Source of the DNA: Candidatus Anammoxibacter sp.
Lineage (GTDB): Bacteria > Planctomycetota > Brocadiia > Brocadiales > Anammoxibacteraceae
DNA length: 64,000 nt
Direction: 5' to 3'
Assembly (NCBI GenBank): GCA_021777055.1
Contig: JAIQZO010000055.1
Location: 34,780 to 98,779 of the forward strand
Part shown: one piece after another, positions 1 to 64,000 of the stretch
Layout of the letters: each line of letters begins with the position of its first letter
Position numbering within the stretch: the stretch's first letter is position 1
Notes under the pieces: model-generated
Seen by the model: the letters and a program-made list of their open reading frames with translations, nothing else
Database searches by the model: none
What the model was told of the DNA's origin: nothing
Made by a program: the position numbers and the translations under genes

Positions 1-1262
1 TCTTTACCCGGTTCAAAACTTATGCTTACCGGTCCACCTGAATTCATATCAAAATATCCCGTGTTAATTAATCTCTGTTGGCTTTCACGAATCCTTGAAA
101 CATCCAAATGCTGACCTGGAAGGAAAGTAAGTTGTCTCCTTATAACATTATCTTTGGTCTTATCATTACCCTTAATCTTAATCTGCTCAATGAATACCCG
201 TCCGTTTTCTGTTAAGTTATAAACAATGTCGACATTTGTATTATTAGGATCAAAATAGTGTTTTTCGTCAATCTTTACTCTAGTAAAACCCTGCTCACCA
301 TATAGCGACCTCATCTCAAAGATATCCTTCTCTAGAAGTTCTAACAAGAAAGGACCTCCCTCAACTAGCTGTAAACTTTTTAAAAGCTCTTTTTCCGCAA
401 AGATAGTTTGGCCTTTTACACTGATTTTATTAACAAAGTACCGTTCATTTTCACGCACATTAATGAGAATAAACATGTCTTTCTTATCTTTGCTATAACT
501 AATTGTAGAATCGATTTCAGCATCAAGCCATCCTTTTTGCCTATAAAATGCCTTTAACCTTTCAACGTCTTGTTCAAGTGCGGTTTTATCATAGGCGCCT
601 CTATAAAGGAGGGTAGGGAAACGTTTGGGTTTTGTCTTCATATATTTGCCTAATTTCTTCTTGCTAATCGACGCATTACCTTTAAAATCCACAGATTTAA
701 CCCGAATCTGAGGCCCTTCATTTATGTGATAAATTATTGAAACGGCGCCGCTGGACTTTCTTTCTTCAACCCTTATCTTTACAAACAGATAACCCTTTTC
801 CAAATAAAGGTTCCGTATTTTATCTTCATCTAGTTTAAGCAGATATAATCTTAAATCATCATTCTCCAGCAAATCAATAGATGACCTTAGTTTTCTTTCA
901 GTAATTGCGACATTACCAACAAATTTTATATTCTTGACTACAGGCCTTTCATATACATTAAAAATAATCCTGATACCGCCATCAAACTGCTCAACTTCTA
1001 CGTCAATACTATCAAAAAACCCAAGAGACCATATTGCATCAACATCCTTGCTTATACCCTCAGAAGAGTATATATCGCCTATTTTTGTTGTAATTGTACT
1101 GTTTATAGCGGCAGTACTGATCCTGCGATGCCCCCTTACATCTATTTTTTTTATGACCTTATACTTATCAAGGTTTTGTTCTGCAAAAGAGTTATCGCTA
1201 TTGCAAAACAAAACCCAGACAGATAAAAACGTTACTATTAATGTTATACGCCTACATGTCAT
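1..1262 (-). CDS. bamA: Outer membrane protein assembly factor BamA-like, POTRA-domain N-terminal part; truncated by window edge
   Basis: Minus-strand frame is open from ATG at 1262 (MTCRRITLIVTFLSVWVLFCNSDNSFAEQN... signal peptide) through repeated POTRA-like segments (VKNIKFVGNVAITERKLRSSIDLLENDDL; VKSVDFKGNASISKKKLGKYMKTKP; EQIKIKGNDKTKDNVIRRQLTFLPGQHLD) to position 1. Not in the ORF track because it runs off the edge. Confidence 0.88.
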   Translation of the reverse strand, partial: MTCRRITLIVTFLSVWVLFCNSDNSFAEQNLDKYKVIKKIDVRGHRRISTAAINSTITTKIGDIYSSEGISKDVDAIWSLGFFDSIDVEVEQFDGGIRIIFNVYERPVVKNIKFVGNVAITERKLRSSIDLLENDDLRLYLLKLDEDKIRNLYLEKGYLFVKIRVEERKSSGAVSIIYHINEGPQIRVKSVDFKGNASISKKKLGKYMKTKPKRFPTLLYRGAYDKTALEQDVERLKAFYRQKGWLDAEIDSTISYSKDKKDMFILINVRENERYFVNKISVKGQTIFAEKELLKSLQLVEGGPFLLELLEKDIFEMRSLYGEQGFTRVKIDEKHYFDPNNTNVDIVYNLTENGRVFIEQIKIKGNDKTKDNVIRRQLTFLPGQHLDVSRIRESQQRLINTGYFDMNSGGPVSISFEPGK

Positions 1263-1816
1263 ATTTTTTTTGTAACTACCGTAATAATGAGTTTAAAGAC
1301 TATAAATCTAAATATTACCTTGCATCCTGTCTCTTAACTTCCATATCCTAGCTGCAGATTCACCATACTATGAGTATGGTCGTTTAAAACATACATTTAG
1401 AGAATTTTCCGATTCGTGCAAATTATTATTACTGAAGTAATAGAGTGTTGGAGCGATTAAAGAAAAAAGCAACAAGAGATAACTCCAATACTCTATTATT
1501 TCATTTATTAGTTACAGCATTTGGGTTTCATATAGTATTACAGCATTACTTCAAAAAAATGTTTTTTAAAAGGTTCTGTAGATTTTATGAGATATAGAAT
1601 TAAGGAGACATGAATCAGGACAAAGGATAACAGATGAAGAAAGTACATACTAATCTCGTGATCAAAAGCATGGTAAAATAAATACAAATCTATGCTTCAT
1701 ACTGAAGGCTTTATTCTAAATTTTGTCCCATGAATTCTGTACCTCCCAATTTGTTTGCGGCTTTGCCACTATATGAATATGTAAAGTATAATTATATTAC
1801 ATTAAAAATGCAACAC

Positions 1817-3172
1817 TTACAGTTCTGCACTATCATATGTCTCTTCCGTAGAAGTATATGGTTCAAATCGCATATAACCGGCAATAAAAGTTAACTTTAT
1901 GGTATCAGTAGGACCATTTCTCTGTTTAGCAATGTTAAGTTCCGCTACTCCCGGCGTCTTTTCATGATCATAATACTCATCCCTGTGAAGAAGCATAATT
2001 ACATCCGCATCCTGTTCAATGGACCCAGATTCTCTTAAATCTGACATCCTGGGTTTATGTCCTTCGCGCATTTCAACTGACCTGTTTAGCTGAGAGACCG
2101 CAATTACAGGCACTTTAAGTTCCCTTGCTAAAGATTTAAGACTACGGGAAATAAATGAAATCTCCTGTTGTCTGCTCTCAACCTGAGGCGCTTCAAGCAA
2201 CTGTAAATAGTCAACAACTATAAGCTGAATATCATTCTGCGCTTTCAATCTTCTAGCCTTTGCCCTGAGTTCAAGAATAGTAAGCCCGGGAGTGTCATCA
2301 ATAAAGATAGGCGCATTAGACAATGTCCCCATTGCCATGGTCAGATTACCCCACTCCGAATCTTGTAACAATCCTCTGCGCATCTTATATGCATCTATTC
2401 TTGCATGTGAACATAACATATTCTGCGCTATCTGGGTTGCAGACATTTCCAATGAAAAAAGTACAGCCCCTGCTCCACTTTTAACCCCAACATTTTCCAA
2501 GATATTTAGAGCAAAACTTGTCTTCCCCATACTTGGCCTTGCAGCTACAATTATCAGTTCTGAATGCTGCAGTCCGCAGGTAATATCATCTAGATCACAA
2601 AACCCAGTAGATACCCCGGTAAGCCTGTCTTTTCTGTCATGAAGGGCATCAATACGATCAAATGTCTCTTTTAATACATCGTGCAATCGATTGGAATTGC
2701 TTTGGAACTTTTTCTGAGTAATCTCAAATATGGCACTTTCAGATTTGTCCAATAATGTATCAGAATCATTGCCCTCAATATAGGCATCCTGCTGTATTTT
2801 TATAGCTGCCTCTATCAAACTCCTCTTAACGCTCTTTTCTTTGACTATCCTCGCGTAATATTCAACATTAGCAGCTACAGGCACAGACTCTTCCAACTCC
2901 ATCAGATAGCCAATACCACCAACCTCATCCAGTATATCCCTTTTTTCAAGTTCCTGCTTGAGAATCAGAAGATCTACTGCATCACCTCGGTCATATAGGT
3001 CTGTAATTGCCTGAAAAAGTTTTTTATGTGCTTTTTTATAGAAACTGTCCCTATCCAGAAGCTGTACTACAATATCGATAACATCATTTTCCAGGATCAT
3101 AGCTCCCAAAACACTAACTTCTGCATCTTCACTTACGGGAAGTTTACGTTCAGCTGCTAATAACGGATTCAT
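1817..3172 (-). CDS. dnaB: Replicative DNA helicase DnaB
   Basis: 451 aa; ARPSMGKTSFALNI Walker A, VVDYLQLLEAP Walker B, DLRESGSIEQDADVIMLLHR motif; follows rplI as in the canonical rpsF-ssb-rpsR-rplI-dnaB order. Confidence 0.97.
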   Translation of the reverse strand: MNPLLAAERKLPVSEDAEVSVLGAMILENDVIDIVVQLLDRDSFYKKAHKKLFQAITDLYDRGDAVDLLILKQELEKRDILDEVGGIGYLMELEESVPVAANVEYYARIVKEKSVKRSLIEAAIKIQQDAYIEGNDSDTLLDKSESAIFEITQKKFQSNSNRLHDVLKETFDRIDALHDRKDRLTGVSTGFCDLDDITCGLQHSELIIVAARPSMGKTSFALNILENVGVKSGAGAVLFSLEMSATQIAQNMLCSHARIDAYKMRRGLLQDSEWGNLTMAMGTLSNAPIFIDDTPGLTILELRAKARRLKAQNDIQLIVVDYLQLLEAPQVESRQQEISFISRSLKSLARELKVPVIAVSQLNRSVEMREGHKPRMSDLRESGSIEQDADVIMLLHRDEYYDHEKTPGVAELNIAKQRNGPTDTIKLTFIAGYMRFEPYTSTEETYDSAEL

Positions 3173-3663
3173 ATTTCCTCTTTTACCTCTGCCGCATTTT
3201 CAGTTTTCACCGCTTCATTTTCGTTTACAACCCACAATTTGATATTTGTTTTTATTTCTGAAGAAATAGCGATAGTTACATTATATACATCACACTGCTT
3301 AATAGGCTCTTCAAGAACTACCATGTTCTCTTCGACATTAAACCCCTGTTTCTTTAGCTCATCAGCAATCATATGTGCAGAAACTGAACCAAATAATTTA
3401 CCATCTTCATTTGCCCTAGCCGGAATTGTACAAGAGAAATCTCTTAATTCATCTGCCAATGCAGTTAGAACAGTATTTTCTTCTCTTCTTCTTACCTCTT
3501 CTTTTCTTTTAGCACTTTCCATCTGCTTTATCGCACCAGGCGTCACATGAACACCAAGACCTTTGGGCAAAAGGAAATTTCTCGCATAACCATTTGCAAC
3601 ATTAACGACGTCGCCAATTCTCCCAAGTTTTTCAACTCTTTTTTTTAATAATAGTTTCATCAA
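3169..3663 (-). CDS. rplI: 50S ribosomal protein L9
   Basis: MMKLLLKKRVEKLGRIGDVVNVANGYARNFLLPKG L9 N-terminal signature; overlaps dnaB start by 4 nt. Confidence 0.96.
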   Translation of the reverse strand: MMKLLLKKRVEKLGRIGDVVNVANGYARNFLLPKGLGVHVTPGAIKQMESAKRKEEVRRREENTVLTALADELRDFSCTIPARANEDGKLFGSVSAHMIADELKKQGFNVEENMVVLEEPIKQCDVYNVTIAISSEIKTNIKLWVVNENEAVKTENAAEVKEEI

Positions 3664-4076
3664 ATTTTCTCCAACACCATAATTTACAAATTAAGCTTTT
3701 AGTTTGCTTATAACCAACCAGATCATAAATCTATTTTTTAATTATATGGAAACAGGTTTTATTTTATAGATCTATCCATTTTTAACTATGAGAACATTAG
3801 GAAGGTATTAATGGAAGAATGTGTTCTTACTTTCTCTAAGAGAGAAGTATAAAGCAAAAACGGAAGGATTAAAGCTCTAATTTTCATAGAATCTTAATCA
3901 GAGAAGAATTGCATCTCTAGTAGAATTCTGTTTAAGAAAGAGCTTAACAACAACACATTTGATTAATATAAACAACATCTTCTGATACTTTTAAGCTAAA
4001 ATCAAATGTTCAGTCCATACTACAAAAATAAACTTAATGACACCGCACCTAACAAAGAAAAAAAGCAGACAAGCAA

Positions 4077-4325
4077 TCAAATGTAAGGAATCAAAGCCAT
4101 AAAACGTGCACGTTTCACTGCAACCTTTGCCATTCTTTGATGTTTTGCACAATTACCAGATCTTCTTCTAGAGAATAACTTTCCCTGGCTGTTTGTCATT
4201 TTATGAAGTTGTTGAGGATCTCTGTAATCTAAAACATCCAATTTTTCCAAACAAAACCTGCACTTTTTTTTCTCACTAAACCTGTTTTTATTTACATTAG
4301 ATCTAAATCTTTTCTTTCTTATCAT
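4077..4325 (-). CDS. rpsR: 30S ribosomal protein S18
   Basis: CRFC...LDVLDYRDPQQLHKMTNSQGKLFSRRRSGNCAKHQRMAKVAVKRARFMALIPY. Confidence 0.95.
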   Translation of the reverse strand: MIRKKRFRSNVNKNRFSEKKKCRFCLEKLDVLDYRDPQQLHKMTNSQGKLFSRRRSGNCAKHQRMAKVAVKRARFMALIPYI

Positions 4326-4366
4326 ATTTAATTTTCCTATTAATTATATCCAGACAAACTATATTT

Positions 4367-4843
4367 CTAAAAAGGAACATCATCAATATTACTTACATTA
4401 TTATCTGATACGGGTTTCTCACTCTGCATAGGCGGCTTCTCTTCAGCAAACGCAGAAGAATCATTGTTCTTTTGCGAACTACCTACAAACTCAAAGTTCT
4501 CCGCCATAACGGACAACCTATTCCTTTTTTGACCATCCTGAGATTCCCATTGTTCAAAACGAAGACGACCTTCAATAAAAATAGACGATCCCTTGCTAAA
4601 ATATTCACTTATAACTTCAGCCCTTCTACCAAACATACTAACATCAACAAAACAGGTCTCTTTTTTCTGTTCACCGTCCTGTGCCTTGTACATCCTGTTA
4701 ATAGCCATCCCAAAACGAGCAATTGCAGTGCCACCGGCAGTATAACGCAACTCCGGGTCCCTGGTAAGATTGCCCATTAAAAGTACTTTATTAAAGTTAG
4801 ACATATCAATCCTTTCGGATAAAGTTACAGCAACAATTAACAC
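4367..4843 (-). CDS. ssb: Single-stranded DNA-binding protein
   Basis: MSNFNKVLLMGNLTRDPELRYTAGGTAIARFGMAINR...; acidic DDVPF C-terminal tip. Likely start is the internal MSNFNKV (about 4804). Confidence 0.96.
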   Translation of the reverse strand: MLIVAVTLSERIDMSNFNKVLLMGNLTRDPELRYTAGGTAIARFGMAINRMYKAQDGEQKKETCFVDVSMFGRRAEVISEYFSKGSSIFIEGRLRFEQWESQDGQKRNRLSVMAENFEFVGSSQKNNDSSAFAEEKPPMQSEKPVSDNNVSNIDDVPF

Positions 4844-4851
4844 CCTACAAT

Positions 4852-5349
4852 TCAGTCTACAGTCGCAGGTTTTTCTTCCTCTTCAACATTCTCCGCATCT
4901 GCTTTTTCAATATCGTCAGTAACAACAACCGGCTCTTCCACCACCTCTTCTTCTTTCTTGACATCAGGAGAACTAGTATTATTCTCCGATTCTGACGACG
5001 CAATCTCACCACTTGTTGCAGGCATTGGCTTTGGTAATGAATTTTTCCTCAGGTCATCCCTTAGGATTAACGATCTTATTACACTCTCAGAAAGACTAAA
5101 ATCATGACGTATCTTTGTAATAGAGGAACCATCAGCATTAAATAGCACGATTATGTATGTTCCGCGGGTGTGGTCACCTATATTAAAGGCTAATTTCCTC
5201 TCTTCCCATTTATTTAGTTCTATTACTTCAGCTCCGTGTTTTGTTAATACACCCTGAATATGATCAACCAAATTATCCCAATCATCATTAGCGGCTGTGT
5301 TACCAACCAGAAACATACCTTCATACCGATGCAATTTATTATCCTCCAA
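4852..5349 (-). CDS. rpsF: 30S ribosomal protein S6 with acidic C-terminal extension
   Basis: HRYEGMFLVGNTAANDDWDNLVDHIQGVLTKHGAEVIELNKWEERKLAFNIGDHTRGTYIIVLFNAD; operon position. Confidence 0.93.
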   Translation of the reverse strand: MEDNKLHRYEGMFLVGNTAANDDWDNLVDHIQGVLTKHGAEVIELNKWEERKLAFNIGDHTRGTYIIVLFNADGSSITKIRHDFSLSESVIRSLILRDDLRKNSLPKPMPATSGEIASSESENNTSSPDVKKEEEVVEEPVVVTDDIEKADAENVEEEEKPATVD

Positions 5350-5415
5350 AAGTGATAGCTACAAATTTTTTTTATACAACAATCAACCTACAAATCATCA
5401 TGAACAAAGGGGCGA

Positions 5416-6042
5416 CTACTCTTCCCCTTCACCACTCTCTTTCTTAGAAGCAATGACTTCAGGCTCGTCCTGTACCTCTTCCTCCGATTCACCCTTTTCA
5501 ACTACGACATGCACTGACGCAACAGTACTATCGGGGCTATTTGTAATACTTGCGCCTTCGGGAATTACTAAATCTTTTACCAAAATAGATTGGTCGAGAT
5601 CCAAACCAGAAACATCTGCTCGTATCTTTTCCGGAATCGCAGTAACAACGCATTCTATAACAACATTTTTCAGTAAGTGCGTTAACACACCATGTTTCTT
5701 ATGTCCGATCGGCTCACCATAAAGTTCAACAGGCACATCAACTGTCACCTTTTCTCCAACATCAACACGGGCAAAATCAACATGTAAAATGTTATCTCCC
5801 AAATAATCGTACTGCACTTCTTTTACAATGGCATTTTCTTTAGTGCTATCCCACTCTAACTGCACCATTCTTGCTTTAGCCTTTAGCGCATCATGCAAAA
5901 CTGCAGAAGTAACAGACAAATTCACACACTCTTGCTTATGTCCGTATAAAACAGTAGGTATAACACCTTCTTTACGTAGCCTTTTCACAGAATTACTACC
6001 AACCTCATTTCGCAACATAACAGGTAACGTAAAAATAGACAC
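5416..6042 (-). CDS. rplY: 50S ribosomal protein L25/general stress protein Ctc
   Basis: LRKEGVIPTVLYGHKQECVNLSV... VDFARVDVGEKVTVDVPVELYGEPIGHKKHGVL; two-domain Ctc-type L25 length. Confidence 0.93.
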   Translation of the reverse strand: MSIFTLPVMLRNEVGSNSVKRLRKEGVIPTVLYGHKQECVNLSVTSAVLHDALKAKARMVQLEWDSTKENAIVKEVQYDYLGDNILHVDFARVDVGEKVTVDVPVELYGEPIGHKKHGVLTHLLKNVVIECVVTAIPEKIRADVSGLDLDQSILVKDLVIPEGASITNSPDSTVASVHVVVEKGESEEEVQDEPEVIASKKESGEGEE

Positions 6043-6282
6043 TTAATTAATCTCCTTTCAAAATCAATTCTTTTGCTATACTAAACGAGCACACAAATGA
6101 AACATTTAGTGATTCAGGTTTTGGTTAGATTTGGATGTTACAATTGTAAAATCCCCCAATACAAACATATCGGAAAATTATAACTGAATAACATTCAAAT
6201 ATAACCGAAAAATGGATCGCAAAATGTCGCATCCATGTTCCCGTCAAGCATAAACATCTATATAACCAAAAAATAGGAACAA

Positions 6283-7257
6283 TTACGGTTCTGCAAACAT
6301 AGAACTAATAGATTCATTAAGATGTATCCTTCTTATAGATTCACCTAACAACTCATCTATTGACAACACCTTTATTTTATCTCCCAGCGACTTAGCATTT
6401 TCATTTAGAGGTATCGTATCTGTAACCGCCAACTCTTTAATAGGAGCATTCCGCATCTTTTCTACCGCGTTACCACACAGAAGCGGATGAGTGGCACCGA
6501 CGTAAATATCCTTTGCCCCCTTCTCCTTTAAAATATTTGCGGCCTGAACAATAGATCCACCCGTCGCTATCATATCATCAACGATTACAACATTTTTACC
6601 TTTTACATCACCAATAACAAAACCAACTTCAGTCTCATCCGGCCCAACCCTGCGTTTATCAACAATTGCCAATTTTATCTTCAGACTCTCTGAATAAAGC
6701 CTAGCATTTTTAATACCCCCCACATCAGGAGACAAAACAACCAGATCAGGTATATTTAAACTCTCGTAGTATTTAGAAATCACCTGAAAAGACAAAAGAT
6801 GGTCCACCGGAATATCAAAAAAACCTTGAATCTGCGCAGCATGCAAATCCATTGTTATCACACGATCCGCACCAGCCTTAGTAATCAGATTAGAAATCAG
6901 CTTTGCAGTAATAGGTACCCTGCCTTCATCCTTCCGATCCTTCCTCGCATAACCAAAATACGGCATCACCGCAGTTATCCGCTCCGCAGACGCCCTTCTG
7001 CAACAATCAATCAGGATTAACAGTTCGGCAAGATGTTCATTTACCGGAGGACAAGTAGGCTGAATCAGAAATATATCCGCCCCCCTAATATCTTCATTAA
7101 CCTTAACATTTATCTCACCATCAGGAAACCTATCAACCGTTACATCACCAAGCGGAACTGAAAGATATTTGCATATTTGCGATGCAAGATCTAAATTTGC
7201 GCTTCCTGAAAATATTTTTAAATTATTTATAGTTTTTAATGATTTTTTCGTACCCAT
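6283..7257 (-). CDS. prs: Ribose-phosphate pyrophosphokinase
   Basis: KIFSGSANLDLASQICKYLSVPLGDVTVDRFPDGEINVKVNEDIRGADIFLIQPTCPPVNEHLAELLILIDCCRRASAERITAVMPYFGYARKDRK; VVIVDDMIATGGSI PRPP loop. Confidence 0.97.
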   Translation of the reverse strand: MGTKKSLKTINNLKIFSGSANLDLASQICKYLSVPLGDVTVDRFPDGEINVKVNEDIRGADIFLIQPTCPPVNEHLAELLILIDCCRRASAERITAVMPYFGYARKDRKDEGRVPITAKLISNLITKAGADRVITMDLHAAQIQGFFDIPVDHLLSFQVISKYYESLNIPDLVVLSPDVGGIKNARLYSESLKIKLAIVDKRRVGPDETEVGFVIGDVKGKNVVIVDDMIATGGSIVQAANILKEKGAKDIYVGATHPLLCGNAVEKMRNAPIKELAVTDTIPLNENAKSLGDKIKVLSIDELLGESIRRIHLNESISSMFAEP

Positions 7258-7408
7258 GTCATCATCACAAAATTAGTCAAATTAATAGGGGTCAAGCTGT
7301 GTCGTTTTTAAAAGAACGGGCCTAACCAAACACACATATAACTCATGACTTATATAGTCCAAACAACACAAAGATCCTTTACCAAACAAAACAAAAGTAA
7401 CAAAAATA

Positions 7409-7482
7409 TGGTTACCCGGGGAGGGCTCGAACCCCCAATAAGAGTACCAAAAACTCTGGTGTTACCATTACACTACCGGGTA
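7409..7482 (-). tRNA. tRNA-Gln (anticodon TTG)
   Basis: Minus strand TACCCGGTAGTGTAATGGTAACACCAGAGTTTTTGGTACTCTTATTGGGGGTTCGAGCCCTCCCCGGGTAACCA folds as a cloverleaf: acceptor TACCCGG/CCGGGTA, anticodon stem AGAGT/ACTCT with loop TTTTGGT, T-arm GGGGGTTCGAGCCCTCC, encoded CCA. Confidence 0.95.
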
Positions 7483-7562
7483 AAATATCTGCATATGGAA
7501 AGGGCCAAAACTGCACTACCAACAAAGAAAAGAAACCCACCCTGCACGCAAGACAAGAATTG

Positions 7563-9215
7563 TCATCTCAGTATGGCACCCTGATCAGCAGAGGAGACAA
7601 ACCTAGAATACCTCGCCAGATAGCCATGTTTTATTTTCGGTTCAGGAGTCTGCAGCACATCCAACCGTTTCGCAATTTCATCATCAGACAAGCTCACATC
7701 TATACGCCTGTTAGGAATATCAATAACAATCTCGTCCCCATTCTCAACAATTGCTATGGGACCACGATCCATAGCTTCCGGAGACACATGACCAATACAG
7801 GGTCCACGAGTACCACCCGAAAATCGCCCGTCTGTTATCAAAGCGACAGAATCACCAAGCCCCATACCCATCAATGCTGATGTCGGAGACAACATCTCTC
7901 TCATGCCAGGACCTCCACGAGGCCCCTCGTACCTTATTATAACTGCGGTATCCGCCACTATCTCACCATCCATTATAGCCTTCATGGATTCCTCTTCACT
8001 ATCAAAGACTCGAGCCGGACCGCGAAAATTTTTCATCTTTTCAGACAATGCAGTTTGTTTAACAATAGATCCTTTGGGTGCAATATTCCCCTTTAAAACT
8101 GCTATCCCCCCCTCACTGTGATAAGCTTCCTCTTTAGATCTGATAACATCGCTATCAAACACCTCTGCACCATTTGCAATTTCCAGAATCGTTTGACCGC
8201 TAACAGTTTTACAGTCATTGAGTTCACTTGCAAGCCTTTTCATAACAGCCGGAATACCACCAGCATAATGCAGGTCTTCCAAAAAGTGATCACCACCAGG
8301 CCTAAGATTTGAAATATGCGGGACACGTAAACTTAACTCATCAAATGTCTCCAACTTTACATTCAAACCAGCTTCATTTGCAATAGCAGGAATATGTAAA
8401 CAAGCATTCGTAGAACCACCCAGTGCAGTAGACACCATAATCGCATTCTCAAAGCTTTCCTTTACAAGAATCTTCCTGGCCGTAATTTTATTTTTCACCA
8501 AGTCCACTACCTTGCGACCACTATTATAAGCTATTCTATCTCTTTCTGCAGACACCGCAAGAGCTGTCGCACCTCCAGGCAAAGCCATCCCTATAGCCTC
8601 TGACACACACGCCATTGTATTTGCCGTATATAAACCTTGACAAGAACCAGGCCCAGGACACGCCTCCAACTCCAAGCAATCCATCTCTTTCTGACTTATC
8701 TCGCCACTCTTTCTCCTTCCAACCGCCTCAAATGTATCTCTTACAAACGAAAGACGTTTATTTCCATACCTACCGGAAATCATTGGCCCTGCAGTAACGA
8801 CAATCCCTGGGATATCAAGTCTTGCAAGCCCCATAAGCATACCAGGGGTAATTTTATCACAGTTAGTAAGCAAAACCAGCCCGTCAAGACAATGAGAGGT
8901 TACAACACTCTCAACTGCATCAGCAATCAGCTCCCTCAAAGGCAATGAATAATGCATTCCTTTGTGCCCCATGGATATACCATCACAGGTACCAGGCACT
9001 CCAAATATAAAACTCACACCACCTGCAGCATAAATCCCCTTTTCTATTGCGTTTTCAAGCTTGCGCATGTGCACATGGCCCGGAATCAGATCTGTAAAAC
9101 TGCTTGCTATACCAATAAAAGGCTTACCAAGGTCTTCTTTACAGACACCAGTCGCATAAAGGAGCGATCTAGCCGGCGCTCTCTCAATCCCAATTTTTAT
9201 TGTGTCACTATTCAC
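7563..9215 (-). CDS. ilvD: Dihydroxy-acid dehydratase
   Basis: 550 aa; [80 protein letters not shown]. Confidence 0.97.
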
Positions 9216-9732
9216 ATTAAACCTGCTTTTTTAGATAATTTTAAACCTGCCAGAGCCCAGAGTAAACTTTATTTAACTCGTTGTATAACAGGTAGATGGG
9301 AAGATATTAGCATATAAGCGCAACCAAGTCAAGGGAATTTCTATCCCCCCCCTCAAAATACATTCTGACACTATTTTAACATTTCAGCACGGTTGGTTCT
9401 TGTTTTCAAAAGGAAAGTAGCAGACAAGAAGAGCAGTGTTCAAACTTAATGATAGACTATAGACAAAGAATTTTCCAACAACACTTAAGTTTACTACTCA
9501 AAAGCTTCAATTTTCAACAAGAAATTTGCTTGGGGCTTCGCAGTACGATGAAATGAAACTGTGCTCAATGACAGATTTAAGTGAGATACTTTATGATAGC
9601 GGAAAACAGCATTAAACGTTTCAACGTGGCATTTACACAATCAACCGGCATCATTACTGCACAAAAAAAAAACAGCTAAGGAGTTTATACTTTATACTGT
9701 GCAGCAATCAATCCGCCAAAAAAAAAGACAAT

Positions 9733-10128
9733 TTATCGTTTGGTCCACTGGAAGCTGGCCCTTGCACCTTTTTTACCATATTTTTTACGCTCTTTCATCC
9801 TGCTATCCCTGGTTAAAAGATCATAATTCCTTAATGTCTCAATAAGGGTATCGTCTGCCTTAAACAACGCACGTGCAACACCCAAAGATACAGCTCCGGC
9901 TTGACCTGATATACCACCACCTTTTACGGTTACCCAAACGTCGTACTTTGCTTCTGTTTTGGTCATTTTTAACGGCGTACTTGCAATTAAACGATCTCTC
10001 TCTCTAACAAAATATTTATCAAACTCCCGGGAATTCAGATTTATTTTCCCTGTTCCTTTTTTGATTCTTACCCTGGCAACTGAAGACTTCCTCCTACCAG
10101 TGCCCCAACAATACTCATTATCTTCCAT
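9733..10128 (-). CDS. rpsI: 30S ribosomal protein S9
   Basis: WGTGRRKSSVARVRIKKGTGKINLNSREFDKYF... LTRDSRMKERKKYGKKGARASFQWTKR. Confidence 0.96.
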   Translation of the reverse strand: MEDNEYCWGTGRRKSSVARVRIKKGTGKINLNSREFDKYFVRERDRLIASTPLKMTKTEAKYDVWVTVKGGGISGQAGAVSLGVARALFKADDTLIETLRNYDLLTRDSRMKERKKYGKKGARASFQWTKR

Positions 10129-10167
10129 TATTATTTATACTCTAAAAAATTCACAACAGGTTAAAAT

Positions 10168-10623
10168 TTATATAGTCAATGCCTCTGGCAATTGCGCCGC
10201 ATGAGGATGCTCAGCACCATTATATACCTTCATCTTCTTTATCATTGCCCTACCCAATTTATTTTTTGGAATCATCCTGCTAACCGCAAGCCTTACCACC
10301 TTTTCCGGATATTTCTTCATCATCCACTCAAAAGGCCTCTCCTTAAGTCCTCCCATAAAACCAGAATGAGAATAGTAAACCTTTTTATCCATCTTCTTCC
10401 CGGTTAACCTGATCTTGCTAGCGTTAATAACTATAACAAAATCACCAGTATCGACATGAGGTGTATACTCCGGTTTATGCTTTCCCATCAAAATAGTTGC
10501 TATCTTTACTGCCATTCTCCCAAGCACCAGGTTGTTAGCATCTATTATATACCAGCCCTGCCGAACATTTTCCTTTTTCGACATAAATGTTTTTGTTGTA
10601 ATCATATTGTCTCTTTTTGTCAT
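10168..10623 (-). CDS. rplM: 50S ribosomal protein L13
   Basis: WYIIDANNLVLGRMAVKIATILMGKHKPEYTPHVDTGDFVIVINASKIRLTGKKMDKKVYYSHSGFMGGLKE; adjacent to rpsI. Confidence 0.95.
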   Translation of the reverse strand: MTKRDNMITTKTFMSKKENVRQGWYIIDANNLVLGRMAVKIATILMGKHKPEYTPHVDTGDFVIVINASKIRLTGKKMDKKVYYSHSGFMGGLKERPFEWMMKKYPEKVVRLAVSRMIPKNKLGRAMIKKMKVYNGAEHPHAAQLPEALTI

Positions 10624-11115
10624 GTGTTAAAATTATATAAACGGGAATATTATCATAATGCATTTTGCTTGTCAATATTATACTTGTAGAGACGCACAAC
10701 AGAGCGGTTCTACTGGCGTTTTGGATCCATTTATTTATTCATCCCTATCTAATATTTACAGGACTATTTTTTATCTACTTACTGTTTTTGTCCTGGCCAC
10801 TTTCATGATAAACGAGATAATCTATAAAAACTGGGGTACAAAGCCAGTGATGTGTGGTATGTTTCGATATCAATAAGTTTATTTTCTGATCAGAGGTTTA
10901 AAGCCTGCAACAAAACATGAAATGGATTTGAGTATAGAAATAACAACCTGTTGCAAAGGTGCGCTGTAGTAAATATATACATTATCATTATCAACTAGAG
11001 CAATTCTCTGAAGCCGATTCAACTTGGTATTTGTTTTTATACAATACAACCTGCCCATTTCCCATTAACTGTTTTTCATGTATGGGCGCACAACTATGTA
11101 CCTCTAGAAGAGATG

Positions 11116-12174
11116 TCATTCCCTTTGAAACCGATTAAAGAGCTCCTTATCAAATGCATGTTTAACTCCCTCATCAAAGCTTATGGACTCATTTTTAACC
11201 AGCCCAATTATAGATTGATCCATTGTCTGCATACCTTCACGCCTACCTGTCTGTATAGCTGAAAAGATTTGATGTGTCTTCCCCTCTCTTATGAGGTTTG
11301 ATATCGCTGAGTTGCAAAACATTATCTCCGATGCACAGACCCTCCCTTTACCATTCTGTAAAAGTAAAAGCTGCTGCGAAATCACACCCCGCAACAACTG
11401 TGAAAGCATTACACGGGTCTGGTTTTGCTGACCAACCGGAAAAACATTAACCAACCTGTCTACAGTTGATGAAGCACAGCTAGTATGTAGTGTAGAAAAA
11501 ACGAGATGCCCTGTCTCTGCAGCTGTAATTGCCATCTGAATAGTCTCCATATCACGAAGCTCACCCACAAGGATGATATCAGGATCCTCTCTGAGCCCTG
11601 CACGTAAGGCAGAGGCAAAAGAGTGTGTATGGGTACCTATTTCACGATGTGTAACCATCCCCTTGTTGTTTTTATGTACAAACTCCAGAGGATCTTCAAT
11701 GGCTAAAATATGGCAATTCCTTGTGTTATTTATATAATCTATTATTGCAGCAAGGGTTGTAGATTTACCGCTACCAGTTGGACCGGTAACCAAAACAAGC
11801 CCTTGTTCTATCTTTGCAAACTCTAAAATATTTTTCGATAACCGTAAATCAGCAAACGGCTTTATCTCAGATGGAATTATCCTGAATACAGCACCTAACC
11901 CATCTTTAAACTTCAGAAAGTTTACTCTAACTCTACATAAATCCGGCATATCATAAGCAAAGTCCACCTCAAATCTCTCATCAAAAGCCTTTCTTTTATC
12001 TTCGCTTAAAATATCATAAATAAATTTACAATCGTTATCAGTCTCTATATCTTCATGCTCAAGGTCATGGAGCTTTCCGTTAATACGCACCTTGGGCACC
12101 ATACCTGCCCGCAGATGTAAATCAGACGCCCCCAACCCTACCGCTTTTTTTAGCAAATTCGCAACTTTCATCAA
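11116..12174 (-). CDS. pilT: Type IV pilus retraction ATPase PilT-like
   Basis: GASDLHLRAGMVPKVRINGKL; GLVLVTGPTGSGKSTTLAAIIDYIN; ILVGELRDMETIQMAITAAETGHLVFSTLHTSCASSTVDRLVNVFP. Confidence 0.92.
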   Translation of the reverse strand: MMKVANLLKKAVGLGASDLHLRAGMVPKVRINGKLHDLEHEDIETDNDCKFIYDILSEDKRKAFDERFEVDFAYDMPDLCRVRVNFLKFKDGLGAVFRIIPSEIKPFADLRLSKNILEFAKIEQGLVLVTGPTGSGKSTTLAAIIDYINNTRNCHILAIEDPLEFVHKNNKGMVTHREIGTHTHSFASALRAGLREDPDIILVGELRDMETIQMAITAAETGHLVFSTLHTSCASSTVDRLVNVFPVGQQNQTRVMLSQLLRGVISQQLLLLQNGKGRVCASEIMFCNSAISNLIREGKTHQIFSAIQTGRREGMQTMDQSIIGLVKNESISFDEGVKHAFDKELFNRFQRE

Positions 12175-12178
12175 TCAA

Positions 12179-13360
12179 TCATGACAACATTTTAAGAGTT
12201 TGAACATACGTTGAGAAAACAGAAAATACAATGAGAGACACAAACGCCCCTATTATTAAAAGTAGTATAGGCTCCACTAATGTCCCCAGATTTTGCGTTA
12301 CTTGTTTTATCTCATCATTATATGCGTCTGCTATCTTTATCATCATCATATCCAGCTGCCCCGAAGACTCTCCGGTAGTAATTAGATCTATTACAAAAGG
12401 AGAAAACATATTTGAGGACGCAATGGGCTCTACAATGCTGCTGCCATTTTCCAATGCAATACAGGTCTTTCTAAATATACCCGCAAAAACTTCGTTATCA
12501 GTTGTTTCAGATAACAACCTAAACGCCTCAAGTACAGGTACACCGTTTCTTATCAACATACCAAACGATCTGCAGAAATGCATAGTTAATACTTTTCGCA
12601 TTATAACACCAAAAACAGGTACACGCAGCGTAAAAGAGTCCCAAAAACATTTCCCGGCAGGTTGTTTTGCAGACAGATAAGCAAACACACACAGAGCAGA
12701 AGATCCAAACAGTATAAGCCACCAATAATTATTAAAGAAATCTGCTGTATTAACCATGACTTTAGCAACAACGCTTAAATTTTCTGCGGAACCAAGAATA
12801 GTAGACACAAACTTGGGAATCACATACGAAAGTACAAAGATCAGAACCCCAATGGCAAGGCAGAGTGTTACAGCCGGATAGAGTAACGCCCTTTTAATTT
12901 GCATACGTGTTTTATCATCACTTTCCGCAAGATTGGCAATACCCATTAAGGTCTCTTCCAGCGCCCCCCCTTTTTCCGCAACTATTATTAAGTTTAGATA
13001 TACTTTTGAAAATATTTTCGGAAACTTTGACATCGCATATGAGAGAGCTTCACCACGTTCAACACCATTTGCAATTGAATTTACAACTTTTCTGATAGAG
13101 GTATCGCTACTCTTTGTAATAGTCCTTAACGCATTTAGCATAGGCATCCCGGCCCCAATTAATGTTGCAATCTGGCGAAAAAATACAGCAACGCCACTGG
13201 GTTCAATATTAATTAGCGAATACCACGCCCCTCCCTTTCCAAACGTATTGGTATTATCAGTATCTGGGGCTAAAACAGTGCCAAAATTCTCAGTTGTAAA
13301 CCCTTCTTCCATTTCATCATCCGACGAAATGTTCTCTTGATCCGACTTGTTCATTATCAC
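12179..13360 (-). CDS. Type II secretion/type IV pilus inner membrane protein (GspF/PilC family)
   Basis: FFRQIATLIGAGMPMLNALRTI...; LTMHFCRSFGMLIRNGVPVLEAFRLL; LGTLVEPILLLIIGAFVSLIVFSVFSTYVQ. Confidence 0.92.
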   Translation of the reverse strand: MIMNKSDQENISSDDEMEEGFTTENFGTVLAPDTDNTNTFGKGGAWYSLINIEPSGVAVFFRQIATLIGAGMPMLNALRTITKSSDTSIRKVVNSIANGVERGEALSYAMSKFPKIFSKVYLNLIIVAEKGGALEETLMGIANLAESDDKTRMQIKRALLYPAVTLCLAIGVLIFVLSYVIPKFVSTILGSAENLSVVAKVMVNTADFFNNYWWLILFGSSALCVFAYLSAKQPAGKCFWDSFTLRVPVFGVIMRKVLTMHFCRSFGMLIRNGVPVLEAFRLLSETTDNEVFAGIFRKTCIALENGSSIVEPIASSNMFSPFVIDLITTGESSGQLDMMMIKIADAYNDEIKQVTQNLGTLVEPILLLIIGAFVSLIVFSVFSTYVQTLKMLS

Positions 13361-13608
13361 CTCCCCTGCTTTCTAAATGATATTTCATGTTGCAGCAAAG
13401 CAACAACAAAACTAGAGAATAGAGAATTCAGGAAACTGAATCCAGAATAATGTATAAATTTACAGTAATTTTAACATGCCATATAATCGCAAGATCAGCA
13501 TCTATTTTCTAAATCCTGTTTTATCTTGTTTTGACTACAGACTACTGAATTCACTATTCAAAAAAAACTACAAAATCTTAAAAAAGAAGTTTTTATAAAG
13601 TTATACTA

Positions 13609-15351
13609 CTATAATTCCAATAATATCTCCTGCATAACCTCCTCCGGAGTTGTTACTTTATCAATAATCTTTTTTACTCCGCATTCACGCATATAACTCA
13701 ACCCCATACTCTTGGTTATTTTCTTGATTTCGTTCTCCTCTGTATGGCTAATTACAGCATCTCTAAGAGTATTGTTTATTTGGAGAATTTCAAAGATCCC
13801 AGTCTGACCATAGAAACCAATCCCTGCACATTTCTCACACCCCTTTCCAAAAGCAAATGTAACACCCTCTTGCTTAATACTAAGGTCTTCAAGCAACTGC
13901 GGAGAAGGAACATACTCCTCCTTGCAGTTATCGCAAATCTTTCTTACCAACCTTTGAGCCACAATACCATTCAAAGCGCTGGCAATTAAGAAAGGAGGCA
14001 CATCAAAATTCCTTAATGTTGTTATCGCGCTTACCGTATCTACCGCATGTAATGTACTAAAGAGTTGCTGACCCGTCAACGCGGCCCTTACGGCAATCTT
14101 GGCCGTCTCATTATCCCTGATCTCACCAACCATCAATATATCAGAATCGTGCCTTAAAACCGCACGCAAACTATTTACAAAATTTATGTCAACCTTAGTA
14201 TCAACTTCTACCTGGCTCACCCCTTCCAGCAAGCACTCCACCGGATCTTCAATGGTAATCACTTTATTTCTTTTCGTATCCAGTTCTTGAAGAGCAGTAT
14301 AAAGAGTTGTGGTTTTACCACTGCCAACAGGACCTGTAACCAGAACCATACCGTGCGGCCTTAAAATTATTGATTTAAAGAGCTTTATTTCCGTTTCTGA
14401 CATTCCAAGATTACCCAACCCCGCAAACATATTTGACTCTTTAAATATCCTTAACACCACGTTCTCGCCCATCTTGGTTTGAATTGACGAAACCCTGAAA
14501 TGCTGTTCTTTGCCTTTTATTAATGCAGAAATTCTACCATCCTGAGGCTGACGATTTTCAGTTATGTCAAGACTTGCAAGTACTTTTAAGCGCGATATAC
14601 ACGCTTTCTGCAGATCTTGAGGAATTCTCGTAAGTTCATAAAGCATACCATCAATCCTGGTACGCACCCTGATCTCATTAACACGGGACTCAAAATGTAT
14701 ATCAGTAGCCCTTAATGACACCGCCTTGTTCAAGATTTTATTAACCAGCGAAACAGCAGAAACATCATTAATGTCAAATGTAATGTTTTCACGCAACCCA
14801 CCGTCAGAATCCCCCCCTCCATGCTCTGCCCCACGTCCAACAGGTTCTTTCTTTTTTTCCAAAACGCCTTCGCCTTTTTTCACCAAATTGAAGTACTTTT
14901 CAAATACATTTTGGAAATGCAACTTTTGGCACAAAACAAATCGCACATTGAAATCACTAACACAGCGAAGTAAACCTATATCTTTAATCTTCAAAGGATT
15001 CACAACCGCAACAATCAGTTTTTTTCCTTGCTGCAAGATTGGCAATGCCTCTTTTTCCCGTGCCACATCAGGCGCAATCAACAATATCGCATTGCGATCA
15101 ATAAACTCTTCCTGTATGTTAACATATGGAATGGAGACCAATTTACTAAGTGACTTTGTTATTTTCTCATGCATAAATGGGCCGCATTCAAACAATGTGT
15201 CCAAATTAGCCGTCGCCCTTTTAAGAAAAGCAATATCCTCTTTCCTTCTCAGCTCCCCTTTTTCATGCAGAGCTTTCAACGCAAGCTCATCATAAGAGTA
15301 TCCGTTGTACGCGCTCAATCTCTTTTTCAGTTTTACATCCATAAATAACAA
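13609..15351 (-). CDS. Type II secretion/type IV pilus assembly ATPase (GspE/PilB family)
   Basis: ATDIHFESRVNEIRVRTRIDGMLYE; GMVLVTGPVGSGKTTTLYTALQELD; ITIEDPVECLLEGVSQVEVDTK; CxxC...CxxC motif (CDNCKEEY...CEKCAGIGFYGQTGIFEIL). Confidence 0.94.
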   Translation of the reverse strand: MLFMDVKLKKRLSAYNGYSYDELALKALHEKGELRRKEDIAFLKRATANLDTLFECGPFMHEKITKSLSKLVSIPYVNIQEEFIDRNAILLIAPDVAREKEALPILQQGKKLIVAVVNPLKIKDIGLLRCVSDFNVRFVLCQKLHFQNVFEKYFNLVKKGEGVLEKKKEPVGRGAEHGGGDSDGGLRENITFDINDVSAVSLVNKILNKAVSLRATDIHFESRVNEIRVRTRIDGMLYELTRIPQDLQKACISRLKVLASLDITENRQPQDGRISALIKGKEQHFRVSSIQTKMGENVVLRIFKESNMFAGLGNLGMSETEIKLFKSIILRPHGMVLVTGPVGSGKTTTLYTALQELDTKRNKVITIEDPVECLLEGVSQVEVDTKVDINFVNSLRAVLRHDSDILMVGEIRDNETAKIAVRAALTGQQLFSTLHAVDTVSAITTLRNFDVPPFLIASALNGIVAQRLVRKICDNCKEEYVPSPQLLEDLSIKQEGVTFAFGKGCEKCAGIGFYGQTGIFEILQINNTLRDAVISHTEENEIKKITKSMGLSYMRECGVKKIIDKVTTPEEVMQEILLEL

Positions 15352-15386
15352 CTTAAATGATTAATTTGAATAATCTGGTTTGTAAT

Positions 15387-16304
15387 TCAAATCATATTCC
15401 AATAAAGGACTCTTATCTCATTTTTGTCTTTAAAAACAACGGTATCAATTACCCTTTTTGCCCTGGTAGGACTCTTTTTCTGAATCACACCTTCAGATCT
15501 CATTCTGAACGTCTTAGATTTTACCGTTAAGATGTCATCTTGTATGCTTATCCAGCTATTTTTCTGCAAATCTGTAACATCACTAACAGATTTAAAAACC
15601 CCATCATCAGATGTACCAGCAACACCATCATGACCATTTCTGTACAACAGGATATCATCCACATTGTTGGCATACAACCCTGGAATAGTCTCCAGAACAA
15701 CCCTGGATGCCGTATTGATATTTATCTTCCCATTTCCCCAAACCGTAACAAACATTTCCAGCCCTCCATTACCATAGAACTGTTCATGTCCTACTATTCC
15801 CCTTGTCACAAGCTCTTCCGGCTTACGAAAGATCCTCTTTCTTCGAGAAGTTATAACCGCATCAACCTCCATTCCATTCAAACCCGGCAGGCCATTAAGC
15901 ATTTCCTTTGAAGCCTTGTTAATATTAACCTTGGACTCTTCATCAATTATTCCATAAGAGAGTGTATCTCCCACTCTATAGCAAACATTAAAATAACCTA
16001 TATCAAAAGAGACTCCCTTAAAAGAAGATTCATCCGATCGCCACCTGGAGCCAGAGGAGTCATAACTTGATTTCTCATTCCATAAGACCTGAAAGGCTTT
16101 TTCAACTCCAGCCTTTGCTATAAACTCTGCAGTAATACTATTTTTATACTTCTTTGTAGCAATAAAATCACTGGTAACTATCCCGCTTGATGATAGTCCA
16201 AAAACAGAGATTACTATTATCAGAAACAAAGCCATCGTCATTACAGACCCAGACTGTTCTTTCAACTTTACCATGGTTAATACTTTCCCATAAATATCTA
16301 TCAA
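15387..16304 (-). CDS. General secretion minor pseudopilin GspK-like
   Basis: GSVMTMALFLIIVISVFGLSSSGIVTSDFIATKKYKNSITAEFIAKAGVEKAF; VNINKASKEMLNGLPGLNGMEVDAVITSRRKR; ININTASRVVLETIPGL. Confidence 0.85.
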   Translation of the reverse strand: MIDIYGKVLTMVKLKEQSGSVMTMALFLIIVISVFGLSSSGIVTSDFIATKKYKNSITAEFIAKAGVEKAFQVLWNEKSSYDSSGSRWRSDESSFKGVSFDIGYFNVCYRVGDTLSYGIIDEESKVNINKASKEMLNGLPGLNGMEVDAVITSRRKRIFRKPEELVTRGIVGHEQFYGNGGLEMFVTVWGNGKININTASRVVLETIPGLYANNVDDILLYRNGHDGVAGTSDDGVFKSVSDVTDLQKNSWISIQDDILTVKSKTFRMRSEGVIQKKSPTRAKRVIDTVVFKDKNEIRVLYWNMI

Positions 16305-16307
16305 AAA

Positions 16308-16949
16308 TCACAAAACAATACTAACTGTTGTTTTGAATTCATTTGGCAATGATTTCGGCCACCTATTTCCAGTCTTAATAGTTATTTCTACCGCATTTGG
16401 CAATGACTTTCGATTCCAAACATTATACCACTTGTTATCCTTAAGATACCTGAAGTTCAGCCCCATTATCTCAGAGGCAAGGGTACGTGAGGCAACCTCA
16501 TGTGGCAAATAATCTGAAAACACCTCTCTTTTCAGAAATGAAGAATTTCCGGTTCCACCATTATCCAGGAGAAACTTCACAGTATCAACACTGCCACTAT
16601 CTTTATATCTGTTTATATGAATCTTTGAAATAGTAGAGAAATACATACAATCATTATCTTCAAATGAATTTCCATCCGAACGACGGCTTCTATCAACTCC
16701 AACAAAAGAGACCCCGTCAGTACGCAATACATTCTGTACATCCTTTGAAATAGTGGCCATGGTATATCTGATTTGCTGAATGGCCTCAGTTTTAGAAATG
16801 CTTTTATTGAAAAGATTTTTTGTAGTGTAAAGAGAGCTAAAAACCATATAACTTATAATTCCTGACAAAGCAACTGCAATCATAGTTTCGATGAGAGTAA
16901 AGCCTTTTGATCCGTGCATATGGGAATTTGCATTAGCTGGCAACATCAT
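16308..16949 (-). CDS. Type II secretion minor pseudopilin GspJ-like
   Basis: KGFTLIETMIAVALSGIISYMVFSSLYTTKNLFNKSISKTEAIQQIRYTMATISKDVQNVLR prepilin signal and GspJ-like layout. Confidence 0.78.
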   Translation of the reverse strand: MMLPANANSHMHGSKGFTLIETMIAVALSGIISYMVFSSLYTTKNLFNKSISKTEAIQQIRYTMATISKDVQNVLRTDGVSFVGVDRSRRSDGNSFEDNDCMYFSTISKIHINRYKDSGSVDTVKFLLDNGGTGNSSFLKREVFSDYLPHEVASRTLASEIMGLNFRYLKDNKWYNVWNRKSLPNAVEITIKTGNRWPKSLPNEFKTTVSIVL

Positions 16950-17351
16950 TCAACTCCTTTTTGCCAAAAATGTTGAATAACTAATATGATGTTTTTTCTG
17001 TGGCCATGGCCAAAATACCTTCAATTGCAGCATCAATAATCCAGGCTCATGCTCTTTAATATCCATAGACCACCTGAACATCCTGTATATAACCTCATCA
17101 CCATCACCAAATTCCATTTCCTGACTATAATACTCTTTATTAATTAATAATTTCTCAAAACCGTTTTGCAAGACCTCATCCATCTTTTTCTGACCGATTA
17201 GAGATGCAATCGCAATGTCACGCCCCTTACCGCTTAAATCACTACTGGACCTGAACATTGTGACCATAAGGGTCATACCCATTCCAAGTATTGCCAATGC
17301 AACGATACATTCCAGGATAGTAAATCCTTTGTTCCTCTGCGGAGACACCAT
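16950..17351 (-). CDS. Type II secretion minor pseudopilin GspI-like
   Basis: NKGFTILECIVALAILGMGMTLMVTMFRSS prepilin N-terminus; abuts gspJ-like gene. Confidence 0.78.
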   Translation of the reverse strand: MVSPQRNKGFTILECIVALAILGMGMTLMVTMFRSSSDLSGKGRDIAIASLIGQKKMDEVLQNGFEKLLINKEYYSQEMEFGDGDEVIYRMFRWSMDIKEHEPGLLMLQLKVFWPWPQKKHHISYSTFLAKRS

Positions 17352-17616
17352 CTTATAGATCCCATTCCTTACAAAAAGTTCTTTATATAAGCCTATATTT
17401 TAAACCAAAGGCAAGAGAAAATCTCACTTGACTAAAAAATATGTTTTGCCATTAGTATAGTTACATTTTTCTTTTAACTTTATCTTATGGGGGGTGCCCT
17501 TGGCAGGTATATCTGTCCCTTTCAGCGAACAAACAATAATTATTTGAACTTACCAAACACTAAATATAATATACAATTACCCCGCCCCTTTTTTTTAAAC
17601 ATATAACTTTCATAAC

Positions 17617-18321
17617 TTAAGAAAACTGTAACGGCACAGCAGGAAGAAACTCCCATTCAACAAGCCCCTCAAGCCGAGACATGGCACTCATCAATATATC
17701 CAAACAGTTAGCTGCAAGCACAAAAAAAATAGCCCCATCTTTACCTGGCACATAAAGACTTGTAATAACATCTACCTCGTCTGCCCACTCTATTGAATTG
17801 GCAACATCCAACACGCTTCTCTTATTTTCTGCACCAAAAGATAACTTAACAATAAAGATCACCTTTTCATCAATTGTGAACTGAAAATGATCTGGCTTAC
17901 AAGTTGACAAAGCTAGTTCCAACTCACTGTAGACAAGCTCTTCACTTGTCTTCTGTAATCTTCCTGCCATCTGGTTGACCATTTTTAGGCCGAACTCAGG
18001 ATCTTCTTTAAACAAATTTAAAAACCCGCTTTTCCCTAGTAGAAAAACCTCAGTATCCTCTATAGCTTTAGCAGTTGCAGTCCTCTTCTTTCCGGTCATC
18101 AACCCCATCTCACCAAAATACTCACCGGTGGTTACAATATGCAATAGTCGTTCTGTACGTACTATAACTTTCTTCTTTAATGCCACTTTTCCAGACTGCA
18201 CAAAGTAGATAAAATCAGGCGAATCACCCTCTTCAAAAATTACAGACTCCGCACTAAAAAAACGTTTTTCTCCGCAATACCTTTCTAAATCCATAAATAT
18301 TGATACTGCCAAAAAATCCAA
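17617..18321 (-). CDS. Cyclic nucleotide-binding domain protein (CRP-like sensor domain, no clear HTH)
   Basis: FFSAESVIFEEGDSPDFIYFVQSGKVALKKKVIVRTERLLHIVTTGEYFGEMGLMTGKKRTATAKAIEDTEVFLLGKSGF. Confidence 0.85.
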   Translation of the reverse strand: MDFLAVSIFMDLERYCGEKRFFSAESVIFEEGDSPDFIYFVQSGKVALKKKVIVRTERLLHIVTTGEYFGEMGLMTGKKRTATAKAIEDTEVFLLGKSGFLNLFKEDPEFGLKMVNQMAGRLQKTSEELVYSELELALSTCKPDHFQFTIDEKVIFIVKLSFGAENKRSVLDVANSIEWADEVDVITSLYVPGKDGAIFFVLAANCLDILMSAMSRLEGLVEWEFLPAVPLQFS

Positions 18322-19346
18322 TAAAAATACAATGAAATAACCAATTAATAGTAAATTAATAACCCATGAAAGTCAAAGTTAAACACACTATATGGTAATT
18401 ATCGAACGAAATGAGACAGAATGAAGAATTTAAACAGAAAAATTTAGAATTTGAATTCACACATGGAAAAAATAAAGCGAAGAGACTGATAAGGGCAAAA
18501 GAATACCACTATTTTCACCCTCAATTGTTGCCCATGAATTTGGTTAAATTTGTATGTATTGAATAACATCCAAAGATATCTGAAAGGTGGTTCGGCAAAT
18601 CACGAATTTCTGATTACTTTGTATATATAGCCCTTTATACATGTATCCCTACCACCACGGTAGCAAATCTACTAAGCCAACCGCGCCAACAATATAAGAA
18701 TTTCACTTAGACATTCTTAAGTTTTTTCTTGACCTTGTAGTTAAATGATGTATATTTTGTGAAATGGTTTCAAGAGGTCGTTTAGTTGTATTTCAGATCA
18801 GTTTATATGGACAGTCCAGAATCATTCCTTTTTTTATCTCCCCACCACGTTTAAATCCTGATAGCAGAGAAATATAATCACCATTAGATTCTTACACCGT
18901 AATTGTGCGAACTTATCTCGCACATTTTATAATCAACTGAAAATAAAGTTTTTTTCAAGTTCGTGGTTCACGGTTCAAAGGTTAAATATACGGAAACAAA
19001 AGAAAACCCTGAACCTTGAACTGTTAAACCACAAAAATATCAAATATTTTTGGCTAGTATTACCTTATAATAATTTTTTAAGGGTTTTCGCTTCTATCTA
19101 TGGAATAGAGAATTCAGGAGACTGGTGTCAGAATAAGGGAAATAGCATAAAAGAAGTTAATGCTAATCTTAAGATTAATAACATGGTAAAATGATTACAA
19201 ATATATGCTTTATTCTGCGTTCTGTATTCTCAATTTAGTTACGGTTTCGCCACCTTATACGGTATCCTGATCAAGAAAACATTCAATAAAGCAAAAGAAA
19301 CGTTACAAAAATATATTATCGCAAATGGAAAGGAGCACAATAAATA

Positions 19347-21542
19347 ATGCTGAACAATATTGAACTCTTAGCGCCTGTGGGCAGAAGGGATGTACTGGAT
19401 GCAGTTATATCTGCCGGTGCGGATGCGGTCTATCTTGGCAGCAAAAAGTTTAATATGAGGCTGCATAGGTCTGATTACAATTTTACAGATGAACAGTTAG
19501 CGGAAGCTGTAAAGTTTGCCCATGATCATGGAGTAAAGACGTACATCACTATCAACAATCTGTTGTCTGATCTTGAGATTATGGAACTTCGTATATTTCT
19601 TGAGTTTCTCCAGGATGTTGGTGCTGATGCTGTTATTGTCCAGGATTTGGGTGCTGTTGGCCTGATTAACAGTATGGGATTAGATATAGAACTTCATTCG
19701 AGTACCATGATGAACACCCATAGCGTATTAATGGCAGATGAGTTGAAATCGCTAGGTGTTTCCAGAATAATTGTCTCGCGAGACATTACGGTTGCACAGG
19801 CAAAAGAGATACACGAAAAGTGTGACATAGAGGTGGAGTTCTTTGTTCATGGTGATATGTGTGCAGCACAGAGTAGTCAGTGCTATGCAAGTGGCGTGCT
19901 ATTTGGAAAAAGTGGAAACAGGGGTGAGTGCATGAAACCGTGCCGATGGAAATATGGGCTGGTGGAATCAAATTCAGGTGAGCACTTTGGGGTGGTTAAT
20001 GAAGGACATTTTCTTGCGATGAACGACCTTTGCCTCCTGCAGCAGATACCTTCACTTGCGCAGGCCGGAATATGCTCATTCAAAATAGAGGGCAGGATGA
20101 GAGATGCAACATTTCTCAAAGAGGTAATATCTATTTACAGGCGAGCAATTGACACATATCTTGCTTCTCCCTCATTTTACTATGCTGATATGGAAGACAT
20201 AGAGAAGATCTATAAAAGCCGTGTAAGAAACCTTAGTAGTTCAGTCAGCTTCTCTCTCGCAAACACAAACACGTTTGATTATTCCGGAACCAGAGAGCCA
20301 TTATTCCTTAGCAGATTTGCAAAAGAGAAATCATTAACTGACAATGACCTAACAGTTAACCCGTTTGAACAAGGTAATATTAGTGTCAATACAGCAGAAG
20401 CAGCTACAAGGTGCCGAAAGAATGCAGAATGGCAAGAACTGGCGGACAGTCGTTTAACAACTGCAACTCTTAATAAAAATGCGGTGTATGCAGATAATGA
20501 CAACCACCTTTCCATGTGTGGAGAGGTGGGAGTTAAACAGATTGATACATTTGATAACACCGAACAGAACAAGTACCTTTGCTCTTCACATCCACAGAAG
20601 AAACAGCTTTCCGTAAAAGTAGGAACCATTGGAGCGGTAAAAAACGCCGTAACTCATGGAGCTGACGTTGTCTATTTAACTGGCGAGCCCTCACCACGAA
20701 GGAGGCAGAGATGGACAATTGAGTCTGTAAAGGAGGCCGTTGAGATTTGCCACTCTAACGGTAAAGAGGTGGGGATTGGAACTTCAAGAATAACGACAGA
20801 TCGCGAATTGGGCAGTATAAGATCCTTTTTAAATAGTATAAATAAGACCGGCATCGATTATGTTTTAGTACACAATTTAGGGGCTCTACGACTTACCAGG
20901 CAGCTGGGGTTCAGAACAGTAACCGATTTCTCATTTAATGTGCTTAATAGATCTTCTGCGCAATTATTAAAAGTGGCTGGAGCTGAAAAGATTACCCTTT
21001 CGGTTGAGTCTTCATTTGAAAGATTATGTACAATTTCCAGTGATTTGCCTGTAGATATGGAGTGTATTGTCCATGGCCAGATACCTTTCATGGTGCTGGA
21101 ACACTGTCTTCCTGCTATTATTGTCACAAAATCCAATGCAGACGGTTTCTGCCGTCAGCCATGTAGACACATGGATTACGGATTAAAGGATGAAAAGGGA
21201 GAGACCCGTCCCATAGAGGTGGATCAGCACTGTAGAAATCACATCTTTTTTGCTTCTGATCTGTGTACATTGCAGTACTTAAGCTCATTTATGAAGACGA
21301 AACTGAATTCATTTCGTATCGAAGCCCAGTATTATGATGACGATCTGGTAAGCACGGTCGTCAAATTATATAGAAAGCAGATTAACCTGCATGGGAGTAA
21401 CGATTTCAATGGCTGCCAGCTTGCAAAGGAAGATTGGGATGAGCTTGTTAAGAAGAGCCCAAGGAAATTTAGTATTGGTGCATTTAAGCATGATATATTT
21501 AATGCCAGAAAGACAGCAGACGTTATAAAGTCGTCATGCTAA
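19347..21542 (+). CDS. Peptidase U32 family protein with duplicated U32 domains
   Basis: ELLAPVGRRDVLDAVISAGADAVYLGSKKFNMR...; VEFFVHGDMCAAQSSQCYASGVLFGKSGNRGECMKPCRWKY; second copy VGTIGAVKNAVTHGADVVYLTGEPSPRRRQRW... MECIVHGQIPFMVLEHC. Confidence 0.92.
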   Translation: MLNNIELLAPVGRRDVLDAVISAGADAVYLGSKKFNMRLHRSDYNFTDEQLAEAVKFAHDHGVKTYITINNLLSDLEIMELRIFLEFLQDVGADAVIVQDLGAVGLINSMGLDIELHSSTMMNTHSVLMADELKSLGVSRIIVSRDITVAQAKEIHEKCDIEVEFFVHGDMCAAQSSQCYASGVLFGKSGNRGECMKPCRWKYGLVESNSGEHFGVVNEGHFLAMNDLCLLQQIPSLAQAGICSFKIEGRMRDATFLKEVISIYRRAIDTYLASPSFYYADMEDIEKIYKSRVRNLSSSVSFSLANTNTFDYSGTREPLFLSRFAKEKSLTDNDLTVNPFEQGNISVNTAEAATRCRKNAEWQELADSRLTTATLNKNAVYADNDNHLSMCGEVGVKQIDTFDNTEQNKYLCSSHPQKKQLSVKVGTIGAVKNAVTHGADVVYLTGEPSPRRRQRWTIESVKEAVEICHSNGKEVGIGTSRITTDRELGSIRSFLNSINKTGIDYVLVHNLGALRLTRQLGFRTVTDFSFNVLNRSSAQLLKVAGAEKITLSVESSFERLCTISSDLPVDMECIVHGQIPFMVLEHCLPAIIVTKSNADGFCRQPCRHMDYGLKDEKGETRPIEVDQHCRNHIFFASDLCTLQYLSSFMKTKLNSFRIEAQYYDDDLVSTVVKLYRKQINLHGSNDFNGCQLAKEDWDELVKKSPRKFSIGAFKHDIFNARKTADVIKSSC

Positions 21543-22786
21543 AGTGTATAAGTACAATGACACAACATAAAACTATTTTATTGACTGGGGGTTTAGGTTT
21601 CTTAGGTATGGAGTTGCTTAAAAGATTAATGGCCCTGAATCATCATGTAAAGTTGCTTGTACGCAGGAAGAACGGAGTTATACCTGAGATTAAATTACGA
21701 AATAAGCTTTTATGTTCCGGGTTAGAGGATGGTAAGGTAAGCAACCTGTTAGAGAGAGTTGAGATCATAGAAGGCAATATCGATTCCAGTCAACTTGGGA
21801 TAGAGAGCTCTGTTCTGGAGAGTTTAAATACATCAGTTGACGAGGTTTTACATTGCGCCGCCTCTACCAAATTTTCAGGGATAGATAGAGATGAGATGTT
21901 TAAAACAAACTATCTGGGATCACTGAATTTAATAAAGTTTTGTTTATCTGGCAAAAAGAAACATTTTCATGCAGTAAGTTCCGCATATGTTGCAGGTAAA
22001 AAGAACGGTATCATTTACGAATATGAACTGGATAGCTCATTGGGTTTTCGCAACTATTATGAAGAGACCAAGTTTCTAGCTGAAAAGGCAGTACACAGGT
22101 TTGCACAGTTGTATGATCTTACGTACACGGTCTACAGACCGGGCATTATAATAGGAGATTCAAAGAAGTTTTATACCCTAAATTTTGACGGTATATACAC
22201 ATTCGCCAGATCTCTTTTGGCTTTGAAACGCAGGTTTAATTCCATTAAAGGGACAAAAGTTAAACGCTTTACTGCTGAAGGAGTGTGTAGGAGTGAAATA
22301 GGTGGAACGCATGCTATAATTGATAATAATCTATTTGATGATAACCCATCCGTTCGACTTCCGGCAAATCCCACATCCACATTAAACCTGGTGCCGATTG
22401 ACTATGTTGCCGATGCAGTAATTGCTATTTTTCTCAATAAAGGACGTTTAAACAAGACATTTCACATTGTTAATCCCAATCCCCCAAAGTTACATTTCCT
22501 TATGGAGGTGTTAAGTGAATCTGTGGGTTTCTTTGAGGCAGAGATCGTTGATTATAGAAAGGTCAATTCTGATCAGCTGACTCAATTTGAAAGCACGGCA
22601 TGGAAAAGCATAGATCTCTATTTTTCATATTTAAAGGACGAACCGTCTTTTATGTCAAATAACACATTAAGTATTTTAAACAATAGCATCATAAAATGCC
22701 CTAGAATTACAAAGCAGTATATTTCATCAATTATTGACTATGCAGTTAGAAACAAATGGGGAAACGATAAATATATAACATTATGA
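21536..22786 (+). CDS. NAD-dependent epimerase/thioester reductase-like SDR protein
   Basis: ILLTGGLGFLGMELLKRLMALNHHVKLLVRR Rossmann motif; VDEVLHCAASTKFSG; NYYEETKFLAEKAV active-site YxxxK. Start may be ATG about 21557. Confidence 0.85.
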   Translation: MLKCISTMTQHKTILLTGGLGFLGMELLKRLMALNHHVKLLVRRKNGVIPEIKLRNKLLCSGLEDGKVSNLLERVEIIEGNIDSSQLGIESSVLESLNTSVDEVLHCAASTKFSGIDRDEMFKTNYLGSLNLIKFCLSGKKKHFHAVSSAYVAGKKNGIIYEYELDSSLGFRNYYEETKFLAEKAVHRFAQLYDLTYTVYRPGIIIGDSKKFYTLNFDGIYTFARSLLALKRRFNSIKGTKVKRFTAEGVCRSEIGGTHAIIDNNLFDDNPSVRLPANPTSTLNLVPIDYVADAVIAIFLNKGRLNKTFHIVNPNPPKLHFLMEVLSESVGFFEAEIVDYRKVNSDQLTQFESTAWKSIDLYFSYLKDEPSFMSNNTLSILNNSIIKCPRITKQYISSIIDYAVRNKWGNDKYITL

Positions 22787-22887
22787 CATTGAGATTCACT
22801 TTACAAAGTTTCAGCACACAATGCTCTTATTGATTTTAAACATATAAATATACCTCCCTGATTACCGATTCATTTGCATAAAAGTTG

Positions 22888-22918
22888 CAATCCAGCGTTC
22901 TGAAAGAACGCTGGATTG
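22888..22918. terminator. Perfect hairpin between convergent genes (likely bidirectional terminator)
   Basis: CAATCCAGCGTTC-TGAAA-GAACGCTGGATTG: 13-bp perfect stem, 5-nt loop, between convergent SDR (+) and cytochrome (-). Confidence 0.75.
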
Positions 22919-22971
22919 ACTTTACAATATTAATTTCTTACAAATGTTTTATTTCACATTCCCACTCTTTT

Positions 22972-25662
22972 TTAATCATCAAAACTTTTGTTAAGACTGT
23001 GACATAAATCACATGAAACTATGTCACCCGCCGATAATGTAGCCAAAAGCTCTCCGTCCTTTTTTCTTAATTCTCTGTCAACCGGAACTTTTGAAAGCCT
23101 TGTTCCCTTATGATCAGCTCCATGACAAACAGCACATTGATCTATACCTCCTTGCCTTTTAGCCTTATTAGAATCTTCTGCATAACTACCATGCCAGGCA
23201 TCTCCGCCTTTTATCCAAAGGGGATCATTTACCGGATGCATGCCGTGTGGGCCCTTTAAACCGTTTCCGTTTGGTGATTTGGTAAGGTTAAAGTTCCCCG
23301 TGTGGCAGACGGAGCATTCCATAATAGTACCCGCATATCCTTGTAATTGTATAGATTCTATATTGTCGTTATGATTTGGATTCTTATTGGGCCAGATAGC
23401 ATGTGTACTACCGTGGCATGCTTCACAAGCAATACCTGCATGGGAATCCAAACTATTTCTGTAAAGTGTTCCCGGGTTTTCTGCAAATCGACTGCTAGCC
23501 GGTGCAAGTGGTGTTGCGGCCTTATCATCAGGGTTAAAGCCAACGGTTAATACATCATCCGATCCATTTCCTGTATGACAACTGCCACATTCGGGCTCAT
23601 TAACCCAGGGGATACGTATATTGTTCACGTCTCCAGTTCCATCAGTAAGCGGAAATACACCTCCGACAGATAACAAATCACCGTGACAATCATTACACAC
23701 TAGACCTGCCGTTTTCATGACGCCACGAAAACATTGTGTTATCTTACCCGGGTGGCATTCAAAACAGTTGCTGATTCCATCAAACTTGATTAGCGGTGTA
23801 ATACTATCAACTGGATTATCCGGATCAAACAAAACAGGGTTTCTTTCCGTAGTGTTATCCCTTACAAGATTATTGTTTCCGTCTACCTGCAGTCTGCCGT
23901 GATAAGCATGCATAACACTGGACATACTAGCCACATCAGATATACCGGCAGGCCCACCCAACTCTACTAGAGCATTTGATTGATGGCAACTTGCGCACAA
24001 CACTGGAGGGCCGTCTGAAAGAGTACCTGTTTGTGCACTATGGTTAAAGTCGTGCAGTCTTAATATATTAATCTTTGCAGAAGTCTCCACACTTAACCTG
24101 TCTGCATTTTCCGGCGCGACAAACACCGGTCCGTTTTCGCGGGCATTCTGGTCGGCTCCTACCTCTCCAAGCACATGGCAGTCTCTGCAGTCAACTTCCG
24201 AAGAGACAGGTGTTACAGCATCAACAGTAGCAAGAACATTACCCGTGCTCTTATTAACCGCTTGCACACGCATCAATGGATAAGAATTAAACCTTCCTCT
24301 ATCATCAAGATTTGTAATGGGAATGCCTTGTGCGGTAAACCAATTTCTTTCATCCTTATACTTCCCGAACGGTTTAGGTTCATTTACAAGGTAAGGATCA
24401 TTAATTCCCGGCATTCTCCTGCCGTGGTCCGGGTTATCTAAGGTTTGTAAATTTTCATCCGGTTGCAGGTTGGCCCCAAACAACAGTTCGACGACGCTCT
24501 TTCCAAACGTGGGAACAAAATCCCAATAGTCTGTTTTTCTAATAAGAAGAGTGTCGTTTTCATCTCTAAGATTTTGGCCGGTAGAGTTAATTGATGCTGC
24601 ACCAACTGGATCGTTTGGATTTATTGCAGCTGAATATCTTATTTCAATGTTATCTTGATCAGTCAAGATTACCGGACGGTTACTTCCAGTTGAACCTTTT
24701 TGGATAACAACAGCATTTAATGTGTTAAATGGTGGTAGAATAGTAAACGGCTGTGATCCCAAATCCTGACAATGCATTCCCAAATCATTAAATGCCAGAA
24801 CCGAGTGGTTTTGCCCACCTGCTTGCTGACTCCCGGGAGCGGGTTGCTCTGCAACTGGACCCGGCAGACCGTTTGCGGGATCACCAACAATTACTTCAGT
24901 TGTTGCTCTACACTGCAATCCACCTTCATCTGTTACGATTAACGTGACTATAAATGAACCGTTACTTCCTTCAAAAGTAACAGGGTCTGTTGTAATTGTT
25001 AGCGGAGATACCATACTTCCCGTAGGTCTGGAATCAGCTCCTCCGTTAAAGTCCCATTCATAGGTTAAATTACCCCCTTCCTGATCTGTTGCATTTCCAG
25101 AAAAAGTCAGGTCATCTCCAAGTGCAACATGCAGAGGGTTGGCATTAGGATATGTTATTGTACATGTAGGAGGTAGGTTTTCCCCTGGAAGAGGTTTATC
25201 AGGGTTAGAACTACTACAATCCGCGGGAGCATTTCTTACATTTTTTTCAGCAAAGAGGTTACCTGCTACTGCTTTGATTCTACATGGAACGTCAGCCCCG
25301 GAAATTGGCCTTATTTTAAATTCCACATCTTCGTCTTTACTTGATTTCTGGGCGATAAATTCTTCTGTAACTGCATCAATGATAACAACAGTAAGTTTCT
25401 CGTCATCGTAACCATTTATTTCTACTTTAACCTTTAACTCATCATCTGAAGAGTCATATCTGGCTTTTTCTATTTCTATCCCTTTTTGCTGGCCGCCTTC
25501 GTCATCCTCATCGGCAAGGACAATGTGTGCAGAAAAGACAACAAACATTAAAACTAAGCACATAGATATGAACCTCTTATATCTGGTTTTTACAAATAAT
25601 TCTGACATATAAACACCCTCCTTACAAAAATTCAAAAAATAAATTATTCTCAGCTTCAACAT
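22972..25662 (-). CDS. Secreted multiheme cytochrome c protein with PKD-like domain
   Basis: Nine CXXCH motifs counted (CRDCH, CASCH, CFECH, CNDCH, CGSCH, CEACH, CSVCH, CAVCH, CDLCH); PKD-like LTYEWDFNGGADSRPTGS; conserved-looking FNDLGMHCQDLGSQPFTILPPFNTLNAVVI; N-terminal hydrophobic segment. Confidence 0.93.
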   Translation of the reverse strand: MLKLRIIYFLNFCKEGVYMSELFVKTRYKRFISMCLVLMFVVFSAHIVLADEDDEGGQQKGIEIEKARYDSSDDELKVKVEINGYDDEKLTVVIIDAVTEEFIAQKSSKDEDVEFKIRPISGADVPCRIKAVAGNLFAEKNVRNAPADCSSSNPDKPLPGENLPPTCTITYPNANPLHVALGDDLTFSGNATDQEGGNLTYEWDFNGGADSRPTGSMVSPLTITTDPVTFEGSNGSFIVTLIVTDEGGLQCRATTEVIVGDPANGLPGPVAEQPAPGSQQAGGQNHSVLAFNDLGMHCQDLGSQPFTILPPFNTLNAVVIQKGSTGSNRPVILTDQDNIEIRYSAAINPNDPVGAASINSTGQNLRDENDTLLIRKTDYWDFVPTFGKSVVELLFGANLQPDENLQTLDNPDHGRRMPGINDPYLVNEPKPFGKYKDERNWFTAQGIPITNLDDRGRFNSYPLMRVQAVNKSTGNVLATVDAVTPVSSEVDCRDCHVLGEVGADQNARENGPVFVAPENADRLSVETSAKINILRLHDFNHSAQTGTLSDGPPVLCASCHQSNALVELGGPAGISDVASMSSVMHAYHGRLQVDGNNNLVRDNTTERNPVLFDPDNPVDSITPLIKFDGISNCFECHPGKITQCFRGVMKTAGLVCNDCHGDLLSVGGVFPLTDGTGDVNNIRIPWVNEPECGSCHTGNGSDDVLTVGFNPDDKAATPLAPASSRFAENPGTLYRNSLDSHAGIACEACHGSTHAIWPNKNPNHNDNIESIQLQGYAGTIMECSVCHTGNFNLTKSPNGNGLKGPHGMHPVNDPLWIKGGDAWHGSYAEDSNKAKRQGGIDQCAVCHGADHKGTRLSKVPVDRELRKKDGELLATLSAGDIVSCDLCHSLNKSFDD

Positions 25663-26785
25663 TAACCGGTTAGCCTTTTACGGTGAAAAATTAAAGACAA
25701 GAAGAAGTTATACTAATGACGTATTACAATCTATAGACAACTACCAAGATAAACAAGTTTTTTTCTTATATTAATTCAAGAATTTAACTTAGAAACTATA
25801 CATGGACATTAACTATTAAAATAACATTACACAGCCCACAGGACTACTATAAAAGCTCCAAGATATTTTGTTTGAAGATATTTAAATCACAAGAGCAAAC
25901 TACATACCAATATATTGCCCCACTTTATAAACCAGAAAACTAGGGGCAAAACACGTCCCAGCAAGACCCACTAAAACAACTCTATATCAAGATTTTACTA
26001 CTACATCAACCTGGCATGAACAACAGTTATATCCTTCAAGAAATTTCGTATAGTTTTTATCGACGGTAAAATTGAAAACCTAAAAATGATTGAAATTTCA
26101 TTCATACTAGTAAAATTATTCTTAAAAACGGGAATGTATTAAAACAGACAGGACATAAGAAATTTACTTAGAAAAACTACACAGATTTATTTCGTCAAAC
26201 GGAACAATATATCTACTTGCACCATTATAAAACCTGCAATGAACTTATTTGATTATCATACTCATAGCTAGTTAGAACATCTAACAAACTGTGTAAAAGT
26301 AGTATTTCTAGTATCTATTGGAAGGGTTACTAATATTTGATCAAGACATAATCTAGAGGCATTGAAGAGATGTCAACCAAAGAAGGACTATACTCAAGGG
26401 GTTCATAAATGAAGAATTTAACAAACCATCTTTTGGATATCTTTAAACATTGTTCAATGTTGCCCAACTTTGATCTCCTCGATATAGCAAAGAGCACGCC
26501 AGCGGAACCAGTCAATCATAACATCCAAATCAAACCAAAAATAATAGCCAGACATCTCTTTATGAATGTTACATAACAGTGGTAATTCACCACCGTTTTC
26601 CATCTTTACGGTTTTTATACGCCCAACATCATAAACACCCAGTTTGCATCTTTGTCTTTAGTTGTAACATCTTCAACGATTTGCAAGACATACTGTTTTT
26701 CAAGGGGCATACAGTTTCATTTTATTTCTCCTTTCGAAACATTTATAGTAAATATTCACAAAACACATCTTGTATGTCACATTTC

Positions 26786-27133
26786 CTACTTTCTTGTACG
26801 CCTCGACTTAAAAAAGATAACCAATCCGCTAATTGTCATAAAGAGTAGACTAAAAGCAAGTATTACACCTATGTATGACGAAGCGATTTCCCAGTTATGC
26901 ATACCCAGCAAAAAGTTTTTAGTCTCTTTTTCATAAACACCAGCCTTTCTCCACAGCAAAACTATTCCGGTTAATGATGTAATTATAAAAAACGGAGCAA
27001 AGATCAACCCAATTAAACTATGTATTTTCCTGATACCCATATTTTTTTCTCCCTTTCTTAATATGAAAATTATATAGAACCTATATAAATTTGCATCCTC
27101 AAGATTTTTACAGTAATTGCAGCTAAACAGCAT
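26786..27133 (-). CDS. Small membrane protein, PepSY-associated TM helix family
   Basis: MGIRKIHSLIGLIFAPFFIITSLTGIVLLWRKAGVYEKETKNFLLGMHNWEIASSYIGVILAFSLLFMTISGLVIFFKSRRTRK; likely start at internal MGIRKIH (about 27040). Confidence 0.7.
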   Translation of the reverse strand: MLFSCNYCKNLEDANLYRFYIIFILRKGEKNMGIRKIHSLIGLIFAPFFIITSLTGIVLLWRKAGVYEKETKNFLLGMHNWEIASSYIGVILAFSLLFMTISGLVIFFKSRRTRK

Positions 27134-28137
27134 AGCCTCTTATCAAATAAACTAATTCTTAAAGTTTCTATTATACAAGCAGAGCCACAAAAAGCAAATG
27201 TTTCACTTAGTTAAATATAAGTATTTTACTTAGATAATATTTTAAGATTAATACTCTTCAATGACAAAATAGACTTATTTCTCCAATCATAAGATCCGCA
27301 CAATATTTGCTAAAGATATTTGAAAATAGAAAAATAAATTATATACAGCGAATAAGCCATTACCACACATGAGGCTATAGTCACGTGTATCTAGTCGGCT
27401 ATACAATAACAGCATTCTGTTTGAAAATAGACACAGTTATAGTTTGCGGGAATATTACAGATTCTCACCTGGTAAAAATAAGAGAATAGTAAATGTCTAA
27501 AATTTTACTTGCACTGACAATATAAATAAGCAGCATTATGCACCCACAACAGCCACTAAGAAAAAACCTTAGAAAAGTTCATCTTTCAATTTTTTGAGTT
27601 ATACAACAATTTACGATTTAATCAGGAAAGACAGGAATGCATGGATTAACGAGTTTGCCAGTAACGGTTACTTTATATTTCGTAAGTTCAAACAGATTGC
27701 AGATAAAAGAAAAGAATCACAAATACAACAACAAGAAAAGGAAAAACATTATTTTACTGCCAAGAAAGAGCCGGAACAAATCAGCAGAGGCATGCACTTG
27801 TATTCCTTAAGTATTTTCTAGGAAGAGTTCGAATATTTGAATTTCAAAATAACAAGGTGGAACAGAAACTTGCACTAAAATTTAAGCCCAACGACCAGTC
27901 CTAAAAACTGATGGAATGCGGGCAGGCAAGATAGTAACGTTAGAAACATCTTGCAAACTGAATCAAAACATTTTACATGCCTTATTATACAAATTGAAAT
28001 ATTAACGCTATTAGGATGGGGTATTATATTGTGAAGCTTGATATATAATCATAATTGAGATGAACTAAATCTTTGATCATGAGAAGCTGAATTTGTTTCC
28101 ATGTTTATTTGATTAATCAATAGAAGAAGAGGAATAA

Positions 28138-28821
28138 TCAGACTTTCTCCTGACTTATAATCCACTTTACAGAGAACTGCTTTAATTCCGCGGCATTGGT
28201 TAATTTGAGTTTATTCTTTATATTAAAGTTGTGACTATCTACTGTTTTTGTGCTGATCTCCAATTTCTCTGCTACCTGTTGCGAATTTAACCCCTTACCG
28301 ATCATTACAAATATTTCCAACTCCCGTTTAGTCAGTATATTTTGAGGAGAACCTTCCGTCCCTTTCTTTCTGTTTGATAAACTATCTAACATCCTTTCCG
28401 TAACGGCCTCACTGACAATTTTTTTACCAGCCACAACTTGCCTGATACCGGCCAAGAGTTTCTCAGCCGGTTCTTCTTTCATAATATAACCCATGGCCCC
28501 TGCTTTTAAGGCACTTTCAGCATAAAGCAGTTCATCCAACATGGATAATACAAAGGTAGGCATTTTTGGAAACTTTATTGAAATGTCATTGATAAGAGAG
28601 AGTCCGCTAGACTCCTTTAAGGATAAATCCACAATCACGACGTCTGGCTTAATATCTTGAATCTTGATCATAGCAGATTTACCATCGCCAGCCTCCCCAC
28701 AAACCATGAGGTCCTCCTCCAGATTTATCAATTTAACAAGCCCGTCCCGGATAACAGCATGGTCATCAACAAGAAAAACCCTTATCTTCTTTACGCTATT
28801 ATCAGTATCTTTATCAGCCAT
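28138..28821 (-). CDS. LuxR/NarL-family response regulator
   Basis: RVFLVDDHAVIRDGLVKLINLEEDLMVCGEAGDGKSAM... PDVVIVDLSLKESSG receiver; LTKRELEIFVMIGKGLNSQQVAEKLEISTKTVDSHNFNIKNKL HTH. Confidence 0.95.
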   Translation of the reverse strand: MADKDTDNSVKKIRVFLVDDHAVIRDGLVKLINLEEDLMVCGEAGDGKSAMIKIQDIKPDVVIVDLSLKESSGLSLINDISIKFPKMPTFVLSMLDELLYAESALKAGAMGYIMKEEPAEKLLAGIRQVVAGKKIVSEAVTERMLDSLSNRKKGTEGSPQNILTKRELEIFVMIGKGLNSQQVAEKLEISTKTVDSHNFNIKNKLKLTNAAELKQFSVKWIISQEKV

Positions 28822-28888
28822 AAATAAACTTCCTCCTTTAACTTTCCACTTTTAACTTTTAACTTTTCACTTATCACTTTTCACTTAT

Positions 28889-31414
28889 TCAATCACTCTT
28901 CGTCTTAAATGTACACCTTACAACTGTTCCTCCGTTTTCACTCCGCTCAATATCAAGTAATGCACCTATAATATTTGCACGATACTGCATAGTATGCAGC
29001 CCCATACCATCTTTCTGAATTTGTTCATCTGTAATACCGGTACCATCGTCCTTTATTTCTAACTTTGAGAGGTCATTCTCCGAGGAAATAATTATATCTA
29101 TATTTTTTGCACTTGCATGTTTAATGGCATTATTTATCGCCTCTTGAGCAATCCTAAAGAGGTTTGTTACCAGGCTGAAGCTTTTCAGTTGAATACCCTG
29201 GTCATAAGTGAATGTACAAGATATACCATACACATTTTTTACATTGTAAATCAGCTCCTCCAACATTTTGAAAAGGCTGTTTTCCTCTTCACCTAAAGGG
29301 GCGAGTCCCTTTGCCAGCATTCTGGTCTGTTTTATACTATTATTGACAAGGGAAACTATCTCTTCTGCCTGTCCAACCTCATATTCTAATCCTTTCCTAT
29401 CAAGCTCTCTCTGCATAATCTGAATCTTTAAAAATATACCGGTAAGAAGCTGACCTATACTATCATGTAAATCTCGACCTATGCGGTTACGTTCTTTCTC
29501 TTCCACTTCGAGTATTTTTTTCTCTATCTTCATTCGTGTACTACTCAACTCATTTTCCATCTTTTTACGAACTGTAAGGTCTTTTAATATTTGTTGAACA
29601 ATTAGTTGACCGTTTACATTAATTGCGCTTGCACTTATTTCCACTGGAATCCGCTGACCGTCTCTCCTTACAACCGAGATATTTTCAGAAACACCCAAAA
29701 CCCCGGTGCCATCACACAGAACTCTCTTAAAGAAAAGAGAATAGTTCTCCAAATCATCATTGGGAAACAGTTCCGTATGCCTCTTACCAATTATTTCTGA
29801 GGCAGAAATGTTTAGCAGTTTTTCTGTTTTATAGTTAACGTCAATAATCATTGAAGTCTCAACATCAACCGTAAATATAGAATCATTTGCCAACCTCATC
29901 AATGACTGATATTTAAGCATGTTTTCTTTTATGGCATCTTCTGTCTGCTTTCGTTCACTAATATCCTGTGCAACACACACAAGTTCTTGAAACGTGCCTT
30001 TCTGATTACACATTAATGAGCTTGAAAACAGGACAGGTATTTTCCTACCGTTTTTACCAATATAAACACGCTCTACACCTTTAACAAAATTATTTTTGCC
30101 CATATCACTAATTAATGTTTTCTCCGCAAGTATCATCTTAATATTGTTATTAATTAACTCCTCCTCTACGTAACCTAAAAGTTCCAGAGCCGCTTGATTC
30201 ACCATCTTTATCTTACCTTCCGGTGTAACAACTATCAAAGCCTCTATCATAGATCTAAAGATATTATCAACATAATCTTTGTCCACCAGCATCGCTCTCT
30301 GTGCTCTTAAATCGGTTATCATTTTATTAAAAATGTTCGCCAGTTCACCTATCTCATCATTTGAGTTGATATCTATGTTCTCATTAAAATCTCCATTCGC
30401 AACCTTTCCGGCTGCTACAGATATTTTGAGTATGGGGTTTGACATTTTTCTTGAAAGAATAACAGCAATGACGATTACAATTAATGCAACAATAACGCCC
30501 AAATAGAAAATAATAATCTTTATCCTTTGAATTGGAGCAAAGGCAATCTTTGTGCTCTGAAAAACCAAAGCTCCCCAGCCCAACCCGGCAAAATTGCGAT
30601 ATCCTGTGGAGTAATCATATCCTATTATATACTCTTCTCCCCTATCTTTCTCTACTGAATAGCCTCCAGTCTTCTTACTAGCCATGATGGCAGAACGTAA
30701 CCCTTCTTCCACTAAATTTCTATTGAATACCTCATTGTCACCCGCATCAAGGCCAGAAAGAAGTAATCCGTCTGCCCTTAACAATACTATATGACTATTC
30801 ATATGTGAATAGTTATGAAGTTGATTGGGATCGTTTAAATCCATGTTTTGGTAACGAATCACATTAAACAGGTCATCGGCCTTCCACCTTGCGCATAAAA
30901 CGCCTATTGTCTTATTTTCGTCAAACATAGCTTTAATGCACAAAGTAAAGATAACTACCCAATGCTTACTAAGCTGATCCAGATATACATCCTTAACATA
31001 CACAGAACCGTTAAGCGCGCCAGTAAAATAGTCAGCATGGTTAAGGTTTTCTCCTATCAGCTCTGGATCACTTGACGCAACAACCTTACCATCGATGTTT
31101 AATACATCGATACTAGAAAAATAGTTGTGTTTTTTATTTAAACCCATGAGGAAGGAAGATATCGTACCATCTAAATCATCAGTAATTACCTCCTGCATCA
31201 GCTCCGGCTCAACCCAGGCCTGCACATTTTCATATATCCCGTAAAGCACACTGTCCACCTTGTTAATTACTTCATGAGCTCTTTGATTAAAGCTTGTCCC
31301 CAAAGTTATTCGTATAATGTCTTCTTCACTCTTAAACGAAATTACACCAATAACAATAAGAGGAACCAAGGCCAAGACCAGAAATGTCAATGTAAATTTT
31401 GACCTTATTTTCAT
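28889..31414 (-). CDS. Membrane sensor histidine kinase (dCache-like, HAMP, two PAS, HisKA_3/HATPase)
   Basis: FTLTFLVLALVPLIVIGVISFKSEEDI; HAMP-like ISVAAGKVANGDFNENIDINSNDEIGELANIFNKM; PAS MVNQAALELLGYVEEELI...; ERNRIGRDLHDSIGQLLTGIFLKIQ; HASAKNIDIIISSENDLSKLEIKDDGTGI. Confidence 0.95.
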   Translation of the reverse strand: MKIRSKFTLTFLVLALVPLIVIGVISFKSEEDIIRITLGTSFNQRAHEVINKVDSVLYGIYENVQAWVEPELMQEVITDDLDGTISSFLMGLNKKHNYFSSIDVLNIDGKVVASSDPELIGENLNHADYFTGALNGSVYVKDVYLDQLSKHWVVIFTLCIKAMFDENKTIGVLCARWKADDLFNVIRYQNMDLNDPNQLHNYSHMNSHIVLLRADGLLLSGLDAGDNEVFNRNLVEEGLRSAIMASKKTGGYSVEKDRGEEYIIGYDYSTGYRNFAGLGWGALVFQSTKIAFAPIQRIKIIIFYLGVIVALIVIVIAVILSRKMSNPILKISVAAGKVANGDFNENIDINSNDEIGELANIFNKMITDLRAQRAMLVDKDYVDNIFRSMIEALIVVTPEGKIKMVNQAALELLGYVEEELINNNIKMILAEKTLISDMGKNNFVKGVERVYIGKNGRKIPVLFSSSLMCNQKGTFQELVCVAQDISERKQTEDAIKENMLKYQSLMRLANDSIFTVDVETSMIIDVNYKTEKLLNISASEIIGKRHTELFPNDDLENYSLFFKRVLCDGTGVLGVSENISVVRRDGQRIPVEISASAINVNGQLIVQQILKDLTVRKKMENELSSTRMKIEKKILEVEEKERNRIGRDLHDSIGQLLTGIFLKIQIMQRELDRKGLEYEVGQAEEIVSLVNNSIKQTRMLAKGLAPLGEEENSLFKMLEELIYNVKNVYGISCTFTYDQGIQLKSFSLVTNLFRIAQEAINNAIKHASAKNIDIIISSENDLSKLEIKDDGTGITDEQIQKDGMGLHTMQYRANIIGALLDIERSENGGTVVRCTFKTKSD

Positions 31415-31417
31415 GTT

Positions 31418-31975
31418 TTACTCTCTTTCTTCCCCTATTAGAATATAACCGTCAGTTCCCGGAAACCTTCCGTCAATTTCTAGTGCTTTAACAGAGCTAT
31501 CCAATGTTTCTGAGTTTATAAAACCGATTGCATTTGAGATCTGACTAACGAACATTTTTACTGCATCATTAGAGCTCAGCACAATGGGAAAAGATGATAT
31601 GTCCCCCCTAAATATCCTTCCCATCCAAAATTTCTTTAAGCTGCTATGGTCCATTTTATAGATCCTTTTCAACACAATATCTTTTTCTATGCTCCCAGCT
31701 TCCTGCATAATCATGTATACCTTTTTACCATCTTTCCAAGATTGCCTTTCCATTTTAAATATTTTTACCAATTCATTAAATGAAATACGTACAATGGGAT
31801 TTGCCTTGTTAACAATGATACTTATTTCATCGCCTCTTGTTAATTCCGTCTGTACAATTAGGGCAGAAATAATCAAAAAAACTATAAGGTAGTGCTTATC
31901 CCTAATCTTCATATCAAAAAACAAATACAGACTGAACTGTAAATCCATATGTGCCTTTTTCTTCATTCTGTGCAT
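31418..31975 (-). CDS. PstS-like phosphate-binding-family periplasmic protein (small)
   Basis: IVNKANPIVRISFNELVKIFKMERQSWKDGKKVYMIMQEAGSIEKDIVLKRIYKMDHSSLKKFWMGRIFRGDISSFPIVLSSNDAVKMFVSQISNAIGFIN; 3 nt from the kinase gene; likely start at internal MKIRDKH (about 31912). Confidence 0.75.
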   Translation of the reverse strand: MHRMKKKAHMDLQFSLYLFFDMKIRDKHYLIVFLIISALIVQTELTRGDEISIIVNKANPIVRISFNELVKIFKMERQSWKDGKKVYMIMQEAGSIEKDIVLKRIYKMDHSSLKKFWMGRIFRGDISSFPIVLSSNDAVKMFVSQISNAIGFINSETLDSSVKALEIDGRFPGTDGYILIGEERE

Positions 31976-32829
31976 TATAATAATATTCTAGTTTTATTAA
32001 GTTCCATGTAATGGAATCCCCTCTAACTTCCAGGGTATATTTAACAACATACAGGTTTCCTTAAATGTATTTGCAGGAATCGAATTTGATGATCTTCGTA
32101 GTTGAAACATCAAATTATAAATTTCCTCTCTAGGAAACAACTTTGTAAGCCTCTAAACTAAAAGCACAAACTCGTAAGCTCATTGCCATACTATAATATC
32201 TTGCAATGTACATGCAGGTTTTCTCATTCCGAATTCTGTTTCCTGACTCCTGAATTCTTATTCATTGTTTTCAATGGTCTCTATCTTTTATAGTCTATAT
32301 CGTAATAGTAATCAAATTATTCATTACAATCTCATCCATTCACTTAGGTTCAAGAATAAGTTTATCATATGTAATCGTTGAATGTAAACACGTAATTAAA
32401 TCATGAAAAAAAATAGTAAACCAACATAATCACTAATATATCATTGTGTTAACATATAAACGAAACCAACCACATTATTTAAATCCTTTATTAGAAACAA
32501 AACCCTCTCACCCCATACTCTAAGTGTTTTACTTATATATTTCTGGGGATTTTCTTGATATAGCGTAAATTATCTTTATATACTTATCTGTTATATAATT
32601 CAACTTAAAAGAATAATGACCCATTTCTTCATAAAAAAAGGAGGAGAAAAAGCAACAAAGTAAATATTTTTTGAACAAACGGGAATGCAGTTTTTTTTGT
32701 TTAACATATTTATATATTCAATAAAAACCTGCATTTTTTTATTATTAATCGATGTGTAACACTATACGCAACAGTGGTTGAAGTGAGACATTTATCCCCT
32801 TGTTGCGAATAGCTTAAATGGAGGATTAA

Positions 32830-34386
32830 ATGAATTCTATAAAAAAAATTTCTATTTTATTTCTGACTGTTACAGTATTCGGTTTCTCTAGCATCGTCTA
32901 TGGGACAACCTATAACTATGAACTGTCTGTAGATAAACCATGGTCAGACAGTGGCTCAACAGACTCCAACGGAAGCACTGTGACTGTCAGGTCTTATGTA
33001 CCTGGGAGCAATTCAGTAACTTATAAGACCATTACGATTTATACCCCAATATATACAAGTGGTGCCAATGCATTAGGTGATGTTGTGGGTACTACTTTTT
33101 CAATTTACGGAAGCGGAAACACTGCATTTGTAGACCCCTATGACGGGCCAAAAAGAACTGTAGTCTTTCCCGCAGTTCAGATTTTGCATACTAAACTCCT
33201 GGAAGTTAATGATGATCGTTTAGCGGTGGGAAATTATCACGTCCTTGGTGGACACGCTACAGGACGTGGCTTTATATATGACATTATTTATGATCAGTAC
33301 ACATCATTTGTTGCGCCAAACACGGAGTGGACCGATTTAGCAGATATCAATAATTTAGGACAGATCGTTGGCACAAGTATTAATGATAATGGCTCCACAC
33401 GGAAGGGCTTTGTCTATGATTGCCAAAACGGTTTTGAACTTATTGATGTACCAGGGTCTTCATGGACGGTCCCACAAAAGATTGATGATGAAGGAAATAT
33501 ATATGGCTCAGTAAGCGGAATCACAGATGCCGTTTACTTTATTGCAAGACCAGACTCAATTAACAGTAATTTATCATGTTTGTTAGTCCCGAGAGATGAT
33601 ACTACAGAACCTGTTGTTTTTAGTGGAGGGACCAGCTTTGAGATGAGTGGGGATATAGCACAAGGTGTTAAAATTGGTGATTTCGATGGAGGTGGGCTTA
33701 ATGACTTATTAGTTTACCATGAGCCAGGTAAAACAATTCTTTATATAGGAGAAGCAAATTTTGAGGACAAAATTAAATATTACGGTGATGAATTTAATAC
33801 GCTTACGCAAGGAGTTAATATAAAAACGGAATGGGATTTTAATAACGATGGTTTGATTGATAAAGTTCAGAAAAGAGGCAGTGATAATAGTTTGTATTTT
33901 GCTAAGGCTGATGGAAGTTACTATTATGTACCGCAAAAACTTCAATCTGGAAATCTTAAATTTGGGGACCTAAATGGAGATGGATTAGTAGATTTTGCAA
34001 CGTTTAGCGGGGCCTATGCCTCAATTACATATCAAGTCACACAATCAGTAGTAGACCTAACACCTACTCCAGTAGTTAAGCCAACACCGGATGTTGTACC
34101 TACTCCGATAGTGGAACCAACACCAGATGTTGAGCCCACTCCCGTTACAGATGGTCCAGTCCCTACAAAAGATGGCAATGCAAAGAAAGTAGAACAAAAA
34201 AGTAATATTGCTGAAATCAGAGAGAATAGTGTTTTACTAACATCAGGTAAAGAGTTGTGGTTTAATTCAGAATCAATTATTAAATTCAATGATGCGTCAG
34301 GTTTTGAAGTTGGACAAAAGCTAGAGTTTAAAGCCTGGAAAAACCCTGATGGGACTCTAATTGCGATTAAAGTAGAGGTAATATGA
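32830..34386 (+). CDS. Secreted protein with HAF-like and FG-GAP/VCBS-like repeats, TPTP linker and C-terminal DUF5666-like beta domain
   Basis: Signal peptide; DLADINNLGQIVGTSINDNGSTRKGFVYD; GDFDGGGLNDLLVYHEPG, FGDLNGDGLVDFATFSG; TPTPVVKPTPDVVPTPIVEPTPDVEPTPV linker; tail SIIKFNDASGFEVGQKLEFKAWKNPDGTLIAIKVEVI. Confidence 0.8.
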   Translation: MNSIKKISILFLTVTVFGFSSIVYGTTYNYELSVDKPWSDSGSTDSNGSTVTVRSYVPGSNSVTYKTITIYTPIYTSGANALGDVVGTTFSIYGSGNTAFVDPYDGPKRTVVFPAVQILHTKLLEVNDDRLAVGNYHVLGGHATGRGFIYDIIYDQYTSFVAPNTEWTDLADINNLGQIVGTSINDNGSTRKGFVYDCQNGFELIDVPGSSWTVPQKIDDEGNIYGSVSGITDAVYFIARPDSINSNLSCLLVPRDDTTEPVVFSGGTSFEMSGDIAQGVKIGDFDGGGLNDLLVYHEPGKTILYIGEANFEDKIKYYGDEFNTLTQGVNIKTEWDFNNDGLIDKVQKRGSDNSLYFAKADGSYYYVPQKLQSGNLKFGDLNGDGLVDFATFSGAYASITYQVTQSVVDLTPTPVVKPTPDVVPTPIVEPTPDVEPTPVTDGPVPTKDGNAKKVEQKSNIAEIRENSVLLTSGKELWFNSESIIKFNDASGFEVGQKLEFKAWKNPDGTLIAIKVEVI

Positions 34387-34552
34387 GGCATTGACATAAA
34401 GAGTATTACCCATAAGTCAAAAAGTTAACCAGCCAGCCATAGCAATATATTTGTTTACATTTTAAGGAAATGGGAAATTTCTTAATTTCCCATTCCATAA
34501 CATAAGAGTTCTGAAACCATAAAGAATTCTTATACCTTTTTTAAACATTAAT

Positions 34553-36244
34553 ATGGGAGTTAACAAAAGCATGAAAAGAAAAACGTTCTTATTACGAAAT
34601 ATTAACCTGTCAATAGCAGTATTCTTATGCGCTTTTATGACAATGGTATTTTCCAAAACTTCTTTTGGTCAATTTGAGTTGCCAGTGGCGTATAAAATGG
34701 ATATTGAGTCAACTCTTAGTACTACGGCATTAGCTGATTTTAACCTTGATGGCGCAGGTGACTTGGCAATTTCCGGTGATACAACAACAGGATCAAGGAT
34801 AAACTTCTTTTTAGGGGACAATACTGGAAATCTAAAGATTGAACATGAAATAGCAATTGGAAATTATCTTAGGGTTTTAGCAATGGAAGCAGGAGATTTC
34901 AATGGAGATTCCGTACCGGATTTGGTAGTTGCGACAGATAAGGTAGCAGGCCAGATTGATGATTATTGTGGCACTGATGGTGGTGTGCTTGTTTTTCACG
35001 GTACAATATTTGAAGGTTTGCCAGAATTTAATTTTGGTGGTTGTATTGACAGTTTAGCAGATGATATTGCATTGGTTGATGTGAATGAAGATGGTTTCGA
35101 TGATTTGCTGGTTGGAAACGCTCTTTTTATCAATCAGTGGGATGGCACTTTCTCCAATGGTCATGTATTTCCGATATCCAGTCAATTACAGGTTGTAGAC
35201 CTTGATGGAGATGAACACGCAGATGTTTTTAGCGCAAACGGCGATTTCTTCTGCGGTGATGGAACGGGAGAATTTAATTCATGTGGCCCATTTTCCGATG
35301 ATGTTTCAGGAGTATCATTGGATATGAATAATGATGGTATATTTGATTTTGTCAGCGCGGTTGTTACTGGCACAAAAATGGTGCCTTATAAGGTTTATTA
35401 TAGTGGTGGGTACAGAGTGGGAGGAGGATTTAGTTCTGGAAGAAGGGGACAAAGAGTAGCAAAACGGTGGAGACTTTCCCGTGGAAGGGTTCGTAGTTTC
35501 AGCTGGTCTTACACCCGATATCGTGAGGAACCAGATACTTCAGCTATTAGCATAACCTTAAATCATGGTGACGGAAGCAGTCAACAAATTCTTGGGCCAG
35601 ATATAACTGGTGTATTTAATGGAATAAAAGTGGGTGATGTTGATGGAGATGGAATTCAGGATGTTATTGGACTGGTTCAATCAAAAGGAAATGAGATACT
35701 AGTTTTCAATGGCATTGGCAATGGTGGTTTGAATTCTCCAGTAACAGTTGCAACCCCGGGACGCTCATCCAGACCTTTATTTCTAAATGATTGGAATGGA
35801 GATGATCAAGCTGATATTGCCTGGTTTGAAACACCTATTGATTCTGAAAAATTGATCCATATTATGTTCCAGACTCCAACAACTGATCCCGCTCCTGAGC
35901 CTGATCCCGCTCCGGATCCAGCACCAGAGCCCGATCTCGCTCCTGAGCCTAATCCCGCTCCTGAGCCTGATCCGGCAACTGATCCAGCACCAGAGCCTGA
36001 TCCGGAACCGAGTGATGTGCCAACAAATATCGACACTAATGCGGAACAAGCAGAAATTGAAGGTGAAATATCAAATGTAGGTACAGGATTTATTGAAGTA
36101 GACGGCACCAAAGTATGGCATACAAGCAGTACAGTGTTGAAGTTCAACGATGTGTCAGGTTTTGCTGTTGGGTTACCTGTACAAGTAAAGGGAAATTGGA
36201 CAACAGACGGACAAATTGTTGCAACAGATTTGGAAGTAAACTAA
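34553..36244 (+). CDS. Secreted FG-GAP repeat protein with DPAPEP linker and C-terminal DUF5666-like beta domain
   Basis: ADFNLDGAGDLAIS, GDFNGDSVPDLVVATD, VDVNEDGFDDLLVG, VDLDGDEHADVFS, GDVDGDGIQDVIGL; DPAPEPDPAPDPAPEPDL... linker; tail STVLKFNDVSGFAVGLPVQVKGNWTTDGQIVATDLEVN is paralogous to the upstream protein. Confidence 0.82.
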   Translation: MGVNKSMKRKTFLLRNINLSIAVFLCAFMTMVFSKTSFGQFELPVAYKMDIESTLSTTALADFNLDGAGDLAISGDTTTGSRINFFLGDNTGNLKIEHEIAIGNYLRVLAMEAGDFNGDSVPDLVVATDKVAGQIDDYCGTDGGVLVFHGTIFEGLPEFNFGGCIDSLADDIALVDVNEDGFDDLLVGNALFINQWDGTFSNGHVFPISSQLQVVDLDGDEHADVFSANGDFFCGDGTGEFNSCGPFSDDVSGVSLDMNNDGIFDFVSAVVTGTKMVPYKVYYSGGYRVGGGFSSGRRGQRVAKRWRLSRGRVRSFSWSYTRYREEPDTSAISITLNHGDGSSQQILGPDITGVFNGIKVGDVDGDGIQDVIGLVQSKGNEILVFNGIGNGGLNSPVTVATPGRSSRPLFLNDWNGDDQADIAWFETPIDSEKLIHIMFQTPTTDPAPEPDPAPDPAPEPDLAPEPNPAPEPDPATDPAPEPDPEPSDVPTNIDTNAEQAEIEGEISNVGTGFIEVDGTKVWHTSSTVLKFNDVSGFAVGLPVQVKGNWTTDGQIVATDLEVN

Positions 36245-36337
36245 ACAATCTATTCTCTTGAATTAAATCAGGTCACAGAGAAAAATATATCAAGTATTTT
36301 TCGTCAGTGTCTTTACCCTGATATATTTATAGTTATT

Positions 36338-36366
36338 GTTGTGCCGACGCTTTGCGCCGGCACAAC
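36338..36366. terminator. GC-rich hairpin after FG-GAP gene
   Basis: GTTGTGCCGACGC-TTT-GCGCCGGCACAAC; near-perfect stem with one mismatch, about 95 nt after the stop codon; no strong T-tract. Confidence 0.5.
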
Positions 36367-36717
36367 AGTATACTGATTTTATCCGAATGCAACTTCGCAT
36401 AAAAACATAGACATATGTTGCAATCAAATTGGCCTAACAAATATCCTCTCTTAATCATTTCCCCACTTAGCGCATAGTGCTACAATTTCCCACAAACAAG
36501 TTAATAATCGTCACAGAGAGCAGAAAACACCATGTAACTATCCAGCTCAGCTTAATTTGTACATTTCAACCTAATCTTAATTCTTGCCGAATAATTACAA
36601 TTAACACATAGGTCCATAGGGAAGATTAATTAATCATTGATTTGAATTCAAGCTATGTTATTATAACATTGATAACGAGTATATTTAGAAACTATAGCTG
36701 CATCTTAAGCAAAGACA

Positions 36718-37125
36718 ATGGTAGAGTTTACAGGTATAAAGAATTTAATAATAGTTGGTCTTGGTGGTTTTTTGGGAGCTATTGCTCGTTATAAACTAGG
36801 CGGGCTCATCCTACATCATTCCGGCAGTATAAAATTTCCATTGGGCACGTTTATTGTTAATATTGCAGGTTGTCTTACAATCGGTTTGATAGGTGGACTA
36901 ATAGAAAAACACCATATTTTCGGTGGCGAAATGAGATTACTTATCTTCACTGGTTTTTTAGGCGGATTTACCACATTTTCTGCATTTGGATACGAAACCG
37001 TGTTCCTTGCCAGGCGCGGAGATGAGATTATTGCGCTTATCAACATTGGAGCAACTATTATAGGCGGGATTACTGCTGTATGGTTTGGGATCAAGATCGG
37101 AACCATTGGAGGTATACAAAAATAG
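36718..37125 (+). CDS. crcB: Fluoride efflux channel CrcB/Fluc
   Basis: VGLGGFLGAIARYKLGGL...FPLGTFIVNIAGCLTIGLIGG...RLLIFTGFLGGFTTFSAFGYETVFLARRGD. Confidence 0.95.
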   Translation: MVEFTGIKNLIIVGLGGFLGAIARYKLGGLILHHSGSIKFPLGTFIVNIAGCLTIGLIGGLIEKHHIFGGEMRLLIFTGFLGGFTTFSAFGYETVFLARRGDEIIALINIGATIIGGITAVWFGIKIGTIGGIQK

Positions 37126-37190
37126 GTAATGCAGAATCATTCCCAAATTGTGTAAAACCCTTTGTAGGGTTTATATCTTTGATAAAAAAA

Positions 37191-37306
37191 TTGTAACTAG
37201 TCAGGTGACGAGGCTGATGGTAAAAGCACACAGCATTTCTACCATACGCCTTTAAGCTTCTACCTTAAGTCTTGAGTCTTCAGCCTATTTACCTGGGTAG
37301 TTACAA
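37191..37306. repeat. Small MITE-like element with terminal inverted repeats
   Basis: Left TTGTAACTAGTCAGGTGACGAGGCTGA; right end reverse complement TTGTAACTACCCAGGTAAATAGGCTGA (21 of 27 identical by eye); 116 bp, intergenic. Confidence 0.65.
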
Positions 37307-37326
37307 AACATCCTGAGTAAAATATT

Positions 37327-39453
37327 ATGCAAACAGAAACAATCAAACAATTTGAAAATATCATCTACTATTTGACAAACACTGAAACAGGGACAAACCC
37401 TGTTCTTCCTTTGTGTAATCCCCAAGAGCAGTTCGCAATGGACAATAAAGATAGTACGGCTATAGCGAAATCTCTGAATGCGGCGTTCTTGATCACTCTT
37501 TCGGGCAAGAGGAATACAAAGTTTGACGAAGCAAAAAGATTTCTAGAAGATATGTCATCTTCTTCGGAATGGGGAAACGCTGCGAGATTTTTCCTAAGTG
37601 GAGTGGATGCCATTGAGGATGAAATCAGTAACGTCTGCAAAACAGATAAAGATTTTAACAGCCGGATAGAATCTCTATCTGAATGGCTCTCAAACCCAGA
37701 AAAGCAAGATGAAAAAGAAACAGCAGAAAGAATATGGTCCCTCTTCTGCCCTGAAGCAGCTGGCATAACAGATAACAAAGGTAAAAAAATAGCTGATTTA
37801 ATAGATAAACGCAAGGTTACAGTCACAGATCTAAATCCAAGCCCTATAACTAATCCCGCGCAACAGATACTCTTTACGTCAAATATTCTTTTAACCGTGC
37901 CAAGCAAGACAACGCCTGTAAAAGATTTACCATTCAGCGACGATCTAAAAGATGGCCTTATAAAAGCGGATAACGAAAAGCAACAATACTGGTATGACCA
38001 TCCTGTACAAATCGGCGTTGAACCGGAGAAGAATGAGATTCTTTACGGACTTCGGTCTTTAGACAAGGCTGTTAAATTTGAAACTGAACGGGGTAGCGGT
38101 TCCGATGGAGAAGTGGTGACATGCGTACTCTCCGCATCGGTTACCCACAACGGGCTACAGGATATTGTCAGGAAATACATAGAAGAAGAGTTCTTGCAGG
38201 CTGGAGCATTGAAGCATGTAGATGTTTATGTGTTTACCGAATTGGAGACTCAACGAATAATTGACGATATTCTTATCCCTGCGGCAGGTAGATACTTGGA
38301 TATAAAAGACGCAGACAAGATCTTTGCAATGTTTGGAGTTGATGGAGAATATGGACGGCATTACAGTTTTTTGAAGGCAATTGCCACATTCTGGCAGGTT
38401 TTGATAAACCCGGAAATAAAAGCCACATTTAAGATTGACCTTGATCAGGTATTTCCACAAAAGGAACTTGTTGAACAAACCGGGCATTCCGCATTTGAAC
38501 ACCTTAAATCTTCCCTCTGGGGGAGCAAAGGGATTGATTCAAATGGAAAAAAAGTAGAATTAGGAATGATTGCAGGAGCATTGGTTAACGAGAAAGATAT
38601 ACACAACTCTCTGTTTACGCCAGATGTAAAATTTCCCGACCGCACTCTAGCCCCGGATGAATACATATTCTTCAGTGCACTTCCACAAGCTTTATCCACT
38701 AGAGCAGAAATGATGACACGCTACACAACAGATGAACTTGACGGTAAAAAAACCTGTATGCAAAGGGTACACGTAACAGGAGGAACAAATGGTATAATGA
38801 TTGACTCCCTATGCAAATTTCGACCGTTCACACCATCATTTATCGGGCGTGCAGAAGATCAGGCATATATTATGTCCGTAATATCAAACACTGATGAAGA
38901 AAGGCTTGCATATTTACACAAAGACGGATTAATAATGAGACACGACAAAGAGGGCTTTGCTCAGGAGGCCATACAATCTGCCTATGCAGGCAAACTACTT
39001 GGAGATTATATTCGAATCATATACTTTTCTAAATATGCCAGGATTATTGCCGACAACATAAACAGGGTAAAGTACTCCATAGACCCGTTTACTGGATGTT
39101 TTATATCAAAAATACCCGTAACCACCGTCTATTTAAGGTTTGCATTTAAAATCTGGTCTTTTTTTTACAGTGGGAAGGAAAAATATGGAATAGAGTTTGT
39201 TACCAATGGAACATCGCGCATAGAAAAGGCATTAAATCTTGCGAACGATAACAATCAAACCCTTAAACATATATACAGCAGCGAACAAAACGGATGGAGA
39301 ATTTTTTATGACACCCTTAATGAACTCAAAAACGGCATTAATAATAACGACAACTTTGCAAAGGAATTACAGCAAAAAGCAAAAAACATAGTAAAAAGCA
39401 GTTATATTTCTTTCCTCAAACCAAATAAAAAAATAGACAATGGGAATATTTAG
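37327..39453 (+). CDS. Unknown 708-aa protein, possibly glycosyltransferase-like fold
   Basis: Long ORF; FKIDLDQVFP (DxD-like) and FIGRAEDQAYIMSVIS segments; overlaps the downstream GGDEF gene by 14 nt. Family not recognised with certainty. Confidence 0.7.
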   Translation: MQTETIKQFENIIYYLTNTETGTNPVLPLCNPQEQFAMDNKDSTAIAKSLNAAFLITLSGKRNTKFDEAKRFLEDMSSSSEWGNAARFFLSGVDAIEDEISNVCKTDKDFNSRIESLSEWLSNPEKQDEKETAERIWSLFCPEAAGITDNKGKKIADLIDKRKVTVTDLNPSPITNPAQQILFTSNILLTVPSKTTPVKDLPFSDDLKDGLIKADNEKQQYWYDHPVQIGVEPEKNEILYGLRSLDKAVKFETERGSGSDGEVVTCVLSASVTHNGLQDIVRKYIEEEFLQAGALKHVDVYVFTELETQRIIDDILIPAAGRYLDIKDADKIFAMFGVDGEYGRHYSFLKAIATFWQVLINPEIKATFKIDLDQVFPQKELVEQTGHSAFEHLKSSLWGSKGIDSNGKKVELGMIAGALVNEKDIHNSLFTPDVKFPDRTLAPDEYIFFSALPQALSTRAEMMTRYTTDELDGKKTCMQRVHVTGGTNGIMIDSLCKFRPFTPSFIGRAEDQAYIMSVISNTDEERLAYLHKDGLIMRHDKEGFAQEAIQSAYAGKLLGDYIRIIYFSKYARIIADNINRVKYSIDPFTGCFISKIPVTTVYLRFAFKIWSFFYSGKEKYGIEFVTNGTSRIEKALNLANDNNQTLKHIYSSEQNGWRIFYDTLNELKNGINNNDNFAKELQQKAKNIVKSSYISFLKPNKKIDNGNI

Positions 39454-40546
39454 TAAGGGAAATAAAAGTACCCAAGACACATTTGTATCTGAACTCCCGT
39501 TATCCGAAGAGATTTCTAACGAAAAGACGACAACGTGTTTTTATATTATTAACGAATTTCACAAGTTAATAAATGGGTTTTTTATATATGAAGAGGATTT
39601 GGATTCTGGAAAATTCAAGAACAAAATCGATCATCTTGCAGAAAACTTTACATCTAGGGAAAACCCTAAACGCCTAAAACGCATATTTAATATATACAAA
39701 GACACGGTACTCTCATTCTTTGATACGACAAAGAGATATCTACAGGAAAAAGATAAAGAGTTTAAAGACATCATAAAACTTCTTACAGGTGGAATGTCGG
39801 CACTTAATACTGACAACAGGGAGTTTAACTACAGCATAAATGAACATACATCGCAGCTAGAGAAATTAAATATACTCGACGACATCAGGACCATTAAAAC
39901 CAAACTGCAGGAAGAGGTTACATCTATAAAAGATGCCGTCAAGGAAAAGGAAAAGACGGATAATCAACGCTTAATGGAAATGTCTGAAACCGTTACGGCA
40001 TTGAAGGAGGATCTGTTAAAGGCAAAGACTGCATCAATGACCGATAAACTCACCGGGGCATTTAACCGGCTGGCATTTGACAAACATATAGAGGCTAAGA
40101 TAAAAAACATGGGGATCCGCTGGTCATACTTTTCCGCCTTAATGATCGACATTGATAACTTTAAAAATATCAATGATACCCAAGGCCACTTAGTCGGTGA
40201 CCGAGTTATTGCTGCCACGGTACAGACATGCAAAACATTTCTGCGCAAAAACGATTTTATTGCCCGTTACGGAGGTGAAGAGTTTGTCATCATACTGGAT
40301 GGTGCATCATTAAAAAATGCAACAAAGAAGGCAGACACTATTTGCAAGAAGATCGCCTTAACAGATTTCATTATAGACAAAAAAGAACCGAAGAAATTCC
40401 TATCTTTTACCGTCAGTATTGGAATAGCCACGTTTAGAGAAGGTGATACCCCTATATCCTTATTAGACCGATCGGATAAGGCACTTTATGTTGCAAAAAA
40501 TTCAGGGAAAAACAAGGTAGTCAACGAAAAAAATCTGCAAGAATAA
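39440..40546 (+). CDS. GGDEF-domain diguanylate cyclase
   Basis: DKLTGAFNRLAFDKHIEAKI... LMIDIDNFKNINDTQGHLVGDRVIAATVQTCKTFLRKNDFIARYGGEEFVIIL (GGEEF). Confidence 0.95.
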   Translation: MGIFSKGNKSTQDTFVSELPLSEEISNEKTTTCFYIINEFHKLINGFFIYEEDLDSGKFKNKIDHLAENFTSRENPKRLKRIFNIYKDTVLSFFDTTKRYLQEKDKEFKDIIKLLTGGMSALNTDNREFNYSINEHTSQLEKLNILDDIRTIKTKLQEEVTSIKDAVKEKEKTDNQRLMEMSETVTALKEDLLKAKTASMTDKLTGAFNRLAFDKHIEAKIKNMGIRWSYFSALMIDIDNFKNINDTQGHLVGDRVIAATVQTCKTFLRKNDFIARYGGEEFVIILDGASLKNATKKADTICKKIALTDFIIDKKEPKKFLSFTVSIGIATFREGDTPISLLDRSDKALYVAKNSGKNKVVNEKNLQE

Positions 40547-40553
40547 TCAACAA

Positions 40554-41201
40554 TCAAGGAAGGCCATGTACACGCTTATATTCCAGCCAATTCTCTTTGA
40601 GATCACAAAACTTCTTAAAATCATTAAGTCTGGTGCAAAACGGGTTTGTCTCCCTCTCCTCTTTAATCGTTGAATTCTCTTTTAGCCCATAGTTATGACC
40701 CGGCCAGACAGATATAAAGTCATCAAGTTTCATCAATCGTTTCAAACTCTCAAATTCCGTTCGTGCATCACTATCTGTATAGGTACCTCCTATACGACCA
40801 ACAAACAATGTATCCCCAGTAACAAGATGATCTTCCACCAGTATGCATATAGAATCATCTGTATGTCCGGGGGTATGAATTACCTTTAGTTGCAACTCCC
40901 CCAACGGTATTACATCCCCATCATCAACCATAATATCTCCTTTAAAAGCAGAACGATGAGAAACAATTTTTGCACCTGAGATTCTCTTTACATGAGAATT
41001 ACCGCCAGTATGATCAAAATGTGTATGGGTGTTTATTACATATTCTATCTTAAAGTTATTCTTCTCCGCCTCATTAATTGCCGGTAACGGATCAGGTGAC
41101 GGATCCACAAATGCACATACGTTGGCCTTTTCATCAGCTACAACATAACCGAAATTCTTACCCCCGCCACACATTAACTGTTTAAAATACATCAGAAACA
41201 A
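40554..41201 (-). CDS. MBL-fold metallo-hydrolase (glyoxalase II-like)
   Basis: VINTHTHFDHTGGNSHVKRISGAKIVSHRSAF... VIHTPGHTDDSICILVEDHLVTGDTLFVGRIGGTY ... VWPGHNYG. Confidence 0.93.
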   Translation of the reverse strand: MFLMYFKQLMCGGGKNFGYVVADEKANVCAFVDPSPDPLPAINEAEKNNFKIEYVINTHTHFDHTGGNSHVKRISGAKIVSHRSAFKGDIMVDDGDVIPLGELQLKVIHTPGHTDDSICILVEDHLVTGDTLFVGRIGGTYTDSDARTEFESLKRLMKLDDFISVWPGHNYGLKENSTIKEERETNPFCTRLNDFKKFCDLKENWLEYKRVHGLP

Positions 41202-41345
41202 CTCCTATCTTTTACTTTTTATTTATATTTAGCACCTTTATAACGTGTGATTATTGACAATTCTGGAAAAGGCTTGAAGAACAATAATAAACGTTTAAAG
41301 ATTAAACCAAAAAGTGTGGATGTTTACCGTAATAATTTGATGAAA

Positions 41346-41807
41346 TTACTTTGCCATATTCTTGTCAACCACTATCTCTTCGGAATCTTTACACAAGTCA
41401 CCTTTACTGTTTTTTACAAAAAACTTTACTGTATAAACACCGGGTTTGGAGTAAACATTGGAGGCGGAGATGGTACTATAACATTTGGTTCTGTATGGTG
41501 AACATCTTCCGGGATTGGCATATAGGTCTGTAGATGTAGTCAAGGTTCCAGTTGCAATATTACCATCGCCAAAGTCCCATCCGATAGAATATAAGTCAGT
41601 ATATGCAGGATCCATAAACGTGCCATTGAATATTATCTCGATGCCTGTCACATATTTCTTATACTTGGTGGTTATTGAATCAATCCTGGCAGTGGAACCA
41701 TTGTCATCCTTGAAGTCTTTTGCAAAGAGGTCCAGACGTGACGTCAATGAATAGATGCAAAATACCTGAAGGATTCCAATGGTAAGTATAATTTTAATGG
41801 TTTTCAT
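41346..41807 (-). CDS. Secreted PKD-domain protein
   Basis: Signal peptide; SIGWDFGDGNIATGTLTTST ... YSKPGVYTVKFFVKNSKGD PKD signature. Confidence 0.75.
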   Translation of the reverse strand: MKTIKIILTIGILQVFCIYSLTSRLDLFAKDFKDDNGSTARIDSITTKYKKYVTGIEIIFNGTFMDPAYTDLYSIGWDFGDGNIATGTLTTSTDLYANPGRCSPYRTKCYSTISASNVYSKPGVYTVKFFVKNSKGDLCKDSEEIVVDKNMAK

Positions 41808-41864
41808 ATATCAAGAATATATTACTAACGTGTAACAATTTACTTTATTCTTTAAACTGCCTAT

Positions 41865-43445
41865 CTATTTCTTTGGTTTTGCTTTAACAATAAGCGGCCT
41901 TTTACCCCCTCTTTTACGTTTAAAGATCTCTAAAATAACCTCGGCATCTTCAAAAGGGGCAGTTATAAACGAAAATGTTTCAAAAATCTTCGTATCTTTT
42001 ATCACTGCATCCGGCACGCCAGCCTCTTCCTTTATATAACTTACTAACCTTTTAGGTGTCATACCGTCTGCCTTTCCACGGGCAACAAACAGCCTTGTAG
42101 TTCCTTTAACATCTACCGAAACAGACCTGATCTCGTTATAATAACTTTCATCCAATTCATCCTGAAAAGAGTGTTTTAAGACGGCAGCCAGTACCTGTTC
42201 AGGTTCGTTTTCAGCCAACAATTCACTTGCCATTTTTAAATAACTATCATTTTCTCCCGTAGTGATAATACCTGCAATCTCATTCTTGATCCTTGCCCTC
42301 TTTGTCTCTATAACATCTTCAATCTCAGGAAGAGTCTCTTTTCTTATGTTTGTTTTTGCTATCTTCTTTATAAAAAGAAGGTTCTTATACTCACTAGGTG
42401 TAACAAATGTTATTGCCGTTCCCTCTTTACCAGCTCTTCCAGTCCTGCCTATCCTGTGCACATATGACTCTGGATCCTGCGGGAGTGCATAATTTATGAC
42501 ATGGGTCAGGCTAATAATATCGATACCCCTTGCCGCTACATCAGTGGCAACAAGGATGTTGATTTTCTGACTCTTGAATTTCCGTAGTATCTTTTCCCTC
42601 TGATGCTGTGAAATATCTCCATGGAGAGCATCTGCATCATATCCCCTGTCTAACAAATTAGTCGATACGTCATCCACATCGATCTTTGTTCTACAAAAAA
42701 CCAGACCGTAAAACTCTGTTTCAATATCAATTATCCTGCATAAGGCTTCGAATTTATCATTTCGTGAAACTTCAAAATAGATTTGATCCGTAAGGTTTGT
42801 TGTAAGGTCTATCTTTTCAACTGCGACAAGCTCATATTTACCCATATACTTCTTTGCAATTCCAAGTATCGGTTTCGGCATGGTTGCTGAAAAGAGCATC
42901 ATTCTTTTCTCTTCGTTTGTACATTTCAGGATCTCTTCAACATCTTCAATAAAACCCATATTTAACATCTCATCCGCTTCATCAAGGACAACGTGGGTAA
43001 TCTTATTGAGTTTAAGTGTCTTTCGATTGAGATGATCTATTATCCTGCCCGGTGTACCCACAACAACATCAACACCTCTTTCAAGACGCCGAAACTGTTG
43101 TTCTATGGATTGTCCGCCATAAACCGGTATAATATGCAGGTGCCTTGTCCCTTTCAAGGTATTTAACTCCTCTGACACCTGAATAGCCAGCTCCCTAGTA
43201 GGGGCTAAAATCAAAGCTTGGACACTCTTTGACCTGTCCACCAGAGCTTCAATTATGGGAATACCAAATGCCGCCGTTTTTCCGGTCCCTGTCTGTGCCT
43301 GCCCAATAACATTTACGTCTCCTTTTAAAAGGAGTGGGATTATCTTTTCCTGAATAGGAGTAGGTTCCTCATAACCTTTCTTTTTGAGCGCTTTAAGTAT
43401 AATATCGGATATTCCCAGGTTTTTAAATTTCTCTAACTTTTCCAT
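41865..43445 (-). CDS. DEAD-box ATP-dependent RNA helicase (DeaD/CsdA-like, with RNA-binding C-terminal domain)
   Basis: GQAQTGTGKTAAFGIPI, PTRELAIQV, VLDEADEMLNMGF, FSATMP, ATDVAARGIDI, HRIGRTGRAGKEG. Confidence 0.96.
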   Translation of the reverse strand: MEKLEKFKNLGISDIILKALKKKGYEEPTPIQEKIIPLLLKGDVNVIGQAQTGTGKTAAFGIPIIEALVDRSKSVQALILAPTRELAIQVSEELNTLKGTRHLHIIPVYGGQSIEQQFRRLERGVDVVVGTPGRIIDHLNRKTLKLNKITHVVLDEADEMLNMGFIEDVEEILKCTNEEKRMMLFSATMPKPILGIAKKYMGKYELVAVEKIDLTTNLTDQIYFEVSRNDKFEALCRIIDIETEFYGLVFCRTKIDVDDVSTNLLDRGYDADALHGDISQHQREKILRKFKSQKINILVATDVAARGIDIISLTHVINYALPQDPESYVHRIGRTGRAGKEGTAITFVTPSEYKNLLFIKKIAKTNIRKETLPEIEDVIETKRARIKNEIAGIITTGENDSYLKMASELLAENEPEQVLAAVLKHSFQDELDESYYNEIRSVSVDVKGTTRLFVARGKADGMTPKRLVSYIKEEAGVPDAVIKDTKIFETFSFITAPFEDAEVILEIFKRKRGGKRPLIVKAKPKK

Positions 43446-43632
43446 ATTGCGTTTACTTATTTTAAAAAATTATATTTTGACTTGCTATTGAATAGGCAAG
43501 CCAAGGACTTGCCTCTTTGATCGTTTAATGTTAACGTTGCCATCGCCATACCTGCCAATATAAACTTAATTTGGACATGGCATCATAACAGCTCATTAAT
43601 TTTTACGATCTTACCACCGTTTTTACATAAAC

Positions 43633-45897
43633 TTAACCGGCAATCACCCCTTTTGCAATCTTATTGAGAGCCGATCCAGCTTTAAACCAGCTTAATTGTT
43701 CATTGGACATTGTGTGACGGACCTCAATAACCTCTTCAGTTCCGTCATTATGTTTCAGTTTCACTGTAACGTTCTTCCCAGGCGCAAGCTTATCCAGTCC
43801 AGTTACCGAAACAGTATCATCTTCCTGAAATTTTTCATAATCAGCTGCGTCAATAAACGTAAGGGGCAGTATACCCTGCTTTTTCAGGTTTGTTTCATGT
43901 ATCCGGGCAAATGAACGCACAATAACTGCAGCGGCACCTAGAAACCTAGGACACATGGCCGCGTGTTCCCTGGACGACCCCTCACCATAATTCTCATCTC
44001 CCACAACAACCCACCGCACTCCACGCTTTTTATAATCACGGGCAATTTCGGTAAATTTGTCTCCGGATTTACCAGTGAAGTGGTTTTTGCCTGTACCTGT
44101 AGAACCATCAAAGGCATTAATCGCGCCCAAAAACATGTTGCCAGATATGCGATCAAGGTGCCCTCTGAATTTAAGCCACGGGCCAGCAGGTGAAATATGG
44201 TCAGTTGTACACTTTCCTGCGGCCTTCAGTAATAATGAAAGGTCAACAAAATCATTTCCGTCCCACGGTTCAAACGGTGCAAGAGCCTGCAGGCGGTCTG
44301 ATTCAGGATCTATAGCCACATCACATGGCGAACCGCTGTCGTCTGGAGCTATGTAACCTTTGTTATACCCTGTAAATCCTGCTGACGGCAATTCATCAGC
44401 TGACGGATCATCTAAAAGGACATCTTCGCCGGCTTCATTCTTTAACTTGTCTTTTAAAGGATTGAACGAAAGGGACCCTGACAATGCAAACGCGGTTACA
44501 GTCTCAGGAGATGCAATAAATGAGAGGGTTTCTGCGTTTCCATCGTTACGAGCCCTAAAATTTCTATTGTATGACGAGACTATCGTATTGCGTTCACCTT
44601 CTTTAATATCTGTACGTTTCCATTGTCCTATACATGGACCACACGCATTAGCCAGAACAGTAGCACCTGCATCTTCCATGATCTTCAAATAGCCGTCACG
44701 GTCTATTGTGTCCTCTATTAAGGTAGAACCAGGCGTAACCAACAACGGAATGGCAAGCTTCAATCCCTTTGATGCAGCACTCTTTATAACAGAAGCAGCG
44801 CGTCCCATATCTTCATAGGAAGAATTTGTACATGATCCTATCAATGCATATCTGACATCATTCGCATAACCCTCTTTTTTAACCTCCGCACCCAACTCAG
44901 AAATAGAACGGACCTTATCAGGAGTATGGGGTCCGCAAACCATCGGCTCAAGTTCCGACAGATTTATCTCTATAACTTTATCATAATACTTACCTGGATT
45001 TTTATACACCTCATCATCTGCCCTGAGATATTCAATATGACCGTTTGCAAGATTAGCAACATCGTCCCTGGCTGTGGACTTAAGATAGTTAGCCATTCTG
45101 GCATCAAAAGGAAATGTTGAGGTAGTGGCTCCGTGCTCGGCTCCCATGTTACATATTGTAGCCTTACCGGTACAGGAAATGGTCTCCACTCCATCACCAA
45201 AATACTCTACAATAGATCCTGTTCCACCCTTCACCGTAAGCTCTTTCATCACACGCAGAATTACATCTTTTGGAGACGCCCAGCCTGAAAGTTTGCCTGT
45301 AAGATGTATTCCAATCACACCGGGCCATTTTAGACCAAAAGGAAGCCCTACCATTACATCAACCGCATCCGCCCCTCCAACTCCGATGGCAAGCATGCCA
45401 AGCCCACCTCCGTTAGGAGTATGTGAATCCGTGCCAATAATCAACCCTCCGGGAAACGCATAGTTTTCCAGTACAACCTGATGAATTATCCCTGCCCCTG
45501 GCCCCCAGAACCCCATACGGTATTTCTGCGCAGCAGATGACAAGAAATCATAAACCTCTTTATTTGTAACTTCTGCAGCAGGAAGATCATCGTCCACACC
45601 CTTAAAGGCCTGTATCAGGTGGTCGCAATGAACAGTGGTTGGAGTCTGTACATTTTTTATCCCGGAGGACATGAATTGTAGGATTGCCATCTGTGCTGTT
45701 GCGTCTTGCATTGCAACCCTGTCAGGATATAGTTCTACATTGGATTCTTTTCTGTCGTAAGGCTTTATTTTCTCAATCTCCATGTGGGAATAAAGAATCT
45801 TTTCTGCAAATGTTAGGCCCCTGCCTAGCTCTTCACGTGCTTTTTTATGCTTTTCATCAAGGGTTTTATAGAGTCTTTCACATATCCCTATGGACAT
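43633..45897 (-). CDS. Aconitate hydratase
   Basis: 754 aa; GTDSHTPNGGGLGMLAIGVGGADAVDVM, LIGSCTNSSYEDMGRAA, GPCIGQW..., VVGDENYGEGSSREHAAMCPRFLGAAAVIVRSFARIHETNLKKQGILPL. Confidence 0.95.
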   Translation of the reverse strand: MSIGICERLYKTLDEKHKKAREELGRGLTFAEKILYSHMEIEKIKPYDRKESNVELYPDRVAMQDATAQMAILQFMSSGIKNVQTPTTVHCDHLIQAFKGVDDDLPAAEVTNKEVYDFLSSAAQKYRMGFWGPGAGIIHQVVLENYAFPGGLIIGTDSHTPNGGGLGMLAIGVGGADAVDVMVGLPFGLKWPGVIGIHLTGKLSGWASPKDVILRVMKELTVKGGTGSIVEYFGDGVETISCTGKATICNMGAEHGATTSTFPFDARMANYLKSTARDDVANLANGHIEYLRADDEVYKNPGKYYDKVIEINLSELEPMVCGPHTPDKVRSISELGAEVKKEGYANDVRYALIGSCTNSSYEDMGRAASVIKSAASKGLKLAIPLLVTPGSTLIEDTIDRDGYLKIMEDAGATVLANACGPCIGQWKRTDIKEGERNTIVSSYNRNFRARNDGNAETLSFIASPETVTAFALSGSLSFNPLKDKLKNEAGEDVLLDDPSADELPSAGFTGYNKGYIAPDDSGSPCDVAIDPESDRLQALAPFEPWDGNDFVDLSLLLKAAGKCTTDHISPAGPWLKFRGHLDRISGNMFLGAINAFDGSTGTGKNHFTGKSGDKFTEIARDYKKRGVRWVVVGDENYGEGSSREHAAMCPRFLGAAAVIVRSFARIHETNLKKQGILPLTFIDAADYEKFQEDDTVSVTGLDKLAPGKNVTVKLKHNDGTEEVIEVRHTMSNEQLSWFKAGSALNKIAKGVIAG

Positions 45898-46224
45898 TTA
45901 TTTCTCCTTGAAATTCAAAGATATAAAATTTATCTGATATTTTTCCAAAATATGAAAACAATCAATAGCTTGTTAAACCTAAATTATTTTACCTTTGAGA
46001 ATAAACAATTGGCAAACCAAAATCAAGTGCAATATTTATAACTAAATCAAAGGCAACCTTTTACCAAAATAAAACTTAAAGTAATTATCCAGATATAATA
46101 CATTAATTCGGACTAATTGTATATAGGTAACAAAAACTTTGGTAACTGATTAAAATTCTAAAGATCAAAATTATCTTAAATCATTTAAAAAAATTTACCT
46201 ATTTACAACTAATATGACAATATT

Positions 46225-46590
46225 CATAACTAATCAATATTAAGAATTTTATGACACAAAGTATTGTAGCGTGCAGAATTGTTTGTACAATATTGTGTGT
46301 TTTTCTTGACATTATAGGAACTAACACTATAATTTAGAAAATTTGAGTTAAGATTTTCAGGCATTACAAGGTGCTACATATTGCAACATAATGCGCCAAC
46401 CGCACAATATCTTGTGTTTTGTTTGCCGTTGACTGATCTAACTTTAGAATATAAAAAATTTTTATTTTTTTATATTAAGTATTTTTAAGAATATTACGAT
46501 ACAAAATGTTGTAGCATGTAAAATTGCTTATACACTATTTTGTGTTTCTTTTGACATTGCGTGATATAACTCTATAATTCAGACAGCACG
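46225..46590 (+). promoter_or_regulatory. Triplicated ~122-bp regulatory region: three sigma70-like promoters, each with a pair of NrdR-box-like sites
   Basis: -35/-10: TTGACA(46306)-16-TATAAT(46328); TTGACT(46429)-15-TATAAA(46450); TTGACA(46551)-16-TATAAT(46573). NrdR-like 16-mers (consensus acaCwAtATaTwGtgt) at 46254/46285, 46371/46402 and 46499/46530, each pair 31 bp apart centre-to-centre. Confidence 0.72.
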
Positions 46591-46674
46591 GCAAAAGAGG
46601 GGCTTATTATGCCTGATTTGTGTATATCTTAATTTTTATTATTGTTTTAACTTTTATGAATGAAAGGAATTAAT

Positions 46675-47097
46675 ATGGTAAAATCTACGTTAATTAATGT
46701 AAAAAGTAATGATAAACTCAATGGCTTACAAGACGGCGGACAAGATATCATTGAAGAGAGTATAAACCTATTTATAACTGCAGTTGAAGAGACTGATAAC
46801 CTGAAGATTGTAGGTACCTCTTTTAATAACGACCAAAAAGAGATATTTATAATTGACGACACAAATGATACCAGTGAGCATACAGAAGTAGTTATTAGTG
46901 AAATAATTGAAAAAGTAAAGAATATAGAGGTCGCAAGGGAGTTCGTTAAAGTAATAATGGGAGAAAGATCACCAGTTATCTTAAACGGAATAACTAGAAT
47001 AGTAGGATACTTCTCAAAGGTAAACAACTGGAACAAATCAAAGATAAGCGAACTTAATGACAGAAGAAAAGGTGAATACGGCGTAAGCAATTCATAA
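46675..47097 (+). CDS. Small stand-alone protein with class III ribonucleotide reductase (NrdD)-like C-terminal glycyl-radical tail
   Basis: 140 aa from ATG 46675 (AAGGAA RBS at 46664; the upstream ATG at 46660 would include the RBS). C-terminus GITRIVGYFSKVNNWNKSKISELNDRRKGEYGV resembles the NrdD RVVGY..RVQNWNKSK..E.KDR tail; no cysteine in the protein. Confidence 0.8.
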   Translation: MVKSTLINVKSNDKLNGLQDGGQDIIEESINLFITAVEETDNLKIVGTSFNNDQKEIFIIDDTNDTSEHTEVVISEIIEKVKNIEVAREFVKVIMGERSPVILNGITRIVGYFSKVNNWNKSKISELNDRRKGEYGVSNS

Positions 47098-47110
47098 TAT
47101 GTCTACAAAG

Positions 47111-47154
47111 GAAAGGCTTGTTCCACAGACAAAAAGGAACAAGCCTTTCTTTTT
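47111..47154 (+). terminator. Rho-independent terminator
   Basis: GAAAGGCTTGTTCC-acagacaaaaa-GGAACAAGCCTTTC followed by TTTTT; 14-bp perfect stem just after the stop at 47097. Confidence 0.93.
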
Positions 47155-47329
47155 AGAAACTAAACCAAAAAGAATTTTCTGTTTTTCACTCCACCAATCC
47201 TTTACGCAGCAGAAGCCACACATCCGGTTCGAATCAATCTCGTTGATTATGAATTTGAGAAATAAGTTCGCACAATTAATGTACAATATTCTAAAGGCCT
47301 AAAATACCAGGTTGTTTATGGCGGAGCCT

Positions 47330-48361
47330 TTAATCCGTATTACCCTTGTCAATGCTTCTCCGTATAAGCCGTTTTAATATAAAACTTTGCTCCGCTCCGC
47401 CCAGTAAAGCTTTCAAATTGTCATAAAGGGTGGGATCATTAATTATTGCACCAAGGCTGCCTTCTCCGTTATTTATCTTTTCTGTCAACTCTTTTAAGTT
47501 TTCAGTAACTTTACCAAAATCAGAAAGCATCTCTTTATTCTTATTATCATATAGAAATGCATGTAAAAGCCCCTTAGAGTTCCTTATATTACTGACAACA
47601 CCTTTTACATCTGATGAGATCCCATTGACGTTAGAGAGAGTATCTTTAATTGCACTCCCATAGATTAATTGGTGCGCATCCCCTTCACCATTCTCTATGG
47701 CAGCCAGGATATTTTTTATGGACCTGGTACTATCAGAAATGTTATTAACTACCTCGCCACCTACAGGTTCATATATAAATGCGTGAAGTAGTCCACTGCC
47801 TGTTTTAATATCATTAAGCCCCTCACTCATCCGTCTTGTCACATCACCAATCAGAGAAAAGAAACCGCTGGATTCAAGGTTGCTTAATCCATTTTTAACA
47901 ATGCTTAAAACGTTAATACTGTCTTCAAATACATTTGCAAAATCTGTAGGTTCAATACTCTTTAGGGAATCACCATCTTCCGCCATTGGAGCTTTCTCAC
48001 TACCAATTGTCAGCTCTACAAACGAATCTCCGGTAACAAAGCTGAGCCACTTAATGGATGCAGTGGAATCCTTACGAATAAGGTTACGGATATTATCATT
48101 AATCTCCATAACAATCTCAACCTGCTTGGTAGTCAATTCCGGAAAATTAACATCAATTATCTTCCCCACTCCCACACCGGCAAGCCTGACAGGAGATCCA
48201 AGCCATAAGCCCTGAACATTAGCAAATGAGGCCTTTAAGGTAATCTTTTTCTGAAAGTATCCCCGTTTACTTCCCACAGTAAATATTATTGCTATAAATC
48301 CCACCACTGCGAGAATAATAAATATACCGGTCCTGATTGCTATTTTTTGTTCATTTAGCAT
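47330..48361 (-). CDS. mlaD: MCE/MlaD family lipid transport protein
   Basis: AIRTGIFIILAVVGFIAIIFTVGSKRGYFQKKITLKASFANVQGLWLGSPVRLAGVGVGKIIDVNF MCE domain. Confidence 0.88.
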   Translation of the reverse strand: MLNEQKIAIRTGIFIILAVVGFIAIIFTVGSKRGYFQKKITLKASFANVQGLWLGSPVRLAGVGVGKIIDVNFPELTTKQVEIVMEINDNIRNLIRKDSTASIKWLSFVTGDSFVELTIGSEKAPMAEDGDSLKSIEPTDFANVFEDSINVLSIVKNGLSNLESSGFFSLIGDVTRRMSEGLNDIKTGSGLLHAFIYEPVGGEVVNNISDSTRSIKNILAAIENGEGDAHQLIYGSAIKDTLSNVNGISSDVKGVVSNIRNSKGLLHAFLYDNKNKEMLSDFGKVTENLKELTEKINNGEGSLGAIINDPTLYDNLKALLGGAEQSFILKRLIRRSIDKGNTD

Positions 48362-48438
48362 AAAGATTCCTCAGGTTTAATTATTAATAGATCCCAATTA
48401 TGTAAACGTTACTATACTGAAATAGATCATCAAGTTAG

Positions 48439-48800
48439 TACCAAATTTATAATCATAATCTTAACCCACCCACAACGATTAAGATTATGAGCATAGCTCT
48501 TATTTTGACCCTGAAAGGGGCTGATATACCAGCCCAGGGCAACGCCCTGGGACAAAAATACATAAGAATATAGCCCTGTAAGGGCGTAACATATAATGGC
48601 TATGAATCGGAGAAATATGTTGCACCCATTCAGGGTGCGTCTTAATGGTTATTATTAAACCCAGGGCGTTGCCCTGAGCTGGTATGTATTACCCCGTTGG
48701 GGTATTTTGCATATCTTTAAATCTTTCTATTTTAAATTAATACCAAATTTATAATCATCCTCTTAATCTTGATGACCTACCTACAGCGATTAAGATTAAT
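48439..48800. repeat. Palindromic repeat element flanked by ~60-bp imperfect direct repeats
   Basis: Inner inverted repeat ATACCAGCCCAGGGCAACGCCCTGGG (about 48527) / CCCAGGGCGTTGCCCTGAGCTGGTAT (about 48660). Outer direct repeats TACCAAATTTATAATCAT...CGATTAAGATTA starting about 48439 and 48742. Confidence 0.7.
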
Positions 48801-48893
48801 GCTGTAATAATTTACAACTATTTGCAGTATTACAAATTAAAGTGAAATCTCTATACTATACAGATAGCACCTAAACCTCCTCACAGCTAGCAT

Positions 48894-49634
48894 CTAAAAC
48901 TCCTCAATATTACCGCTCATAAAATCATTAACAACCTTAAGATTCGATCCCTCAAATTCATGCCATGTACCCTCCATCAATATCTTCCCATCATAGAGCA
49001 TTGCAATCCGGTCGGTAATCTTCTTTACACTCTGCATATCATGTGTCACAACCATAGATGTTATACCCAACTGGTCACGAAGCTTTAAGATGAGCTCGTT
49101 TATCCTCTGTGTATTAATGGGGTCAAGTCCTGTACTGGGTTCATCATACAGCATAATTTTCGGTTCTATTGCAATTGCCCTGGCCAGACCTATCCTTTTC
49201 TTCATACCCCCACTCAACTCCGAAGGCATCTTATCCTCAACACCTTCAAGGCCCACCATGCGAAGTTTGTCTGCAACCCGTGCCGCAATCTCCTTCTCTT
49301 TCAGACGAAGGTGTTCACGTAATGGATATGCAATATTTTCATAAACAGATAGAGAATCAAATAACGCCGCCCCTTGAAACAACATACCGGTCTGTTTTCT
49401 TACCTCCTGCTTCTCATGTTCGCCAAGGATGACAACATCTTTACCAAAGACAAACACCTCTCCCCTATCCGGTTTAAGCAAACCTATCATCTCTTTTATC
49501 AGTACACTCTTTCCCGATCCGCTCCCACCAATCAAAGAGACAATCTCCGCCTCTTTCACCTTAAGGTTTATACCGTTATGTACCTTTATGCCATTAAATG
49601 ACTTATGAACGTCCCTGAACTCAATAATTTCCAT
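48894..49634 (-). CDS. mlaF: ABC transporter ATP-binding protein, MlaF-like
   Basis: VSLIGGSGSGKSVLIKEMIGLLKPDRG Walker A; LSGGMKKRIGLARAIAIEPKIMLYDEPSTGLDPINTQRINELI signature. Confidence 0.92.
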   Translation of the reverse strand: MEIIEFRDVHKSFNGIKVHNGINLKVKEAEIVSLIGGSGSGKSVLIKEMIGLLKPDRGEVFVFGKDVVILGEHEKQEVRKQTGMLFQGAALFDSLSVYENIAYPLREHLRLKEKEIAARVADKLRMVGLEGVEDKMPSELSGGMKKRIGLARAIAIEPKIMLYDEPSTGLDPINTQRINELILKLRDQLGITSMVVTHDMQSVKKITDRIAMLYDGKILMEGTWHEFEGSNLKVVNDFMSGNIEEF

Positions 49635-49667
49635 AAAAATTATTCACAAATTTGAAAAACAGTAATT

Positions 49668-49915
49668 AAGTGCCTAAAGTGCCTAAAATTAATAGAATTC
49701 TTGCAAATCTCTTTTGGTGCACATAAGCATCCATTTTGCAAACGGTTAAATAACTATGGATGGAAATAGGCGGCAATTAGTATAAATTATATAACATTAG
49801 TGCACTTTAGGCATTTTAGGCATTTTAGGCACTTCTCCGCATTATGATGTTGTTAAATCTCCATAAATATGAAACATTTTTACTCAGCAAGAGACTAACC
49901 CTACAATATTGATTA
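49668..49915. repeat. Dispersed GTGCCTAAA-type repeat element, copy A
   Basis: AAGTGCCTAAAGTGCCTAAAATTAATAGAA ... GTGCACTTTAGGCATTTTAGGCATTTTAGGCACTTCTCCGCATTATGATGTTGTTAAATCTCCATAAATATGAAACATTTTTACTCAGCAAGAGACTAACC; matches copy B near 55978-56165. Confidence 0.7.
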
Positions 49916-50698
49916 GAACCCAAAAACAAGCAGAAATATCTTTGTCAAGAAGAAGTCTGCCGCTATTATGAGAATAGAAACAGTAACAACCGTTATCGTT
50001 GCGGATTTACCTACCCCAGTAGTTCCCCCATCCGTACTTAATCCGTAATAACACCCCACAACCGAAATTATGAATCCGAAAAATATAGTCTTACCTATTC
50101 CAGTGTAGATATCATGGATAGAAAGGACAAACCAGATAGTATTCAAATAATACTCATAACTTAGATCCAATTCAATTATACCGATAACCAGCCCACCAAG
50201 GATCCCCAACACATCCGCAGCCACAGTTAGCATGGGCAACACCAACATGGCGGCAATAATCCGTGGAGTAACTAACTTTTTAATGGGATTTGCCCCCAAC
50301 GCCCTAATGGCATCTATCTGCTCCGTAACCTGCATAGACCCTATCTCTGCCGCCATACCAGACCCCACCCGGCCGCCAACCATAATCGCGGTAATTACCG
50401 GACCAATTTCCCGCACCACAGTTAATGATACTACACTACCAACATAAAACTCTGCCCCAAACAACCCCAGCCCGTATATAGTCTGCAGTGACAATACCAT
50501 TCCGATAAAAAACGCAATAATACTTATCAGAAAGAGGGACTTCACTCCTATACTATCCATCTCCCTAATGATGAGCCGCAAATTAAACGGAGGAGTAAAT
50601 ATCCCTTTTACGCCGTTGTACGCCAGGATAGTTATATCACCTATGGCAGTAACGATCTTTTTACCGTTTATATTAACAGAAACAAGGAAATCCCTCAC
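49913..50698 (-). CDS. mlaE: ABC transporter permease, MlaE-like
   Basis: SIGVKSLFLISIIAFFIGMVLSLQTIYGLGLFGAEFYVGSVVSLTVVREIGPVITAIMVGGRVGSGMAAEIGSMQVTEQIDAIRALGANPIKKLVTPRIIA. Confidence 0.93.
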   Translation of the reverse strand: MRDFLVSVNINGKKIVTAIGDITILAYNGVKGIFTPPFNLRLIIREMDSIGVKSLFLISIIAFFIGMVLSLQTIYGLGLFGAEFYVGSVVSLTVVREIGPVITAIMVGGRVGSGMAAEIGSMQVTEQIDAIRALGANPIKKLVTPRIIAAMLVLPMLTVAADVLGILGGLVIGIIELDLSYEYYLNTIWFVLSIHDIYTGIGKTIFFGFIISVVGCYYGLSTDGGTTGVGKSATITVVTVSILIIAADFFLTKIFLLVFGF

Positions 50699-50918
50699 AC
50701 TAACAACCTTCTATATAAAGGAGACATTTTATGTAATTATTCAGAATACAAGAGCCAGAAGCCAGAATATAGCTCCCTCGTTTTCAGTTAACTTTTAAAC
50801 ATTTAAACAGACGACATTAACACGTAGACTTTTTACCCGCCTGTTAAATGGTCTAAATATCGTATTGTTTTTTTTTATTCTGAATTCTGAGTTCTGAATA
50901 CGCCGAATAGATATCATT

Positions 50919-51422
50919 TTATTTTATAAACTTAAAACTTCTGACTAACGAATAAAACTCTTCAACGGCACTCTCATATTTACCAATAGGAGCCCAGTAA
51001 ACGATGTTTAACCCCACTTCTCCGCTCTTTACAACAAACACATTCATCTTTACAACAGTATTACCCACTTTACCGTTTAATACCATATTTACGGCATCTT
51101 TACCATCCAGTATCACTTTCTCCTTCTGCAATATCTCTTTATCTTTAATGTCTATTAACAGATGGTTAACCATAATATTTGGACGTAAATCCTTATTATC
51201 AATAAAATTTGTGATTATTGCAACCCGTGCACCATTCTCACTATTCTCTAAAAGGAGTATTTGGTCTGAGACATCATCTCTGCTCCACTCATTGCCAGGC
51301 ATATCAAACTTATATAACACATCTGAAGATATGGTAGCATAATCTCTAACAGTCTGTTGCATACTGCATCCGGCGTAAAGAGACAAACATAAAAGAGAAG
51401 CTGCAATAATGTATTTATTCAT
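50919..51422 (-). CDS. Hypothetical lipoprotein
   Basis: MNKYIIAASLLCLSLYAGCSMQQ lipobox; 167 aa; no clear family. Confidence 0.7.
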   Translation of the reverse strand: MNKYIIAASLLCLSLYAGCSMQQTVRDYATISSDVLYKFDMPGNEWSRDDVSDQILLLENSENGARVAIITNFIDNKDLRPNIMVNHLLIDIKDKEILQKEKVILDGKDAVNMVLNGKVGNTVVKMNVFVVKSGEVGLNIVYWAPIGKYESAVEEFYSLVRSFKFIK

Positions 51423-51555
51423 TACCTTTTAAAATCGTTAAAAAAATTTTATTTTTTTTCTAATAAACTTTGATTGATATCGTTTAACAGGTATATGAGC
51501 AACATGAACAACAATTTGGATATTAGAATTAATTATAACTACAAATAAACAAGCA

Positions 51556-52045
51556 GAAAAAGATAAAAATATCCTGACGCATGATCAGGATATCAGGCCA
51601 CTTAAAAGAAAAGACGTTTAATCTCCTTTTTTCTCTTCTCTTTTCTGTGGCCTGAATTTAATCACTACATATAACTTTCGAAAAAAGATAAAAGATGTCC
51701 TGACATTCAATCAGGTTATCAGGCCACTCAAAAGAAAAGACGTTTTTCTCTCCTTTTTCTCTTCTCTTTTCTGTGGCCTGAAATTTAATCACTACACATA
51801 TCTTTTGAAAAAAGACAAGAAAATATCCTGACATATGATCAGGATATCAGGCCACCTAAAAGAAAAGATGTTTAATCTCCTTTTTCTCTTCTCTTTTCCG
51901 TGGCCTGAAATTTAATCACTACATATAACTTTCGAAGAAAGATAAAGAAAATATCCTGACACTTAATCAGGATATCAGGCCACTTAAAAGAAAAGACGTT
52001 TTTCTCTCCTTTTTCTCTTCTCTTTTCTGTGGCCTGAAATTTAAT
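51556..52045. repeat. Four tandem ~127-bp units, each with a large and a small hairpin
   Basis: CAGGCCAC anchors at 51594, 51720, 51848 and 51976. Each unit has ATCCTGA-N7-TCAGGAT, then CAGGCCAC..AAAAGAAAAGA...CTCTTCTCTTTT..GTGGCCTG. Confidence 0.92.
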
Positions 52046-52493
52046 ATACTCAAAGTAATCAGAAATTCAACATTTAGAGATTCAGGTTTTGGCTAGAATT
52101 GAATTTATTATCACTTTTAGTATAACTATATATAACTATTGCGAATAGCAATATCTAAATTTAATTAGGACCCGTTAAGTGACAAAATTGTTAAGCTATA
52201 TATATAAATTTTTACTGTATTTCTACGGAATCTTTAATTCAACGTATGCTGCACTCTCTTACTATAAATATTCTCTAAATCTGGCCGGCAAGAGAATATT
52301 CCCAAATAATAACCAATTTTTGTCACTACGGGTCTTAATTAAAACAGATGCTCCAACCATTCAGACTGAACTAATTTATAGATCCAACCGCTACAAAAAC
52401 TACTATCCACATTATTAACTATTTAGGTGAATAGGCTGAAGACTGAAGGTAAAGCCTTTTTACCTTTTGTCTTTAATCTTTTAGCTTCACATT

Positions 52494-52727
52494 CTACCTA
52501 ACCACTAAAGTTGTAACATCTAAAACAGTTATAACGCTTTCCGCACGTACAACACACATATGGTTATTAGCCAAATTAACTGCCAACTCACCAGAGCTTC
52601 TTAAACCTATACCATCAACTGTTTTGTTTGTCTCGCCATCAATCACTTTAATTGAACTTAAAGAAAATGAATTTGACACATAAATAAGATTAGTTACAGA
52701 ATTAACCACAATACCAACAGATGTCAT
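52494..52727 (-). pseudogene. YVTN/NHL-type beta-propeller remnant
   Basis: VGIVVNSVTNLIYVSNSFSLSSIKVIDGETNKTVDGIGLRSSGELAVNLANNHMCVVRAESVITVLDVTTLVVR: about two propeller blades with no signal peptide or rest of protein. Confidence 0.5.
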
Positions 52728-52860
52728 AATTTACAAACTGACTTCAAATAGTTATACCGCTAATTACGCTTATACAGTTACTATCTGTATCGGCATTTGC
52801 ACTTAGAGCATAAACAGTATTAGTATTTCTATTGTACTCAAAGCAAACAGAATTCAATAT

Positions 52861-53007
52861 TTAGTGATTTATGTACTGAGCCAATAGATTACCCCAACCA
52901 CTAACAACTCCACAGGCAAATAATAAACAGCAAGTAAGAAAAGTCATTTCAGATAAACGACTTTCTTTAACAACGTCATCTGTTACAAAATCTGCGTTCA
53001 TTGACAT
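52861..53007 (-). CDS. Small (48 aa) putative membrane protein
   Basis: MSMNADFVTDDVVKESRLSEMTFLTCCLLFACGVVSGWGNLLAQYINH, preceded by a strong GGGAGGT ribosome-binding site; below the track cutoff. Confidence 0.5.
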   Translation of the reverse strand: MSMNADFVTDDVVKESRLSEMTFLTCCLLFACGVVSGWGNLLAQYINH

Positions 53008-53139
53008 ATTTACCTCCCACATTGAATCTTTAAATATCCGTATCTATTCAGCTTCCAGTAGTCATAAGCCAGAATTCAGAATAAAGCTTAGTTCCTGGGT
53101 TAAATTAGTAAACATTTAAAGTATCTGTTTAGGGTGTAT

Positions 53140-53300
53140 TGCACAACCCGTCTGCTTTCGCATCCACCCCTCTTTCTAGAGGAGATTAATGGCATCTGTT
53201 TTTAACCTGTAATTCAATAAAAAAAGATAAATGTTCCTCTACTGACCAAAAGTCCCCTCTAAAAAGAGGGGATTTAGGGGTGTGTTATTAGATTTCGCAG
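53140..53300. repeat. Intergenic inverted repeat of the CCCCTCT/AGAGGGGATTTAGGGGTGTG type
   Basis: GCATCCACCCCTCTTTCTAGAGGAGATTAATGG ... AAGTCCCCTCTAAAAAGAGGGGATTTAGGGGTGTG; internal hairpin TCCCCTCTAAAAAGAGGGGA. Confidence 0.6.
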
Positions 53301-53565
53301 GACAGTTACCATTTAAGTGAAAAAAACAAACTTACATACGTTTTGCCAAACAATTAAATAAAAAATATCGTATTGATACCTTATTCTGAATTCTCTGGCT
53401 TCTGAATTACGAACACGCTGAATAGATACAAAGATCCTTGAAATATTAATCTATAAATGTAAAATTACTGTCATTTATTTACCACAAAAGGCGTTTGATT
53501 ACCACAAAAGGTATACAATAAGTCTGGAAATTTATCTATTTTTAAAGAAAAAGGAGTAGAAATTT

Positions 53566-54012
53566 ATGAGCGAAACCATTATTTATCCTGAAATCAGCAC
53601 CTTAAGAAAACATGCAGGTTGGATAAAATATGTGTGTGTACACACTCTTTCATTTCAGGTCTGGACAGCAGGAGCCGTTCCCCGCGATGCTGATTATAAT
53701 ATTATTGAAGGACATGAAAACCAGTATAAGGCCGTATTTGATGATCTGGAATCGTGCCTGAACCAGGCAGGCACATCAATATCAAACGCCATAAAGATAA
53801 ATATCTTTTTACAGGATCTATGTGTATATAATGATTTTAATGTTTGGTACCGGGAAAATGTAGTAAAAAAATATGGAGACAAGGTGCGACGCTGTGTTGC
53901 CGTAGGCATAAATGGGCAGGAAACCGTTGTAGAAGTTGAGATCACGGCAGCACTTGAACAAGGTAAATATTATGATATGTGTGTTGACGAATTAAAGAAA
54001 AGGATATCATAA
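53566..54012 (+). CDS. RidA/YjgF family protein
   Basis: HTLSFQVWTAGAVPRDADYNIIEGHENQYKAVFDDLESCLNQAGTSISNAIKINIFLQDLCVYNDFNVWYRENV; RidA-like layout. Confidence 0.85.
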   Translation: MSETIIYPEISTLRKHAGWIKYVCVHTLSFQVWTAGAVPRDADYNIIEGHENQYKAVFDDLESCLNQAGTSISNAIKINIFLQDLCVYNDFNVWYRENVVKKYGDKVRRCVAVGINGQETVVEVEITAALEQGKYYDMCVDELKKRIS

Positions 54013-54580
54013 TGTGGTAAAGCCGCAACCAGATTGGGAATCCAGAATGCAGGAGACAGAATTCAGAATAAAGCATAGACTTATAATTATGCTTGCTGGA
54101 GCAGTCTTATAGACTGCTCCAAATGTTTCTTAGTGAGTATTGTGTTTGCAGATTATAATACTTTTACGGCTATTTAAGGTTTTCAAGTTTAAAGAGAGAT
54201 TTGTAATTAGAAATATCTCCAATGCATTACCTAATCTTCCCACTCCAATTGACGTATTTCAAGCTTGATAATCTATTTTATAACGTCAATACCGCATCCG
54301 GGCCACGATTGTATTGATTAACTAACAGTCATAAGTTAATCTTGCACACGCCGTACCTTTCCCCTTATATTTCATGTGCTTAGAACCATTTCTTCAGGTT
54401 TTCCCTGCAATCCCGATTTTTATATTGATTAACTATTGCCTCTATACCACATAAAATTAATTAATATAAAAATATCTAAGATAACTTCTTAAACTATTGC
54501 CATGTAAAACATATTGCATTTTTCGTTTACACGAGTTATGATAAAGTTGAACATAAACTATTTATTATTGAGGTAATATT

Positions 54581-54835
54581 ATGACTTCACAAAATGTAAA
54601 TGTCAGAGTAACAGGTGAATTACGTGATCACCTTGATCAGCAAACAGGTACACACGGTCTGTATGAAAATTCCAGTGAGTATATTCGTGATCTCATACGG
54701 CATGATATTAAAGATAAGAAAAAAGCATGGTCATGGCTTAAAGAAAAACTGGAACCAGCACTAAGAGCTGACGAGAGTCTTTATAAAGCTGTTTCTGCCG
54801 ATGATGTTATTGACCGTAACAAACAAAACCAGTAA
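54581..54835 (+). CDS. ParD-like antitoxin (ribbon-helix-helix)
   Basis: NVNVRVTGELRDHLDQQTGTHGLYENSSEYIRDLIRHDIKDKKKAWSWLKEKLEPALRADESLYKAVSADDVI. Confidence 0.85.
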   Translation: MTSQNVNVRVTGELRDHLDQQTGTHGLYENSSEYIRDLIRHDIKDKKKAWSWLKEKLEPALRADESLYKAVSADDVIDRNKQNQ

Positions 54836-54840
54836 AACAA

Positions 54841-55188
54841 ATGCCAACGTACCGTTTTTATCCAACTGCGGATCAGATACAAGATGAGATATGGCGTTAC
54901 ACTTTTAATCGCTGGGGAGAAGCTCAGGCGGATAAATATATACGTAAATTGCATCAACATCTACAACAGCTTGCTAATAAGGATATCTTCTGGAAATTAC
55001 TACCAGGTGATATTGTTGTACCATCTGACATTGATATAAAAGTTTATATGAGTCACTACGTGCGACATTATATATTTTTCCGTGAGTTTGCAAATAGTGA
55101 TATTGGTATTATGAGTATATTGCACGATGCTATGGACATACCTGTACGACTACGTGAGGACTTATTGCGAATCGAGAAAAAAGAATGA
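54841..55188 (+). CDS. ParE-like toxin (RelE/ParE superfamily)
   Basis: YRFYPTADQIQDEIWRYTFNRWGEAQADKYIRKLHQHLQQLANKD... YMSHYVRHYIFFREFANSDIGIMSILHDAMDIPVRLREDL; 5 nt after the antitoxin stop. Confidence 0.87.
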   Translation: MPTYRFYPTADQIQDEIWRYTFNRWGEAQADKYIRKLHQHLQQLANKDIFWKLLPGDIVVPSDIDIKVYMSHYVRHYIFFREFANSDIGIMSILHDAMDIPVRLREDLLRIEKKE

Positions 55189-55379
55189 ACGTAAGAGAAA
55201 GAGCTACAGAAATCATTGCACAACACGACAAATCGCTATTTAATGATGAGGATTGGCGTACGTTTTTTGATATGTTGGAAAATCCTCAGAAACCAACAGT
55301 GAGGATGAAAAAGTCTGCCAATAAATACAAGATGATAATTGCCGCGAATAATCTTTGCAATTATCAATATAAAAAATAG
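55185..55379 (+). CDS. Small ORF overlapping parE by ATGA; resembles the C-terminal toxin-binding tail of DUF1778/TacA antitoxins
   Basis: RATEIIAQHDKSLFNDEDWRTFFDMLENPQKPTVRMKKSANKYK compared with the '...ls..dw..f...l.nPp.pn..l' tail of DUF1778 antitoxins; ATGA coupling at 55185-55188. Confidence 0.5.
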   Translation: MNVRERATEIIAQHDKSLFNDEDWRTFFDMLENPQKPTVRMKKSANKYKMIIAANNLCNYQYKK

Positions 55380-55425
55380 TAAACCTCTTTGGGTGCACTA
55401 AATAAAGAAACAAAACCGTTAAGAC

Positions 55426-55922
55426 ATGCCAAATCCAAACCACCCCAAAAGAGGTTCAACCATTAAAGTTGATCCCATTAAAACCAAAAAAGACATAAAC
55501 CTTATTAAAGCGTATCTTGCCAGGAAACCTATGGATCTGGCGCTCTTTACCTAGGAATAAATAAAAACCTTCGTGCCAGTGATTTATTGTCTATAAAAGT
55601 AAAGCAAGTCAAAGAGCTAAAACCTATGGATGAAATAATTATAGCACGGAAAAAGAAGACCGGCAAATCAAGGCGTATCAATCTAAATAAGGCATGTATT
55701 GAAGCAACAAAAAGTTGGCTCGGTTCCAATCTGGGCAAAAAATTAAGTGATGATGATTTTCTCTTCACTGGAAAACGAGGAAGCGTCATAGGTGTTCCGG
55801 CTGTAAATCTGAAAGTCAAAAGATGGTGTGCCGCTATAAGGCTAAATGGTATTTATGGTGCACACAGTACATGTATTTTCTCGCATAAAATATACTTATT
55901 GTTGTTAAATTATCACATTTAA
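55426..55922 (+). pseudogene. Tyrosine recombinase/integrase remnant (frameshifted and C-terminally truncated)
   Basis: MPNPNHPKRGSTIKVDPIKTKKDINLIKAYLARKPMDLALFT / frameshift about 55551 / GINKNLRASDLLSIKVKQVKELKPMDEIIIARKKKTGKSRRINLNKACIEATKSWL...; C-terminus loses the catalytic region after YGAHS. Confidence 0.78.
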
Positions 55923-55977
55923 TCAGCGTTGTCCGGTTAGGTATTTGCTTGGCAGATATAGACGCTAACATCCAGTG

Positions 55978-56165
55978 CCTAAAATGCCTAAATTGCCTAA
56001 AATGAGCTAAAATTATAGAAATTGATTTATTATTAATAAAAAAACAACATTATTAACTTTAGCCACTTTAAGTAATTTAGGCAATTTCTTACACGATGAT
56101 ATTGGAAAATGTTCATTAATATGAAACATATTTACACAGCAAAAAGCTAACCGGACAATGCTGAC
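55978..56165. repeat. Dispersed GTGCCTAAA-type repeat element, copy B
   Basis: CAGTGCCTAAAATGCCTAAATTGCCTAAAATGAGC ... TAATTTAGGCAATTTCTTACACGATGATATTGGAAAATGTTCATTAATATGAAACATATTTACACAGCAAAAAGCTAACC; matches copy A at 49668-49915. Confidence 0.7.
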
Positions 56166-56395
56166 ATTTAATGTACTTTTGATTCTAAAATCTTGGTAGC
56201 GTTGTCAATAAGAGACCTGAAAAAAGCTATCCAGAAATAGTATTTTTAATAATTATAGATATCCAAATAATGCTTAATATAAAATATATTGTTTATCGCT
56301 TAATATGTTTGCTTGTAAAATTATCAATAAGATAACCAGACTAAGTTTTTATTGATTCCTTTAACCACTTAAATATCGCTGCCATTATAAGTTCG

Positions 56396-57616
56396 TCAAG
56401 CATCGAAACCGTTATAATAATAAGCAAGGCGAATCTTTGTCACATTAAGCACACCTGATGTCGACCACTTCCCCACATTAGTTCGGGTATTTACCGTTCT
56501 TATTAATCTTTCAACCCGGCTTGTCGTTTTACCATTTAACCTATTACTTATTGCTGTAAACATATCATGTTCTGCATTTTTTAAATACTCAGCGCTATGT
56601 TTATATCCTTTATCTATACACAACGCGATAACTGCTTCCAATCGCTCTTTCTTAGATTCCACCATCCCATCTATAATTTTATCATCATCAACAAGGGTAC
56701 GTATTGCACTGATCTCCATTACCTCTGCCAATATCTTCTTCCAATCATCTGATTTTCTTTTTACTTTGTCCTTCCACAATGTATACTTTAACTGGTGAGG
56801 GATATGCCACAAACATCTTTGAAATAAAACATTTACATTGTCTTTTATACTCTTGAATATTTTTGCATCTCCGTCTGTCACAAGTAAAAATGACTTAAAT
56901 TGCTTCATTGCTTTTATACTGCCTTTGAAAAGCCCTTTCCAATCACTATTATAGTTACCAATGTCAACCCCGGCGACTCGTATACCTCCGGATTTCTTTA
57001 ACTGAACGAAAAACCTTATTTCTTTGCCTCTTTTCTTTATACCTTTTATCGCTACCCCTGTTCCATCGGCTTCTCCATGGGCTAGTTCATTTGGATCAAG
57101 ACTGAAATCTATTTCTTTCGCTGTTTTCTGTACGGATTTCCATATCGTCATCTTATCTATTGTCCATCCAAACATGCACAACAGTTTTTCTGCCACACGA
57201 TAAGACGTTAATGATCCTATTAAGCCCAAACGCTTATATGTTTCTGGCGGGATTCTCTTCATGGGCTCTATACCTAAAAGCTTTCTGGTTAAACTGAATT
57301 TATGATTACAACTCTTACATTGCACTTGTAATTGATGTAAGATTGCCCAATAATATATCGCCAATATCTTTGTCTCTTTACCATGCCTTGTCTTCCATAT
57401 AAACTCACTGTCGTTACTACATCTATCACAACTAAATGGCTTTACTCCTAAACTCATATAGTGCTCTGCAAATCCTAATAAGGAATTTCTCATAAATTCA
57501 CTTAATAATTGCTTTACCAGACTTCTAAATGCTCCTACTAATGTCATTAATAAACAGTCTTTCAACTCTACTTTAAATTGACAATCAAATCCTATTGATA
57601 TACAATCGGTTTTCAT
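56396..57616 (-). mobile_element. DDE-type transposase (ISLre2/ISH6-like), apparently intact ORF
   Basis: C4-type zinc-finger pairs (CDRCSNDSEF, CKSCNHKF); ELAHGEADGTGVAIK; SFLLVTDGDAKIFKSIKDNVNVLFQRCLWHIPHQLKY; TSRVERLIRTVNTRTNVGKWS. Confidence 0.8.
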
Positions 57617-57994
57617 GCGCCCTCCTTTTTTCTACATTGGATATTTATTACTAGTCACATATATACTATCCAATGGGAGGGCCTTTATCTACTCAAGTCT
57701 CCTTTTTTCTACTCTATCAATCTTTTTGCTGTTAAACGCGGTTACGAATCATGAAACAAAAGATATTGTATTGATACAGTGATATAACAAATAACAATTA
57801 CAGATCAAAGATATAGTCCGATCTGTCACATATGGGGCACAATGCACAACTAATTCGATACTATAAAAAGCAGTTAATGCACAATATGAACTTTGATTCC
57901 ATTATTTGAAATGATGCATTTACAGACATACCATACCAAATCCTCCAGATTAGAACATATCCTCAAAATTAATTAAACAGACAGAATGAATGAG

Positions 57995-58399
57995 TTATAG
58001 ATCTAATTTTGAAACATATTCAATATATTTCATGTCATCTAATATAATGTGGCGTAACCACCATTTCTTGAGGAAGGTTAATATTTCTTTTATAGATACA
58101 GCCTTGTTTTTATGGCTATCAAACATTACCGAAGTTTTAATTAGTAAGGCGCGGTGTATCTGTCGGTGCTTCTCACACTCCGGATAAGAAGCATATTTCA
58201 TTAATGTTTCTTCGTATCTAAGATGTGTTTCAAGTATGATTCTTATTCTTATAATTGCTTTCTTAAGAGTTTCTTTATTAGGGTAGGTATATATGATTGA
58301 ATGTAGATCATTCATTAGTTTAATAATTTGTTTATGCTGGACATCCAATGCGGTATTTGAGACTGAATAAATTGGGCTCCACTCAATAAAATGACTCAT
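57995..58399 (-). CDS. Bacteriohemerythrin
   Basis: MSHFIEWSPIYSVSNTALDVQHKQIIKLMNDLHS...LETHLRYEETLMKYASYPECEKHRQIHRALL...WWLRHIILDDMKYIEY: hemerythrin H/HxxxE/HxxxH/HxxxxD ligand pattern; start moved to MSHFIEW. Confidence 0.9.
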   Translation of the reverse strand: MSHFIEWSPIYSVSNTALDVQHKQIIKLMNDLHSIIYTYPNKETLKKAIIRIRIILETHLRYEETLMKYASYPECEKHRQIHRALLIKTSVMFDSHKNKAVSIKEILTFLKKWWLRHIILDDMKYIEYVSKLDL

Positions 58400-58657
58400 T
58401 CTATAATTTCTCCTAAATTCTATTTTCCGTTCCGTCAGAAAAGAGATCACTGCGTCCCTATAACTGAAAGATATAAACGTTAAAATAGTCCCTATATTAA
58501 AGCTAAAACCTTTTGCATACAGAAAAAAAGAAAGAAAATAATAAACAGCATTCCTAAAATGTGCAACTTTTTATTATCCCATATGTTACTACAGCTGTCA
58601 ATTAGGGGTTTCCCTGATTTTTTTGTACGGAATAACCTTACAGGATGTAGTGATATT

Positions 58658-58675
58658 CCTTACAACATTGTAAGG
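58658..58675. promoter_or_regulatory. Perfect palindrome CCTTACAACATTGTAAGG (possible operator)
   Basis: 8-bp arms with 2-nt centre; a similar half-site CCTTACAGG lies ~20 bp upstream. Confidence 0.35.
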
Positions 58676-59354
58676 TGAAGAAGATATTTAAAACCATTGT
58701 CATTCGCACAATACCCATTTATCTTATACGTGCTCGATATACTTCGACAGTTTTAAAACCCAATTTCACAATTTTACATACCTGTTGTATGTTAACCATA
58801 CTCTTTATATATGCGTACAATATGTCTACAATCTATTTTGGGACTGTAACACCAATTTGGAAACAGAACATATTGAAAAGAATACTTGCACATGAAAATG
58901 GAAATAGAAGAGAAGGGGTAAAGCAATACCTGTGCCCCAGAAGAATCTTGATATTGATGAGGTTTTTCTAACTATCTTTAAGAGAGCATACAGCAGCGGA
59001 TCTGATGAAAGGAGAGGTAAGGATGTATAAACTTAACGACAAGTGGAATTAAGACATTATGGTTTAGAAAGATTTTAAAGCCCGCGGTAATATTATTATA
59101 GAATTGTAGAAATGTGGTTATAGTATTTAAAGAATACATATGTGAACTGTATTTGGTAAATATTTTAGGCAATGAAAATTATATCGCAGTTCAAGATATA
59201 GAATCTCCATGTATAATATGCCATACCTCTCATATAGAAATAAGAAAAAAGGAAAAGTTTAGAATCTGTTGATTTTCGCCATAAAGAGCCCGAAAAACAA
59301 ACAGACTAACTTAATGGTGCATAGATTAGAAATTTCATAACATATAAGTACCCT

Positions 59355-60815
59355 TTATCCCCACGGGCTATCAAATGTTTCAGATAAATCCTTGAACTCT
59401 TTTTCTGCCTTTGAGGCCCTTTCGTACAGCATGCTGTTTTTTATTCCAAATGCTATTGACGGAGCTAATTTCTCCAGCAATTTGGTATGTTTCTTTTCAT
59501 AATAGTTTAATTTTATGCATCCAAAATTTATGCTGCCCATTATGCTGTCTTTATATTTTAAAGGGTATGCCATGCGTGACTTTATACCGTCTTTATCATA
59601 TATTTTATCCGTATCTGTCGTGCCCTGTGATGTATCACCTATAATAACAGCATCACCTGTTTCTAAAACTTTTTCCAGTATGCTACCAATTAAAGGAAAA
59701 TGGCTCTTCTCCGGCATCTTTTTTGACAATGCGCCCTTTGTCTTTGTAATAGCAAAGTTTATCACCACATCACTTTTATTTTCAAGCAGAACAACACTTA
59801 CCCTGTCCCACTCCATTAACTTTGAAAGTTCATCAAATATAAAATGGTCGACCTCATTAAGGTTAAGGTTAGAGACCAGGATCTTATTTATATTACCAAC
59901 TACCTCGTTTTCCAATTTTTCGTCCAGCTTTTCCGTATTTTCAACTCCAAATGCCAATGAAGGAGCTATTTTCTCCAACAAACTTATGTGATCCTCACCA
60001 TAATAATCAGGACTTTTACATCCAAAATTTATGCTCCCAATGATCTTGCCTTTAAACTCCAGAGGAAAGCCAAGCCTGGAGCGAATCCCACTTGCAGCAT
60101 AAATGGCATCAGTCTCGCCCCTTGACGAAACAGTATCCTTAACAATATAAGGCTTCCCGGTTTTTACGATCTCATCCAATAGACTACCGCGAAGCTTAAA
60201 ATGCTTCTCTTCCGCCATTTTTTTTGTCAATATTCCTGAATCTTTATATTCATCTTTTGTAAGTGCAAAGTTCACAACCCCGTCACCTTTATCTTCAAGC
60301 AGCACAATACTAACCCTGTCCCATTCAATCATCCTTCTCAGTTCATCACATATATTATGGTAAACATTCCTTATATCAAGATTTGATACCAGGATTTTAT
60401 TTATATTTGAAACTATATCTTTTTCAAGTTCCTCTTTTTTATTAACATGCATATCCCTTATTACACCGTCTATCCGCACGGTTTTTCCACTTGTATCAGT
60501 TACCAGTGAACTTGTTATACCAACAAGGTGTATTCTTCCATCCATCGTTTTGCATTGAACATCAAATTCCGCATCACCAGAGGAGTCTTTGTTACTTGCA
60601 AACCATTGTGCGAAATCATTCGTATCTGCAAAGTGGCTCTTCATTGACACACCTATAACATCAGCCTGGTTATTATATCCAAGAATTTTTGCACCCGCGC
60701 TGTTTATAAATATTATCTTGCAATCCTCCGTTGGTTCACACTGAAATATTGCTATTTTTAAAGAATCAACAAGAGGTTTTACCGAATCATTTGGTTTTAA
60801 TAGGTTTATTTCCAT
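59355..60815 (-). CDS. PAS + tandem GAF domain protein without recognised output domain
   Basis: PAS-like IIFINSAGAKILGYNNQADVIGVSMKSHF; two homologous GAF segments (NKILVSNLDIRNVYHNICDELRRMIEWDRVSIVLLEDKGD... / NKILVSNLNLNEVDHFIFDELSKLMEWDRVSVVLLENKSD...). Confidence 0.87.
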   Translation of the reverse strand: MEINLLKPNDSVKPLVDSLKIAIFQCEPTEDCKIIFINSAGAKILGYNNQADVIGVSMKSHFADTNDFAQWFASNKDSSGDAEFDVQCKTMDGRIHLVGITSSLVTDTSGKTVRIDGVIRDMHVNKKEELEKDIVSNINKILVSNLDIRNVYHNICDELRRMIEWDRVSIVLLEDKGDGVVNFALTKDEYKDSGILTKKMAEEKHFKLRGSLLDEIVKTGKPYIVKDTVSSRGETDAIYAASGIRSRLGFPLEFKGKIIGSINFGCKSPDYYGEDHISLLEKIAPSLAFGVENTEKLDEKLENEVVGNINKILVSNLNLNEVDHFIFDELSKLMEWDRVSVVLLENKSDVVINFAITKTKGALSKKMPEKSHFPLIGSILEKVLETGDAVIIGDTSQGTTDTDKIYDKDGIKSRMAYPLKYKDSIMGSINFGCIKLNYYEKKHTKLLEKLAPSIAFGIKNSMLYERASKAEKEFKDLSETFDSPWG

Positions 60816-61109
60816 AATCTTTTTTTGTGTTTAAACACATTTTTAGGTTTCAAAAACTATTATACCAACTAAGGTGAAAGGAATTTCTAACCCCTATTTT
60901 AAAACATTATTTGAAATATGTATATAGTATTTTATGCAGATTTCAAATGATTTTTATCTGTTTTTATCTATTTTTGTTTTGTCGCTTTAGTTATATGCCC
61001 AAAGGGATCTAGCTGATTTAAGTTTTTATCTGTTTTTATTTAGTCCAATTTATTTTTATTGTGAGGTACGACGAGAGTACGACTTAACTTTTAGAGAAAG
61101 AGGTTTAAT

Positions 61110-61331
61110 ATGAATAGCACTGAAATTATCAAGACTGCTCAGATGGAGCAAAGAATTGACAAGTTTATCCAAACCGTTGATAGCATGGAAGACCTTGTAG
61201 AGGCAGAAACCTTGGATGCAATTAAAGGACTTCTGGAGATGTCCACTATACGCAATTGGGGTTTGCTTGTCAAGATGGTGTTTGACCAAATGAAAGGGCA
61301 GATGGCAGCTAAAAGAGTTCTGAGGATTTAA
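61110..61331 (+). CDS. Small hypothetical protein
   Basis: 73 aa with upstream AGAGG; MNSTEIIKTAQMEQRIDKFIQTVDSMEDLVEAETLDAIKGLLEM. Confidence 0.55.
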   Translation: MNSTEIIKTAQMEQRIDKFIQTVDSMEDLVEAETLDAIKGLLEMSTIRNWGLLVKMVFDQMKGQMAAKRVLRI

Positions 61332-61363
61332 GATTATATCACAAACTGGTTCTTTTAGAAGTA

Positions 61364-61813
61364 ATGTTATTTATTGTATGTTTTTTTGTTGCCTATAAAT
61401 CTGGTTATGCTAAATGTGTGGAAGGAGATTGTGAAAATGGCTTTGGGATTTATATTTCTGATAATGGCACGAAGTATGTAGGTGAGTGGAAAGATAATAA
61501 AACGAATGGGCAGGGAACTCTTACATTGCCTGATGGTGAAAAGTATGCAGGTGAATGGAAAGATGATAAAAGGAATGGACAGGGAACTGCTACATTTTCT
61601 AATGGCAGGAAGTATGTAGGCGAATGGAAAGATGGTAAAAGGAATGGACTGGGGACTCTTACATGGCCTAGTGGTAGCAATTATGTAGGTGAGTGGAAAG
61701 ATAGTAAAATGAATGGGCAGGGAACTCTTACATCTTCTGATGGCATGAAGTATGTAGGTGAGTTGAAAGATAATAAACTAATTGGGAAAGTAACAAAAAT
61801 AGAGCAAGAGTAG
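61364..61813 (+). CDS. MORN-repeat protein
   Basis: Five repeats of the type YVGEWKDNKTNGQGTLTLPDGEK; N-terminal hydrophobic segment. Confidence 0.88.
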   Translation: MLFIVCFFVAYKSGYAKCVEGDCENGFGIYISDNGTKYVGEWKDNKTNGQGTLTLPDGEKYAGEWKDDKRNGQGTATFSNGRKYVGEWKDGKRNGLGTLTWPSGSNYVGEWKDSKMNGQGTLTSSDGMKYVGELKDNKLIGKVTKIEQE

Positions 61814-62196
61814 GCGGAAACAGAAAAAGCAGTACTAGAAGATTTTGGTGCTAAAGGTCTATCTGATATAATAGAAAACAATTTCAGACTAGGCATTTTG
61901 TCATCAAGAAGCTCTCTAAGGTGTAGATAATCATATCCATCCACTAACCACTCAACGTTAGCTTTAATTGTGTGTATATTCCCAACTAGCACAAATATTT
62001 TATATGCTTTATCCGTCATCTTTATTTTAGCAATTAAGCTATTTGCCATATATTGATCTCTGCTTATTTGTGAAGATTCGAATAACCTTGGCGGCATATC
62101 CATTGCTATCACTTTTATGCCTGATTGCTTGGCGGTAGCAATGGATCTCAGCTGAAAGTATAGAAGAGCTGAACCGTGTGCTAATAAAAGTGTCAA
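61810..62196 (-). pseudogene. ChaN/TIKI-like domain fragment
   Basis: IKVIAMDMPPRLFESSQISRDQYMANSLIAKIKMTDKAYKIFVLVGNIHTIKANVEWL; the ORF then runs antisense into the MORN repeats (to 61681), suggesting a truncated gene. Confidence 0.5.
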
Positions 62197-62416
62197 AAGA
62201 ATTGAAAGTGGAAGAAGTAATTATAGAGGATCAGCGTGTATCACCTCTATTCGGTGTTTATCCCTCAATCGAACTCTCTCAGCTATACCAGTCCGATCGC
62301 ATCTTACGAAGCTGCACCATTCGCTTTATGCTACGGCCTGCAGTTTTGGCCAGCACCCCTGGCTAAGTACGACCTATGTTCCACATAAGCCTTCTCGGTG
62401 CCGTGTCAGGGCAAGT

Positions 62417-62842
62417 TCAGCTATCCTCATAACCATCAAAAAAGTTTGCAAGAAACGCATAAAACAAACCTACGCATATAAGGGGGAAACCCCCACTCAC
62501 GTAGGAAATGATGCAGTGGGCTAGCCAGCTGTCAAGTGAACTTTCAAGAGATAAATTATGCGCAAATATACCTATTATAAAAAATACTGTTCCACAGTAA
62601 ACAAAATACTTTCCTGGTGACCACTTTGTGATTATATCAAGTTTCGAATTGCTTGCTTTTTCTGGCTTTAAATCTTTTCGGTCTTTATTCTCTCTTTTAC
62701 ATTGTCTGATGTAGAGAATTGCAGGTGGTATAAAACAAATTAAATACAGCCAAAAAAATTCGCCGCCATAATAATCTACAATCCGAGAAATTGTTTCCCC
62801 TATAGATTCACCATCGCCATATGCATCATAATAATCATCCAT
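62417..62842 (-). CDS. Hypothetical membrane protein
   Basis: 141 aa with several hydrophobic segments (FFWLYLICFIPPAILYI; YFVYCGTVFFIIGIFA; IISYVSGGFPLICVGLFYAFLANFF); GAGG upstream of ATG. Confidence 0.65.
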   Translation of the reverse strand: MDDYYDAYGDGESIGETISRIVDYYGGEFFWLYLICFIPPAILYIRQCKRENKDRKDLKPEKASNSKLDIITKWSPGKYFVYCGTVFFIIGIFAHNLSLESSLDSWLAHCIISYVSGGFPLICVGLFYAFLANFFDGYEDS

Positions 62843-62886
62843 TTATCCAATCCTCTTTTTCTCTGTCATATTGAGACACAAACTCC

Positions 62887-64000
62887 GGGTCTTTACCACT
62901 TTTGCTGATAGAAAAACAGCCGAAACATTAAATAACCCTTATAGTATAATGTTATTTTTGATTAAAACATTAACATTATACTATAAGTGGTTTATTCAAT
63001 GTCAGCGACTGTTTCTCTAAATGGATTATACCAATTTCCTGATTGGGTAGTAGATAATATTAATCTTGATTTTAAATTAAGTATAGGAGAAGTAGTCCTG
63101 CGGCCAGATGCACGAAAAAGAGTAAATAAATGCCCCTGCTGCGGGCATCCAATGGGTGCGATGCGAGTTGTTGAGCGTCAAGTTTTAGACCTTCCCCTTG
63201 GCACGATTAATAAGATTAGTATCCGCTTTTCTAGCTCGCAGGGAAAATGTTCCCAATGTTGTCATTTTCACACTTTCTTACCCGCAGGAATCGAAAGCAA
63301 TAGTCGGGCAACGGATCGACTTAAAATTTATGTTAGTAGGTTATGTCGATTTATGCCAGTAAATAAGGCATCAAGCTTTTTTCCCATTTCAGATAATACA
63401 GCTCGACGTTGGGATAAAGACGTTTTGCAGAGGACCTTGCCATTACCATCGCTGGATGGTATTTCAGCAATACTGATTGATGAAACGAGTATCGGAAAGG
63501 GTCATGAATACTTAACGGTAGTACTAAATGCGACGACAGGAGAAGTTCTTCATCTTGCAGAAGGCAAACGGAAATCCAGCCTTGAAGGTTTTTTTGAAAA
63601 GCTGTCATCACAGCAGAAAGCAAACATAAAGGCAGTTGGCATAGATCGAAGTGGCTCATACCAATCGGTGGTGAAAGAACAAATACCAGAAGCAGATATT
63701 GTTTATGATAAATTTCATATTGTTTCAAATTACAACGATGTTATTGATGAAATCCGCAGAGAGGAATGTCGTCAGGCAGAAGAAGATGAAGATAAAGCAT
63801 TCATAAAGGGACAACGTTTTAACTTATTCAAGAATCCATGGAACCTTAAATTTGAAGCAAAGAAATCATTACAAGAGCTTCTGGCGATCAATGAAAATTT
63901 ACATTCTGCTTATGTACTAAAAGATGCGCTGAAAAATTTGTGGACATATACATCCATCGCATGGGCAGGGAGATATCTAAATAAATGGATAGGATGGGCA
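62887..64000 (+). mobile_element. ISL3-family insertion sequence, transposase ORF from 62999, truncated by window end
   Basis: KRVNKCPCCGHPMGAMRVVERQVLDLPLGTINKISIRFSSSQGKCSQCCHFHTFLP zinc finger; ISAILIDETSIGKGHEYLTVVLNATTGEVLHLAEGKRKSSLEGFF; putative left end GGGTCTTTACCACTTTTGC at 62887. Confidence 0.88.

Follow-up and report, generated by a model that had tools for sequence, protein, structure and literature searches.

A small gene with an NrdD-type radical tail

The window analysed here is a 64-kb stretch of DNA from a member of Candidatus Anammoxibacter, in the order Brocadiales. Its forward strand carries a short gene whose product ends in a segment homologous to the glycyl-radical tail of the class III ribonucleotide reductase NrdD, and which is preceded by two pairs of NrdR boxes. 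The features of the locus are as follows.

46254..46300, forward strand: distal pair of NrdR boxes, ACACAAAGTATTGTAG / GTACAATATTGTGTGT, starting at 46254 and 46285, 31 bp apart (box scan)
46306..46333, forward strand: sigma-70-like promoter, TTGACA-N16-TATAAT, just 3' of the distal box pair (read straight off the sequence)
46402..46417, forward strand: single NrdR-box-like site, GCACAATATCTTGTGT, 14/16, top-scoring site of the 64-kb window
46499..46545, forward strand: proximal pair of NrdR boxes, ATACAAAATGTTGTAG / ATACACTATTTTGTGT, starting at 46499 and 46530, 31 bp apart (box scan)
46551..46578, forward strand: sigma-70-like promoter, TTGACA-N16-TATAAT, just 3' of the proximal box pair (read straight off the sequence)
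46675..47097, forward strand: gene for the putative stand-alone glycyl-radical subunit, P0001, 140 aa (ORF translation, profile match, homologs)
46738..46956, forward strand: predicted N-terminal alpha-beta-beta-beta-alpha-alpha domain, residues 22-94 (AlphaFold2, pLDDT mostly 74-88, pTM 0.50)
46981..47085, forward strand: NrdD-type glycyl-radical segment, residues 103-137, LNGITRIVGYFSKVNNWNKSKISELNDRRKGEYGV (match to the end of PF13597)
47005..47007, forward strand: codon GGA of the candidate radical glycine, Gly111 (within R[IV]xGY, see below)
47112..47155, forward strand: terminator-like hairpin, AAAGGCTTGTTCC / GGAACAAGCCTTT, with a T-rich tract 3' of it (read straight off the sequence)

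Translation of the open reading frame gave exactly the product and the Gly111 codon that a preliminary description of this DNA had reported, and a Shine-Dalgarno-like AAAGGA at 46663-46668 favours the ATG at 46675 as the start. Since a hairpin and a T-rich tract lie 3' of the gene, it is probably expressed as a single-gene transcript. With no cysteine among its 140 residues, the product has neither the catalytic cysteine nor the zinc motifs of NrdD, as had also been noted; the catalytic barrel, the thiyl cysteine and the zinc cysteines, all absent from the small protein, are present on an NrdD encoded on contig C10 of the same genome. Between two genomes of the window's family, synonymous change in the small gene is far above replacement change (pS 0.71, pN 0.22). 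In the Brocadiales the gene is unlinked to nrdD, and no gene neighbours were found to be common to the window and the other small-gene loci of the order. In the family member G001 and in Scalindua, 2-hydroxyglutaryl-CoA dehydratase/BadFG-ATPase-like genes lie 3' of the stand-alone gene (L286:5400-8847; L288:7670-11015); they do not occur in the window.

Comparison with the Pfam NRDD profile (PF13597) confirmed a match to the C-terminal end of NrdD: residues 103-132 align with positions 533-561 of the 562-position model (E 3.2e-5), with a score of 23.2 bits that falls just under the curated gathering cut-off of 26.2. Such a low score is expected, because the tail can align with only about 30 of the model's more than 560 positions, and the NCBIfam NrdD model (TIGR02487) agrees (E 9.9e-5). 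Homolog matches were obtained in 57 of the 59 genomes of the order, including that of the window (the match in G046 being an intact NrdD and not a stand-alone protein), and the tail, TRIVGY...S...NWN.SK..EL.DR...Y, is invariant in an alignment of 22 sequences, which argues that the NrdD-profile match is not a chance one. Many intact Brocadiaceae NrdDs have tails that are 66-73% identical to residues 103-137. The glycine is thus held throughout the orthologs examined, both in this alignment and as part of R[IV]xGY in 85/85 distinct stand-alone ORFs from cellular genomes. The preliminary description also raised the possibility of a regulator mimicking this domain. A protein of that kind, which would inhibit NrdD or titrate NrdG while carrying no radical, could also suit NrdR-box control and carriage by phages (see below), but this reading is very unlikely given that every one of these cellular copies keeps the complete radical motif and that the NrdDs described below have no other radical site.

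Several other identities were considered and rejected. No match to PF01228 (Gly_radical), which would indicate membership of the GrcA/PFL group, was obtained at E <= 1; the match to Pfam Tad5 (E 0.02) was below cut-off; and the sole PDB sequence match was to a purine phosphoribosyltransferase (E 0.25). AlphaFold2 modelled the small protein with a mean pLDDT of 68; the model comprises the domain at 22-94, a low-confidence loop bearing the glycine and a C-terminal helix. A Foldseek search of this model against the PDB returned nothing at E <= 0.001, and the N-terminal domain is therefore left unnamed.

The NrdR-box consensus used here, ACACWATATATWGTGT, goes back to the work of Rodionov and Gelfand. 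The distal and proximal pairs are the only ones in 64 kb with a 31-bp spacing and both boxes at >= 11/16, and the nrdR operon on contig C10 has a pair at -219/-188 whose spacing is likewise 31 bp. Spacings of 31 and 32 were tested in 61 regions upstream of stand-alone genes, one locus being represented twice among them. A shuffle p <= 0.025 was reached by the best pair in 49/61, and in 59/61 the best pair was spaced by 31, not 32. When spacings from 17 to 59 were scanned, 31 was the best in every family. Published NrdR-box spacers are mostly 15-16 bp, that is 31-32 bp from start to start, and NrdR prefers the 15-bp spacer (PMC12051234). Some Brocadiaceae possess second, divergent stand-alone paralogs (L082, L087, L110 and L111); no NrdR-box pair was found upstream of the three that were scored (L082, L087 and L111), which serve as an internal contrast. 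These box pairs suggest dNTP-linked control of the small gene rather than control by oxygen stress.

NrdDs without a radical glycine in the Brocadiales

As the preliminary description had stated, the window contains neither nrdD nor nrdG; a search of the rest of the genome located both on contig C10, in an operon with the gene order nrdR-nrdD-glutaredoxin-like (grx)-nrdG, in which the partners NrdR and NrdG2 were both called over cut-off. The C10 NrdD (802 aa) keeps the ATP-cone, the barrel, the active-site cysteines and the zinc ribbon, and retains Cys278, the two finger-loop cysteines 481 and 482 (ACCR) and all four zinc cysteines. The corresponding finger-loop sequence in T. maritima is SCCR (PMC9669993). 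None of cysteines 278, 481, 482, 745, 748, 759 and 762 varies among 77 NrdDs, whether these are intact or not. The tail is another matter: it reads YGVSSNSCCSKKVNLWDRSK where intact relatives have YGISRIVGYFSRINNWNKSK, and the protein ends in ...TCPYCGGFNVYGVSSNSCCSKKVNLWDRSKVKEVAQRYKDESTIS versus ...NVYGISRIVGYFSRINNWNKSKIGELADRHKG in those relatives. NSCCS replaces RIVGY, the radical glycine and its tyrosine having both become cysteine. A Gly-less NrdD and a separate glycine-bearing protein are therefore encoded within one genome. No class I or class II reductase (PF02867) was found in this genome or in G001; if the two assemblies are complete enough (about 93%), the C10-type NrdD would be their only reductase. 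Given an NrdD without its radical glycine and no class I/II reductase found, the missing radical is most likely provided in trans by the small protein. We consider it very probable that the small gene codes for the subunit that carries the radical in a two-chain, or split, class III ribonucleotide reductase.

The glycyl loop is degenerate in 25/25 NrdD tails examined from four of the five Brocadiales families, namely f1 (Candidatus Anammoxibacter, the family of the window), f2, f3 and f4 (Candidatus Scalindua); the family codes were tied to these names by contigs in common with named records. The residue at the glycine position is Cys in f1 and f3 and Ser, Gly, Asn or Asp in f2, where the NrdDs of G008 and G013 keep a lone DGY with the rest of the motif gone; in f4 NrdDs, the loop is shifted at this position. 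In the fifth family, f5 (Brocadia/Kuenenia-type, Brocadiaceae), the NrdDs keep SRIVGYFSR or a near variant, and nearly all genomes also encode the stand-alone protein. One f5 NrdD (L058, from G039) reads SRIGDYFSR, with RIGDY instead of RIVGY and hence Asp at the glycine position; the stand-alone protein is present in this lineage, and the radical glycine has apparently been lost recently. Identities in the core and in the loop are 0.85/0.33 in f1, 0.86/0.66 in f2, 0.86/0.39 in f4 and 0.90/0.93 in intact f5 NrdDs. The core thus remains constrained, and drift of the loop is seen wherever it has seemingly lost its function.

One might suppose that the Gly-less NrdDs work as aminoacyl radical enzymes with a Cys, Ser or Ala radical, the small protein being an accessory. 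Aminoacyl radical enzymes are also superfamily members without the canonical glycine, and Ala, Ser or Thr radicals do exist in the glycyl-radical superfamily (PMC11528403). Here, however, no consistent residue occupies the glycine position across f1-f4 and G039, the site being unconserved (Cys, Ser, Gly, Asn, Asp or none) and a separate glycine being available, and the loop is absent altogether in other Planctomycetota and Elusimicrobiota; this explanation is extremely improbable.

It is equally hard to credit that the Gly-less NrdDs are dying genes whose association with the small protein is accidental. The NrdD core is under strong constraint between f1 genomes (pN 0.12 vs pS 0.85), and the search in f1 found no further reductase. 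The stand-alone gene was detected in 27/29 genomes of f1-f4, the search failing to find it in G002 and G003, and a Gly-less NrdD without a detected stand-alone gene is known in three cases: G002 (96% complete), G003 (77%) and G110 (73%). Gene death would suit G002, in which the Gly-less NrdD (L064) occurs with no detected stand-alone gene and with a class II reductase, and where decay of the class III system is possible.

Relatives beyond the Brocadiales and in phages

A scan of the genome collection and a phylum search showed that stand-alone relatives also occur in Elusimicrobiota and in Planctomycetota outside the order. Many other planctomycete NrdDs end, or continue into unrelated sequence, right after the zinc ribbon and have no glycyl loop; a loop-less NrdD and the stand-alone gene occur together in many of these Planctomycetota. 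In Elusimicrobiota-type loci the two genes are adjacent. The order is grx-nrdG-nrdD-stand-alone in L149 (nrdD of 783 aa, ending in CGSQNVPGVSWIEEIKG) and nrdG-nrdD-stand-alone in L142/L250 (nrdD of 792 aa, ending in INGVNEIYHCEC), and L151 covers the end of such an arrangement. The stop of the truncated nrdD is separated from the ATG of the stand-alone gene by about 130 nt in L250, 72 nt in L149 and 31 nt in L151. The AlphaFold2 model of the truncated L149 NrdD had a mean pLDDT of 63 and was set aside as evidence. The two halves of the split pair are accordingly connected by genetic linkage in Elusimicrobiota and, as judged by sequence, by the co-regulation that the NrdR-box pairs indicate.

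On the NrdD tree, the glycine state changed at least seven times. The stand-alone gene accompanies 39/42 Gly-less and 12/20 intact NrdDs (Fisher p 0.003), a comparison that ignores relatedness and selective sampling, the genomes outside the order having been chosen partly by the presence of the stand-alone gene. An independent-pairs test on the same tree, with 3 pairs on starred branches, was not significant, the pairs being too few. In NrdDs of other types (L264 from G086, L263 from G280 and L265 from G333:C81), the glycyl tail is a short ORF directly downstream of or overlapping the main frame, and these may be further independent splits, or frameshifts. A 91-aa ORF in G418 (L282:960-1232) carries an E. 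coli-type NrdD glycyl tail, RRITGYLVGTLDRFNNAKHAEVEDRVKH, and an intact NrdD of the same E. coli type is also found in that genome.

Relatives were found at 60 loci in a scan of IMG/VR contigs (L292-L351). At 59/60 the match is a small ORF by itself, about 90-215 aa long, and at the remaining one, L350, it is an intact NrdD. A search of 40 viral contigs with the NrdD model found no NrdD piece besides the small protein in 39 of them. In four viral contigs the stand-alone gene lies among portal, head-morphogenesis, head-decoration or terminase genes, and such structural and packaging neighbours indicate that the contigs checked are genuine phages or prophages.

An 81-kb phage contig, G453 (L382 = G453:C1:45000-56500; L332), combines a stand-alone gene of its own with an nrdD in an interrupted 1630-aa frame. 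Profile pieces are spread through this frame, and its C-terminus, ending in ...DYCENCNSGDVEGIEYYQ, has no glycyl loop; the interruptions are possibly inteins. Phage nrdD genes split by introns, inteins or homing endonucleases are likewise in pieces (PMC3653736), but they are interrupted genes, whereas the small protein described here is separate and conserved, with an N-terminal domain and promoters of its own.

A probable two-chain reductase and known radical donors

The preliminary description had proposed a detachable NrdD-type radical domain analogous to GrcA/YfiD, acting as a spare part. The first half of this proposal is well supported, and none of the three outcomes that were to count against it was obtained: the profile match, the invariant glycine and an NrdD with its activase were all found. 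GrcA/YfiD and T4 Y06I are likewise small separate proteins with an RVxGY-type radical segment that acts in trans, and phage T4 carries a version of GrcA, just as viral contigs carry copies of the small protein. A close precedent for radical supply in trans is provided by E. coli with a full-length PflB G734A, in which formate is made only if GrcA is present (PMC12338860). In contrast to the PF01228 segment of GrcA/YfiD, the tail of the small protein is of the NrdD type; the GrcA partner loses its glycine to oxygen, whereas the NrdD here lost it by evolution; and the small gene, unlike GrcA/YfiD, has NrdR-box pairs.

The second half is very unlikely if it means that the small protein does no more than rescue oxygen-cleaved NrdD, and it is probably wrong for this genome, whose NrdD lacks the radical glycine that could be damaged; elsewhere, the loop is wholly missing, and the NrdR-box pairs speak against oxygen-stress control. 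In this genome, the small protein appears to be an obligatory subunit and not a means of repair. By analogy with the GrcA precedent (PMC8683613), a spare-part role would fit the f5 Brocadiaceae, in which an intact NrdD coexists with the small protein, and it is also favoured by three Elusimicrobiota-type genomes (G419, G421 and G423) that have both. As of 2021, validated spare parts numbered just two, YfiD and Y06I, both for PFL, others being speculated (PMC8683613). Our search of the open-access literature found no description of an NrdD spare part or of a class III reductase whose glycyl domain forms a chain of its own.

The two-chain reading draws on computed evidence, mostly from MAG sequences, comprising the loss of the glycine, an invariant glycine in trans, NrdR-box pairs common to the small gene and the nrdR operon, the adjacency in Elusimicrobiota and the failure to find another reductase. 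From these sequence comparisons we infer physical binding, activation by NrdG and catalysis by a two-chain enzyme. The small protein would dock on NrdD via its N-terminal domain (residues 22-94), which we take to be the docking part, and its C-terminal loop would enter the site once filled by the tail of NrdD itself. NrdG would then abstract a hydrogen from Gly111 of the docked protein, and the resulting radical would generate a thiyl radical on the finger-loop cysteine of NrdD. The usual class III NrdD is one chain; here, with NrdD, NrdG2 and NrdR all present as partners, the ATP-cone, barrel and zinc ribbon are on one polypeptide and the candidate radical glycine on another. The split class II enzyme NrdJa/NrdJb is also a reductase in two polypeptides (PMC9669993), but class II relies on adenosylcobalamin and has no glycyl radical to part from the barrel.

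In the scenario towards which we lean, several lineages have separated their class III reductases into a catalytic chain and a detachable chain bearing the radical, possibly via an intermediate with an intact NrdD plus a spare, and phages of such hosts carry the small chain only, so that one short gene could keep the host reductase charged during infection. Its carriage by phages suggests that this short gene governs the dNTP supply of the host. If true, a natural two-chain form would offer a ready system for the study of radical transfer between proteins, with a radical subunit that could be exchanged, mutated or labelled alone, and it would bear on the question, open in the GrcA field, of whether proteins of this kind serve further glycyl radical enzymes (PMC8683613). 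In anammox bacteria that have no other reductase, the small protein would then be indispensable for DNA synthesis.
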